A stretch of DNA of 64,000 nucleotides, taken from the NCBI GenBank assembly GCA_963576565.1, contig OY755047.1:27411171-27475170 (forward strand), in the 5' to 3' direction. Below, one piece after another: positions 1 to 64,000 of this stretch. The stretch comes from Aspidapion aeneum. Its lineage: Eukaryota > Arthropoda > Insecta > Coleoptera > Brentidae. Each line of letters opens with the position of its first letter. Position 1 is the stretch's first letter. The notes under the pieces were generated by a model that was not told the origin of the DNA, made no database searches, and saw only the letters and a list, made by a program, of their open reading frames with translations. The position numbers were made by a program, and so were the translations under genes.

Positions 1-1
1 G

Positions 2-727
2 TTCAACGAGATACATCTAGAGGTCTACAAGGAGTACCGGATCAGTTTGGCGTACGATTTGGCGCAGACTCGACAAAAGCACGCGTTCTCTGATCACTCG
101 GATTTGGTCGCTCGCAGAATGGGATTCATACCGCTTCCCCTGGGTGTGGTGATGAACAGAGTGTTTTTCTACTCAGTGTCTTTAGGAAATGCGTCTTCAA
201 TGGCTGTATTTACATTGGGATACCTCGGTTTGTGGTCCTACAAAATTTTAAATAGTATCTTGATTTTGGGGTGGGCGTGTAACTTTATAAAACAGCATAG
301 AACGGAAAAGACGTATCATTCAAACACAAACTCTCCAATATTGGAGAAAAGGTCAAAAGATATATCAACAAGTCCCGGGCATCCTCTTTTAAAAAATTCA
401 GTTTCTCAAAAAGTTTCCTTGGAAAATGGTTTTCCTCCTTTGGATGTTGAATTAGCTTTAAATTCACCACCCGGTGATATAAGTGCGGCAATTTTCGCGA
501 ATAGTACAGTAGATTTACAAAATACAACTTTAAACGAAGAACTTTTAAAAGTGAACGGTGAAGATATTCGGATAGAACAAGTAACTGAAGAAATCGTGAC
601 TCGAAGCGTGCCTGATATTAAAAAAGAAGTAGATGACGAACCAATAAAACCAGAGGTTGAAAACGTTTTAAAGAAATCGGAAAGTGAACCTAATTTAAAC
701 AGTTTAGATCAAAGTTTAAAAGACTAA
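2..727 (+). CDS. Tapt1: TAPT1 terminal coding exon (5' part of gene outside window)
   Basis: The frame is open from base 2 to TAA at 725-727 and encodes about 241 residues; translation must enter from an upstream exon, so no internal start is chosen. The N-terminal part (FNEIHLEVYKEYR..., then ARRMGFIPLPLGVVMNRV) matches my recollection of the C-terminal region of TAPT1 (transmembrane anterior posterior transformation 1 family, multi-pass ER/ciliary-base membrane proteins). Two hydrophobic stretches follow (about residues 45-65 and 70-90 of the exon). The rest is a polar, low-complexity cytoplasmic-type tail rich in Glu, Ser and Asn, ending in SLKD. In vertebrate TAPT1 this tail is also variable. 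No stop or frameshift is visible, in contrast to the four damaged copies just downstream. Identification is by family recall, not a search. Confidence 0.82.
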   Translation, partial: FNEIHLEVYKEYRISLAYDLAQTRQKHAFSDHSDLVARRMGFIPLPLGVVMNRVFFYSVSLGNASSMAVFTLGYLGLWSYKILNSILILGWACNFIKQHRTEKTYHSNTNSPILEKRSKDISTSPGHPLLKNSVSQKVSLENGFPPLDVELALNSPPGDISAAIFANSTVDLQNTTLNEELLKVNGEDIRIEQVTEEIVTRSVPDIKKEVDDEPIKPEVENVLKKSESEPNLNSLDQSLKD

Positions 728-817
728 AGGGTGTCTAATAATGTCTTCCGGATGAGACAAACGCATTGTGACAAAAAATGTGTAAAGGTGCCTTAATTAT
801 TTTTGTATATTTTGCAA

Positions 818-823
818 ATTAAA
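818..823 (+). promoter_or_regulatory. Probable TAPT1 polyadenylation signal (ATTAAA)
   Basis: ATTAAA, the commonest variant of the AATAAA signal, lies about 90 bases after the TAPT1 stop codon. The equivalent site in the second exon copy reads AATAAA (near 1717). The 3' UTR, roughly 728-900, is conserved among the tandem copies. Confidence 0.45.
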
Positions 824-904
824 ATGTAAATATAAATTGTTTTTTCTGTTGAAACTTTGGTTTGGTTCATAATATAATTTACGAAACTTAGTTTACGTCT
901 AACT

Positions 905-1800
905 AGGTGACCCAGCTACTGCAAATTTATTCACAAAAACATTCAGGATAATAGAAATGTATTTACTTGTAATAACGCGTTCTCTCTGATCAATTAGGTT
1001 TGGTAGCGCCCACAATGGGATTCATACCGCTTCCACTGGCTGCGGTGATGAACAGAGTGTTTTCCTACTCAGTGTCTCTAGGAAATGCGTCTTCAATGCA
1101 TGTATTTGCATTGGGATACCTCGGTTTGTGGTTATACAAAATTTTAAATAGTATCTTGATTTTGGGGTGGGCGTGTAACTTTATAAAACAGCATAAAATG
1201 GAGAAGACGTATCATTCAAACAAAAACTCTCCAATATTGAAGAGAAGGTCAAAAGATGTATACACAAGTCCCGGGCATCCTCTTTTAAAATATTCGGTTT
1301 CTTAAATGTTTGCTTGGAAAATGGGTTTCGTCCTTTGGATGTTGAATTAGCTTTAAATTCTCCACCCGGTGATATGTGCGGCAATTTTCGCGAACAGTAC
1401 AGTAGATTTAGAAAATACAACTTTAAACGAAGAACTTGTGTGTGAAGTGAACAACGAAGATATTCGGATAGAACCAGTAAGTAAAGGAATCGTGACTCGA
1501 AGCGTACCTGATATTAAAAAAGAAATAGATGACGAACTAATAAAACCGGAAGTTAAAAGCGTTTTAAAGAAATGAAATGAAAGCGAACCTAATTTAAACA
1601 GTTTAGATCAAAGTTTAAAAGACTAAAGGGTGTCTAATAATGTCTTCCGGATGAGACAAACGCATTGTGACAAAAATGTGTAAAGGTGCCTAAATTATTT
1701 TTGTATATTTTGCAAATAAAAATGTACATATATATTGTTTTTTCTGTTGAAAGGTTGGTTTTGTTCATAATATACTTTACGAAACTTAGTTTACCTCTAA
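905..1800 (+). pseudogene. Tandem copy 2 of TAPT1 last exon plus 3' UTR
   Basis: Homology to the functional exon starts around the ACGCGTTCTCT motif (974; equivalent to about 80 in the first copy). It runs through MGFIPLPLAAVMNRVF... to the SLKD end (about 1625) and on into the same 3' UTR. The copy is broken: a CAA codon has become TAA at 1303-1305, small indels occur around 1370, and there is a further stop near 1573. The 5' flank (about 905-973) is not the exon start but the repeated UTR-distal sequence. This indicates direct tandem duplication with a repeat unit of about 895 bp rather than retrocopying. Confidence 0.8.
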
Positions 1801-2650
1801 CTAGGTGATCCAGCCATTGCAAATTTATTCACAAAAACATTCAGAATAATAAAAAATTATTTAGTTTTAATAACGAGTTCTTTCTGATCAGTTGGGTTTA
1901 GTGGCGCCCACAATAGGATTCATAACGCGTCTACTGGGTGTGTTAATGAAAATAGTGTTTTTCTACTTAGGGTCTTTAGGAAATGCGTCTTTAATGGTTT
2001 TATTCGCGTTGGGATACTTCGATTTGTGATTCTACAAAATTTTAAATAGTATCTTATATATATTATATAAATTAATTTTTGGGGTGGGCCTGTAACTTTA
2101 TAAAACATTATCGAATAGAGAAGACGTATTATACACTCACAAACTCTCCAATATTGGAGAAAAGGTCCTTGGATTCCTATTTAAAAAAATTCGGTTTCAC
2201 AAAAAGTTTCATTGAAAATGGTTTTTCTCCTTTGGATGTTGAATAAGCTTTTAATTCAACACCCGGTGATATATGTGCGGCAATTTCTGCGAACATTACT
2301 GTAGATCTACAACATGCAACTCTAAATTAAGAACTTCTAAAAGTGAACGACGAAAGGTGTCTGAAATTAAAAAAATAGATGACGAACTAATAAAACCAGA
2401 AGATAAAGGCATTTTAAAAGGAACGGAAAGAGATAACTTAGTTTTAGTCAAAGTTTAAAAAACTAGAAAGCGTCTAATAATGTCTTCCGTATGAGACATT
2501 GTGACAAAAATGTATTGGTGTGCCTCAATTATTCTTCTATGTTTTGCAAATTAAACTGTAAATGTAAATTGTTTTTTTTTGTGTGTAAATCATTGTTTTT
2601 TTGTTGGAAAGTTGGTCATAATATATTTTACATAATTCAGTTTACCTCTA
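1801..2650 (+). pseudogene. Tandem copy 3 of TAPT1 last exon plus 3' UTR
   Basis: Same unit again, starting with the AACGAGTTCT version of the motif near 1873. It carries the lysine-rich KTY...NSPILEKR region near 2120-2165 and the C-terminal segment to about 2462, then the shared 3' UTR. It is more decayed than copy 2: there is a short TATATATAT-type insertion near 2055, deletions in the 2170-2400 part, and several stops. No continuous reading frame remains. Confidence 0.75.
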
Positions 2651-3840
2651 ACTAGGTGAGCCAGTCACTGCAAATTTGTTTGCAAGAATATTCAGGATTA
2701 TCGAAACTTATTTAGTTTATAACGCGTCCTCTGATTACTTGGACTTGGTGATTTGCAGAATGGTATTCATACCGCTTTCACTGGAAGTGATGATAAAGAG
2801 TGTTTTTCTACTCAGTAAAGATCTGAAATGCCTCTTCGGTGCTACTATTCCCATTAGGATACCTCGATTTTTGGTCTTATAAAATTTTAAATAGTATCTT
2901 GATTTTGAGATGGGTTTGTAACTTTATAAAGGAGCATAGATTGGATAAGACGTGTCAATCAAACACAAACTATGCAATATTGGAGAAAAGGGAAAAATAT
3001 ATATTATTAGGTCATGGGCATCCTCTTTTAAAAAATTGTGTTTCCCAAAATTGGAAAATGGTTTTTTGCCTTTGGATATTGAATTAGCTTTAAATTCAAC
3101 AAGCGGTGATAGTAGTGCGGCAATTTTCGCAAATAGTACAGTAGAAGAACTTTTAAAAGTGAACGGCGATGATATTCGGATAGAACAAGTAACTTAAGAG
3201 ATCGTGACTCGAAACAGATGACGAACTAATAAAACCACATGTTAAACTGAACCTAATTTAAAAAATGAAAATGCATTGACCCGACCTGAGGGACAAATTA
3301 TGTCACGGTCATGAGTTTTTCGTTTCATGTGCCTGCTTTTATTTTTACTCTGGTAGTTTCTTTTGTATTTGTAGATGTCGCCACTATGTAAAAGCAAATG
3401 ATATCGCAGGCTTTATTTCTCTTACCAACATCGTAGGATGAGATTCATATACCCTCTCTGTAGCTTTACAATAATGTTACATTAACCATGCAGTGTTCTG
3501 AAGAGTCCCTTAAGGACGAAACAGTTAATAGGTGTCCATTAGATCTTAGACCCCGTGGGTGTGCAGCTTTCGAGCTGCCCACGGAAAAATACAAAAGAAA
3601 CAAAATCTTTCTATGCCCGCATAGCCACGAAAAAATGTTTGCCTAATTTAAACATTTTAGACCCAAGTTTAAGACTAAAGGGCGTCTTATAATGTTTGCG
3701 ATGAGACAAGAACATTGTCACAAAAATGCGATAGTGTGCCTACATTATTTTTGTATATTTTGCAAATTAAAATGCAAATAAATTGTTTTTGTGTTGAAAG
3801 TTGGTTTAGTTCATAATATACCTTACGGAAATCAGATTAC
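2651..3840 (+). pseudogene. Tandem copy 4 of TAPT1 last exon, split by a repeat insertion
   Basis: Recognisable by MVFIPLSLEVMIKSVFLL near 2760 and by NYAILEKR, FANSTVEELLKVNGDDIRIEQVT near 2965-3195, in more than one frame. The exon-like part ends at about 3255. It is followed by about 390 bases of an unrelated dispersed repeat, after which the terminal codons and 3' UTR of the unit resume (3640-3840, including the CTAAAGGGCGTCTTATAATG segment). Frameshifts and stops make it non-coding. Confidence 0.7.
3256..3640 (+). repeat. Dispersed repeat family A, inserted in TAPT1 copy 4
   Basis: This stretch interrupts the TAPT1 duplicate. It matches, in opposite orientation, the sequence at about 28550-28975: shared landmarks are GTAGGATGAGA, CAGTTAA..GTCCATTAGATCTT and AGCCACGAAAA. 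A shortened relative lies near 37370-37590. No coding capacity, terminal repeat or poly(A) tail is obvious. Confidence 0.65.
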
Positions 3841-3841
3841 C

Positions 3842-4150
3842 TCTAACTAGATGAATCAGCCACGTCAAATTAATTTGCACTAACATCCAGGATTATCAAA
3901 ATTTATTTTGTTTTAATACTGCTTCTCCAGGGTGTGATATATTGGCTTGCGGATACCTGGGCTTGTTCTGCAACATTTTAAATGGTATAGCTTTATCAAA
4001 TTGCGTGAAATAGATAAGAACTCTCTAATATTGGAAAAACTATTAAAAGACATATCAACCAGTTTTGGGCATCCATTACTAAAACAGTGGGGTACTGTGA
4101 TATAAGTGTACCTGGTGATATAAGTGATACAATATTCCCGAATCGTATGG
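3842..4150 (+). pseudogene. Remnant copy 5 of TAPT1 last exon
   Basis: The inter-unit sequence (CCAGGATTATC near 3888) leads into a much-shortened copy. Only scattered segments are left, such as AACATTTTAAATGGTAT, the ISTSFGHPLLK-like stretch near 4055 and the GGTGATATAAGTG segment near 4112. It ends where repeat family B begins (about 4152). Assigned by order and residual similarity. Confidence 0.5.
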
Positions 4151-4151
4151 T

Positions 4152-4515
4152 AGATCAAGGCCAACACAAAAATAGAGGCCACGACCCTGAAAAAATCAGC
4201 TGTTCTCGGGTGGCTGAATTTTACATTGGGTCTTATGGGAGGTCAGACGTTTTTTATGATATTTTTAAAATGGCACTACAGATTTCCACGAAATTTCCCA
4301 CCATCCCGATATTCCACCAAACTTTTGTAAGGATGAAAGATAATTAAAAAGGTTAAAATCTTCAAGATTTAGTATTCCTTATTTTGAATTCAAATTACCC
4401 GCCATGACATGTATTTGACTTTGTCATCTGTCATCGAAGAAATAACTGGTATGTTCTCTGCATCTGTGTTTGTCACATTTGCTTCTGCCGTAAATTTAAT
4501 TTTTCAAAACATATT
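4152..4515 (+). repeat. Dispersed repeat family B, single arm
   Basis: Begins ATCAAGGCCA, then GGCCACGACCCTGAAAAAAT, and continues through CCGCCATGA, TTTGACTTTGTCATCTGT and CTTCTGCCGTAAATTT. The same sequence occurs as both arms of the foldback element at 27550-28500, so this is a solo half-element or a copy that lost its partner. The + strand frame across 4087-4347 is accidental. Confidence 0.7.
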
Positions 4516-6780
4516 TGCTTGAATTTATGCTAATATGTATTTATAATTCCAATTTAGTAGCTTTTTTCTATGTGCGCCCGAGGGAAATGCGCCAAAATTT
4601 CCTGAAATTCGAGATGGGAAATCGATAGCCCGATAATAATTTCTGTTCCAAGAATTTCCTGCCGCAAGGGCTTTGGAGTATGATCTCGCTCTCTGAATTG
4701 ATATTGGGATCACTTCTGGTTAATTAATATAACCACGGTTGTATATATTCTATGTGAAGCGATGGAAGCTTGTGAAAGTGAGGAGCTTGAGATTCTGGTC
4801 ATATAGGTATTCAAATAGCATTCAAACGTATTATTCATGTTAGGAAACGGAGTATTGAACATGAACGGATTGTATTTGACTAAAGTGGCAAATCCAAAAT
4901 GGCCGATAGTTTTATATTTCGTTCTTTGGTTTCAAAATGTCAAGTGTTTGTCAACCGCTGTTTTTGTTTGTGTTTTTACCAGCGTTTTCTATTTAAATTT
5001 GGAATAAAATCTAACTGTCAAAAAGTTTTCACGACCTTTAAGCATAACTTTTTCCATTAGAGTAATGAAAGTCCAAGAATGTCTTTCTTTTTCAACCAAA
5101 ACAAGAACAACTGACAGTCTCCGCCATTTTGACAAAATGACCGCGATAAATCAAAGTATGGAAAGTTTCGTTAAGCTACCTAGAGGGTTGCCTACCAGTG
5201 CTTGTCTAATTCCGTCAAAATTTTAGCTTTGGTTCTGAAATCTAATCTCTAGGTGTTCTATAATCTCTACCAAAGCGATGAGTAACAGGCTGAATTTTCG
5301 GAAATGGCTCTGTCTTGTCGAGACGAAAAGAAAATATATTTTTTCCTGTGCAGACATTGTTGAAATGTGATTCCTAAAAGTGTGTGTGCACTTACAGTTG
5401 GTTCATCTGTTTTTCATAAACTAAAAAATAATTACCTTCTTTACTTTCCACACAATTTAACACACTTTAATTTATTTGAAGTATCGTAGCGAACCGTGTG
5501 CTAAATTATTCAAGACTTTATCCCGGCTATAAAAACAATAATGGCACTCATACATTACAATACAATACATTGATGCGATTTTGGAAGCCAGATCATACCG
5601 TTAAGAGGAATCTCAAATCTGCTTCTCCGAAATTGTTGCCACTTTTTTGTAATTTGAACTGCACAGTGAGCAGTGGTGGTCTTTGTGGGAGGCTGGGCGA
5701 TATTTTTTATGCTATTTTATCTTCTTATTTATAAAATATGTGGAAAATATCTGACCAAATCACAGGTTTGGGGGGCGCCCTAGATGAGTGAGCATAAAGA
5801 TATAAAATGAATTTTTTTTTGTGGGTTCTTGCATTAAAACGTTGGGCTGTGAAGAGGGTCGGCTCCTTACTGTTGCCAGTTCTACGTGTTAGTATGAAAT
5901 TCCAGGATGTAAAGAATTAATATATTTAGCAGGATTTTTAAAAATATATTTGCCCCGTCCTCTTTTTGGGAGGTCGATATCGGCATTAACATAAAGTAAG
6001 TATAACCTAACCATATTCAATTGATCGCAAGGGTATCCAAACCGGGCGTGCCTAGTCAGGTAAGGAACTTCGCGATCTAGTGACCTTAGGTCAGGTGACG
6101 ATCCTTTTGGGATCATATTGAAGGTTACACCGATTTCGATAATAATAAAAAAATAAACATTTTAAATTATCTTAACTAATTTACACAACAAGTTAAATAA
6201 AATCTGAAAAGAGACAATTAACTTTGTGTATTTTCATCCTGCATAGAATTTCTACTAAAAATAAAATGAACTTTAACTTTTAAGATCTAATTGAAAAAGT
6301 TATTCATTCAGTTCGGTGTGATTGGAGTTCTTTAAGTCGATGGAAGTACAACAGTTGTTTCTAAAATTTAGCAATTAATTTTGAAAGGATTTGGTACTCT
6401 TAACAAAGTTAGACTCTCCCATTTAAAGATGTTTTATAATATAATATAATGTTTAAATAGGCCCTTTTAGAAGTGGAAAAACAGTAGCATTTTCGTCCAA
6501 AAAAACGGTGAGAGGAGGGTTTTATCTTTTTCTGGTTCTTCTCCTTATTCTTCTTCTCTTGTGCTTGTGATTATCCATTCTTTCTGGGTATCCCAGCAAA
6601 ACTATTTTGAAATAACCTACTACTTTTTCTAGTTCAGTGTTCATCCGTGTATCCGTAATTTAATTTAGTCGTGTTTTAATTTAGTCGTGTTTTAATTTAG
6701 TCGTGTTTTAATTTTACTTTGAAATATTGCAGCTTGCTTGTCCATATACCAAGATATATAGCATTTTTTGAGAGCTTTTC
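4516..6780. other. Long AT-rich stretch, nothing recognised
   Basis: I see no coding similarity or terminal repeats between family B and the Jockey LINE, apart from the short tandem repeat at 6661-6715. Open frames here are short and without family features. A G/C-richer patch at about 6030-6120 is not identified. Confidence 0.5.
6661..6715. repeat. 16-bp tandem repeat, ~3.4 copies
   Basis: The unit TAATTTAGTCGTGTTT repeats three times exactly, then a partial unit follows. Confidence 0.9.
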
Positions 6781-8129
6781 AACAAAGTATCATTTTTTTT
6801 TATTTGTCAAACACACTGTGTTTATTGTATTACAATCTAGTCAGTAAGACTAATTAGCAATTTTGTTTTAACTTAATTTACTAGAAAAGTCAGATTTAAA
6901 CTCAGGGTTAACTCAACAGTTCTCCCCGCTTTGTTTGGTCTGTAACTCACAATTGTGTTGTGTTTATAGCATTATTTTGTTTTATGTAATTCACTTAGTT
7001 TACTAGCTCAAACGGCTTTTCTCTTTTTAGTCTTCGAACTAGCATAGTATTGGTTAGAAGCTGAATTGCTTCCACATTCACATGCCGATGGAGTCTATCT
7101 TCATTTTTGCGTACTTTTTTATACTCTGCTACAGTTTCGATTTTTAGATCTCGATGAAGGTCACTATTTCGAACGTACCAAGGTGCATTCACAATGTTTC
7201 TTAATACTTTATTTTGCAATCTCTGTAAAACTAGAATGTTACTCTCTTTAGCACAACCCCATAGTTGAATACCATATGTCCATACATGTTTTAGTATTTG
7301 TCTGTAAAGCAGTAACTTATTATGAATTGTTAAATTGTACTTCCTTCCAATTAGCCAGTTCATTTTTCTATACCTTATCTCAAGTTCTTCTTTTTTTTTC
7401 TTAACATGTGCTTTTCAGCGCAATTTGGCATCAAGCGCCATACCTAGATATTTTTCCTGATTTGAATATGGTACGGGAATGTTATTAATTGTTATTTGTA
7501 TGTGATTTATATTTTTGTTTGTAAAATCAACATGAATTGATTTGGTTGCATTTAATTTTATTTGACACTTTGTGGTCCAACTGTGAACTTCGGTGACTGC
7601 ATCCTGAAGTTTTTCTATGCATTTTTCAATAGATTTTTCTACCGTCAATAAACCAGTATCATCGGCAAATGTTGCTAAGTGACAATTTTTTGGCTTTGGG
7701 ATATCGCACGTGAATAATAAGTATAGATAAGGGCCTAGTACGCTACCCTGGGGCACGCCTGCTTGAATTTCTCTTAAATTTAAGTATGAGCCTTCCTGTT
7801 TTACTCTAAAATGACTATCAGATATGTATGATTCCAAAATATCCGAATATTGTTTTGGCAGAAACCGTTTTAGTTTAAAATTAAGGCATTTATGCCATAC
7901 TTTGTCAAATGCTTGTGCTACATCTAGAAAAACTGCAGAACAAACTTTTCCCTCTTCTAGTGCTTTTTCTATTATATTAGTAATTCTATGTACTTGATCT
8001 ATCGTGGAATGCTTGTCTCGAAAACCTAATTGATGAGATGGAATAAGTTCTTGTCTTTCTATGATGGGTTTTATTCTTTTAAGCAATAATTTTTTCTAGA
8101 GCTTGGATATAATTATAACAAAGTATCAT
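6781..8129 (-). mobile_element. 5'-truncated Jockey-type LINE with 13-bp target-site duplication
   Basis: The element body is about 6794-8116, read on the minus strand. It is flanked by perfect direct repeats AACAAAGTATCAT at 6781-6793 and 8117-8129. The 3' end is a short A run (poly-T on the + strand from 6794), so the insertion shows the signature of target-primed reverse transcription: poly(A), TSD and a 5' end lost inside the RT domain. The 3' UTR covers about 6800-6994. Size is about 1.3 kb against the 4-5 kb usual for complete Jockey elements. Confidence 0.92.
6995..8100 (-). pseudogene. Jockey-type reverse transcriptase, C-terminal half
   Basis: Conceptual translation from the 5' break contains the RT landmarks FLDVAQAFDKVWH, AGVPQGSVLGP and FADDTG (active-site Asp pair at 7658-7669). 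The Jockey C-terminal region (YGIQLWGCA, LQNKVLRNIVNAPWYVRN) follows, ending LVN at 6995. The frame is continuous except for one TGA at 7415-7417, where relatives have Trp (probable TGG to TGA change), and a TAG near 8095 at the 5' edge. The endonuclease, gag-like ORF1 and start of RT are missing. With only one internal nonsense change, it is a fairly young insertion. Confidence 0.9.
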
Positions 8130-9748
8130 AACATTCAAAATTGCCAATTTGCCACCCGAAATGGAGATATAAAAACATTTCCTCATACATACCGTTAAAG
8201 AGCTTTGCAACGTTGTATCACAATATCCAATATTGGCCGTAATAAAGATATATGTATTTTTCTAAATGTATAGTTTTTGTATAGGTTAATTTTTTATACT
8301 GGCAAAATACCTGTATACAGGGTTCGTCAACGATCGTTTGACCATTGAAAATTTGTGAATTGAAGTAAGATCGCTATTTAAATAAATGGCACTAAGATAG
8401 ATAAATACTTTAGCGCTGTTGTCAAGTTAGCAATTCAAGAAAATGGTTTTCTTTTCGCGATCTAATGACGTTACTATCTTACGGGCTGAGTAGGCCAAAG
8501 AAGGCGATGCATAAAATCCTTAAAACCCCTTGATTTTAATTGCTGTGGAGCCATCTCTTAGATATCATTTGAACTGTATGACTAATAATCAATACTGCAA
8601 ATCCGTAATTAAGTGTACAGGTAGGCCTTTGTACCATCGCAAAAATCCTAAAGGAGGTTACTACACGCACAAATAAAATATTTCACAAATTCAACTTTAT
8701 GGATAACAATATTCTTGGTTTTTATGTGTACCGATTTATTCTTAACCAGAGTTAGAAACCAATACTTTGAAAAGTAACTAGTACATTACAAATTATTTTA
8801 CAGGAATGTACTTAGAAAACTGTGTAATTAATTACAACAAACTTAATTATAAATTTCCCACTTGCAAAATAAAAAAAAAGTAGTTGACAATTATTTTTTA
8901 TTAATTTCTTTCACTTTTTTATAATTTACAAAATGTGAAAATACATTTCGAACTTACCCCTTAAATTCAGTACGAAACGTGGATTGCTTTAATTAATAAA
9001 AGCAAAATAGCTTTTTACAAATCACTTTAGTAATTCAATTGCATTTTTGCGATTTCATTATAATTGTAAAATAATTTTTTAATTATTTTAAAAACTTAAA
9101 TAATTGCAATTACCATAACACCGCGTTTTAACTTATTGTTTTTTTTCAAAAGTAATGGCCCCTCCATTTAAGGGGCAAAAATAAAATTTTAAAAGGAGTA
9201 GTGAAACGTGCCCAAAAATGTTGTCCCCTATTCTACTTCCTGGATAGTGTATGGTGACTTTTAGCAACTTGACTGAGCCGCCGCGCCGCCGGGAGATCGA
9301 ACACTTGAGCGGCATTTGAGCGCGACTTTAATAAAAGAGAAAGATTATTGTGGAAGAAAAAATTATTACAAAATTGAATTTTTCTCGATTTAATGTTTCC
9401 TGATTAAAGCTAATATAACGAAATAAATAATAATGACTATTTCTTCGTCTTTTAAAAGTGGAAATCTTACTTTGATTGATCCTGTTTAGTAATAAAAAAC
9501 TATTAATGAATTTTGAGTCACAGCGGCAAACGCTCCTAAATATGCGCGTGTTTGGTCCCTCACTGACTTCTTGCTTTCCATAAGTTCATCCTTTTTTATA
9601 CGCTTTTCATAAAGGCTAAACGTTCGAAGCCGAGCCCTGTATAATAACTCGGTTATTATTGGGAGTAGATAGTTCAAACAAAAACTGGTCGATTTGGTAA
9701 TTTATGGCCAGTTCAAGCGCTGAAACAGTTTTTTTTCTATCTCACGAT
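8130..9748. other. AT-rich stretch, nothing recognised
   Basis: Contains a TATACAGGG motif near 8317 of the kind found at the ends of several elements in this window (9749, 37884, 42072, 60536). No coding sequence or complete element could be outlined. Confidence 0.4.
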
Positions 9749-10582
9749 GCAGGGTGTTAATACAGTTTCTCGCCAAACTTCACAGCATGATTTCTTAGTT
9801 TTCGTGTCAAAGTCTCAATTTTTGTTTCTTTTTTCGTTATAGCTCGTGCAGTTTTTGGGATAACTGGCTCAAATTTGAAACGTGTATTTAGCTTCAAGGC
9901 ATACATCATTAAGCATGCCAAATATGTGGAAAAAACTACAGGGTTCTCTTAGAAATTTTTTTGCAGTAAGACACTGGCAGATTCATAAATATAAAATGAA
10001 TTCTTTGTTTTATTCAGAAACTTTTAAATCTTGCATATTTTGGTATCTCTATCCGTTTTCGAAAAAAAGGACAAAAAATTAAAATTTGCACCCTGTTAAA
10101 TGACATTAAAATTTAAAATAGTCACTACATTACATTATTTTAATTTTGTGCTAGTTTTATGTAATTTCTAAATAACAATGGAAGATACAAATTATCTTTT
10201 TTTTACTCTTTTTCTCAAAAACGGTTAGAGATACCAAAAATTGGAAGAGGTCAAAAAGTTTCTGAACAAAAACAAGGAATTCATTCATATTTTTGAATCT
10301 GCCTGTGATTTACTGCGAAAAAGTTCTGGGGGAAAAAAGTGGGCATGACCCCGGAAACAATATCACTAGTTTTTTTCTAATATTTGGCATGTTAAATGAT
10401 ATGAACTAAGCTCAAAAACTGCACGAGTTATAAATAAAAAACAAACAAAAATTAAATCTTTAACAACCTATATCTCCAAAAAATTAAGCATTTGCGGAGC
10501 CATGTTTATACAAAGTTTTTTTCTTAGAATCACTCAAAGAATAATCCTCTGAAGTTCGGCGACACAGTTTATTAACACCCTG
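9749..10582. mobile_element. Foldback element with ~340-390-bp inverted arms
   Basis: The left arm (about 9749-10095) and the right arm (about 10190-10582) are inverted copies. Shared landmarks are CAGGGTGTTAAT at the outer ends, CTCGTGCAGTTTTTG, CATGCCAAATAT, CAGGCAGATTC-like sequence and GGTATCTCTA..CGTTTT. About 90 bases of unrelated spacer lie between. No gene is present; it is a non-autonomous foldback/MITE-like unit with termini resembling the ACAGGGTGTT ends seen elsewhere in the window. Confidence 0.8.
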
Positions 10583-11289
10583 TATACAGGTTGCATCATT
10601 AAGTTATATTTAATATTTTTACAGTTTTAAATTTGTCTCTTCGTTCTCATTTCAAGAATAATATGTTATAATTATGTCTATGCAGCGATATACATTTTCT
10701 GAGATATAACGCCTAACTTCTTAATTATTTGCAATTCTAAAAAATTGCCCTGTATAGGATGATTAGTTAAACGATTTTTAATGAAAATGACAAACACTTG
10801 TCAAATTTTGGACATCAATCACACTGTACAAACAGTATGTATTTAGGAAAACAAATATATCCTTATTACGGGTGGCAATATTGGATATTAGGGTAAAAAA
10901 GCAGCACTTTACTTTTACATACTTATCATTATTCGTACCAAATTCGTTACTTACTACGTTATTAGGTAAGAAAAGTTAAGAAAAGCAGAAGTATTATAAA
11001 CGTCACGTATCGAGCCAACTCTGCTGTCCAAAGCAAAATGGGAATAGCTGCAAAAAGTTGAAAATTGAGTTATTGGCATTTTGGACTTCTAGTTGATTGT
11101 CTGTATCTCAAAACTCAAAAACGATATATATTTATTGTAACTGTCAAAAGTGTTACATTTAATCTACAGCATTCTTATTTTAAAGGGGATTATCTCAATT
11201 TTGCTTAAAATGCAGTTTCAACCATTTAGTTTTGGACGGCTAAACTTGACCTTTAAAAACCACAGAACACAGAAGTTGGTTGTAAAGAC
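10583..11289. other. AT-rich stretch, nothing recognised
   Basis: No coding or repeat structure that I can support. Short similarity to ends of other repeats (CCTGTATAGG near 10750) only. Confidence 0.4.
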
Positions 11290-12256
11290 TTTTTTCCACC
11301 AAACGGACTGTTAAGTTTCTGTTTTCTAGTTTCCGAAAAACAAAAACAAATCAAAGACAGACCCAAAACGCTTGTTTCCATCAAGCGGACTAGGTTTTGT
11401 TTGAATTTTGTTTTTGTTTTCGATCCTTTTCCACTGGTAGTCGCTAGTCAGGACACATTTTTTTCGATTCAACCGACATGTTTACAGAGAAAGATTTTTT
11501 TATTCTTAGCTGTAGCTGGTTTATACTGCGATTTTCTGGGTTTATTCCGATCATGCAAAAAACTCATCAAGTTATACCCAAACCATTTGGGTGTGAAATA
11601 TTGACCCGCGCCAGAGGTTTTCATTTTTTTCTAATTCCTTCTTTCACGTTGATATTGTGAAGTTACATTTTTTATTTTTCTTTCTATTTCCATTCAATTT
11701 GTGTTAAACAACTGGGCAATTTCTTTGTAAGAATCTATTTTTTCTATTCTATTTTTATGGCTGGCATCTTTTGGGTCCCACAAATTTCTATGTTCCCTAA
11801 AGGCATCAATCAAGGTACTAATTTCTTCAGTGGTACACTGTTTTTTTGGAAGTTTACCACTTTCAGACATGATCCGGAATTTCTGGAAAAAACAATTTAC
11901 TTGTAGGTATATATCTAATAAATTTATCGAGCGTTTGGAAATAAATTTCTTAAAATACTTATATTTACTTACCTATCAATGTGGTACAAAAGTGGTAGCC
12001 AGACTAGCACAACGAAATAAAAGTAGAACATAAAGAAACTCAACACGACCCTTTCAACTAAACAGACGCAAGTTTCAAAATTCGTCGAAACTAGTCAAAA
12101 TCTTTTGATGTTAACGCTTCCAAACGACATGACTCGAAAAACAAAACTCCAACTGTCGCAAAACACGCCAGTCTTGAAAAAGTTGGCCAAAAGTTTCAGT
12201 TTTGTTTTATTCGACACGAGTTTATGTTTGTTTTTGTTTTGTCCGTTTGGTGAAAA
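11290..12256 (-). mobile_element. PIF/Harbinger-like DNA element carrying a MADF gene
   Basis: Terminal inverted repeats read TTTTTCCACCAAACGGAC at 11291-11308 and GTCCGTTTGGTGAAAAA at 12241-12257 (one-base difference). Both are followed inward by runs of AAACAAAAACAAA type. Inside lies a minus-strand MADF-domain coding remnant. PIF/Harbinger transposons often encode such a DNA-binding accessory protein beside the transposase; no transposase (DDE) gene is present, so this copy is non-autonomous. I could not assign a clear 3-bp TSD. Confidence 0.65.
11472..11870 (-). pseudogene. MADF-domain DNA-binding protein remnant (Harbinger accessory protein)
   Basis: Reading from ATG at 11868-11870, the frame gives MSESGKLPKKQC, then LIDAFREHRNLWDPKDASHK, then YKEIAQLF: the conserved order of a MADF domain (Leu-Ile...His-Leu-Trp-Asp-Pro..., Ile-Ala). 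The same frame continues past TGA (11694-11696) and TAG (11631-11633) with SQYQRE and a PKWFGY segment typical of the domain's second half. It then reaches HVG and a stop at 11469-11471. Two nonsense changes with no frameshift indicate recent loss. The opposite-strand open frames at 11401-11660 are shadows. Confidence 0.7.
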
Positions 12257-12456
12257 ACCGGCATAACGATTCTACAAATACGCATTTCGACACTTTTTTA
12301 AATATTGTGATACATCCCAATATCCATTTATGCCACCCGTAATACAGACATTTGTAAAATGATGACGTAATCGGTGAGGGAAATATATAGTGAAGTAACA
12401 ACATTAATCAAAATCCTGAAAGGGTGATAAAATACTCAGGACCTAGAATAGTTATT

Positions 12457-12573
12457 TACCTAGCAAGTGCGGAAAGTGACCCTTTTCCGCACGAACGGCA
12501 GTTACACGAACGACGCGAAGCGGAGTTCGGAAAGGCCGTTAAGGGCGGAAAAGACACTTTCCGCGCGTGTTAG
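12457..12573. repeat. Left-end nested palindrome of the recombinase element
   Basis: Outer inverted repeat TACCTA...GCGGAAAGTG / CACTTTCCGC...TAGGTA. Inside are a hairpin at 12467-12492 (GTGCGGAAA / TTTCCGCAC), a nested stem AACGGC / GCCGTT (12494-12499 with 12535-12540) that encloses CGAAC / GTTCG, and a hairpin at 12545-12564 (GCGGAAA / TTTCCGC). It could equally be an independent ~117-bp miniature element of the same family sitting next to the autonomous one. Confidence 0.75.
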
Positions 12574-12721
12574 GTACAATATTTTTCCTACTTGCGTAAA
12601 AAACTTCTTCCTACATAATGTATTTTGTATTTTTATTGACAAATTATGTTTTCGTTTTAGTTTTAAAATTCAAATTCATTACTATAATTATTTTATTTTT
12701 ATTTGCTCTCATAAAATCACC

Positions 12722-12800
12722 AAAAAAGGTAGCGTGCGTAAAAAAAAAAATTTGCGCACGCCGTGCGCAAATTTTTTTTTTACGCACGCTACCTTTTTTT
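12722..12800. repeat. 79-bp near-perfect palindrome upstream of the recombinase gene
   Basis: Arms of about 39 bases (GGTAGCGTGCGTAA... and ...TTACGCACGCTACC) meet at TTTGCGCACG-C-CGTGCGCAAA around position 12761. The only imperfection I see is an 11-versus-10 difference in the A/T runs. It lies about 190 bases before the chosen start codon. Confidence 0.9.
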
Positions 12801-12990
12801 AAAATTTTGTAAAATAATTCCAAATTGATATTCAGGCACTCTATTATTTTTGTGTCATTTTGACATTAATTAGTGACAAGCTATTTTTTCGGATTGTGTT
12901 ATTGTTGTGACTATGGGATTAAAAATACAAACATGGCAGCAATTGTCATTTCAGCGTTATTTTCGGTTTATCTACAAAGTTTTCTTTAAA

Positions 12991-14184
12991 ATGGATTTCG
13001 ACGACAGCGATATTGAACTTCCAGACAGTATTTTGAATGACGCAGCATCGGCGAGGGAGGAATTAGTTCCAGAAAAGTCCCGTCCGAGATACGAAAAACA
13101 GTACCACGCTTTTGAAGATTGGTTAAAAGCAAAGAACACTTCATCGCTAAAAGAAGAGGTATTTTTGGCCTATTTTTCTTATTTGTCAAAGAGTTTCGTG
13201 CCTAGCACGTTATGGTCAAAATTTTCAATGCTTAAAATGTGTATAAGACTACGAAAAAATATAGATATTGGGCGATATTATAACTTAATATCATTTATTA
13301 AACGAAAAAATGTCGGTTTTAAACCAAAAAAGTCTCAAGTACTGCAAAAAAATGAGACCGATAAATTTTTGAAAGACGCTCCCGATGAGATTTATTTAAT
13401 TAACAAGGTGGCCACAATATTCGGCATTGCAGGAGCCTGCCGAAGAGCGGAGTTAGCGAATTTACAAGTATCCGACATCAAAGAGAAAGGCGACATCCTG
13501 GTGGTAACAATTTCAAACACTAAGAACCATACTTCAAGGAGTTTTGTGGTCTGCGATCCCAACAAAGACGATATAAGCTATATCAACATCTACAAAAAAT
13601 ACAAAAATTTGCGACCACCTGACACACCGCACCAACGGTTCTTTGTTTCCTACCATACCGGTAAATGCTCGAAGCAAGTGGTTGGTATAAACACATTTGG
13701 CAAGATCCCCGGTAACATCGCCGGGTTTCTTAAGCTGCCAAATCCGGAAACTTATACGGGCCATTGTTTCCGACGATTTTCTGCCACAATGTTGGCCAAT
13801 GCCGGAGCAAATATAACCAATTTCAAGCGACATGGTGGGTGGAAGAGTGCGTCAGTAGCCGAATCCTATGTGGAAGAATCCGAGGAAAACAAGAAAAAAA
13901 TTGCAACGCAAATTTTGCAGAAAAAAAGTGACACAAATCAGGAGACAGGAGAACGCCAACCATCCACCTCAGTACTACCCTCCACCTCAGAACTACCATC
14001 CACCATAGCACTTCGATCCACATCAGTGCAAAGAAGCACGAATGCAGAAGCAACGACAGTGTTTCCATCAATGACGACGACTAATACATCGATACAATCT
14101 GAAAACCTAACAAAAGTGGCGGCGTTAGCATTAACATTACAAAATACGACGCATTGCACGTTTAATTTTCACATTATGCGTTAA
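12991..14184 (+). CDS. Tyrosine recombinase (integrase family), intact
   Basis: 397 codons from ATG at 12991 (MDFDDSDIEL) to TAA at 14182-14184. The frame is open upstream to GTG 12907, with ATG at 12913, but those residues do not look like part of the protein. Residues about 25-115 form a SAM-like N-terminal domain (YEKQYHAFEDWL, FLAYFSYLSK). The catalytic domain shows the family residues in order: Arg151 in GACRRAEL with Glu154, Lys178 in the beta-hairpin (NTKNH), His258 and Arg261 in GHCFRRF, Trp284 in HGGWKS and nucleophile Tyr293 in AESYVEES, nine residues after Trp as expected. A Ser/Thr/Pro-rich tail with PSTS-type repeats spans about 323-370. Such enzymes cut and rejoin DNA through a 3'-phosphotyrosine link. 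All catalytic residues are present and no stop is seen, so the protein could be active. Nearest described class: Crypton-type recombinases; exact clade not determined. Confidence 0.88.
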   Translation: MDFDDSDIELPDSILNDAASAREELVPEKSRPRYEKQYHAFEDWLKAKNTSSLKEEVFLAYFSYLSKSFVPSTLWSKFSMLKMCIRLRKNIDIGRYYNLISFIKRKNVGFKPKKSQVLQKNETDKFLKDAPDEIYLINKVATIFGIAGACRRAELANLQVSDIKEKGDILVVTISNTKNHTSRSFVVCDPNKDDISYINIYKKYKNLRPPDTPHQRFFVSYHTGKCSKQVVGINTFGKIPGNIAGFLKLPNPETYTGHCFRRFSATMLANAGANITNFKRHGGWKSASVAESYVEESEENKKKIATQILQKKSDTNQETGERQPSTSVLPSTSELPSTIALRSTSVQRSTNAEATTVFPSMTTTNTSIQSENLTKVAALALTLQNTTHCTFNFHIMR

Positions 14185-14284
14185 ACTTTTTTTTCGAGTA
14201 GTTTTTAGTTTTTTTTCACTGTTTCCGTTACAAAAAAAAATATAAAACAAAAAAAAGTCTAAATTTACTTTAATATGCAAAGCA

Positions 14285-14373
14285 TGCGTAAAAGTATTTT
14301 TTACGCACGGCGTGCGGAAAGTTCAACTTTCCGCACGCAAATGCGTGCGTAAAAGTGCACTTTTACGCACGCA
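14285..14373. repeat. Right-end cluster of three palindromes
   Basis: 14285-14307 is TGCGTAAAA...TTTTTACGCA. 14310-14338 is GCGTGCGGAAAGTT-C-AACTTTCCGCACGC (perfect around one central base, described by its halves). 14342-14373 is a perfect 32-bp palindrome whose half is TGCGTGCGTAAAAGTG. All share the GCGTGCG core with the left-end palindromes. Confidence 0.92.
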
Positions 14374-14429
14374 AGTAGGGAAAATGTTTTTAAGAACTTT
14401 GATTGAGAAGAAATAGGCATCAAAGTGAG

Positions 14430-15195
14430 GGGACAATACTTGAACCACTGACGATATCGCCTTAATAACAGATAAGAAAGAAGGACTAATAAAAATGCTG
14501 GAAGAACTGGATACAGCAGCTAAAAATATAGGCTTGAGTATGAACTGCACTAAAACTAAAATCATAAAAAACACAGATGAAGATATCACGATCAGAATAA
14601 ACCAAGAAAAAAAAGAACAATAAGAGGAACATAAATATACCTGGGACAAATTATTAAACTAAAAAAAGAAAACCAAACAGCTGAAATCAAGAGACGAGTA
14701 AGATTGGCCTGGGCCCCATTCGGTAAATTAAACTACATATTAAAAAATAAAAAATATTCTCAGTACCTCAAAAGGAAAGTGTGTAACCAATGTACATATA
14801 TCCCAGACCTGGACACAAAATCAAACATGGATAAAGTAACAAAAGCCCAAAGGGCAATGGAAAAAGAAATGTTAGATGTAAAGCTAACAGATAAAACAAG
14901 GAATGAATGGATAAGAAATAAAACAAAAGTAAGGGATGTCAGAGGCGAAGTAACATAATTAACATGGAAATTTGCCGGTCGTAATATCAGACAGAAAAAC
15001 GATCGATGGAACAGATGTATTGTAAACTCAAGACCTTGGGAAAATACAAGAAGTAGGAGAAGACCCCAAAGGAGATGGGCGAACGATTTGAAAAAACATG
15101 CGGGGACTAGATGGATGAACATAGTGACAGACAGAAAAGAGTGGAAGATATTGGGGGAGGCTTATGTCCAAAGATGGATCGAAGAGGGTTAAATA
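14430..15195 (+). mobile_element. RTE-type LINE fragment, 3' part of RT ORF
   Basis: Begins at the RT active-site region (TDDIALITDKKEGLIKMLEELD, then IGLSMNCTKTKI). It continues, with frameshifts, through TAEIKRRVRLAW..FGKLNYILK, KSNMDKVTKAQRAMEKEML, RNEWIRNKTKV and WKFAGRNIR. It ends RTRRRPQRRWAND..AGTRWM...WKILGEAYVQRWIEEG and a stop at about 15190. These are the C-terminal landmarks of RTE-clade LINE proteins. The 5' end is lost and there are several frameshifts and stops. A sister fragment lies at 42720-43170. Confidence 0.82.
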
Positions 15196-15559
15196 GATAG
15201 AATATGGACAAGCATAGTGCAAAATTTCTAACTGGTAGCCAGAAGTACTAATAATAGTTCTTCTGGATCAATGGTTCATTTGTATCTATGATTAAATTAG
15301 ATCCATATTGGGACACTGTTTAAATGTTCGTGTTATATTGATTAGTTTGTATGCTTATTGCAGTTAGCTTTTTGAAAAAACCGTGGGAAACGTAGTGCAA
15401 GAAGTGGCTGGTTCTCGTATATTATGCTAACAAAATAGTCAAATATTGACTTACGGGTACTCACGCAGTCACACATCTAGCGCCAGTTTTACCAAAGAAG
15501 TATCTATTATTTTAAGAATTTAAACAGTAACTAAGTGTAAATAAAATAAGAAAATTTAG

Positions 15560-16160
15560 ATTTTTTAGCTTAAACTACTACTACACTATTATAGTAGTGT
15601 TAGCTCACACTACTACTATACTATAGTAGTGTGAGCTATGGTGAGAAAAAAAGTTGCTCTGATTTCAAAAAAATTTATAGGTATATATTTGCGTTTCGTT
15701 TCAGATGCTTTTGAAACTTTTTGTCGCGCCGTCTGTCTGTATGTCTGTCTGTAACGACCAACGCGCATAACTCAAAAACTACTTGTCCGATTTTAATAAA
15801 ATTGGTACTTAGGTTGGGTTTTGGCTCTAGATGGTCCTATTTAAAAATGAACAAAATCCATTAAACACAAGCCAATTAAAAGAGTGGGGGTACATTTCAA
15901 AAATTTAAGTTTATGTGAAAATATGGCCTGTGTGATATCAAACGAAAGGTAATTGAGTCTGGAGTTAAATAAAATACATTTTAGTTTAAAAAAAGGGTGG
16001 GGCTAGATTTCAAAAATTAGAGTTTAGGTCACAACATGGCTTGTGGTGTATCAAACGAAAGGTAATAATTGAGTCTGTTGTTGAATAAAATATATTTCAG
16101 TTTTTAGTTGTATTAGCTCACACGTACACTATAACTATAGTACCTATTGTGAGCTTAGGT
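15560..16160. repeat. Repeat bounded by GCTCACAC hairpins
   Basis: Two hairpins frame this stretch: 15600-15637 (TAGCTCACACTACTA... / ...TAGTAGTGTGAGCTA) and about 16110-16157 (TTAGCTCACAC...GTGAGCTTAG). Between them is AT-rich non-coding sequence with a GTCTGTCTGTATGTCTGTCT run (about 15729-15750) and CAAACGAAAGGTAAT repeated at about 15940 and 16050. This looks like a small non-autonomous element or a pair of them; I cannot assign a family. Confidence 0.45.
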
Positions 16161-16529
16161 GCCCATTTATTGGCAGGGTATTTCTAGAGGTTGTTGCAAA
16201 TAATCATAGCAATTGGAATCTTTTTCGCTATATTGGCATCCTTCTCCTTCGCGGGCTTCTCTTGCCTTTAATCCCTTCAAAATATTCTGGAGGTAGTAAC
16301 TAGTACAGGGTGGGCCAAATTCAAGCTGACATGTCCTTCCTATCCCTCGCAGCAACGGCTAAAGAAGGTATTTTTTGTTGGTCTATTTTGACCTATTTTA
16401 GCAATATCGTCATGATGTCTGTCGTGTGTGTGTGTATTGTTGTCCATAACACGATAGCTCCTAAACCGCTAAACCGATTTTCATAACATTTTCAGGTATA
16501 ACATTTTTTTTATAAAAAAAAACACCCAA

Positions 16530-16740
16530 CTGCTAAATTTACTTGTACCTACTAGTCGCAGGGTACAAAATTGATAGGTATAATAATAGAATAATGTACG
16601 ACATGCTTCCACTCTTAGTTTTGATGCCCAAAGCGCACTTACGAAATTATACAGTTTTTTATTTTCATGAATCTGGTTATTGGGTAATTTTGTACCGCAC
16701 TGCGACTAATAGGTACAAGTAGATTAAGCAGTTGCAGCGT
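16530..16740. repeat. Small foldback (ACTTGTACCTA arms)
   Basis: Left arm about 16533-16575 (CAACTGCTAAATTTACTTGT..., TAGTCGCAGGGTACAAAATT) pairs with right arm about 16692-16738 (AATTTTGTACCGCACTGCGA...AGTAGATTAAGCAGTTG). A third copy of this arm is at 59955-60010. Confidence 0.65.
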
Positions 16741-17203
16741 TTCTTTTATTTATTTATTTTTTATTTCGAACTTTTAGGTTTAATTCTTATTCAGCCTTAT
16801 AAAAAGCGCTATGTATTTACCATTTATTTAGCGTTACCCGGAAAGTATATGTAGATTTTCTACGAATGCAAACAGTGTTACCTTCCATTTTTGTTTTTCT
16901 TATGTTTGAGGGAAGGTGAAGGAGGTGAGAGGAAGGGGGAACTAGTAAAATGGTGTTGAAAAAAATCTTTGAGCGTGTGCAGAAACAATTTTTAAAATCG
17001 CTTTATATTTGTGAAAGTTATAGCGACAACTAATAAAAATAAGGAAAACGGGGAGCAGAGAAGGACGGGGTAACTATTTAAATTGTGGTTGAAAAAAAAT
17101 CTTTAAGTGCGTGCAGAAAGAAGTTTTGAAATCGTCATATATGGTTTTTGAAGAGGGTGGGGGGGAATGACAGGAGGGGAGATGGGTGTGAGCAGGGAAG
17201 ACA

Positions 17204-18734
17204 GAGACTACAAAGTAGGTGTCAGGCCTTAACATTGATGGAATCAATGAACTGGTTTACCTCTTTTACTGTGATGACCTTGTGGTCCTGGGAGACTCAG
17301 AACGTGACTTGCAAAGGAAACTGGACATATTGGGTAAATATGCAAACGAAAACCAACTTAAAATTAACACTACCAAAACAAAAATCGTATGCTTCTGAAG
17401 AAGCGGACACGCTGGAAACAATGGGGACTTTATTTTTAAAATAAATAATGATCCAATAGAAATAGTTCCAAACTATGTATATCTGGGGGTGACCTTCTCT
17501 TCATCGGGTTTATTCCTGCAAATGGCAGAGACAGCAGTTGATAGGGCTGCACAGGCAACCAGTTCCACGCTTTCAATTCTAGCCAGAGCCAAATCTCACT
17601 CTTGGAATACGGTGATCAGGCTCTACGAGTCAACTTTTCTCAGGTATACTGAACTGCTAGAAAAAATCCAATCTAACTTCTTCAAATCCCTTTTACGCCT
17701 TCCCAGGCCAACGTCATCAGCATTACTTCGTCTTGAAACTGGCGTTCCACACATTCAGTACACTGTGGCAAAACTCTGTCTTAACTTTCTCATAAAACTT
17801 TTGGTGATATGCCTAATGAACGCCTTGCCAGGATGTGTTTTAACCGACAGCTCCTACTGGTGGAGAATATAGACAAAAAGTCAAATTGGTTGCTACAGAT
17901 AAAATCATGGTTTGATAGTGTGGGTATGGGCGGATTGTGGCATAATCTCAACGCAAATGAGCTTAAATCTAGCAGAAAAGTATTTCTAACCAGACTAAAA
18001 TAACAACTTAATGATGTAGACATTACTTTCGCAAATAATGCTCTCTATACAACGGTATATGTACTTAGCCACAACTCGTCTCCAGCTCTGCACCTCAAAT
18101 TGGGGCTTCCCATGCGTATCTTGAGAGTAATCTCGCAAGTTAGACTGTGCACACAGTACTATATAAAATTTTATCTTAATGGGGCCACTTAGGTTGTGAG
18201 GCCGAACGAAGACTGCTCAGTCTGCAACATGCACATTCCAGAAACGCTTTACCACATATTGTTTGTCTGCCCTATGTACACTTACGCAAGGCATAACTTG
18301 TGGGCAAATGGTCAAATGTTTATCCAAAACCTCGAGTCGATTACACCACAATCAGCAAAGGCTCTCTTTCACACCATCCACACTACTTTTAAGATACGAG
18401 CATTCTTGAGAAATGAGTAAGAGGCCGTCTTTACTCCCCTTGGGGCTCACAAGTGTTTTTACTTATTATTTAGTTTAGATGCTAAAGGTTGCTATTTCGG
18501 AAGACTAGTGTTTTTGTTTTTTACAAGTATTTTTTTCCCCTTTTGATTATATTATTAGGACTTTCTTGCGGTAATGTAACAATAATTATTATAATTTTTT
18601 TATTCCTTTTCTACTTTAGTTTAAAAATAGTTAAAATGCCTAATTTATAGCTACGAACTTCATTGTTATAGAGGTTATAAAATTTCTTAGAAACAATAAA
18701 GAAAACTTGAACTTGAACTTGAGACTACAAAGTA
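17204..18734 (+). mobile_element. 5'-truncated I/R1-type LINE with 14-bp target-site duplication
   Basis: Direct repeats GAGACTACAAAGTA at 17204-17217 and 18721-18734 flank a 1503-bp insertion (17218-18720). The 3' end carries AATAAA (18695-18700) and a short hexanucleotide tail, (ACTTGA)n, instead of poly(A). The insertion sits in dispersed repeat C, and the intact copy at 59.7 kb shows the unduplicated target. The 5' end is lost within the RT domain. Confidence 0.93.
17225..18420 (+). pseudogene. LINE reverse transcriptase C-terminal part with CCHC motif
   Basis: Translated in pieces: ELVYLFYCDDLVVLGDSERD (a YCDD form of the YxDD active site, near 17260), then NENQLKINTTKTK and VYLGVTFSSSG. 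A long C-terminal region follows (LLRLPRPTSSALLRLETGVP, near 17690-17750). It ends with a zinc-knuckle-like CSVCNMHIPETLYHILFVCP (about 18215-18275) and a stop at 18418-18420. At least three frameshifts (near 17400, 17810) and stops (18001, 18190) break it. The C-x2-C...H-x4-C C-terminal motif is typical of I, R1 and Jockey group LINEs. Confidence 0.8.
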
Positions 18735-19035
18735 ATTACAGCAAATTAGAGGACATTTGCAATGGGTGATCAAAGGAGTTTTATTAAAATCGCCTGAAAT
18801 TTAAGTAATTTGTATGCCTTAAAGCCTACATCATGTGACAAAATGGCGTCTGGCGATCGCCATGTTGATTGCTGTTTAAAAAAATATAGCCTATAGCACC
18901 TTCAGGATCAGTAGCAATTCAGTAACACTTTTTTTTTGTCAAAATCGGCGCGACACAAACATACATATTTACATACATACATACATATCCCAAGCAAAAA
19001 ACATTACCCTTCGTTTCACCGTACTGCAGTTGGGT

Positions 19036-20099
19036 AAAAAACAGACCCGTGTACTATGGGACCGTTCTTAAATTACGTAAATCCTCTTCTACCCTCCTTG
19101 AACGTTACGTAATTTAAGGATGGTTTTGTATTGAAACTTATCAATTGCTTTGAAAAAACTCACCCTGTAGATAATTGTCTCACAAAAAATTGTTAGGCCC
19201 TTCAAATAATAATAATTACAAACACAAACATAGCCAAATCGATTACTCTGACGTAGTGTACGACGCCCTTACGTCAAACCGTTATTATTTAATTTAGATA
19301 AACATTATATCATTTGTAGCCTACTGAGCACCGGCGTATACAATGGAAGGGGTTATAGGAGCAATAACCCTCCCCAAACTCCTATGATTAGCAAAAAATT
19401 TAGTTTTTTTCTACTAAAAATGCATAATTTTTGCCTGTAGTGCATGAAACTGTCCTTATTGGTACTGAAATTGCATCAATTTTAGTCACATCGATTCGAA
19501 ATGATGTAGTTAACCTAAATCAGTGATTAAGTCAAATAGTGAAAACAGTACCTTGGCGCACGATATCGGTAATGTACGCAGGTTAAATATCTGTTTCACT
19601 TGTCACAGCTGATCCGCGAGAGTTCTCATTTTGATCAAGTTTGTGTGGTTTTACTGAATTACTTGTCCCAATATCAAGGCTGGATCTGCGGCTGCTACTT
19701 AGTGACGTATTAAGCTCTTGATTTTAAACGCTGATTCTGTCAAAAATATGAATTTTCAATGTTTATTTTTTTGAAATATACATTTTGGTACGTGTTTGTA
19801 ACTGTTTAAAGGTTACAGAACTTATAATTTAGCTAATCGATACTTATTCAATGAGAAAGAGGTTTATTAGTTAAAATTAAATAAATTAAAAAAGAAGAAG
19901 AGGAAATCATTACGGTCCTGTAAAATCTAAATATTATTATTACGTTGTCTTGCCTCTTTTTTTTAATATATCAAATTGTTTATTGATAACAACCGCCATC
20001 TGTAATCTGTATATTTTATTGTGGTTCTTTAATGAACTCCTTGGAATGAGCAAGTTCTGGAGGGTTTCTACACTATTGTTGGAATGCATCCTCCATCCA
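19036..20099. other. Non-coding stretch with one small hairpin
   Basis: Holds an inverted repeat at about 19062-19121 (CCGTTCTTAAATTACGTAA / TTACGTAATTTAAGGATGG), probably a tiny MITE. The remainder has no coding or repeat features that I recognise. Confidence 0.45.
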
Positions 20100-21425
20100 T
20101 CTTAATAGGGTTTTTTTCGCGACGTTATAAGTAATACCCAATGCTGGTTCAGGCCCGACTCTCTGGCAAGCCTGTCAGCGGACTCATCGCCGTCATGACC
20201 AGAGTGACCTGATAATCCCTCTGGCATCCATATCAGTGACATTTTGTTTGCTGTACTCAGTGCATTTACTCTATATCTCCTATCTGTTCTCAAAGAGAAC
20301 CTGTAGGAGTCAAGTGCCTTTAAAGGTTCCGAAACTGTTTAATTTCGGCACCATCTTGACTACTGAAAACGCCAGATCCTACTTCTGGGAGCATTTTGGA
20401 TCCTGCGGCTTCGGTGTACCATCAGTTGCTTTGTTTTTTGACCAGTCTTCTTTTCAGGAGGATGATGTTAAACAGCGTTTTGCTGTTTACCGCAATGGAC
20501 TTGAAATAGTGCGCTTTCCCTTTAGTTTCCTAATAAGGGCATTTAATACTACCTGTGTTCCCTGCCTGCTGATGGAAATCATTCTCTAGATTGTTCTTCT
20601 TGCTTTTGAATATAAAAATATTTATTTTTTAAGCGCAGGTAAAGGTGTCTAGCTCATTGCGTCACATATGGTGCGAATTTTATGTTCCATTTAAGCGTGA
20701 ATTCCAGGTAAAAGCTCTATCTATTTTATCCAGTCATATCTAGATGCTTCACCTACCATGAACATTAATAGTTCCTTTTTTGGGTGAACGGTATAATCAC
20801 TGTTTTGCTGAGATTCATAGATATTTTCCTTGTTGCACCATTCGTTTACCTTATTTAAAACTTCTCGTATTTTTCTAAATAACTCTTCCTCTGGAATGTC
20901 TCTTATGATGGCTTCCAGCTCATAGCCAAGTATTATCACTTCCAGTTCCCCTTAAAGGGCCAAAGGTCATTAAATAAAGGAGTGACCAAACGAAGGGAGA
21001 CAGCACACCTCCTTGTGGACAGCTCCAAAATTCTCCTTAAATCTGACCACCACATTGTTAATGGTAGTTTCGATGGCTCTGTTTTCAATCCTGCGTCTTG
21101 TAAACCTTGTAACTGTTAGTTCAATTCCTCTAGTGCATGCGGTGCTTCCAAAAGGGAGTTGGGTTGTGTATTATTATGCTCCTTTTACTTCGAGTAAGAT
21201 ATCCATCTACCTTTTGCGTCAAAAGATTCGTTGATTTTAACAAGACCGTTTAGTGCTAGTTCGATTGTTTTACTGTTTGGTAGTTCATATGCGGATTGAT
21301 GTGAATTGAGCGATTGCGGTTGGATCACTAGGGCCCCTTCTTTTATGTGTGTGCCAATAATAATTTTTTCCAAGCTTTTTGGCAGAAACGATGTAAGACT
21401 TTGGCAGTATTGTCTGCCCAAGCAA
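20100..21425 (-). pseudogene. Decayed LINE: RT and RNase H fragments
   Basis: Reading on the minus strand, 21421-21185 gives LPKSLEKIIIGTHIKEGALV then an ...AYELPNSKTIELAL segment (N-terminal RT block, LEKLID..HI..GAL type). 21060-20990 retains a GAVHKEVCCLPSF remnant of CPQGGVLSPF. 20939-20721 gives YELEAIIRDIPEEELFRKIREV and VNEWCNKENI (region after YADD). 20293-20102 gives a RNase H-like end (MSLIWMPEGLSGHSGHDGDE, ADRLARESGL). Order RT then RNase H fits I/R1-group LINEs with an RNase H domain. There are many frameshifts and stops. Confidence 0.7.
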
Positions 21426-21794
21426 CTACTATAGTCAGGGTAAAAGAAATGAAATGACTGAATTCTTAATGAAATTTAAGACACCGTGTAAGTGGTCTAC
21501 GGTACTACTTTTTCAGTTTTGATAACCGAATTTTAATAAGCAATCGATCTTGTTTATTTCCTGAGTGCCACGCTTTTCGAGAGAATACTTAATTTACATT
21601 CAAAATAAAATTTTAATTAGGCTAGGCTTGCTGCCATTCCACCAAGTCCCCGTTATGGTTGGGCCATATTTTGTCAAGCTATTGAAACGTATATATTATT
21701 ACTTTTGCTGCCCACTCAGTCAGTTTAATTTTTTTATGTAAACCCTTGTCCATTTTTAGCGGTATTTGGCGACTGGAAGTTAAGTGATAGTCAT

Positions 21795-22773
21795 CCCACA
21801 TAGCACAATCACGTGTTTAACACGTAAAAAAGTCGTGAGAAAAAAAACGTTGATTTTAAAAGCTGCTAGAAAAAAACGTTTATTTCATATATGTAAACAA
21901 GCTTAATAGGCCATTCATTAACGTTGTAAAAAATAACGTCGCTTAAAACTGCGTTGTATTAACGCCATTATCAAATTAAAACAGCAATGTTTTTACGTTA
22001 GTTTTACGTGATTTTTATCAACGTTAAAATCACATTAGATTCACGCCTTTTCTACACGAATTTTAAAAAGTGACTTGAATGGCTTTTCTACTGAATATTT
22101 TTGAGATTTTACTAGCAGCAGCGCCACCTATCACGAAATCTATCAGGCAGTGCTTTGGCCTCTAAACTCCAAAAATCTGTTAAGGAACTGATCCCTGATC
22201 CTTCACGATCACGTACGTATCTGTTATTAACCTAATAAAGACACATTACTATTCTGTGAATGTGTTTACTGTTAAAAGATCTTGTTTAGCTTTAAAAAAA
22301 AACAATGTATATAGATAGATATATAGATATTTTGTCTTGCCTTGAGCGCCATCTTTAAAATTGTCTTGAAGTGTTGCAGTCTTAAACTAGTGAACTTTTA
22401 TAACTTCCTTTTGCGTCTATTTTAAGTTAAAAAAATGTTATTAAAAAAAGTGACCAAAAAAGATGCAGACAGTTAGTAGGTTTGAGAAGTCTTAATCTAG
22501 TGGCGTTTTAGAACATGTTGTGGAGGACTTTTCAAGTGTGAATTTGGTACATGAAAATAACGAGGTTAAAAAACACGTTATATACACAGCACCAGAAACT
22601 TTAGCAAAAAGTACATTTTTATACCTTGATTTCTCCTTGTTTTAAGTTATCTTTAAGCATGTAGATTTAACAAAATAAATACTACATGGTATGAGGTTGT
22701 TTTCAAGTAAAAAAAACTTTGTTATTTTTGTTCACGTTAATTTAACGTTGATGTGATTTTTGTGCTATGTGGG
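21795..22773. mobile_element. Unclassified TIR DNA element (CCCACATAGCACA termini)
   Basis: CCCACATAGCACAATCAC at 21795-21812 is mirrored by GTGATTTTTGTGCTATGTGGG at 22753-22773. Subterminal regions carry many AACGTT/ACGTTAA motifs (for example 21850, 21922, 22020, 22747), as seen in elements with repeated transposase-binding sites. AAGTGAT occurs outside both ends (21782 and, inverted, 22774) and may be part of a longer inverted repeat. No transposase coding sequence is present. Confidence 0.7.
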
Positions 22774-23329
22774 ATCACTTACCCTATACTGTCAACATGA
22801 CTTAAATAATGGTCAACTTTTAAGTGTGTCACCCAAATGTTGGAAGAAGCAACTATAAGTGTCCAACAATGTTAACTTTTGAACAATTTTGATGACAAAC
22901 CTCTAAATTGTCTAACAGTTTATGAGACGTATCTTTCGCAACTTTACTTGCATCTGTTTTGTAATACGAAAATAATTTATTTATTTATTTGTGTCGCCAC
23001 TCTTAGTGGTTCTGAGTTTTCATTCATAGCTTGGTAGTTGGCTTCTTTAGCAATATGCAGATATAAATTAAAACAAATTAAAATATGTTTATTATTTATG
23101 GTTAGTACATGTTTATTAGCAATCACTAATTAGTTTGAAACGATAGAAGCTACTTAAGCATTAGTCTAATCTTCGGTTTCTAGGTCTTAGTATATACTGT
23201 CACGTATTACTGCTATTTAGTATTGTTCTTGAAAATAACTGAAGATGGTCAGTATTAATGAAGCAAAAGCTACAGGATGAAACTCATGAAAATCACAATA
23301 ATTGATAACATTTTTATTCTATATTTAAA
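22774..23329. other. AT-rich stretch, nothing recognised
   Basis: A short TTTATTTATTTATT run at about 22977-22991 is the only structure noted. Confidence 0.4.
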
Positions 23330-23765
23330 TCAAGCTAAATATCTAGGAATGACACTCTTTAGCAAAATTGCGCTTGTTTTTGAACAAAAGTCGAGTCAAA
23401 TAAAAGTATAGAAAAAGAAAGGAACTAGTTAATTGAAAAAAAGTCCAGTTTAACCATTCCTAACAAGTTACTAACTTATTTACAAATAATGAAACCAGTA
23501 CGAACTTTGGAGAATGGAGAATCAAATTTGAGGTTGTGTTAAAAAGAGTAACTTACTAGTTTTACAGAGATTTTAAAATAAAGTACTAAGAAACATTTTT
23601 AATTCACCTCGGTATGTTCGAAATAGAAAACTAGAGAAAAGTATACAAAAAGCCAGGAAACATGTGAATGTGGACGAGATTGAACCTGTCCTTCTAGACA
23701 ATACTAAACTAGTTCAAGAACTAAAGGAAGTAAAGTCACTAGTAAATTGTGACTTGAAATAAAGC
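23330..23765 (+). pseudogene. Jockey-type LINE C-terminal fragment
   Basis: Frames give YLNQAKYLGMTLFSKI, CVKKSNLLVLQRF, NKVLRNIFNSPRYVRN, then VNVDEIEPVLLDNTKLVQEL. Several of these match the C-terminal part of the Jockey copy at 6995-7363 (shared NKVLRNI.N.P.YVRN and HVNV.E). Many stops; it is older than that copy. An AT dinucleotide run (about 23858-23873) follows. Confidence 0.72.
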
Positions 23766-23929
23766 GGGAGAACTATTAAATCCCTACTCCTTTACGTCAA
23801 TAATAATATTATATTTAAACAAGTACAAAATATAAAATAAACAAAACAAAAGAGAAATATATATATATATATAAAATTAAGTTAAATTTAATGCAAAATA
23901 TTTATTCCAAACCCATCTCTTGGAGTGTT

Positions 23930-24140
23930 CCAAAAACGGACGGAGCATTTCCACGCTGTATCGCGATTCCAACCTTCTGGGTGATCAAGCTCCTAGCCCT
24001 TTTATCTGGTAGTTTTGCACAAATTTCAGATACCAGACTCTTCGCCTCATCACCCCAAAGAGGCTAATGTATGGCTGCATGTGGCGTCCCAGACCAAAGC
24101 GTCATTCCATCCACTCGCTTTCCATCGCTCCGATTGGAAC
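23930..24140 (-). pseudogene. Retroelement polyprotein C-terminal fragment, copy 1
   Basis: Minus-strand reading gives DGKRVDGMTLWSGTP, then PLWGDEAKSLVSEICAKLPD, then IAIQRGNAPSVFGTL. This order (DGxRxDGMT, PWGxEA, SLAIQRGNAxSxLGT) is one I recall from the extreme C-terminus of reverse-transcriptase proteins in many invertebrates, with clade uncertain. A longer relative lies at 26200-26780. Confidence 0.55.
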
Positions 24141-25340
24141 AAGGCCAGGTAAAACATGATTTATAAAAGTTGATATACATATTAATAATTTTGAAGAAAA
24201 AATATTTAGTCCATATCCTACAAGATCTTTCAAATGCTGCGGTCTGAGCGAGTCAACACCCCTCGAAGAGGCCTAAAAGAAAAAATTGCATTTTTAACTT
24301 CAACTACAGAAATCTTATCAATATCTGATTCAAATTCAAAATCGTTTGGAAAATTTTCATCTGCTTCCGGTTGTGGATATTTTTATTTTAAAATTTGACG
24401 ACTACTTGCCTTTTTTCTGCAAGTGTGTCATTGGATGATAAAATTCCCACAGCGTTTTTAACATCTCCCTCCGAAATTTTTGATCGTACCTCTGATTGAG
24501 GACTACACGAATCATTGTTCTGTTTTGAAACTTATCTTTAGTTTTTATGTTTTTGGGTTCATACTGGGATAGAAGCTGGAGCGTGCATTGATGTTTATTT
24601 TTTGGCCCATAAAATTAGGCTGTTTCTAACCAGTGTTGTCAAAGTAACTTTGCGATTTTATTTTTAATTACGGGGCATCGGTAAAACTGCATAAGGAAAG
24701 AGAAAGAGGAAGGTCCATGAATGGCAGACATTCTCTTTAACGCAATTGTCTTTCTAACTCCTTTTGGAATGATTTTGAGTATTGAAATGGAACGATTTGA
24801 TCTTGATAAATTCTTAACCAAGTCAGAAATCTCATAACTGTCAATGATTTTTGTTGAATTTGAACATTATAGTTAATATTTTTTAAATGATCAAAATTAT
24901 TTATGTTTCCCAATGTCACTAATATTATGCATCTACCAATATGCATATAATAAATATATAATAATTTTTATGGTAATGAACTCAAATAGACAATGGAATA
25001 TCTGGGTAGAGTATAACATATTGTCCTTCTAAAATGATTGAATTTTTTTAATACAGATTAAACTCAACATAAGTATCTGTAATGGACCTGAAAGATAAAA
25101 GTACTCCCATACCAATTTGATTTACATATCAATTTAAATCCTATATTTAGACTAAGAAAATAGAGAAAATTTCGGGCATATTATACCCCCCAAAAACTTT
25201 TCGGGAATAAAATTACAATTGATATAAACAGAGTATTGGTAGGTATGCTGAAGAACCCAACATTCTAATAATTGACAGGGAAGTACATGTTTCAAAGTTT
25301 AAATACATACTAGGGACGTGAAAAGAAGGTTTTTTTGTTT
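24141..25340. other. Non-coding stretch, nothing recognised
   Basis: No coding similarity or terminal repeats that I can support; several short frames only. Confidence 0.4.
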
Positions 25341-25349
25341 GTCAAATAC

Positions 25350-25425
25350 ACTGGCCCTGATTGGTTCAGTGGGCGTGTGTTCGCTATACAATCAGAGGGT
25401 GGTGGGTTCGAAACTCATGCCTGCC
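25350..25425 (+). repeat. tRNA-derived SINE head
   Basis: An A-box-like TGGTTCAGTGG (25362-25372) and a B-box-like GGTTCGAAACT (25405-25415) sit 32 bases apart, as in tRNA promoters. The surrounding sequence resembles a decayed tRNA (CCCTGATTGGTTCAG...GTGGGTTCGAAACTC). The body probably continues to about 25520. It is not a functional tRNA: I cannot draw a good acceptor stem. Confidence 0.55.
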
Positions 25426-25520
25426 ACTACAAACTCGAACCTACTATTCGGTTGTGTATACAGATTTACCGAAAGTAGGGGTAAAGCCTGTCTTGGGCGA
25501 AGTTTGGACATTAACGAAGT

Positions 25521-26199
25521 ATAGACAAAGTTAATGATCAATATACTCAGCCGTGAATATTAAAAATATCTGAAACCGAGCATGTAAGTAACAAATTATT
25601 GGTACTAAGAACGAAAGCTACTGAGGGAAACTGAATATTCGACAGGTCACATTCTAAGAGGTGAATAAATATGGGATAAATTTTGGCATTAAGGATTCCC
25701 AAAGGGCATGCCAAATGATCAAGGCAAGGAATCGTTGTCTCTTGAGTATTTGTCTGGAAGATACCTGTACTTGTTGCAAAAGTTGGTATTTTTGATCTAC
25801 ATGGGATACCTACGCTGCTATAAAAGTTTAAGCAATTGTTGCTTTCCCTGGATTGCTCAATGAGATTATGAAGCTTACTTTGGTGGCTGGCGACATTCTA
25901 TGTCTTCTGAAGTCATCAGATATTTGCAGGAAACTGACAAAGATTTATTCTGGAATGCTACATGCAGAAATACTATGGCATCATCATATTTCGAAAAAAC
26001 TTTCGTCGGTGGTGAGGCTGCAGGTAGGGAAATAAGCACAGTAAATATACAGCTAGAGATCCGGGATTACATATTTAGTGTAAAAAACATTTGGGCCTTG
26101 ACCCCCTCAAATATCAAAGTACATGAAATTATAAGATTTACTTGCTGTTTAAGTAGATTTAATATTTAAACATTTTCGTTATTATTTTTTTAAATTGTG
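25521..26199. other. Non-coding stretch, nothing recognised
   Basis: Overlapping short frames at 25853-26169 lack any family feature. Confidence 0.4.
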
Positions 26200-26780
26200 A
26201 ATGTGTCTTCTTATTTTACGTTGGAAATTTCTAAGGGTTCCCAAAACAGAAATGGCATTTCCTCTCTGGATTGCCAAGCTGATCCTTTGAATGAAGAAGG
26301 CTTTAAAGCTTCTGGACTTAACTCTCAATCTTAATTCATCCATACACTTTTTGGCCTCTTCACCCCAAGGACCATGAGTTTCCACACTAAAAGAAAGAAA
26401 AATATAGGGATCCTCCAGCTCTCATACTTTCTATGTTTTTCTGTTTCGTCAATTTGTGTAGCCACACCTGATTAGGTGTGTCTGCACGTGGCTTTTCAGA
26501 CTAAACTTCTCACTCCTCCCAAGGAATCAAAGAAACTCCGTCAATACGCTTCCCGTCGTTTCTACAAATTCCAGTTGGTTCAAGCATCGCTGGAATTTCA
26601 GCAAAGTTTAAACCACGCTTGATGATTTTATTAATCATCCTATGCGTGCGCAGTTCATCCCGTGAAGGCCATATTTGTCAGCTTTTTTACTGCAAATACA
26701 GACATGCTGCTCACACGCAGGAAGACGAAGTCTTAATGCAATGGAAACGTGAAAAATCGACTCTGAAGAGGTAGAAGGCG
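26190..26780 (-). pseudogene. Retroelement polyprotein C-terminal fragment, copy 2
   Basis: Minus-strand reading gives LRLRLPACEQHVCIC (Cys-x-Cys zinc-type motif), YGLHGMNCAHR, INKIIKRGLNFAEIPAMLEP, NDGKRIDGVSLIPW, METHGPWGEEAKKCMDEL and RISLAIQRGNAISVLGTL. This is the same protein family as the fragment at 23930-24140 and includes more of its N-terminal side. One or two frameshifts and stops are present (near 26390 and 26500). Family assigned from recall of a conserved invertebrate retroelement C-terminal domain. Confidence 0.62.
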
Positions 26781-27265
26781 CGCTGTGTCTCTCGAGTCTT
26801 GACAATCCAGAAGAAGATTTTCATAAGAAGCATGACACAAACTCAAATCAAATAGGAATTTCATTTACTTTGCACAAATCAGTCGAGGATTTTAAACCGA
26901 AGTCATATTTTATTTTTTTATATTTTTACAAGTTAATACCTACCTAATTATTTTTTAAATCTCTTGACAGCCATAACTACCTATCGTAACTAAAATGAGA
27001 GTATCGGCTAACAACTTTAAGCTGATTACTTGCCTTAGTGTATTAATTCATCATTTTAAATTCATTCATTACGACATATGCGTAATTTAGTAAGGCTTTG
27101 TGTTTTGTTTTTGTTTTCGTGGCTGCGAATAATTTGCATTTTAATCACACAGCTTCAAGAACGTCAGCAAAGCAGAAAAAAATTAGCTTTAAATGTTTTC
27201 AATTAACAAATGTGTTATTTTATCCTAGAGCAATTTTCACAATGCGCTATTTTGTCTGTAATAAG

Positions 27266-27416
27266 GTAAGTCTCAGCCTCTCTATAACAAGCCTGATACA
27301 ACTTTAACATGCAACATTGTTGAAGGCTGCCAAAACTAAAATTTCGATTAAAGTGACAATCACGAAAATTGTTGCATTTCAAAGTAGGATTAGGCTTCTT
27401 ATAGAGAGAGCTGTGG
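27266..27416. repeat. Small foldback MITE
   Basis: CAGCCTCTCTATAACAAGCC (about 27276) is mirrored by GGCTTCTTATAGAGAGAGCTG (about 27391-27411), with further pairing of GCAAC inside. Length is about 150 bp and it is non-coding. Confidence 0.6.
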
Positions 27417-27549
27417 GTAAGTTTGTGAAGAGAGAGTGACAAACCCCTCAAAGTTACGAAACATATTTTTTGGTTATGTTATTTTCTTATCAAGTTTATT
27501 GGCGTTTCACTAAAATAATTTTGTCAGCGGCGAGTAACACCAATCATCA

Positions 27550-28500
27550 TAAACCAAGGCAAACAAAAAATATGGGCCACGACCCTGAAAAAATCAGCTG
27601 TTGTTCTGTAATTTGAGTGAGATATTCCCAGACACTATCCCAATATTCCACCGAACTTTTGTAAGGATGAAAGATGATTAAAAGGTTCAAATCTTCAAGT
27701 TTAACATTCCTTATTTTTTATTCAAATTGCCCGCCATCCACCGCACGCCAACTGTTATATTTGACATGAATTTGACTTTGTCATCTGTGTTTGTCATGGC
27801 ATTTGTTTATTACTTTGTTTTCTAAAATTTAAATAAAAAAATACCAGTCTTAATCTTTTTAAAACAAAATCACACTACAAAAAACTCATTTTTTGATGTT
27901 GACGAACAAATTCGCTTCTGCTTTAAATTAAATTTTTGTGTGAGTCAGGGCTATCAAAACGGACGGGCCACGATCCTCCACTTTGTTGACGTCACATCGG
28001 GGGCTGATTTTTTTTTATAGTCACCACGTCACGACACAGCTGAAATATTGAAGCCGGTTTTTAGATTGTTTTTACTATATGCTTGCAGAACAATTTTTTT
28101 TAAATGTATAGTAATCCTTAATTTTTCAGAGCCGCTTTATTAGCTCACACTAAAATTAAATTTAAAACAAAAGCGAATGTGACAAACACAGATGACAATA
28201 CATGTAAAATGTGACAGTTGGCATGCGGTACATGGCGGGAAATTTGAATTCAAAATAAGGAGTGCTAAATCTTGAAGATTTTAACCTTTTAATCCTTACA
28301 AAAGTTTGGTCGAATATGGGGATGGTGTCTGATAATATTTCACTGAAATTTCGCGGAAATCTGTAGTGCCATTTTAAAAATATCATAAAATAACGTGTGA
28401 GCTGCCATAAGACCCAATGTAAAAGTCAGCCCCCCGAGAACAGCTGATTTTTTCAGGGTCGTGGCCTCTATTTATTTTGCTGGCCTTGATTTTACTAAGG
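27550..28500. mobile_element. Foldback element of repeat family B (~350-bp arms)
   Basis: The left arm (about 27555-27945) and inverted right arm (about 28140-28495) both contain GGCCACGACCCTGAAAAAAT, ACTTTTGTAAGGAT, CGCCATNNACCGCA, and GTCATCTGTGTTTGTCA. The left arm lacks about 75 bases present in the right arm and in the solo arm at 4152-4515. The spacer of about 190 bases has no gene. Confidence 0.78.
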
Positions 28501-28539
28501 AGCATTTAGAGCGTGTTTAAATCAGGGAACTGTAAATCT

Positions 28540-28985
28540 AAAAAACGTAAATTTTAGTACCCGTGAATTTAAAAATGAAACAAGTTTTCGTGGCTAATCG
28601 GGCAAAAAGAAATGTTTGTTTCTCTCCTATTTTTCTGTGGGTAGCTTGAAAGCTTAACTTTACGGGGGTCGAAGATCTAATGGACAGTTAACTGTTTCAT
28701 GCTTACTCCTCAGACCACTGCTTGGTCAATGTGACACCCTTGCGAAGTTAATCAGACTGTTTTTTCTCTCATCCTACGTCTATGGTGAGAAAACCCTCGA
28801 AAGAAGCGCCATCTACCGAGATACGAGAGAAACTAGAACAAGAGCAGGCGAGTATAAACTGGTTTATATATCGATCGATGAAAAGATCGATTGCAAAGAA
28901 AAAAAACTATCCGTGACCTACGACAGGTCATCACACAAAAAATCCCTACTGTCTTACAAGTAAGCAGTTGCTGATTTTTGATTTA
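28540..28985 (-). repeat. Dispersed repeat family A, second copy
   Basis: Inverted relative of 3256-3640, with extra sequence (GCGCCATCTACCGAGATACG, ATATCGATCGATG) also found at 37380-37460. Confidence 0.65.
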
Positions 28986-29744
28986 AACTGTGACATGCAA
29001 AATCTCTTTCCAGGGGCAAAATCTCTCGTGTGCATGATTAAAGTGAGATAATTATTGATTTATTTTGCTTATTACACGTAAACAAGGTGTCTGAACCGGC
29101 CAATACCAGACTTGCGTGATCAGATAAATCAATAAGCTTTGAATCTTTTTCAATTTGGTTTGACGTTTGATTTAACGGAATAGCTTTAGGATAAATTAAA
29201 AACAAAAACTTATTTTTTTTTTAAGTTTAAAAGTCTCTAAAAAACCATAAAATCGATAACAGAGATGTCATCATCAATCAATACTAACATATCCAAAGGG
29301 ATGGGGCTTTTTTTGTTACCGTTAATGTCAGAAACTACCTAACCGATTTCAATGAAGTTTAGCATACATCTCCTATGAGATATTATGACGCTAAGATGCG
29401 TGGAAGTCGGGCTATCCGCCGAACCCGGTTATGTATTTGTATGCTTGTTTTAAATAAAATAAACTATTGATACGTCAATCATAATATGGGAAATCTTAGT
29501 TCCGCTAGTTTGGTCTATATGCCGGATTTGTGGGAGTAAATACATGATTTTAGATACCTTCACAAAAGAAAAAGTGACAAGTCCTCCAACCAGGTGATCT
29601 CGGAAGCCATGGAATGCCGCTAAAACCATTGATTATACAAAAACCAATGTTTATAAGTAATCAATGGTAAAACTAAACTCGGTAAATATGCTTCGAATCA
29701 CTTGCATAAACACACGAGCTGTCTTTGTGGTGAAACCTTTCCAG
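28986..29744. other. Non-coding stretch, nothing recognised
   Basis: Contains a segment at about 29290-29450 (CCTAACCGATTTCAATGAAG...) resembling the untranslated parts of insect transposons. No genes or complete elements. Confidence 0.4.
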
Positions 29745-30085
29745 CTAGTAAAACAGCATCAACTCAAGAGATTGTGTGTGATCTCATGTTTTCAGACGTT
29801 TTCTTGTTTACGTCTAACTTTTGAGTTTTCATACCTTTGACAGTGGGAAGGAAGAATTATAGAAATCAGTTTGATGACTTGGTCGAGTTAATACCCTGAG
29901 AGTCTCTCGTTCTTGTATTGATACACCGCAGCCTGCATAGATGAAAGTTTTCCGAAAATGTATGTGTGGCTTCGGTAGTTCAATGTTTAGAATGTTTACG
30001 TACAGAGCAAGAAATCCCGGGTTCGAGTCCCGGCCGAAGCAGAAAAACTTTTTTCTTATTTTTCTTTCTTTAATTTCACTTGTTG
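29745..30085 (+). repeat. tRNA-like-bearing repeat, copy 1
   Basis: About 300 bases match 44048-44361: GATCTCATGTTTTCAGACGT, GTGGGAAGGAAGAATTATAG, TTGGTCGAGTTAATACC, GAAAATGTATGTGT, a tRNA-like segment, then CTTTCTTTAATTTCACTTGT. The tRNA-like part lies near the 3' end rather than at the 5' head as in ordinary SINEs. Confidence 0.75.
29969..30041 (+). other. 73-nt tRNA-like cloverleaf
   Basis: Folds as acceptor GCTTCGG / CCGAAGC (7 bp), D stem GTTC / GAAT, anticodon stem TTTAC / GCAAG (one mismatch), loop GTACAGA with T33 and anticodon ACA, T stem CCGGG / CCCGG with loop TTCGAGT, and discriminator A: exactly 73 nt. The D loop (AATGTTTA) lacks the usual GG. An ACA anticodon is not used by normal eukaryotic tRNAs, and CCA is not encoded, so a functional tRNA is unlikely. 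Confidence 0.7.
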
Positions 30086-30344
30086 TTTATAAGAGATTAA
30101 TACTTGTTAATACAGCTCACTACTCGTCCTACCAGCGGAATAGGTACTAGCCCTCCTAAAATCGTCAGGGTCCCGTCGGTCACCCTGTACAAGATTTTTA
30201 GATGACCGCTTTCTCACCACATTGCTCAAACACAATACCTCAAAATTCCCCAAACCGGTAGGCGAATAATATTGGACAGGTATTGGGGGGTTGGGGGTAA
30301 TTAACCCAACCTGTAGAAAAAAGGACCGGTAATTAATAATTAAT

Positions 30345-30530
30345 TAGGCATCAATGGTTCATCGAGGAATGCAAATTATGATGCAAATTATGAATTCAGA
30401 ATGATTCCAGGCCTCATCCCTGGGTGCAGACTACGTCCACCACTTTTAAAAAATGGGCGTGGCCTGTAAACCCGGCAACATTCTGAATGCATAATTCGCA
30501 TTCTTCGATGGACCCTTGAATTAAGTTTAG
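30345..30530. repeat. Small foldback MITE (~175 bp)
   Basis: TTCATCGAGGAATGCAAATTATG...AATTCAGAATG (two parts, from about 30357) pairs with CATTCTGAATGCATAATTCG and CATTCTTCGATGGACC (30478-30514). Confidence 0.7.
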
Positions 30531-31681
30531 GGCAAACAGTAATCAAATCATTTCCTGGGTTAAAATATCAATGTTTTTACATTTTAACCGCTAATATCTT
30601 AAAAACTGCTATTTCAAATTAAGAAAAACATACAGCGTTGTAAAGCTGATGCAACAGCCTTTCCAAAGAGGTATCACAAATGGTCCAAAAACCCGATGGG
30701 CGTGGCCTGCGCCAACATGGTTGGCGCGACCATGGCATTGAATATATAAATAATGTTCCCCCTCCAATCCCTCGAAGCGTTTTCAGAATTAGGTAAATAT
30801 CTCAGGGTTAATATTTTTTATCGTTTCTCGAAATACCTAGGGTGGCTAGTTTTTAAATTATCACCCTATATATTGCCATACGTGCCTGCTGGCGCCAACT
30901 TTTTTGTACATTTTTTGAATAGCCAGAAAGCAACGCTTCTCTTCTTATCTGGACCATATTTGATTACCATCAGTCCTCCACGTTTTAGTAAACAAAAATC
31001 TTTGGACTCGTGCACGCAGTTTACCCTGTTTTGACTTGAGCTTGACCTTTTTATACAGAGCTTCTTAATAAAATAAACGGTTACATCATATAAACAAAGC
31101 CAACTCTGTTATAGAAGAAATAAACTTAAAGGGGAGCTCTGCGTATGGCATATAATGAGCGCGTAAGGGGTTTGAAATAACTCTTTTATGGGAAAAGTAT
31201 TTAATATAAGGGGGAACTATAAAATAATTAAAATTTCCTGAAGCCGTTGAGCGGTGCCGAGTTTTATCGGAGTCAAAATATTAAATATTAGGGACCTTTT
31301 GCACGCCTCCTTTAGCTAACTTTATCCTTTATAAATGTGACATTAAATGACAGATGTCACGTGATATTTAGAAGCCCTATTTTGACTTTTTGCGGAAACA
31401 ATTTTTTATCCTTTTTCCTTTATTTATCTGTCAAAAGCCTGTTTTGTGTTCTGTAGGCAAAATTAATTTAAAAGTTCCGAAAACAACTAGTAAAAAACTG
31501 AAAGAGCCAGGAAAATATAGGATTAGGTCTGTGTTTACTGTGTACTTCTTCTCTTTTTTACGCACTTCACAGAACATTGATGACTTTTGGTTAGCTGGTG
31601 AACACTGTTGCCAAACAACACATACCTACCAGTTTTTATAAAAAATAATTTTCAATAACTGTCATAAAATTAAATCTGCGG
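30531..31681. other. Non-coding stretch, nothing recognised
   Basis: Includes GGCGTGGCCTG both inside the preceding MITE (30464) and at about 30700, and short frames at 30753-31034 and 31390-31641 with no family features. Confidence 0.4.
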
Positions 31682-33311
31682 ATTACCCCCGCAGCCCGCG
31701 AGAAAGACCGGCCCGGGCGCGTAAATATCACGTGACCGTAGGAGGGTCACAAAAGAACGCCTCCCGGCCAGCTGTCATTTTAAAACATGTGTGTTTTCAG
31801 TTCTGGTATCTTTGTTTACGTCGATTTTTTTTTAATTCGGGCACAAATTTTATGTGAATTTTATCAAAGTTATTAAAATAACGCAGCCCACGAAAAAGAC
31901 TGTCGTGATCTGCGTTAAAATAATTAATGGCTAATGAGTAAATTAAAAAGAAAATACCTATAAGATAAACAATGCCACGAACGTGTAGTGTTGTTGGTTG
32001 TCGGTCCAACTATAAAACTGAAACCGTTTGTTTGCATCAAACATTTTCCTAACGAGCTGGTTATTTGGTTTGATAAGTGTGTTGTCAATGGAGAGCTAAA
32101 AAATGTTAAAAGACAAAGACCCAAATTAACAGAAAATGATGTACCTACGATTTTTAAAAATGTTCCGAAATACCTAAGTAGACAACCTGTATCTACTGTT
32201 CGATTAGCTGATGTCGAGAGGCAACAAATGGAAACTGCAATACAAGAAGGTCTTGAAACACTTTAAGCTCATAAGAAATCAAAAGTTTTATCAAATATTG
32301 TGGACATTTCAAATTTTTATTGTTCTATCTAATACTAAAATAAACAAAAATTGGATTTTAACCTAAGAACGTGACACAGTCTACCTGTTCCTGATGACAT
32401 TTTTGAACAACAATCTATCACTGTTAGCATCTCTAGTTGTTGAGGGAGATCTGTAATTTTTTGTAAATGTTAACAATGTGTCCATACCAAAAAACAAACT
32501 GACAAAAAAAGTAGGAGTTTTATTTTTGGACAGCCCCGATACACAGTTTATTGAAATGAAAGTTACAAACAGGAAAGTTACAAACAGGAAAGTAGTGGTA
32601 AAAGATAAGATTGATCAAGTAATAGGATGTCCTTAGTGACATTTTCGATAGTGAGAGTGAAAAATGTGTTCAATTGTCATTTCTTATTGAACAATTAGGT
32701 CTCTTGAAAAGTTCACCTGAGAATCGAAGATATTGTGGATACACTTTAATGTTGGCTACATCTTTGTTTATCCAGTCATCCAGTGCATACATGTCAATTT
32801 ACAAAACTAAGGTAATATGCCTTCTGCACCCTCGCAATATTAAAAAACTGATTTGTAAAATATCGTAGTAGTGTGCAATATTTAAAAAGTAAGATACAGC
32901 TTTTAAAAGAACATGAGTTGGTAGTTAACTTACACATTGATGAAATATATATTAAACTTTGTGACAAGACAAAGAAAAATTTAAAAACTTATTTACTTAG
33001 GTTTGTTATGTCCAATTTTAAAAGACTTTTATGGATTTGAAGTAACTAACGATATTATGTACCTAATATATGTACCTGAAGATATTAGAGTGCAAATTTT
33101 ATATAATTTTTTATTTTATAGATCCAGTTCTTTTATCCATAATAAACACATACATCAGCAAAATATTTTTTTCAGTTTTTGCCTACATGAAAACAAAAAA
33201 ATTTGGTCAATTTATTTAAATTGTGTAAAAACAGATAATATAAGATCACGTGACCACCGACTTGCTTATAACGCGCCATGGCCGGTCTTTATCGTTGGCT
33301 GCGATTACCCC
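31682..33311 (+). mobile_element. Internally deleted P element with perfect 8-bp TSD
   Basis: Direct repeats ATTACCCC at 31682-31689 and 33304-33311 flank a 1614-bp unit (31690-33303). Its ends are inverted repeats CGCAGCC..CGA.AAAGACCGGCC..GGCGCGT, about 33 bp with a few mismatches. A further CACGTG-containing motif lies just inside each end (TCACGTGACC near 31729, GATCACGTGA near 33244). An 8-bp TSD with TIRs of about 31 bp and a THAP-type transposase is the P-element signature. Full P elements are near 3 kb; this copy has lost most of its catalytic region. Confidence 0.92.
31972..33000 (+). pseudogene. P-element (THAP9-like) transposase remnant
   Basis: ATG at 31972 starts PRTCSVVGCRSNYKTE, the first half of a THAP zinc finger (Cys-x4-Cys). 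A deletion and frame change then joins it to VCIKHFPNELV (Cys-x2-His, second half), followed by ENDVPTIFKNVPKYLS, the AVPTIF-type end of a THAP domain (to a stop at about 32266). Further fragments: NRKVVVKDKIDQVIG near 32580, FLIEQLGLLKSSPENRRY with CGYTLMLATSLFIQSS (32680-32790), and ELVVNLHIDEIYIK near 32920. Stops and frameshifts are frequent, and the RNase-H-like catalytic and GTP-binding regions are mostly missing. Confidence 0.88.
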
Positions 33312-33923
33312 GCATTGGTAGCTCTTGAAATAATTGTCTGGTATCAAAAATTTATAACATTTACATTACATTTTGACATAACGTTATATGCGCGGCAACA
33401 CTGTTTCTAAATAAAGGAACTAGTAGCCTTCCACAAGGAACACAAGTAACGTCAAACACTGTCGATTAGTAAAGGATAAGGAACCCAACCGAACCCAACC
33501 AGGTAACGGCGCATGTCTCAAATACAAGATGAGAGAAAACAGGGACATGCAAAAGGTGCCCATTGTAGGCAAAAATCTAATTTTAAAGGTTGAAATTACA
33601 CTTTTTTGGACCAAGTTTTGTAAATTTTAAAAATATTTTTTATAATTTTAATAAGAGACTTAAATACTAGTTCTAGAAAAAATAATGTATCAAAAAATTA
33701 CTAAAAATGAGGTAGTCTAAGCACGTTTTTGAGCGTTGATGTTTATTTTTCTTATACAGGATTATTTTCTTTACGAATTGTCAAAAGTTTTATCAAAAAT
33801 ACTAAATATTTTTCCCATAAAAGTGTTATTTCAACACTCTTTCTTACACGGTCATTATGTGCCATACGCACAGCTCCTTCTTAATATGCAAAATACACTG
33901 ATGTTTTTGAAACAATTAACACA
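33312..33923. other. Non-coding stretch, nothing recognised
   Basis: CCCAACCGAACCCAACC (about 33485) is a short direct repeat. No gene seen. Confidence 0.4.
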
Positions 33924-34315
33924 CAGGGCTCTGAATATGCACCTTCATATTTTATGAAAATGTTCATATTTTTTTTCAGACTTCATATTTTTAGAAAAAC
34001 CTTCATATTTTTCATATTTTCCCCAATGAAGAAACTTCAGTCATAGAATAAGTGTGGAAATTTTCGATATTTTTCCTAGTCTTGAATTTTGAGTTCCTTT
34101 TAGTTTATTATTAGTTTGTTGCCTCTGAGAAAATCTGAATAAAGTAGGGCGTTTTTGCCTTTTGTTTTATTATTCTTATGTTTGTTGCATTTCTTATGTT
34201 AATTAGTTGTTTTTATTCATATTTCCTTCATATTTTGTTTTCTTAATTTCATATTTTTCATAATTTTATTAAAAAATTTCATATTTTTCATATTTGTTAT
34301 CTGTTGGGAGCCCTG
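33924..34315. mobile_element. hAT-type MITE rich in TTCATATTTTT motifs
   Basis: Ends CAGGGCTC (33924-33931) and GAGCCCTG (34308-34315), the short CAGGG-type TIR of hAT elements. AACACA lies directly outside on both sides, a partial match to an 8-bp TSD. About ten TTCATATTTT repeats fill both subterminal regions, and there is no coding sequence. Length 392 bp. Confidence 0.65.
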
Positions 34316-34324
34316 AACACAGTA

Positions 34325-34800
34325 TATTTTGGACAAAATTTCGGACTTCCATTGTCTTTATTTATTTTAAACACGACTATTCAACTATTATTTATTATTT
34401 GTATTTTCTTTAAAACTCGTAGACAATGATTGAGTAGAAACAAAAGTTCGGACTTCCATTGTCTTTATTTATTTTAAACGCGAGGTTTCGGTTAGTAAGT
34501 ATCTCTAACCATTCTCATGTGTAAACTAAACAATCCAGCCTACTACCTATACTAGTTGGTGTGCAGTCAGGTGTGACTGTCCGTCCCCTTTTTTGAATCC
34601 TAAGACGCTTGTTTTTCTTAAGGAGTGGTTTCCATATGTTTGGTATGTTCGTGCTTGGTTGACTGATAACTTCTTTGGTCTGCATTATAAATGCAGCTAC
34701 GATAAATTTTCGTTTTTGCGAATGCGACTCCTTATGCAAAACTTTAGCTTCAGACCAAACCAAACTCAAATAATTTTTTTGGTGTTTGGTAATTTTGCTC
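34325..34800 (-). mobile_element. 3' end of a Penelope-like element
   Basis: The minus strand carries the end of a coding region (34769-34515), then a non-coding tail. The tail holds a stem GGTTAG / CTAACC (34490-34495 with 34505-34510) next to CGAAACC, and two direct copies of GGACTTCCATTGTCTTTATT (34350-34369 and 34450-34469) ending TTTATTTTAAAC. Penelope-like elements have such terminal repeats with hammerhead-ribozyme motifs. Here the hammerhead core looks mutated. Confidence 0.65.
34515..34769 (-). pseudogene. Penelope-like polyprotein C-terminus (GIY-YIG endonuclease end)
   Basis: 84 codons without a stop: VWSEAKVLHKESHSQKRKFI, then IMQTKEVISQPSTNIPNIWK and LDCLVYT at the end. The pattern (trp-x-x-ala-x-val-leu-...-glu, lys-arg, ala-x-ile, ile-x-pro-x-trp-x-pro) resembles the extreme C-terminus after the GIY-YIG endonuclease of Penelope-like elements. 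The RT and most of the endonuclease are not present. Identified by recall; the match to hammerhead-type sequence just downstream supports it. Confidence 0.6.
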
Positions 34801-35149
34801 TTTTGACTTAAAGCCTTATTTCTTCAAATACACATTTTATCGATTTAAAATAAAATGATCTTGGATTAATTTTAAACCAACATAATACGTAGCTTTTTTC
34901 CATTTAAACGGTATTATTGTATCTTGAACGGTATATCTGATCTAAAGTTTATATTATGGTCTATAAATTTATTTTCTGAACAAGTAGGACGTTATGTTAT
35001 AGAAAATGAAATAATGACTTCTGGTCATAAAATCAATACTAAAATTAAAGATTTTTTGCTAACTCTCAACTCGATCCGTGGGTTCTTGAGGACAAAAATA
35101 TATCATTAAAACTTTTATTTGTGTACGAGTATGAGTTTATATCGTATTT
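34801..35149. other. AT-rich stretch, nothing recognised
   Basis: Non-coding; one chance frame at 34924-35109. Confidence 0.4.
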
Positions 35150-35737
35150 TTGGGCCTCAAGGGAGAATCTTGCATAGACTGTGCTTTGGAGTCTGGAATA
35201 GAAGTAATATAGTAGGAACAGAAATGGAATCTAGTAATCTTTAGATATAAATTCTGCTGAGGTTTGGAGATGCATGGTGGTCAAGCCGGCCTCTTTTCTT
35301 ACTGGCTGGAACTACTGTCTGTTTTGATCTCCGAAATTTAGATAAAAAATTCATTGGGATCCGAATAGGAATCAGGTCATATTTAGCGACAATACTGCTT
35401 ATGCTTAAAAATGCTTTGGTTTCTGGAATTTACAGATATAATTTATTGGGACCAGAAAAGCATGCCTATTTTTAAAAATCATCAGCTTCTCTATAAATAT
35501 TAAATATGACCCAGATAGTTCCGGATTCTTACTGGCCGGAACTACTGTCTGTTCTGATTTATGAAATTTACATAAATAACTTATGTTTAAAGATGCTTTG
35601 GTGTCTGCAATAATTTATTGGGACCAGAAATGGGATCAAGTCATCTTTATTAACAAATTCTGCTAAGGTTTGGACAGGTATGATGGTCAAGCATGCCTCT
35701 TGTGCTAACACCATCAGCTTCTCTGTAAATATCAAAG

Positions 35738-35891
35738 AAGTCCCAGATTAGAAATAAAATTTCGGACTTCCATAGTCTTTATTTATTTTAAAACACTACG
35801 TTTCGGTTAGTAAGTATCTCTAACCATTATCAAGAAACTGTATTTCTACACAATCATTGTCTACGAGTTTCAAACAAAAAGTCCCAGATTA
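35738..35891 (-). mobile_element. Solo Penelope terminal fragment with 13-bp TSD
   Basis: AAGTCCCAGATTA flanks 128 bases (35738-35750 and 35879-35891). The insert matches the tail of the Penelope fragment at 34.3-34.5 kb: GGACTTCCATAGTCTTTATT, CGTTTCGGTTAGTAAGTATC, CTAACCATTATCAAG. On the minus strand it holds stem GGTTAG / CTAACC (35805-35810 with 35820-35825) next to GAAACG, with TTGATAA where a hammerhead would have CUGAUGA. It carries no gene. Confidence 0.85.
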
Positions 35892-36614
35892 TTGCGCACT
35901 CTTACTATACCGAAGTACTGTCTGTCCTGATTTATGAAATTTACATAATTAACTCATTGGGATCAGAATAGGAAATAGGTCACCTTTAGTGACAACTACT
36001 CTGATGCTTTGGTGTCTAAAGGAATAATTTTTTGGGACCAGAGATGGGATCTAGTCATCTTAAGTAACAAATTCTGCTGAGGCTTGGAGAGGCATGATGG
36101 TCAAGGATGCCTCTTTTGCTAAAACCATCAGTTAGTCTGTAAATATCAAAGAAGGCCCATATGGTTCCGGATTTTTACTGGCCAGAATTATTGTCTGTTG
36201 TGATTTATGAAATTTAGATTAAAAACTTATTGGGATCAGAATAGAAATCAGGTCATCTTTAGAAAAAATTCCATTTATGTTTGGAGAAACATGATGGTCA
36301 GGCATTGGTAAGTAACTTGCTCCTTTGCCAAGGTCATCAGCTACTCTATAAATATCAAAGAAGTCCCAGTTAGTGGCGGATTTTTACCAGTTAAAACTAC
36401 TCCAACGAATTATTTCACTAAATTTTAGAGACCAATAATATATAATAATAAATAATAATTCGTTGGGGTCAGAATAGGAATCATGTCATCTTTAGTGACA
36501 AATTTTGCTGATGTTTTGGGATGCATGATGGTCAAGCATTGGTGAGTTCTCGCATCTTTTGTTAAAGCGGTCAGGTTCTCTGTGAATATCAAAGAATGGT
36601 CAGGTAGTTCCGGG

Positions 36615-37058
36615 TTCTTACTGTTTTTAGTTATTTGACTTTGTTTTTATTGTTATTTTCTAATATTTAAAGAAAATTTGTAGCCTGTTGTAGTTGTGTG
36701 TAACTATTATTTTATTATTATTTTATACAACTATCATCTAAATGCATGTGATGTGTCACTTTTAATATATGTATTTTTTTTTATTATTATTATTAATTGA
36801 AAGAGTATAGATAAGTTAGACTTAGCCTGCTTTGTTCACTGAATTTTTGTTCTTGACGATAAAGCACTGTTCTATTCTATTCTATTCTATTCTATTCTAT
36901 TCTATTCTATTCTATTCTATTCTATTCTATTCTATTCTATTCTATTCTATTCTATTCTATTCTATTCTATTCTATTCTATTCTATTCTATTCTATTCTAT
37001 TCTATTCTATTCTATTCTATTCTATTCTATTCTATTCTATTCTATTCTATTCTTACTG
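36615..37058 (+). mobile_element. LINE 3' end with (TTCTA)n tail, inserted in the satellite
   Basis: TTCTTACTG, part of a satellite monomer, is duplicated at 36615-36623 and 37050-37058. Between them are about 245 bases of 3' UTR-like AT-rich sequence (TAATATATGTATTTTT, TGACGATAAAGCACTG), then the pentanucleotide run. The arrangement is that of a severely 5'-truncated non-LTR retrotransposon whose 3' tail is a microsatellite instead of poly(A). Family not determined because no coding sequence is left. Confidence 0.75.
36870..37050 (+). repeat. (TTCTA)n microsatellite, ~36 copies
   Basis: Uninterrupted pentanucleotide TTCTA repeat. Both strands read as open frames (SILFY repeats), which are artefacts. 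Confidence 0.97.
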
Positions 37059-37369
37059 GCGAGAAGTACTGTGTGCTGTGAATTCTGACATTTAGAAAAA
37101 AAATTCATTGGGATCAGAATAGAAATCGCGTCGTTTTTAGCAAAAAATTGTCCTTTTGTTTGTGTATGTGAGTACCCTGCTCCTGTGCGAAAGCCATCAG
37201 CTTCTTTATATATATCAAAGCAGGACAAGGAAGTGTCGGATTCTTACTGGCTAAAACCACCCTTTTTTCCGGTGAAAAATAATCAGGTGATTTTTAGAAA
37301 CAAGTTCCGCTTATGTTTGGGGATGTATCTCTTTCATCTTATGTTTTTAGTAAGAAAACAAAATTATCT

Positions 37370-37590
37370 ACTCCCGCATGTAGCGCTATCTACCAAAATA
37401 CGAAAGAAACTAGAACAGCAGGCAAGTAGTAAACTGCTATATCGATCGATTAAAAGAAAGAATTACGTGACACTCTGTCTTTTGTTTTTTTTCGCCTCCA
37501 AGATGTCGCGTCGGCGTCGGTCAGCGGAGTTTTAACCAAATACTAACAAACGTAAATTTTTTAGTATTCGTGAATTCAAATTCAAACAAG
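37370..37590 (-). repeat. Dispersed repeat family A, shortened copy
   Basis: GCTATCTACCAAAATACG, AAAGAAACTAGAACAGCAGG and ATATCGATCGATTAAAAG match 28810-28900. The end (AAACGTAAATTTTTTAGTA, GTGAATTCAAA) matches 28540-28580, with the middle deleted. Confidence 0.6.
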
Positions 37591-37883
37591 TATAAGTAAG
37601 TAATAACAAAGGCATACATTTTCTATGCTGTTTTTACTCGACACTGGGTATAAAACAATTCTACAATAAAATAGAAGCTATAAAGCCAGAAGGTCTCTAA
37701 ACTGGCTTTTTTCTTATCGGGCGCGTAATCGAGAACGGCTGGGCACGAAAAGTCCATTCATCTAAGTTGACCTGTCACCGCGTTACAGGCAGTACCAATT
37801 ATAGTACGTGGCAGTACCACCTTATCGGCACTATCGTCGTTTTTGAAAACGCTACCACTCAAGTCAAAATGTGCTCATTTTAT
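37591..37883. other. Non-coding, nothing recognised
   Basis: A GGCAGTACCA direct repeat (near 37788 and 37809) is the only structure seen. Confidence 0.35.
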
Positions 37884-38520
37884 ACAGGGTGTTATTGAAT
37901 AACATGCTAATACTAAGGGAGGTAACTCTTAGGTCCATTTTGGGAAAAAGATTTAACATGAACATATGTCCTGAACATCTTAACTTCTGAGATGCAGGGT
38001 GTTACAAATTATAAAATATATATCTGTTTTTTATTAATATCCATGATACTGTTTTAGATATTTTTGTAAAATTTGTTACACACTTTCTTTTCGTCAAGAG
38101 GCATTTTCTGAGGCATAACGTGTATTTTTTTATTTCGACCGGAAATTTTTCTTGATATTTCTGAAGAAAATAATGGTATGCAAGTGTTTTTTTTTAATAA
38201 AAATTATTTTGAAAATTCTGATTCTTTGCTGAACAAATGATTTTCTTTCGTTTGATTGATAGTTTTCGTATAATAAAATTAAATGCATATATTATTTGTA
38301 TCTCTTTCGACATGAAACAATTTATTTAACTCTGAACATTAAACTAATTTAACACACCTGGTAAAAAAACATGTATCAAAAATGCCTGTTGATAAGGCAG
38401 TACCACAGGTACCTATTAATAAAAATTGCGATGTTTGTATGTAATGTAACATTTGTATCTTAAAAGTTAAGACTTTTAGGACATATGTTCATATAAAGTT
38501 TTTTTAAATGGACTTTTTAA
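37884..38520. mobile_element. Foldback with ACAGGGTGTT end, related to 60.5-62.6 kb
   Basis: GGTCCATTTTGGGAAAAAGA..ATGAACATATGTCCTGAACA..CTTAACTT (37930-37985) pairs with AAGTTAAGACTTTTAGGACA..TATGTTCATATAAAGTTTTT..AAATGGACT (38466-38515). Left end TACAGGGTGTTATT at 37884. The GAACATATGTCCT motif is shared with the foldback at 60536-62563, suggesting one superfamily. No gene. Confidence 0.6.
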
Positions 38521-38669
38521 TATTTTTTTTAAAATAAAAATTGGCAATTTGGCTAAAACAAGTTCTAAAGACTCGACTAAACACGTTTAAATAAGCTTTA
38601 AAACGAGGTGTCACTTGACCCTTCGAAGGGGGTGCATTTCACAAATATTTTAATTACCCCTAATGCTAT

Positions 38670-39326
38670 ATACAGGGTGTCCCATAACTTGGGGGTCATA
38701 GTTCAGCAGGTGATAGAGGAGGTTATTTCTGATAAAAAATTTCAAAGGGGTCGAGACTCATCTGTTTTTAAGGTTAGAGTGGGAAGAAAAGAGTTACAAA
38801 AAAAGAAAATCTGTCACAGCTAAATGAATACGCAGCTAATTGTGATTAAAAAATGTTTTATTCCTTTTTTTGATAAAATTACAAGTTGAGGAGATAGAGG
38901 CTGTCAAAATAACCTCCAAAAATTTATAAAAAAGAATAATAAAAATATCATAATTTTTGCTTACTTATTCTTTTGAAAAATATCACTGATATTTTATTAT
39001 TATGTCTCCCTAGAGACTTATTTTTAATAACAAAAAATATCAAGAAAAACATTGGGTTTAATAAATGGCATTTATAAAAGTTTATACTAAAAAAAAATAT
39101 AAAAAAAAATTTGCTGCATCTTTTTCTTTCTGAATTATTTTGTATTCTAAATTAGTGCTCTTGTTCTAATACACGACTTTACCAAATTTCATATTGTTAC
39201 TGCGTTTTTTGAAAAAGTTAGTATCAAAAAAGTTTTAAGAATCGCCAACTTTGGTGGTCTGTATCTTGACAAAGATAAGCCTTGGACCATATGAACTTTT
39301 ATATTTATCAGAAATGACTTTCTTAA
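38670..39326. repeat. Possible foldback with ACAGGGTGTCCCATAA end
   Basis: GGTTATTTCTGATAAAAAAT and TCAAAGGGGTC (from 38727) resemble the inverse of 39285-39320 (GGACCATATGAAC, TATTTATCAGAAATGACTT). The arms are diverged and the middle is AT-rich and non-coding. Confidence 0.4.
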
Positions 39327-40386
39327 AAGTGGCGGCCGGTGACGTTATAAATTGGGGGGTAATTTATATTGCATGGAAAAGGAGATAAAAAAAAGCTAAA
39401 CACTTTTAGCATTTTACAAAGAAGCAGCTAGTTGGTGTAGTTTTTAGTTTATTTCTTTATAGATATAATAACATAAGCAAAGTGCTCGGATTAGCACCAG
39501 TTTCAGACTAATCATGGCCCTGCAGAGCAAGAATTTTAAACAGTCTATTAACCTACTAAGTATATGTCCATTTTTTGCCACATTTTCATTATGTACGGTA
39601 ATGTTTTGCCTATAGACACTATTTAATTGGCACCTAATATCAGTCTTGCCTAGCATAGAAAATTTTAAATGGTTATTTAAATAAGTAGCACTTACTTTGT
39701 ATCTTTAACTTTTCACTTAAGTGCTTTATATCACACATTCCCTTTGCCACCCACGCATGATCACTTCGTGGATTGTTCATAATAAGACAAACAAAGCAAA
39801 AAAAATCATCTTGTTTATAACAACCGCACGTATAATTTTTTATTACTTAAACACTAAAATTTTGCTTAATTTTTAGGATTTTTAGGTCCGGTCTATGTGG
39901 CCCTAAAGATTTTATTTGTAATCGAAGTTCATATGTAAACGTATTTAAATTTGCATAGTTATATAAATTATTTAAAAAAAAATCGACGGTATTTATTTCC
40001 ATTTTGAAAACAAACCCTGACGTACCCCAAATCAAAACAAACTCATCCGTCTTTATTAACGATAGAATCGGCAACATCTAGGAAGGGCAATGAACGGTTT
40101 GGCACGATGTATATGGCCGACGTAAACTAAAACAAAATACCGAACCGAACCGAACCACCGCTGAAAAACGGGTGAAATTGAAATCTTGTCCCGCGCGGTG
40201 CTGCCGGCTTATAATTATTTTCGCTAAAAAAGTTTACCCAGTTAACCACATATTAAAAAAAGAACTAGACATGTCGTGAGGAAAGATTTAATTTTTTTTT
40301 AAATAAATTAAGTATTTTTAATACTGGTTGTTGTCTGGTTTTGGGAGGACACTGCCCCTTTGCCCTCCCTGTAGGAGCCGCCACTG
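39327..40386 (-). mobile_element. Degenerate hAT element (ZMYM1/DUF4371-like)
   Basis: Ends AAGTGGCGGCCGGTG (39327) and GGAGCCGCCACTG (to 40386) are the CAGTGGCGGC-type TIRs of hAT elements, with one base changed on the left. TTTCTTAA and TTCCTTTA lie outside, a 6/8 match fitting an aged 8-bp TSD. A minus-strand coding remnant of a DUF4371-type protein lies inside. Length about 1.06 kb against several kb for full elements. Confidence 0.75.
39450..40077 (-). pseudogene. hAT-like transposase N-terminal remnant (DUF4371 / zinc finger MYM-type 1-like)
   Basis: Minus-strand order: LRLQIKSLGPHRPDLKI (KELG-type start, about 39930-39880), CGCYKQDDFFCFVCLI (TTF-type zinc finger Cys-x-Cys...Cys-x2-Cys, about 39825-39780), HAWVAKGMCDIKHLSEKLK (WTKTG.DLKHL.EK type), then LGKTDIRCQLNSVYRQNITV, HNENVAKNGHILSRLIDCLK, and after a frameshift LALQGHD-stop-SETGANPS (LALRGHDES type). 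Several breaks. It is a domesticated-looking family but here simply part of a dead transposon; the C-terminal dimerisation region is absent. Confidence 0.75.
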
Positions 40387-40469
40387 TTCCTTTATCTACG
40401 GCTGCACAATGGGTTATATGAGAGGACTAGCGCGACACTTAATTTTAACTCAGTTTTAACCCACTTGTA

Positions 40470-41240
40470 GACATCAGATCAACTTCAAATTTGGTACACA
40501 CTTATAGCCCATCGCACCGACTTTTTTTTCGTTACTTAGCCTAAAGTGTTCCTTATTACGTCATATTATGATTATATTAAGAAACGCTTTAAGCTATGGA
40601 ACCGAAAAAAAAGTCGGTGAGATGGACCCTTAGAGTTCCAATGACAATACAATGTAATGTTATTACGAAGTTCACAGTTCCCCCCCCCCCCCCCTTGGGA
40701 ATGCTGATGGGGGGGCTACTATCTAAGTAAGTCCGATTTCGTTCAAAATTGATATGCAGGGACTTTTGGGGATAAGGATCAAGAATTTTCAATTAAATTT
40801 TTAAAATTGTGAAAGTGACGCCCCCCTCTCCCTTGGAAAATTTGGTAAGACAATTTTGACCAATTTGTACATATCCGATTAACATCCAATTTGTTGTTGG
40901 CTTATAGTTATTATAAGTTTCAGTGCCAATACAATATTATAATGCTTTAAAGTTGACAACCTCCCACCCCTTTGAAGTGGGTGGAAGGGGACCATCTAAG
41001 TATGTCCGATTTTGTTGGGATGTGCGACTTTTGGGGATAGGGATCACGAATTTTTAATTACATTTTTAAAATTGTGAATGAAATTGACGCCGCCCTTGTC
41101 CCTCTTGTAAGTCAATTTTGACCAACTTGTACATATCCGATGAACAACAAATTTGGTGTGGACGTATAGTTACAGTGACAATACAATATTAAAAGGTCTA
41201 AAGTTAGAAACTCCCCACCTTGAAGGATAGTGGAAAGGTT
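40470..41240 (+). repeat. Tandem repeat, ~275-300-bp unit, about 2.5 copies
   Basis: Units share AATGACAATACAAT, CTATCTAAGTA(A/T)GTCCGATTT, GACTTTTGGGGATA, GATCA.GAATTTT, TTTTAAAATTGTGAA, GTACATATCCGAT, AACA.C.AATTTG and CTTATAGTTA. Starts near 40625, 40925 and, partially, 40470 and 41160. A poly-C run at 40681-40694 lies in the first full unit. Confidence 0.75.
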
Positions 41241-42719
41241 TTCGCTTTCAAACAAGTTCCACAAGTTGAGTCTACCAGTTGCAAAAGAGGTTGGATGTTA
41301 CTAACTTTTTAGTTAAGTTTTTTAATTAAATTATAAATTCTACTTAAAATAATATTTTTTATTGTCTAAAAATGGCAAAAAAGTAAAGGGTTGCTTTTTT
41401 TTAAATATTTGACATAAAAGTAGTTTATCGTTTTTCTTTTTTGATAAGCTTTCGAACAAGGTGCCACAAGTGGGGTTATCTTATTTGAAAAAAAAAGTTG
41501 TATGCGAAAAAACCCCTTTGCGTTCGTCTATACAAAAAAAATTTGAACAAAAATATTGCTCGTTAAAAATCTCAGTCGACGTACTTTTGGATTTTTCAGA
41601 ATAATCTAAATTCAATCCGCTGTCGAATTTATTCCATTTCGCTGTTAAACTGACTGTATAAAGACCACGTACATGGCAGTGGTTAGGGCTACTCCCAAAA
41701 AAAAAGGAGCAGCTAGGGCAGCATATGTATTGTAATAGCCAAAAAAGGCTCTGTTTTGTTGTGTTGTTACACCCTGTATAATAGTTATATTTATTAAAGA
41801 TCAATGATAAATAAATCCTGCACGGGAAAAAGGGAGAGGGAGAGTCGTTAATCGGTCAGCTTCTTTGAAGTAATCGATTGCCGGCCCGGAAGTTGAAGCT
41901 AAAAATAGCTGTTTTCAAGCTAAAAATAGCATATATTCCATATTTGCGGATTTGCAGATTAACATATATTTTTATGATTGTAGCTCGGATTTTTTACCCC
42001 CACACATTAAATAAAAACTCATCAATTTAGTTGAAAACAAAAACAACTTATTAAAATGGTCTTTAAAAATACAGGGTGTTATAAAAAACCAGAATAGCGT
42101 TATCAATTGAGCATCATTAGGGATATTTTGGGTCGCGTATTTTACACGTTGTTACCGTTATTGTTATTACTGAGTCTGTGCATTTTCAGTTTTTCGCTCG
42201 TTTGTTGTTATGTACGGTAACGGTGCCCGGTACCTACGGTGGCCTTCCTTTAATGTTACCGTTGTTTTCTAAGGTTAGTTTTGTATTGTGTTTTTTTAAT
42301 GCAGTCGAATTTTTCAATAAAATTCGGTAGTTTGGTTTGTAAAAAGCCATTAATCTAATAAAAATAAATAATCAAATATAAATAAACAAAAAGAGAAGAA
42401 GTGTGAAACTACTAAATTAACGTTTGTGTTATGTTATCTTTAGTGTTCCAAAATATATCTGTTTTGCCCTGAATGTTGCCGTTATTCTTAGTAACAATGC
42501 TGTCAAATTTTCTGTTATTTTAACTGACCCAATATGTCCCTATTAATTAATTAAACAGGGTGCCCCATTAAGGATGGCAGCAGTATTTATCTTTGAAAGC
42601 ACTAACTACGAATTTTTTTTTTACAAAATTCCCAAAATATTTTTGTTTTTGTAGCTGCCCGCTAAGGGGCGGTACCTACATCTTTCGACATCTTTCGACT
42701 AAAAAAACTGCATTTTTGC
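41241..42719. other. Non-coding stretch with ACAGGGTG-type motifs
   Basis: ACACCCTGTATAA (41769), ACAGGGTGTTATAA (42072) and ACAGGGTGCCCCATT (42556) mark possible ends of non-autonomous elements. A GTTACCGTT motif recurs between 42150 and 42490. I could not pair the ends. Confidence 0.4.
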
Positions 42720-43170
42720 ATTGCGTATTCCTAAAAAAATTCTGCATAATTTAAACCTCTCACATGTACAACTGATAAAACTGCTGGAAGAACTGGACAT
42801 GATCAGAATAAACCAAGAGAAAATAGAACAAGTAGAGGTATATACCTGGGACAAATTATTAAACCAAACAGCTGAAATCAAGAGACAAATATCCTCAGTA
42901 CCTCAAAAGGAAAGTATACAGTCATTGTATCCTTCCTGTACTTACCTATGGATCCCAGACCTGGCCACACACACAAAATCAAACATGGATAAGGTAACAA
43001 AAGTCCATAGATGAATGGAAAGACAAATGTTACATGTAAAGCTAACAAATAAAAAAAGGAATGAATGGATTAGAAATAAAACAAAAGTAAGGGATGTCCG
43101 AGCAGAAGTAGCAAGACTATCGTTGGAATAAATGTATTGTAAACTGGAGACCTTGGGAAAATAATTATTA
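42720..43170 (+). pseudogene. RTE-type LINE fragment, second copy
   Basis: LIKLLEELD joined directly to MIRINQEKIEQVEVYTWDKLLNQTAEIKR, then SNMDKVTKVHR, MERQMLHVKLTNKK, RNEWIRNKTKVRDVRAEVA and a short end with ETLGK. It is the same subfamily as 14430-15195 (both have the YTWDKLL change) but lacks about 40 codons after LLEELD and the whole C-terminus. Confidence 0.78.
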
Positions 43171-43882
43171 TTCCAATATAAGTCCCTAATAATGAGTTCT
43201 TGGCTCATAATTAAAGCTAAAAGTAGCATTTAGCGTTTAATTTTGGAATAAAACATTTAATTAGTAGTTAGAATTGCACACTTTTGCACTCCTAAAGTGA
43301 ATTAGATTATTTTCTTTTAGCTTCCTGCATCATATTTCTAGAATGTATGCCATAAAAGACAAAAATGATGAGTCATACGGTAGCCAAATGTTTTTTTAAA
43401 CAGCAAACATACAGCTATGCAAACAAAAATAGCTTGCGGAATAAGAATTTATAATAGGTAGTTTGAGAGATGTCAACTATTAACGGAGATTTTTGGCTGC
43501 TAACTTGAGCTAGAAGTACAGATTATAAATGCCAACCTGGAGTGAATATGACATTTTATTTGGCCTTCGAACTTATGGAAATGGCCCAATGGTTCATATT
43601 TCTTGAATGAATGCCATTCGACATGAAAATGACAAATCATGCATAGGAAAAACAAAATGAAAACACAAAACGACACCGTGCTCATTAAAAAATATTAAGA
43701 CATTTTTAGGTGTCTTCAGAAAGTTGCACTCTTAACAGAGAATACTAAGTTGTTTAATTTTGGAATAAGACATTCAATTAGCAGTTGAAATTGCATACTT
43801 TTGCACTGCTAAAGCGAACAAGATAATTTTCTTTAAGCTTCCTGGATCACTTTTCTAGAATGTATGCCATAAGAGTTAAAAA

Positions 43883-44372
43883 TAATAAATCATACTCAAA
43901 TACCAAATTGAAAATAATGCAAGGACCTAAAACTATAAACAACAAGTGAAATTAAAGAAAGAAAAATAAGAAAGAAGTTTTCTGTTTGCAATATGGCATT
44001 TGAGAATTATATTGGCAATCGCCCATTGGGATCAGAAATTTTAACACACGAAAAGGTGATCTCATGTTTTCAGACGTTAATACTTTACGTCTAATTTGAG
44101 TTTTCAAACCTTTGACAATGGGAAGGAAGAATTATAGAGATCAGTTGGATGGCTTGGTCGAGTTAATACCTGAGAGTTTCTCGTCCTTGTATTGAGACGC
44201 CGCAGACTGCATAAATGAAAGTTTTTCGAAAATGTATGTGTAGTCTTCAGTAGCTTAATGTAGAGAGCGTTTGCGTACTGAGCAAGAAATCCCGGGTTCG
44301 AGTCCCGGCCGAAGACAGAAAACTCTTTTTTTAGTTTTCTTTCTTTAATTTCACTTGTTCTTAATAAATCAT
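43883..44372 (+). mobile_element. tRNA-like-bearing repeat, copy 2, with 11-bp TSD
   Basis: TAATAAATCAT at 43883-43893 and 44362-44372 flanks 468 bases inserted in the tandem duplication. The insert has internal inverted repeats ACAAGTGAAATTAAAGAAAG (43943) and CTTTCTTTAATTTCACTTGT (44339-44358). About 300 bases match 29745-30085, including the tRNA-like segment. There is no poly(A) tail, which is unusual for a retroposon, while 11 bp is unusual for a DNA transposon. Confidence 0.72.
44243..44317 (+). other. tRNA-like cloverleaf, second copy
   Basis: Acceptor GTCTTCAG / CCGAAGAC (one mismatch), D stem GCTT / GAGC, anticodon stem TTTGC / GCAAG (perfect), loop GTACTGA with anticodon ACT, T stem CCGGG / CCCGG and loop TTCGAGT, then A. 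Compared with 29969-30041, the acceptor has a T and a matching A inserted and a D-stem pair changes from T-A to C-G, so pairing is kept. Confidence 0.68.
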
Positions 44373-46690
44373 GCATTAGCCTACTGTTTTTTTTTAAGAG
44401 CTATGTAACCAAAACATAGAGCTATGCAAATAAAAAGAGCTTGCGAAATAAGCATTTATAATAGGTAGTTTAAGAAATGGCAACTATTTACGGAGATTTT
44501 CGGCTGCTAACTTGAGCTAGAAGTACAGGTTATAAATGCCAACATAGGGGAGCATTTAATTTATGAATATGACATTTTATTTGGCCTTCGAACTTATTGA
44601 AATAGGCCTAATGGATCATATTTCTTGAATTAATGTCATTCGAGATGAAACTGACAAATCATGCAGTAGCCAACTGGTTTTTATTTAAAGAGCCACAGGA
44701 AAAAACAAAAGCAGAACACGAAACGATAGCTTGCTCATTAAGAATTCTAAAGACATCTTTTGTCATAGCCACGCCTCTGTAAGCCAATTATAAACCTTGT
44801 TGAATTATGTATTGCAATTGTATTATTGTAATTGAAAATGGTTTACGGCCCGAACCAGAACCATCAATCAGGTTGGCTGTTGGTTCAGTTTCTTTCAGTT
44901 GCGTTGGTTTCCGAGAGTTAGCCCAGTTCCGAAGGATCAGCGTTCCTTTAAATTTGATATATCTCTAGGTATTTGCATGTCTATTAATAAATATAAATTT
45001 ATTTTATCTAATACATTATCTTCTTTTTGTACTGCAAATCCATTTTGGTTATTCGCGATCATCATGTGTCGTTCTCAGGGAAACCCATGTCTTTTGGTTT
45101 TAGTTGAGTTTTTCAGTGTTATTTTTGGTATTTAAACTTTTTTAATTTGATTATTTTCTCAGTTTCTCACCTCCCGTTTTTCTTAACTTGTTACCTTGCT
45201 ATTTAATATTTCACTTCACTTTGTCAAGGTGTTGCCCAGGAAATGCCATTAATATAAGTTTTTAAAACTGTATTAATGTTGTAATTAAATTGAAGCATTA
45301 CTTGAAAGGCCATTGACAAAACGATATCTTCACATGCAAAACATATTAGCCACGCTCGCCGATCGAAAAAGAAATGAATGTCATGATTACGAAAAATCCT
45401 TTGATACCATTTCAAGTCGAGAAAGCTGGATAGTGGAAAGCAGAATAAATGGCTCCTATTAAAGCTACTAGTAGCATTTAAGCGTTTAACTTTGGAATAA
45501 GAAATTCAATTAGCAGTTAGAATTGCACACGTTTGCACTGCTAAAGGGAACTAGATAATTTTCTTTGAGCTTCCTGGATTACATTTCTAGAATGTATGCC
45601 ATAAGAATAATAGATCATACTGTTTTTTTAAAGAGCTGTGGAACCAAAACATAGAAACATAGAGCTATGCAAATAATAGTAGCTTGCGAAATAAGCATTT
45701 ATAATAGGTAGTTTAAGAAATGGCAACTATTTACGGAGATTTTCGGCTGCTAACTTGAGCTAGAAGTACAGGTTATAAATGCCAACATAGAGGAGCATTT
45801 AATTTATGAATATGACATTTTATTTGGCCTTCGAACTTATTGAAATAGACCTCATAGATCATATTTCTTGAATGAATGTCATTCGAGATGAAAATGACAA
45901 ATCATGCAGTAGCCAACTGGTTTTTATTTAAAGAGCCACAGGAAAAAACAAAAGCAGAACACGAAACGATAGCTTGCTCATTAAGAATTCTAAAGATATC
46001 TTTTGTCATAGCCACGCCTCTGTAAGTCAATTATAAACCTTGTTGAATTATGTATTGCAATTGTATTATTGTAATTGAAAATGGTTTACGGCTCGAACCA
46101 GAACCATCAATCAGGTTGGCTGTTGGTTCAGTTTCCTTCAGCTGCGTTGGTTTCCGATATTTAGCCCAGTTCCGAAGGATCAGCGTTCCTTTTTCTCTAG
46201 GTATTTGCATGTCTATTAAATAAATATAAATTCATTTGATCTAATATATTATCTTCTTTTTGCACTGTGAATCGATTTTGGTTATTCGCGATCATCATAG
46301 AATTTTGTTTTTGTTTTCTGCTGCGCGGAATAAACCTTTTGTCGTCATGGAAAACCATGTCCTTTCGGTTTAGTTTCTCAGTTACCTTGCCATTTAATAT
46401 TTCACTTCACTTTACTAAAATTATTATTTTTAGCATCAATCAGCCAGAAAATGTTCTCAATATATGGTTTTAAAACTGGTTTATTAATCTCATGAGCATT
46501 GCTCAAAAGACCATTTGCAAAACGATATCTTAACATGCGGAACATCTTAGCCCCGCGCGCTGGTAGAAAAATAAATAAAGTTCATGATTATGAAAAATTT
46601 TTTGATACCATTTCAAGTCAAGAAAGCTGGATAGTGGATGCGCCATGAAAAAATTTGACTACTGCAAAAACACTGCAATGCAGAATAAAT

Positions 46691-47200
46691 GAAAGATTCG
46701 GGCAAAAATCCCAACCCCCAATCTGGAGGGGATAGCAATCCAAGATGAAATGAGAAACAACTCTAAGGTTAGGCACACACAGGCGTAGTCTGTTATATAC
46801 TAAATTCGCTATTTCGGTAAATCACCATGTGTGTGTCAGGTATAAACCAACGTGATTGGGTTATACGATCTTCTGTAATCGTTTCTTTATGATCTTACTT
46901 TTAAAAATTCAGGGCATTGAGATCTTGGTAGCCGAACAAAACAATATTTCTTATTGTGTCTCGTTCGTTCGACAGTATTGCGCTCGAGGACTTCCTAAAT
47001 GAATTTCTTTTGCTTTTACTGGCAGATGGCGTTCCTGCTAATCTTGGCAACTTTGCTACCAATTTCAAGCTGAACTTCTAGAGATTGAACTGCGACAAAG
47101 CAGGAACTTTAAGCAGCCCTAGGATAATCACAGGAGACACAGGTCACTAATTATCCAATGTCATTAGCCAACGGGTACCCATTGACTGAGATAACCAGTA
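46691..47200. other. Non-coding stretch, nothing recognised
   Basis: Somewhat richer in G/C than its surroundings, without open frames of note. Confidence 0.35.
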
Positions 47201-49310
47201 TTTTCGAGATAAAAGGTACCCGGTTCCTAGTTAAACACACCCCGCTGCGAGCTTATGTGACTTCCTCATCGAGAGGTTTGATCTTCCTTATTCCTCTAGT
47301 TCCTTTCTAAATTTCTTAAACGCGTCTGTCTTTCATACTTTCAGGCTAGCATAGGTAAACACTGTGATTTCAGCTTTATTTTCTGCCTTCACTAGATTAG
47401 TTAATGGTTGGTTGTAGCCAGTTTGTTATCAGGTTTTTATTTCTCATCAAGAATGTGTTCATTTCCTGGAACTTATTTGAGAAACATATTGTTATATTTT
47501 TTAATACTAATAATTATTGGTGCATAATCATCACTAATTACCTAATTTTATTTATTTTATTTATTTTATTTTTATAGAAGGTACCAGTTCCTAGTTCCAC
47601 TTACCGCTCTGCGAGCTTATGTGACTTTCTTATCGACAGTTTGGCTATCTTTATTCCTTTAGTGCCATACCAAAGCTCTTGAAAGCATTTGTCCACGTCA
47701 TGCATTCGGGTTAATGTATTCTGTCTAAATCAAGCTTTCGGGTAAGCATAGGTGACCAAACTATGATTTTAACTATACTTTCTGTCCCTACTGGATTAGA
47801 TATTGCTCTTCTTGTAGCCAGTTTATTTTTAGATTTCTTACCAGGAATTCGTTCATGTCCGCTTGGAACTCAAAGGAGTTTGTTTTTTCAATACCAATAA
47901 TCATTGGTGCATTAAAAACTTCATAACCATCACTAATTACCTATTTTTTTAAGCCCTTGGGTAGCCATTCACAAAATTCGGCATTTTTTTTTATATAAAG
48001 GGTACCGAGTTCCTAGTACAACACAACAGTGACTTCCTCATCGAGAGAACATCTCTATTCCTTTAGTTCCTTGCCAAAGCGCTCGAAAGCGTCTGTCCAA
48101 GTCACGCTTTTGGCTAGCATAGGCAAACATACTGCGATTTCAACTGTAGTTTGTGCTTCCCCTGGATGAGTTGATGCTCTAGTTGTAGCCAGTTTTTTGT
48201 TTGCTTCCTATTTGTCATCAGGAATGTGTTCATGCCCTGGGACTCAAAGGAGAAATATATTATTACATTTTTTAATACAAATAATATTCGTTGATTCATT
48301 AAACACTTCATAATCATCACTAATTACCTAATTCCAGTAGCCCACGGGTATTTAGTGAATGGGATAAGCAGTTTCTTCGTGATTAAACGTACCGAGTTCC
48401 TAGTTCAACTTACATTATTGCTCCTATTGTAGCCAGTTTGTTTTTAGCTTTCTATTTCTTATCAGGAATGTCTTCATGTCCGTCTGGGACTCAAATGAAA
48501 CGTCTATAATTATAGGTTTTTATACCAATAATCACTGGTGCATTAAAAATTTCATGACCATCACTAATTACCTAATTTTATTAGCCCACGGGTAGCCATT
48601 CACATTCCTTACCAAAGCTCTTGAAAGCGTCTGTGCAAGTTATGCTTTTGGGCTAGCATAGGTGAACATACTGCGATTTCAACTGTGGTTTCTGCCTTCC
48701 CTGTATGAATTAATGCTCCAGTTGTAGCCATTTTTTGTTCGCTTTCCATTTCTGATGAGGAATGTGTTCATATAATTAAATTTTTTAAAACTTCATAACC
48801 ATCCATCACTAATTACCTAATTTCATGAGCCGACGGGTAACCAGATTTTGTGTGATAAAATGTACCGAGTTTCTAGTTCAACTTACGCTGCTCCGAGCTT
48901 ATGTGACTTCTTCATCGACGGGTTTGGCCATCCTTACTCCTTTAGCTCCTTTCCAAAGTTCTTGAAAGCGTCTGTTCAACTTATGCATTCAGGCTAGCAT
49001 AGTTGCATATAATGTGATTTTAATTGTAGTTTCGGCATCCACTGGATCAAGTATTGCTCCTATTGTAGCCTGTTTGTTGTAAGCTTTCTATTTCTCATCA
49101 GCAATGTGTTTTTGTCTCAAAAAGAACAAATACATTATAATATTTTAAATACCAATACTAATCATTGATGTATTATAAACTTCATAAGCATCACTAATTA
49201 TGTAATTTCATTAGCTCACGGGTAGCCATTGACTGAGATAAGCAGTTTTTTAGAGATAAAAGGTACCGAGTTCCTAGTTCAACACACCCCGCTGGGCGCT
49301 AATGTGGCGT
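47200..49310 (+). repeat. Satellite-like array, ~350-420-bp monomers, about six units
   Basis: Each unit carries GGTACCGAGTTCCTAGTTCA, GCGAGCTTATGTGACTTC, CATCGA..GGTTTG, GCTCTTGAAAGCGTCTGT, GGCTAGCATAGGT, CTGCGATTTCAACTGT, TTGTAGCCAGTTTGTT, TCAGGAATGTGTTCATG, AATCATTGGTGCATTA and CATCACTAATTACCTAATTT. Unit starts fall near 47217, 47580, 48000, 48387 (short), 48600 (partial) and 48860, with a final start at 49262. Monomers are diverged. Confidence 0.85.
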
Positions 49311-50000
49311 GGAATAATTACTTCTTATTTTATTTTGTTGTAAATGGCATCCAAAACTTCAAATTCGATTTGTTAATTTGTTAGTAGAATACGCAGTTCT
49401 ACGGCCTGTAACTAATGTTTTAAATAATGCGGTAATTAATCTTTTTTGTGTGATAATTTGTTGTGGATATTTCAAATCGGTTTCTTTCCAACATGAATTA
49501 TGGTTTTTTTCTCCGACGTTGAAGAGCTTTTTAGGTTTACAGGCATATCCGTATTATACAAGTTAAGTGGAATATTTCAGTCTGTTTGAGAAGATTTAGA
49601 ATAGGATCATTTCAATAGAGTAAAAAAAGGTAGGTATTGGATTTTTTCTTTTATAGTCCTTGGCCATAGCGTAAAAAAATTGACCTTCGTGGGCGTTTTG
49701 AAGATTTTCAATCCCTGTTTTAATCGATTACTAATGATCCCACCAAGACTGGGTGACCTGTTAACAGACACAAAATTGTCTCAGTCAAAAAGTAAGGTTA
49801 GTGTGTCAAAATATTTTTTAAGTTCTAAACGGTTTAAGCTGCAGTAATAAAACTTAACATGCACATCGGCCTTTACGTACTAATTTTTTCGCTGTCAAAT
49901 TTTCTTTATAAATTTTGCGACTACCAAATTGGTAGCTCATATAATTTGCTGTTAACGAGGGACAAAAATTTCTGTAATTTAAAAAAAAAGCCGAATTGAC
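49311..50000. other. Non-coding stretch, nothing recognised
   Basis: A chance frame at 49378-49566 has no family features. Confidence 0.4.
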
Positions 50001-50009
50001 TTATTAGTT

Positions 50010-50531
50010 CAGGTCCTACATCCGAGATTTAAGCGTTTAATGATAGAAGCAACACACTTGGTTTGGATAGGCATAAGACTCGTCCTAACTTTTTACGAAA
50101 GGGAACTACACACAATTGGCTTCAAAACCATTACATTCATAGTCGAGAAGCTAGATAAAAGACAAGCTGTGTCAGGGCTTTTCTTTGACCTCTCGAAGGC
50201 CTTTGACACCGTAAACCATGAGCTGCTGTTAAAAAAGCTAAACAGTTTTGGAATTGGAGGTGTTTGCAAAAAACTTCCACAATCTTATTTGAGCGACCGG
50301 AAGCAGACTGTGAATGTGAGGCAGAATGGTAGAAAAAGAATATTACTCTTTTGATTTTGTTTTTTAAAACAAAAATAAATGGGTATGTATGTAAATAGGT
50401 ATTGTAAGTTTTGTATAGCTTTAATTCATTATGAAAATGTATTTTAAGTATCTTAGACCTAACAATTTTTGACGTTGCTCCTTGATTTGTAAAATGATTT
50501 GATGGCAATAAAGATTAAACAAACAAACAAA
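50010..50531 (+). mobile_element. Internally deleted LINE: RT block joined to 3' UTR
   Basis: An RT segment (ITFIVEKLDKRQAVSGLFFD, LSKAFDTVNHELLLKKLNSF, GIGGVCKKLPQSYLSDRKQT; 50110-50345) runs straight into a 3' UTR. The UTR ends TTGATGGCAATAAAGATTAA with an (ACAA)n-like tail (50491-50531), a 3' end typical of Jockey/CR1-group LINEs. The catalytic FADD block and all of the C-terminus are missing, so the deletion joined RT motif 2 to the UTR. 5' limit approximate. Confidence 0.75.
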
Positions 50532-51699
50532 AAAACTTCCCCAACCCTGGCAGGGAGGGTGGTCCCCCCCCCCGCTTAAACGTGATTTTTGATAGTTTTT
50601 TGCTAATAACTCGAAAACAGTCAATTTTTCCAAAAATCTTCTGGAAATCATTTTTCAAGCGGATACAATTTCCTTTTCAACGATGTACCTTAGTACCCTC
50701 TGACGGCAGTGGCGCACGTTCCATTAGCGTACGAAAAAAGGGGAAAAAATATTTTTGTTGCAAATGAATACCTCTATGTTTCCGCAATCCCCATGTAATT
50801 ACTTTTATTTGGGACGCCCGGTACTTTAGCTTGATTATGTAGATAAATTAATTAGAGTTTATTGAATGCTAGAAAGTTGCCCTTTGTTTGGAACAGGTGC
50901 AATCAATAATAATTAAGTGCTCAAATTAAGTAAATATGTTTAGTTATGTGTAACTGGACATGCTCTTAATCATATGCAAACAAGTGTTTTGATTCGTAAC
51001 TCAGCCAGTGTGTAAAAACATGATAAATTTGTATTTTAATTAAATATTACGCGTTTATCCGCAATCTTAATTTGCTTTTAATTAATTTGTAATTTTTTTT
51101 TGGTCAGATCCTTACCACATTAGGTTTTATAAAATCTGCATTTCAACTGTATACAAGGTACCAAATAGTTTAAAAAACTGGAAAACTTTGCGACCGAATC
51201 CCTAACAGTGGGTACAGGTAGCTCATATACTACCCTTATTCGACATGAATGAATTGAGATGATGATGTCTAAAAAGGAAATGTAAAACGCAATTCGACAC
51301 TTGAACGTCACATGTCGTTAACGGCTTCCGTGGAACGCCGCAAACTCACGGACGACGGTTAACATCGGAATTTTAAGGTACGTAGAACGTGCGCGATTGT
51401 GGTTTAGCGAGCTTCTATTAAATTCCCTGCCATTTGGTGGCGCTGGTTTCAGAGCTTGCTGCAGTGTTGAGCGGATGCATTGAGTAAACTATATGGGCCA
51501 TATACTCAAAGATAGAACCCATTTATTTGAAATAGGGGAAGATGGAGGAATAAGAAACAGGGGTGAAACAGGGGTATTAGGAAATATCTTTTTGCTACTC
51601 TTGCATTTTGTCATTTGAGATATCTTTTGGCACTTTTGTGTTCTTTTTTAAACATATTTCTGACAAGCACACCATTTCAGATAATATTTATTTTTGCCT
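50532..51699. other. Non-coding stretch, nothing recognised
   Basis: Begins with a C run (50564-50573). A short inverted repeat GTTAACGGCTTCCGTGG / CACGGACGACGGTTAAC lies at about 51314-51362. Confidence 0.4.
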
Positions 51700-52346
51700 G
51701 TTTCTTATTACCCTTTCGTTTTGACTATCGTGGGTAACAAAAAAAATCGTAATGGGGCAATAAGAAATATACCTATATTCTTCTTTGTTGCATTTTGATT
51801 TCAGTAGTGAAGTTGCCTTCAAATTTGACCTACGTAAACCTCTAGAAATGGCAAGTTACAAAAATATTAAATGGCATCTAAGTCAAATAGTCCACAGTAC
51901 ACTGGTCTATGTTTTAAGTAATTTTTAACGGGCTAAATTTTCGTACATAACGTTAGTTTGCCGAGACGCCTAATTTTTTCCCCAGCGAAAATGCTTGAAT
52001 ATTGCCATTCACTTTTTTTAGCCCGCGCATTTTGTTAGGAATCACTTTAAAGAATTTTCGCAGAGGAAAAGGCATCTCGGATAAATAAAGCTATGTACGA
52101 GAATCAGCCTGTTAATCACCACTTAAAAAATAGACCGATGTACTGTGGATTATTTGCGTTAGATGCCATTTAATATTTCTGCAACTTGCCATTTCTACAG
52201 CTTTACATAAGTCACTTTAGTCAAATTTAAAGGTAACATCACTACTCAAATCAAAATGTAACAAAAAATAATATATTTTTTTTTGCCCCATTACGATGTT
52301 TCCTATTACCCAACGATAGTCAAAGGAAAGGGATAATACGAAACAT
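51700..52346. mobile_element. Foldback element with ~300-bp arms
   Basis: GTTTCTTATTACCCTTTCG, TTTGACTATCGTGGGTAA and ATCGTAATGGGGCAAT on the left (51701-51765) mirror ATTACGATGTTTCC, TTACCCAACGATAGTCAAAG and GGGATAATACGAAAC on the right (52290-52345). Inner parts also pair: ATTAAATGGCATCTAA, CCACAGTACA, GTACATA. The centre is near 51995-52025. Non-coding. Confidence 0.85.
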
Positions 52347-52359
52347 TTTTATTCTATAC

Positions 52360-52763
52360 TACTGTAAAACGAGGTTACTTTGCGCCCCTTGGTCCTACTT
52401 TGCTCCATTGCCAAAAAAAGTTCTTAGATATTCCACATTAAAAATCTGAGCATGCACCACAACGCCACCACGCGTGAATTATCCGTTGCGAATTTGACTA
52501 TTCAAAGAAGCGGTAGCCGCTGTTTTCCGCTTAGTCGTCTCAAGTTAATATCAGAGTGAAGTGCAGCTTGAAATTCCTTTTAAATAAAAAAATATTTATA
52601 ATACTAAGTTTTTTGTAATAAAAATGTCTTTTGTTAATTACCTATACCATGTGTTTTTCATTAAAACCAAAAAAACATTTTTTATGGTATAATTTTTGGT
52701 TATTTCTTTGAATTTTTCGAATTAACTCAAAAAAGTGGAGCAATGTAACCTCGTTTTACGGTA
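52360..52763. mobile_element. Tc1/mariner-type MITE with TA target duplication
   Basis: TA followed by CTGTAAAACGAGGTTAC at 52362-52378; GTAACCTCGTTTTACGG followed by TA at 52745-52763. The 17-bp TIRs differ at one base. Length 400 bp, no coding sequence. A TA duplication is the hallmark of Tc1/mariner-group insertion. Confidence 0.85.
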
Positions 52764-54564
52764 CTTATTTAACAAAAGACAAATTTAAAAACAATATATA
52801 GAAAGACATTTGACCACAAACAAAGCATTAGCTTGTATGCCACCTAAGAGTTTAGCTTTATTCATGGTCGGGCAGTCAAATTGGAAATATTCATTTCCTG
52901 AGTGATTTTGATATAATTCAGCATGCTGTTTAAGGACTCCCTACGAAGTTAGGAAAAACAGTGATTTGCTCGGCGGCGCATTATAGGTAGCGTCGCGACG
53001 CCCTAAAGGTGAAGATTGATAGTAACCTACTTTTTGTCAATAATCTCAAAAACGGTAATTTGTAGGGCAATTTTGTTTTCAGTTTTATGCAGCCAGTAGA
53101 TATATCTATCTACCGCTCTATAACAATCTCAACAAATATTTTGAGTTTTTTTATTAAAAATTTTAGAAATAAAATTTTGACCAAAATTTAAATTTGTAAT
53201 TTTTAAAATTTTTGGATTATTTGCTTTCCTCGAACACAGTTTAGTGGTGATTTTGATCTCGTATAATAATTATTGTATTCTTTGAGTTAGCCTATCAGAA
53301 TGTGCTTAAATTTATATATTATATTTACACGGAACCGCGCAAAAAAATATCAAAATTAGCAATATCGCGTTTTGTAAAAAATATTTAAAAAATGCTCTTA
53401 AGATTAAATAATTTTTTTTAAGTACTAGTACTAATTTTTTTATTCTTATTTTTTATCTAAATATTAATAAAACTTAACAAAATTATTTTAAAAAATATTG
53501 CGGTAAATATAAAATAGACCGGGTGTCTAATAAAAAAATTCAAACTTAAGTATTGCTATGTAAAAAGAACATTGGATTTAGGGCTCAATTTGACATCTCT
53601 TCATTTGTGTGCCTCGGATTTCTATATTTTCTTGGTGATTTTGATCCTCCAAAGGAATTAGTTATATTAAGAAACAAGCTTTCAAGAACTGTATAATTTT
53701 ACAAAAATCGTGCCGGGGTTTTTATGCCAAACATACTTAAAAATAGCATTTTTTAAAAAATTGTCGAAATTCCCAAAAATACAATATTTACCTTATATAT
53801 CGTTTTACAAATGACAATTTTATAATGTTTAAAATCATACAGCCATACCAAATTTAAAGAGAACCTTAATTCTCGAAAACGGAACCAAAATTTTTAAATT
53901 TAGTAGGGGTGCCGACTACAAAAACTTTAATTATTTGGTGTCAAAATATTAATATGTTTTATGTCTCAAAATGCTTTGAATTTATATAGGACCTTAGAAC
54001 CTACAATATATTTAAATAACTGAAGCCCATAACAGGACCCACCATAGATATTTAGGCACCCTGGGCGAAACAGTAAATTTGCGCGCCTATACTCATACTT
54101 CTAAATACATCTAATCCGGCTACTCTAGATGTACAATTTAGCACATTTAGAGCTCTGATTTGGCGCCCTTATGATTGTGCGCCCCTGAGCAGAAGCCCGG
54201 TTTGCCCGTGCCTACTACATGCCCTACCCATAGACGTACTAAAGGGGTCTAAAGTTATAAAAAATACAAATACCAAATAAATTACTGGCTGTTTTCTGCG
54301 GCTTTTGGGGTTTGCAAGTACCAACAAATATTTTCTATTTAGCTGTAGATCAGCGTGCCGGTATTTAAAAAATATCGCTAGAGGAGTTTATTATTTCATA
54401 AATATCTAAGTTAATAAGTATTTCTTTTCTATTTCGGTAATTATAAATTTTTGTTTTTTCTAACTAGAGATTGTTAAATTACATGTTTTTATAATTATTA
54501 GGTTCAGGTCCGGGGCTAGAGTATTGGCCGCCTATTTTGATGCCTCTCCTGATCATAGAATTCT

Positions 54565-54722
<158 letters not shown>

Positions 54723-55189
54723 CGGTTGCCCCAAAAAACCAATCACTATTATTAATTATAACTTTTTAACTATATCATCGATTTTAATAGGGTGAATTGC
54801 ACTTTGCAAGTGGTGTTATTAATTTTTTAATAAATTTTTCGTTTTATTGTACGCTGGCTGCCCTCATATAACAACACCTTAGGTGACTGCGTCGTGGATG
54901 GCCTTACCCCCAGACAAAATAGTTTTTAATTTATCAAAGTTTAACAGGAAGTAAAAAAAATATTATTATATGGTAAAAATACACTTTCTTCGGAAATTAG
55001 CAAACAATCTATGAGCCTAAAAATTTGGGATGGATTTCTTGTTTGCTTTTTTAATTCTGCTTGCATTTCTTTGCTTATGAATTCCTTATTAATGAACTGC
55101 TTTTAATGAACAAAAAAGCATCATGGTTAACATCGATAGGGGGTGAAAATTACTCGCAACTAAAAATAGCGATCCTTCATAAAGAGACA

Positions 55190-55840
55190 AATATTATTTA
55201 GTCGGCCATCTTTGATTTCAAAATTGACGAAAGTTGCTATGGTGATGCTCAAAGATCAATTGATACTCACTGTGATACTTTTCATTTAATTGAAATCGGT
55301 TTAGTTTTAATGAATTTGTGAGGAAATGCAGACAGAATTAGGCAATCGTATAGTTTGTGAAACATCTTTGCTCTATCAATGGTTAAAATAAAAATTAATA
55401 TTTCCGAAACTGCTAAGCCAATTTTAATGATTGAAGTTTAGTCTGTGTGGCGGATAAAGAGCTTTTTAACGAATTAAAAAAAAACGAATAGTTTCTCGAA
55501 ACATAAGAATAAACAAACCTCTTTGAAAGGTTAAGTTTGATTCTGACCGCCATCTTGAATTTTAAGAAGGTGATAAATTTCGATAGGGACCTTCAAAGTA
55601 CAATTAATTTTTGCTTTTATACTTTTTATTTGAGGAAAATCGGTTTAGTAATAATTAATTTATTAGGAAATGAATGGAGACAGAATTGAAATCTTTACAA
55701 TAAAGGTTAAAACAAAAATTAATTTTTTTGGAACAATCACTGATTTTAGTAATGCGTACCTGGTCCGTGCGTGGCAGAAATAGGATTTTTTTTATAAATT
55801 AAAAAAAAAACTAAGAAAAGATCTGGAACATAAAAATAAA
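55190..55840. repeat. Degenerate tandem duplication, ~345-bp unit
   Basis: CGGCCATCTTTGAT / CCGCCATCTTGAAT, AATCGGTTTAGTTTTAATGA / AATCGGTTTAGTAATAATTA, AGGAAATGCAGACAGAATT / AGGAAATGAATGGAGACAGA, and GGTTAAAATAAAAATTAAT / GGTTAAAACAAAAATTAAT occur in the same order twice. Confidence 0.6.
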
Positions 55841-56879
55841 AAAAGTGTGTGCGCTTAAGACCACACGGCAGAAGTGTAAACTTCAACAAGGCGAAATTAA
55901 TAATACTGGCCTTCATCTGCATCATCAAATCGCTCGCTGAATGTTCCTCTCGCAGTTCGTCACATCAAATCGGTAGCATAGTTCAAGAGTTATAACGAGA
56001 AAAATTTTCCGTTTTTTTTCCGTTTTTTTTGCTTCACCAGATATTTTAATAAACTAACACACCTCCACTAATTAAAAAAAAATGAATGCTTTATATAATG
56101 GAAGTACAAAAATTTCTATAGTTAAGTTCAAGTCATAGATCTACAGCAAGTTAATAACAGTAATGACTTGTTTTTATGGGATTTCATAGATTCTCTAAAA
56201 ATAGCTATTTTTGGGGGAAATGGCATGAAACTTCAATATGGTTTTTGAAGATTTACACAAATTTTGAAAGCTTGTTCCTTGGGAAAGTCAATTCTTTTGG
56301 AGGAACAAAATCAAGGATTTTTAAAGTATCATCTCTTTTTTTTGAACTGCAATGTATTTTTTTAAATTTTCTTTAAATTCTAAAACATAATAATAAAAAC
56401 TTAAGAAAAAAATAGTTCAAAATAAAGTGTAGTAAAAAAATGTTTTTGTTATGAGCGAAATCCATGGATTTTATAAAAAAACTGACTTGACCAAATTCAA
56501 AAATTTTTTGCATCATTTCCTGCGAGTGAAAAATCTAAGTTGTAATATATTCTTATAGGCAGACTCAAAAGGAACCTTAGTTTGCAACCAAACCCAAAAT
56601 CACCCCTAAAACCACTTAACTGCCTCAGATAAACAAAAATTAAGGAAAAATACAAAAATGTAAATTTTGATAAAAACTAAATTTAACAATTTTTATTTAA
56701 TGGAACTTAATCACGCTTCTAAAGTATAATACCTTGTTAGAAAGGCATACTCATTGTCTACCTAAAAGTGAAATTAGAACTGTCTTATCTAATGTAGTTA
56801 TTAAGTTATTTCAGAAAATCTGGATCAATATCACGTCACATTTGAAAGCGTCGCGACGCCGCATATATTACGTCGCCGG

Positions 56880-57109
56880 AAAAAAAATATGATTTTTATA
56901 AATGTCTTCATAAGTTTATTAATCGTACCAATTTATATCAAAATCACCGCAACTTCGGATATTCTGCCCAACCAACAGTACAAGCGTAAAGAGTGTGAAG
57001 GTAGGTTAGGTTATTAAGTTATTTTTTAAGAACGCAAAAATTCAATTACGATACTGGTAAATCACATGCCAGTAAATTAAAAAAACTAAACTAAACAAAT
57101 TACCTGTAA
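56880..57109. other. AT-rich, nothing recognised
   Basis: No structure seen before the array that follows. Confidence 0.35.
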
Positions 57110-58570
57110 GCAAAATATAAAACGCAGTTTTTTTATCTTTAAACAAAATATGAAAGGCAGTTTTTTTTTAATTACTAAAGAAATGCCTTTTAGTTGGTTT
57201 TGTTTTTTTGCAAATTGCTGTTACTATTTTATTTAAAAACTGTGGAATCTACTGATTGGCAGTGTTTGTTTACCAATAAATTCTAACATGGCACTCAAAG
57301 CGTTTTGAAACACGCGTTCAATGTCCAAACATTTGAAATGGGTACAAAACGACCGATTTACACACAATGGCCTGCATTGAAAAGCATATTTCATTGACAT
57401 TTTTAAGAGCAACTTACTGACAAGCAACATCGGACATAACACTGTCCCTCGTAGTTAAGAAATGCCGTAATTCGATTTATTTGACTTTGGTGTTCAATAC
57501 TTCTTTAGCACACATGCATTAACGCAGGATGGTTTACTTTTTTAATATTTATGTTGTATATATTACATTTTGATTTAGGAACTATAGTATCCAGTGATTG
57601 GCAGAGTTTGTTTACCAATAAATCCAAATGGTACTCAACGTGTTTTATAACACGCGTTCGATGACCAAACATTTGAAATGGGTACAAAACGACCGATTTA
57701 CACACAATGACCTGCATTGAGAGGCATACTTTATTGACATTTTCAACAGCAACTTATTGACAAGCAATATTGGACATAACACTGTCCCTCGTAGTTAAGA
57801 AATGTCGTAACTCGATTTATTTAACTTTGGTGTTTAATAGCATTTTAGCCCTTATGCAGGTATAGCGTGGGTTAGCGCAGATTGGTTTATTTTTGTCCAG
57901 ATATTGTTGCATTTTTATTTATAAATTATACTGTTCACTGATGAGCTTATTTTTTAAAATAAACCTTAACATAACACTCAGTGCGTTTTGTAACACGCGT
58001 TCGATGTCCAAACATTTGAAATGGGTAAAAAACGACCGATTTACATTTACGCAGTTTTTTTATCTTTAAACAAAATATGAAAGGCAGTTTTTTTTTAATT
58101 ACTAAAGAAATGCCTTTTAGGTGGTTTTGTTTTTTTGCAAATTGCTGTTACTATTTTATTTAAAAACTGTGGAATCTACTGATTGGCAGTGTTTGTTTAC
58201 CAATAAATTCTAACATGGCACTCAAGGCGTTTTGAAACACGCGTTCAATGTCCAAACATTTGAAATGGGTACAAAACGACCGATTTACACACAATGGCCT
58301 GCATTGAGAAGGATATTTTATTGACATTTTCAATAGCAACTTACTGGCAAGCAACATTGGACATAACACTGTCCCTCGTAGTTAAGAAATGCCGTAACTC
58401 GATTTATTTGACTTTGGCATTTAATACCATTTTAGCTGACAGGCATATTTCATTGATATTTTTAACAGCAACTTACTGGCAAACAACATTGGACCTGTCT
58501 TGCGTAGTTAAAAAATTATGTAACTCGATTTATTTAATTTGGTATTTTATACCATTTTAGCCCACATCTA
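57110..58570 (-). repeat. Satellite-like array, ~350-bp monomers, with a ~930-bp higher-order duplication
   Basis: Monomers share CTGATTGGCAG.GTTTGTTTAC, AATAAATTC, CACGCGTTC.ATGTCCAAAC, ATTTGAAATGGGTACAAAAC, GACCGATTTACACACAATG, CCTGCATTGA, TTATTGACATTTT, ACTGTCCCTCGTAGTTAAGA, and GTAACTCGATTTATTTGACT. Full units start near 57237, 57592 and 58168, with partial units near 57930 and 58440. Sequence 57125-57400 recurs almost unchanged at 58053-58330, so a two-monomer block was duplicated recently. Short minus-strand frames recur because the monomers recur. Confidence 0.85.
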
Positions 58571-59339
58571 TATATACCGAGGTTCACATTTTTTTTGTTT
58601 AAAAATTAATTTAAAAAAAACGTTTTTACAGCACGTAACGCACTTCCGGCTGTGTCGCAAATGGTCTTAATTTGTTATTTTTAAATGAAACACTCTGTAT
58701 TTTTTTAAATTTTTAAATTGCTTAAGAGCTTTTGCATCTAACGTTACACCCCTTACACTATATGTCTAATTTGATAGTTTATAAAAAGGTTTTTTTAATT
58801 TAGGTATCCATGATTACCCAAAAATTATTATTTCGGCCCTAAATAAAATTAATTAATTAAAAACCACTGTCTTAATGCTTAAAGTTTACTTTTAAAAAGT
58901 TTTGAATTTATTTTTTTTTAATCGAAGAACTTAAACTTAGCATTTCGATTTACTAGGCTTTAATTTTTCAAAATATTTGTACTTATTATTTAACTTGTAC
59001 GTGTCACTCATTTAGGCCGCTTGATTTATTGTGTAAAATTTTCATTTTATGACTTTTCTTGTCTTATTTTGGTTGTTATACGTTTTTAGTATTTGCAATG
59101 ACATAACGAATCTTCATTTTGTGTTGTTCGTAGTGATAGAAAGGATTATTGCATTATCTTTGCTAAAAAATAAGAAACTCATTAAAAATAATCTAAATGA
59201 TGTTACACAAATAACCAATGGCACAATTCTTGCGATGGGCTCCAGGAGCTTTGGAATTTACATTCAATTTGTCACATGTAGTGTTTAAGCGTTGTTTGAG
59301 GCAAATAACGGTTTAAGTTACTATTTTATTAAACTGCGA
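58571..59339. other. AT-rich stretch, nothing recognised
   Basis: Includes a 79-codon chance frame (59049-59288) without family features. Confidence 0.4.
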
Positions 59340-60010
59340 ATGACCAAATTAAAAAAATCGTCGCAACGTCTCCATCTTGGTCTCCACATTTACCTATTTT
59401 TACCCAACTGCAGCACGGCGAAAGGAAGAGTATTGTTTTTCGTTTGGGGGTATGTATGTAAATATGTATGTATGTTTGTGTCGCACTAGATGTTAAACGG
59501 CTGAAGCGATTTGGACGAAAAAGGTGTCGTTGAATTGCTATTGATCCCAAAAGTGCTACAGGCTATATTTTTTTAAACAGGAGTCAATATGGCGGTCGGC
59601 AGACGCCATTTTGTCACATGATGTCGGCTTTAAGGCATACAAATTACCTATATTTCAGGTGATTTTAATGAAACGCTTTTGATAACCCATTGCAAATATC
59701 CTCTAATTTGCTGTAATTACTTTGTAGTCCTTCCTGTTCCCAACCATCACTTATCCTGTCACCCCCCCCCCCTCCTTAAAAAACCATATTCGCATAATTT
59801 TATCACATATAGGGCGATTTCAAAAATTCTTTCGGCACACGCATTATGACTTTTTTTCCAACACCATTTTTCTAGTTTCCCCCTCCCACTCCCCTGTACG
59901 CTTTGGGCATTCAAAATAAAAGTTGAAGCATATCGTACATTATAGGTATACCTATCAATTTTGTACCCAACTGCGACTAGTAGGTACAAGTAGATTTAGC
60001 AGTTAGGTGT
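59340..60010 (-). repeat. Dispersed repeat C, uninterrupted copy
   Basis: Inverted match to 16905-17217 plus 18721-19035. At 59721-59741 (CTGTAATTACTTTGTAGTCC) it has the single, unduplicated version of the sequence that flanks the nested LINE in the other copy. It ends with a relative of the 16.5-kb foldback arm (59955-60010). A poly-C run (59761-59772) is internal. Confidence 0.75.
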
Positions 60011-60535
60011 TTTTTTATTTAATTTTTTTTATTATTTAATTTACTTTGGATGGAAATTCCAAAGCTCCTATAGCCCATCGGAAGATTTGTGCCATTTAAA
60101 CGTTGTATGGGAGGATCTTTTCTATAACATACTTGAGTCTCAAAACATTCCAGCGAAGCGAAGTAATGTGTGCGACCGCGACGTCATTTCGATGATTTTT
60201 AGGATGTTTCTTTTTTTTCTAGCAAAGATTATGCAATACTCCGTCCCCTCTTCAGACAGAACATAAAGGAAGATTTTAGAAGACCTTTATTTTTTTGATG
60301 AAATTGTTAAGCATTTTGTGAAAACTACTTTACTTTAGCTGCTGTCGTTTTTGAGATATATACAATTTTTTTTGTCAAAAATTGTGACTGGAAAACGTTA
60401 AGGCTACAGACAGAATTTGTTAAAAATGTAATTCTCAATGTAAATTTGATAACCGGGTTTCGCTAGCTGCTGCTCCTGTGGTTCGTAATATTTTTTTTGT
60501 TCTCAAAAACTGTGACTGACGAACTTTCACTTTAT
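60011..60535. other. Non-coding stretch, nothing recognised
   Basis: No genes or clear repeats. Confidence 0.35.
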
Positions 60536-60616
60536 ACAGGGTGTTTTAGAGTCGTATTGCCAGAAGCCCAGGGTAGATTTCTCTCATGAGAATATGAAAA
60601 AAAGTTCATATGAACA

Positions 60617-62002
60617 TGTGTCCTAAAATTTTTTATTATTATTTAGTCGGTATGGAACGTTTTTCTACGTTGTCCGACGCCTATTCTTCACCTCCTTTGA
60701 TCCTGGCAATCAGATTTTTTTGACTCATTGATCTTTGGATTGACTGTTGCCATTCTAGTTTAGGACGCCCTCTTTTTCTGCGCCCTATTGGTTGCCATTC
60801 TAGGACCTGCTTCGGTAATCTTTCGTCGTTCATCCGTTGTACATGACCGTACCATATCAGTTGTCTTTTAGTGATGTCATCCGTTATGCATCCTTCGATT
60901 CCCATTCTTTCTTTTATGATCTCATTTCTTATGTGATCTGTTCTATATATTCTCATTGATCTTCTTATTGCATCCATTTCGACACACTCACTGGATTCGT
61001 TTCCAATACATAAGTACTGTGTCTTGTCCACGTTCACTGTTAGTCCCCACTTTCGGTATTATTCCATTAACTTTCTCATCATATACTCATATACTTGGTC
61101 GTCAGCAAACTGTAGTGTGTATATGGTAAATCGGTCGTTAAGTTGTATTCCCATGCCGTGCACTTTACGTTTCCAGTTTTTTAGAGCTACTGCGATATAT
61201 ATTTTAAAAAGAGTTGGAGAGATACAACACCCTTGTCTTAAGCCTTTTGTTACCAGGAATTCTTTTGAAAGTCGATTTCCAATTTTAGATTTTGACCCTT
61301 TGTATAGTTTTTTTATCGCTTTTATGTATGTATGATTGATATTAGTCTGCTCTAACACTGTCCATAGTTTTTCTACTGGAACGGTATCATATGCTTTTTG
61401 TAGGTCCACAAAGGTAACATGAGTCTCTATATTTCTGGCGCTCCTTTTCTCAATTACTTGTTTAAGACAAAAAACATTATCACTACAAGATCTTCCTGCA
61501 CGAAACCCACTTTGCTCTTCTTCTTCTTGTTAATGAAAATCATTCTCTATTAGATCTCTAAGAATCCTACCGTACAATCTACTTAGAGTACTGGTTACTG
61601 AAATTCCTCTGTAATTGTTGCAATCCAGCTTGTTTCCTTTTTTATGTATTGAGAATATGAATGCATTGATTGATAATATATGAGAGATTTTCGATCTCTG
61701 ATCCATATTTGAGCATTTCAGCATATATTCCTCCAGGTCCGCTAGCTTTTCCGGATTTAAGCTTTTTAATACTATTCTTTATCATTTCTTTTTCGATGAT
61801 TACTTCCTCTCCGTGTACTTCTATGTCTCTCCTCGGAGAGGCTGCCAGATATTCGGGTCTCGTTTCCTGCAGCAGTCCCTTGTAGTGTTCTGTCCATTGT
61901 TCTGGTTTGATAATCTGGATGTTTACTTTTTCTTTTGTTGGGTTTTTTACTGTAGAAATGAATTTCCATACTTCAGGACTCTGCCTACCTGTGTCCTAAA
62001 AT
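60617..62002 (-). mobile_element. 5'-truncated RTE-type LINE with 13-bp TSD
   Basis: TGTGTCCTAAAAT at 60617-60629 and 61990-62002 flanks 1360 bases. The 3' end (left side) has an AATAATAATAAAAA-like tail on the minus strand, as expected of RTE elements, which end in short repeats. The 5' end is cut within the linker upstream of RT. It lies inside the left arm of the foldback, giving a relative age: foldback first, LINE later. Confidence 0.93.
60681..61980 (-). pseudogene. RTE-type LINE reverse transcriptase
   Basis: Minus-strand pieces in order: RTMDRTLQGTAAGNETRISG-type linker (61910-61772); FSIHKKGNKLDCNNYRGISV and TSTLSRLYGRILRDLIEND (RT motif 1-2, about 61655-61535); MDLQKAYDTVPVEKLW, LRQGCCISPTLFKIY and LQFADDQV (61409-61075); then C-terminal DAIRRSMRIYRTDHIRNE, TKRQLIWYGHVQRMNDERLP, GRRKRGRPKLEWQQSI ending GGEE (60681). 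The RT active site reads FADD. Breaks: a stop near 61065 (after RKLME), a stop/frameshift near 61530-61410 and near 61730. Otherwise well preserved. Confidence 0.87.
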
Positions 62003-62574
62003 GCCTCGTTTTAAAAATACAGTGTTAAAAATCTTTTTTTCAAATATCTGCTCCACCACTCTAGATATTTGTCTAAAATTTGCTAAAGGCATTCTACCTA
62101 TTAAGGGCAAACAATCTCGGAAAATAAAGAACAAGAACTTTTTCACTATCGAAAATTACTCGTCAAATTATTACTCGCCAAGTATGTAAGTGGTTTTTAT
62201 TTTTTAAAGCGAAAATAGTGCGGTTTACAAAAAAAAACTGAAGAAATAACATTTGTTACAAAATAAATAGCGATTTTAAGAATAATTTTTATTTAACATT
62301 TTTTTCAACAAAAAATGGAGTCCATGTCCCGTTCCGAGGGCACTTGTGTAAATTAAAAAAAGTTGCTGTCTATAAGAAAATTCCCCTTAATAGGTAGAAT
62401 GCCTCTACCAAATTTTCGATAAATAACTAGTTTGGTTTAGCAGATATTAAAAAAAAAATTTATAAAACTTTAACACTCTGTATTTTAAAAACTAGGTATT
62501 TTAGGACATATGTTAATATGAACATTTTTTTCCTATTTTTATGAGAGGAATCCACCCTGCGCTTACTCACGTGA

Positions 62575-63034
62575 ACCCGAAAATAAACGGCAGTCGTCTG
62601 TTTGGGTGTTCCAAGAGGCAGAAAAGCATGTAGCCATAATTCCTCTGGAAGATGATAGGACCGTAACTGCCGATTGGTATATCACCATTTGTTTGCGGAA
62701 AGTTATCGCTGAACTTCGAAAAACGAACCCCGAAGGACGAATCTTCCTTCACCAAGACAATGCAAGTTCGCACAAAGCACAAAAAACCATTGAATCTTTA
62801 ATCCAACAAAACGTCGAACTGTTAGACCATCCTCCATACAGTCCCGAGCTATGTCCCTACGATTTCTATACTTTTCCGTTGGCAAAGATTTCAGTAGCCA
62901 GAGGAGGCATTCGACGCCTTTAAGAATGCAATTTTGACGGCACCAACAAACGAGTGGAATGACAGCTTTGACAACTGGTTTGAGCGCATGCAAAAGTGCA
63001 TTTATTTTCGTGGAGAATACTTCGAGAAACAATA
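62575..63034 (+). pseudogene. mariner transposase C-terminal remnant (D34D)
   Basis: Begins with ENKRQSS-like codons out of frame, then VFQEAEK joined to HVAIIPLEDDRTVTADWY, LRKVIAELRKTNPEGRIFLH, QDNASSHKAQKTIES, LLDHPPYSPELCPYDFYTFP. A frameshift near 62890-62925 precedes DSFDNWFERMQKCIYFRGEY FEKQ and TAA at 63032-63034. The two catalytic Asp of the C-terminal half are exactly 34 residues apart (QDN to YDF), the D34D spacing of mariner. About 24 codons between VFQEAEK and HVAIIPL are deleted, and the N-terminal two-thirds is absent. Confidence 0.88.
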
Positions 63035-63410
63035 AAGTCGTCAAAAGTTATCTACTGTTTTATTCCAGCTGTATATGCAAAACTTAATAGACTAAACTAT
63101 TTTTTTTATTTTTGGAATCAGTGAAAAAAATATTCTATTGGTCTATATTTAAAATAAGAAATTGTTTGATTTAAATTCCCAATCCCTGTGAATAAAAAAG
63201 AACTCATTTAAAAGTTGTCTCATCGAAGAGACGCGACACAATAAAACTCCTTTTTCTAGCCTAAGGCCATTGTGGCCGGCCGGCCGGCCAGCGAGTCTTT
63301 TCGAGAGGCTCGTGCACCACACACGTAGGTTTATTTATTAAATTCCTGTTTTGTCTACTACTGGTTGGGCTAGTTGAAAAGACTATACACTGTGTCCCAT
63401 TTAAAACTTT
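63035..63410. other. Non-coding with a (GGCC)n run
   Basis: GGCCGGCCGGCCGGCC at 63274-63289 is a striking CpG-rich run in AT-rich surroundings. ACACTGTGTCCCATTTAAAA (63388) just before the last foldback resembles the ACAGGGTGTCCCAT termini seen elsewhere. Confidence 0.6.
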
Positions 63411-64000
63411 CCACCCGGGATTTCTCGAGAACTGCTGAAAATTTTTAAAAATGCCGAGACACGTCGATTATGTTTCCGAGGGGGAGACTTTTTGGCTCTT
63501 GAAATTTTTGTAGCACGAACCCCCTTCGAGGGATATACTTTACCCCTATATTTTGAAGGGAAAGTGGGTCTAGCGATCCCTTGTTTTAAAGCTCTCTTGA
63601 ATATCTTTACAACCGTGTAAAAATTTCGAAAATCAATCGATTAGTTTTTGAGATATTTGCTGTCAAATTTTTAAATTTAAAATGATACAAGAAAAATTAA
63701 TTCTGAAAAATATAAAATTCTAATTAAATTTTTATTTTATCAGTCCATGATAAATTTAAAAGTTTAAAGGCAATTATCTCAAAAACTAATGAATAGATTT
63801 TTGAAATTTTTACACGGTTGTAAGGACATTCAAAAGGCCTTCAAAACAAGGTATCACTAGACCCACTTTCCCTATTCAAAATATAGGAGTAAGGTATACC
63901 CCTCGAAGGTTGTGCGTGCTACAAAAATTTCAAGCAAACAAAATCGGCGTGCTTCGGCATTTTTAAAAATGTTCAGCAGTTCTCGAGAAATCCCGGGTGG
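63411..64000. mobile_element. Near-perfect inverted repeat element, cut by window end
   Basis: CCACCCGGGATTTCTCGAGA at 63411-63430 is the exact inverse of the last 20 bases of the window (63981-64000). Further pairs: AAAATGCCGAGACACG / CGTGCTTCGGCATTTT, AAAGTGGGTCTAG / CTAGACCCACTTT, TTACAACCGTGTAAAAATTT / AAATTTTTACACGGTTGTAA. Arms are about 280 bases each around an AT-rich centre near 63700. Non-coding foldback or MITE; outer sequence on the right is outside the window. Confidence 0.9.

Follow-up and report, generated by a model that had tools for sequence, protein, structure and literature searches.

The 64,000-nucleotide window (the whole stretch of DNA that was analyzed) carries one copy of a 1.93-kb transposon with a tyrosine recombinase as its only gene for movement (Table 1). 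This assignment, which matches the sequence-only reading of the locus, is supported by dispersed copies, differing flanks, empty sites and the single recombinase ORF. The 397-codon ORF opens with an ATG at 12991 on the + strand and closes with a stop codon at 14182–14184. Its product matches the Phage_integrase domain profile (PF00589, E value 1.9e-9) and contains all six catalytic residues (R151, K178, H258, R261, W284 and Y293). In alignments of 30 and 61 sequences, these positions are either invariant or conserved to 90% or more. The gene is thus unbroken and has the full catalytic set, as first described. The window copy differs from the majority protein at six amino acids, none of them catalytic. 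As in Cryptons, an R-(K)-H-R-(H/W)-Y tyrosine recombinase is the sole transposition protein in the element. The predicted structure is nearest in fold to Cre, ahead of the integron integrase, at about 16% identity to Cre.

Table 1. Features of the transposon copy, in window coordinates.
Feature	Position	Strand	Basis or remark
Whole element, 5'-ATAGTTATTTACC ... GCAAGTAGGGA (window copy)	12448..14381	+	Copy alignment, ends, paralogous empty sites
Left terminus ATAGTTA, crossover side	12448..12454	+	Same in 40/41 left ends
Left-end long hairpin module, ~140 bases	12448..12587	+	Folding, alignment, model search
Recombinase-site-like palindrome 11-8-11, 2 mismatches	12465..12494		In left hairpin
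Recombinase-site-like palindrome 11-6-11, 2 mismatches	12541..12568		In left hairpin
Inverted copy of right terminus, TTTTTCCTACTTGCGT region	12583..12597	+	Directly 3' of hairpin; inverted-repeat pair
Recombinase-site-like palindrome 11-8-11	12732..12761		Paired-arm pattern
Recombinase-site-like palindrome 11-7-11	12761..12789		Overlaps palindrome 12732..12761 by one base
Tyrosine recombinase, 397 aa	12991..14184	+	ORF, PF00589 match, catalytic residues, predicted Cre-like fold
Recombinase-site-like palindrome 11-7-11	14282..14310		Paired-arm pattern
Perfect recombinase-site-like palindrome 11-7-11	14310..14338		Paired-arm pattern
Perfect recombinase-site-like palindrome 11-8-11	14343..14372		Core of the 32-bp palindrome noticed earlier
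Right terminus ACGCAAGTAGGGA	14369..14381	+	Pairs with 12583–12597 on end joining (folded with the L002 copy)

One further coding-strand ORF of at least 100 aa lies in the element (12467–12802) and crosses the hairpin and palindromes. No reverse transcriptase ORF of at least 100 aa, a trait of DIRS and Ngaro elements, was found within 12448–14381. DUF3504, a trait of CryptonA, gave no match in 30 proteins at E values up to 1, with a profile that may be too distant. Two protein searches returned 311 and 337 relatives; among the 120 listed from each, those named to species are all from insects, mostly beetles, and also moths, ants, wasps, a fungus gnat and a planthopper. Relatives are present in Exocentrus, Tenebrio, Photinus and Leptinotarsa. 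The window protein falls together with three unnamed sequences in a 30-row tree of relatives only; one Exocentrus sequence joins them in the following set of ten. Many relatives have in common a short C-terminal motif, (N)CTFN (residues 389–393 of the window protein), which follows a variable, low-confidence stretch. Elsewhere in the window, fragments at 6995–8086, 60681–61409 and 62606–62923 resemble, by eye, LINE-type reverse transcriptases and a mariner-type transposase.

Copies and age

A protein search of the 1.286-Gb, 149-contig source genome returned at least 105 match rows, the last two of which are pieces of one copy; the number is a lower bound because scoring covered 104 of the 2841 first-look candidates. 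The gene recurs as a dispersed repeat, and none of the loci read pointed to a host gene family. We read 48 loci around the best-scoring protein rows, a choice that favors intact copies, and 8 more from a DNA search. In the sample of 48, biased in this way, 24 copies have an ORF without stop or gap relative to the majority sequence. Divergence of the 48 ORFs from the majority is 0.17–1.34% (median 0.59%); 316 of the 345 distinct variants are private to one copy and none occurs in five or more. Synonymous changes make up 91 of 376, against about 28% expected without selection. The pattern suggests that a single source multiplied recently and that its copies then decayed almost neutrally, and the low divergence and nearly always private variants agree with the earlier suggestion that the element is recent.

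The genome also holds shorter relatives. For example, a 774-base element on the minus strand of locus L044 (~522–1296) has the left hairpin and the right palindrome array and is too short for a recombinase, and a 761-base query of this type returned 105 match rows in the same genome. A repeated unit of about 110 bases at 15600–16000 of the window is also found near other copies (e.g., L003, L005, L009–L011, L015, L016 and L020). L023 and L026, 0.47 Mb apart, have approximately the first 33 right-flank bases in common and differ in their left flanks.

Element ends and insertion sites

Homology between copies starts near 12447 in most of the 27 other loci and ends near 14383, or a few bases beyond, in many, with different flanks; in five loci lacking an end it begins inside the element. 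Together with the empty sites, the copy alignment places the element sharply between A12447 and A14382, which corrects the originally proposed span of 12457–14379, whose limits fall slightly inside the true ends. A terminus-seeded search of 48 loci located the left end in 40, the right end in 40 and both in 34. The base preceding ATAGTTA is A in 38 of these left ends and T in two. GGAAAA stands at 37 of the 40 right ends, and the 3' sequence of the element reads GCAAGTAGGGA in the window copy versus GCAAGTAGGAA in most copies. With left ends anchored on the inner arms (n = 41), ATAGTTA precedes 40 and TACGTTA precedes one (L026). The bases after the right end vary between copies, whereas the left terminus is constant: ATAGT follows only two of the 40 right arms, in L015 because the target already reads ATAGT and in L044 because a related element abuts. 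Insertion looks polar, with a constant left and a variable right boundary.

A fixed left terminus and a high copy number could also fit replicative, one-strand circle-copying as in the bacterial SEs, where circles arise without excision; the left-end hairpin would then be a replication or nicking signal, not a recombination site. The available text on SE-6945 (PMC9345347) describes strand-biased circles with a 6-bp spacer, and SE-6945 and SE-6283 share with our element, as portrayed there, a tyrosine recombinase, what would be a 6-bp spacer and a strict order of strand exchange. The SEs differ in being bacterial and in having four shared genes (two of them recombinases) and few target sites. 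At integration, according to the same text, the spacer moves from the donor's left end to the new right end, whereas here it stays at the left. We consider circle-copying improbable.

As an empty-site test, joined flanks were aligned with paralogous sequences in ten pairs. Clean empty sites were recovered for L020/L037 (93%) and L015/L004 (84%), and both fit conservative insertion, without target duplication, that splits A^AA in a target of the form A^AANNNWTTTT. Judged by eye, two further pairs (L032/L022 and L032/window, ~80%) also fit conservative insertion if one more indel is allowed. L006/L009 (75%) misses by a single base, L040/L009 gives an ambiguous alignment, and L043/window, L037/L041, L032/L012 and L006/L024 do not decide. 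No target duplication was seen by eye in the 34 copies with both ends. Dispersed copies and conservative insertion of this kind, here from two clean empty sites and two needing one indel, are traits of Cryptons. In the target profile, built from 40 flanks on each side, A precedes ATAG, and T is frequent (0.57–0.72) at positions 5–8 to the right. An AAA-N2..5-TTT target, a pattern chosen after the profile, with AA restored between the flanks, is present in 21 of 34 copies versus 769 of 3351 control positions. A plain terminal-inverted-repeat element is disfavored, as the right end finds its best partner inside the element. In L019 (4370–4470, element orientation), the right terminus and flank are duplicated in tandem.

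Palindromes with the layout of recombinase sites

The seven palindromes of the element each consist of two 11-bp arms (GCGTGCGNAAA) around 6–8 bp, which is the layout of a recombinase site. LoxP has a 13-8-13 layout; Cre/loxP differs from the present case in the approximately 16% identity, in the spacers of 6–8 found here and in a crossover point that here lies outside the palindromes. A paired-arm pattern chosen after seeing the sites (11-bp arms ending in G[GTC]AAA, 6–8 bp between them, at most two mismatches) occurs seven times in the element and three times in the other 61,950 bases of the window. Furthermore, the window has eight matches to GCGTGCGKAAARGT at no more than two mismatches, all within 12481–14372; 0.67 would be expected, and none of 100 shuffles gave as many. 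The palindrome clusters first noticed from the sequence alone are therefore real and enriched over shuffles, but they do not frame the element: they lie inside it, with two more palindromes in the left end. Each of the 34 copies that have both ends contains two to seven paired-arm sites, and the link between palindromes and recombinase was not seen to break in any of them.

A few insertions lie in palindromes of sibling elements. In L017, the right flank starts in another copy's palindrome equivalent to that at 12732..12761, and the left flanks of L041 and L037 end in CGTGCGTA. A related element interrupts the L055 counterpart of the palindrome at 14282–14310, and the right junction of L029 reads GGAAAAAGCTATTTTCC. 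The right end runs directly into a related left end in L044 (GGAAATAGTAG) and L054 (GGAAATAGTTA), and these abutments have the right-left junction sequence predicted by a conservative model. Whole half-sites lie beside 3 of 80 flanks versus 20 of 5213 bins (Fisher p 0.005), a count in which one of the three is a duplicated own end (L019) and split half-sites (L037 and L041) are missed. This modest excess suggests that palindromes are occasional targets, not the rule. Outside the source genome, DNA searches of viral_contigs and genome_contigs gave no confirmed relative, and the exact pattern had no match in either. A palindrome of the same pattern in an IMG/VR contig (L057:2114–2139) was taken as chance; judged by eye on its ORFs, the contig looks like a bacterial phage.

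The presence of structures both upstream and downstream of the ORF would also suit a role of the palindromes and hairpin in RNA or chromatin, as a structured leader or insulator, in place of recombination. Seven Rfam matches fall over the inner palindromes at 12677–12838, the best being mir-4659 (E value 1.4e-6), and none reaches its gathering score (41 bits versus 92 required for mir-4659). Moreover, the 774-base relative keeps the left hairpin and the right array although it is too short for a recombinase, and palindromes sometimes serve as insertion targets. We regard this explanation as very improbable.

A recurrent hairpin at the left end

Folded as single-stranded DNA, the left end (12447–12600) reaches −41.1 kcal/mol (z −6.8; none of 200 shuffles folds as well) and the right array (14270–14384) reaches −42.6 kcal/mol (z −10.7). 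Eight left-end modules from the same genome align over 42 pairs with 91.5% of cells paired. Their covariation score is 0.226 versus 0.141 when shuffled (sd 0.014; 0/500) and 0.03–0.06 when slid, and two-sided changes affect 18 cells versus 7.3 expected (0/500); the structure was derived from the same alignment, which works in its favor. A search of 53 sources with the hairpin model gave 164 matches, many being both strands of one module, and revealed further families, the AAAC type (L037, L056, L020 and L025) and one in L023. These two types are 59–64% identical to other modules versus about 49% for shuffled letters, and ATAGT is the start of the window, L044, AAAC and L023 types alike.

The AAAC type (L037:838–1318; also L056, L020 and L025) is a family of about 480 bases that starts with ATAGTTATTTAAACAAC, has GTGTGCAAA half-sites and keeps the hairpin plan with a different sequence. 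The L023 module (4535–4673) starts with ATAGTACATTATATACCC and folds at z −9.8; no right end was located for it within the locus. The hairpin tip at 12515–12521 reads GCGAAGC, known as an unusually stable DNA mini-hairpin, and the AAAC type has CCGAAGG there. The motif of integron-type R boxes matches ACCTAAC/GTTAGGT, not the AAAC-type family, and R boxes were therefore not used as evidence.

Across families of the same genome, the hairpin shape recurs more than the sequence. Seven of nine modules folded singly reach z −5.8 to −14.3, and a long imperfect hairpin conserved in structure over sequence is a trait of attC-type sites, the exceptions here being L041 and L021. The folds, covariation, paired arms and insertions in palindromes are consistent with both halves of the earlier proposal, that the ends act as hairpins or as paired recombinase sites. 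Several observations weigh against the hairpin being a folded recombination site: L041 (z −0.7) and L021 (z −1.8) fold poorly, L007 and L038 are weak model matches without the hairpin plan, and two of the five covariation measures are unremarkable (9 pairs with two-sided change versus 6.1, 29/500; further pair types, 119/500). Furthermore, since either strand is able to fold, folding by itself does not identify the one in use.

The right-left junction and a proposed model for transposition

An inverted copy of the right terminus lies behind the hairpin in three families, with best runs of 13 (window type, L002 copy), 17 (L044) and 11 (AAAC), scores reached by 0, 0 and 30 of 20,000 random window 20-mers, respectively. 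When the right 24 bases are joined to the left 160 in the window, L044 and AAAC types (the last two with right ends read from single copies), the folds reach −58.1, −64.4 and −41.8 kcal/mol (z −10.4, −15.5 and −10.2). Relative to the left end by itself, the gain amounts to 13.0, 18.1 and 10.6, whereas the best of 100 random 24-mers gains 3.7, 5.8 and 5.4. One-strand joining of right to left would therefore extend the hairpin across the crossover in all three families, and in the predicted joined fold the crossover falls between two stems. The recurrent left hairpin with its inverted right terminus, like the polar insertion, goes beyond what the sequence-only reading had noticed.

We judge the odds to be about even that this is a recently multiplied, Crypton-type recombinase-only transposon that uses a folded one-strand recombination site, like the attC of integrons. 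In such a model, the recombinase would join the right end to the left end in a circle, an intermediate of the kind proposed for fungal Cryptons, and the circles would carry GGAAATAGTTATTT. One strand of the junction would fold into the extended hairpin and offer two arms around a spacer of about 6 nt, a length estimated from the arms. The enzyme would then exchange that strand alone with a double-stranded target, and replication would resolve the joint, as at integron attC. We infer that the encoded recombinase may serve the other families too. The recombinase would bind at the palindromes, which would double as targets and so build clusters and tandems. The constant left end (40/41) is compatible with recombination as a folded single strand alone.

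In an ordinary double-strand Crypton, circle and target would instead recombine as duplexes with both strands exchanged. The palindromes would be dimer sites, the left hairpin would be two such sites facing each other, and polarity would come from biased repair of a heteroduplex spacer. The GCGTGCGNAAA arms around 6–8 bp fit a duplex site; a dimer on double-stranded DNA would need palindrome arms equally, which, with a predicted fold nearest Cre, weighs against a folded site. Part of the stem is already accounted for by the two left-end sites, and by eye the terminal arms TAGGAAA / TTTACCTA come close to symmetry. However, duplex exchange leaves unexplained the inner stems that covary outside the sites (columns 51–97, 53–95, 54–94 and 65–85) and the inverted copy of the right terminus that follows the hairpin in three families, and left ends of one kind in 40 of 41 cases would need a strict bias. 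We regard it as possible, if doubtful.

Relationship to Cryptons and integrons

As described in the available part of Kojima and Jurka (2011; PMC3212892), CryptonI of insects shares with this element a single R-H-R-Y tyrosine recombinase ORF with no added C-terminal domain found, smaller gene-less relatives, no simple terminal inverted or long direct repeats, and named relatives that, among those listed, are insects only. Animal Cryptons are presented there as lacking terminal repeats, with none, direct or inverted, in 50 Rhodnius copies, so how they recognize their ends is open; palindromes are not mentioned in that part of the paper. Unlike the animal Cryptons it describes, and compared by description, this element has ends that carry site arrays and a long hairpin. 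The Crypton-like label given earlier thus fits the body plan, but the resemblance is one of plan and not of sequence compared with Cryptons. A literature search outside Repbase and subscription papers found no paper linking Cryptons to a hairpin and recombination site.

The integron integrase uses one folded strand of attC, whose shape outweighs its sequence, and replication resolves the joint, as set out in the available text of Bouvier et al. (2009; PMC2727003). The proposed likeness to attC, as described there, would lie in a folded one-strand site, a conserved shape, exchange at the hairpin base beside the central spacer and resolution by replication. Unlike integron attC, the site is in a eukaryotic host, would form only with both ends joined and belongs to an element that encodes its own recombinase; the predicted recombinase fold is nearer Cre than the integron integrase, and one-strand use here is putative. 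Furthermore, this is a single-gene element in a 1.29-Gb genome, where no integrase/attI/cassette array was seen in searches not aimed specifically at integrons. More tentatively, and with somewhat less than even confidence, we propose a eukaryotic transposon superfamily that moves via an attC-like folded site assembled only when the ends join, whose families keep the fold and swap the sequence, and whose recombinase exchanges one strand and leaves replication to finish.

Here a single genome rich in near-identical copies defines the ends, the target, the predicted junction and the recombinase-like sites, which makes the mechanism directly testable. The hairpin end raises the possibility of an animal transposon whose movement resembles, in part, that of integron cassettes in bacteria. 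If the one-strand reading is true, folded single-strand recombination would extend beyond the bacterial integrons in which it is known and would power a transposon in eukaryotes.
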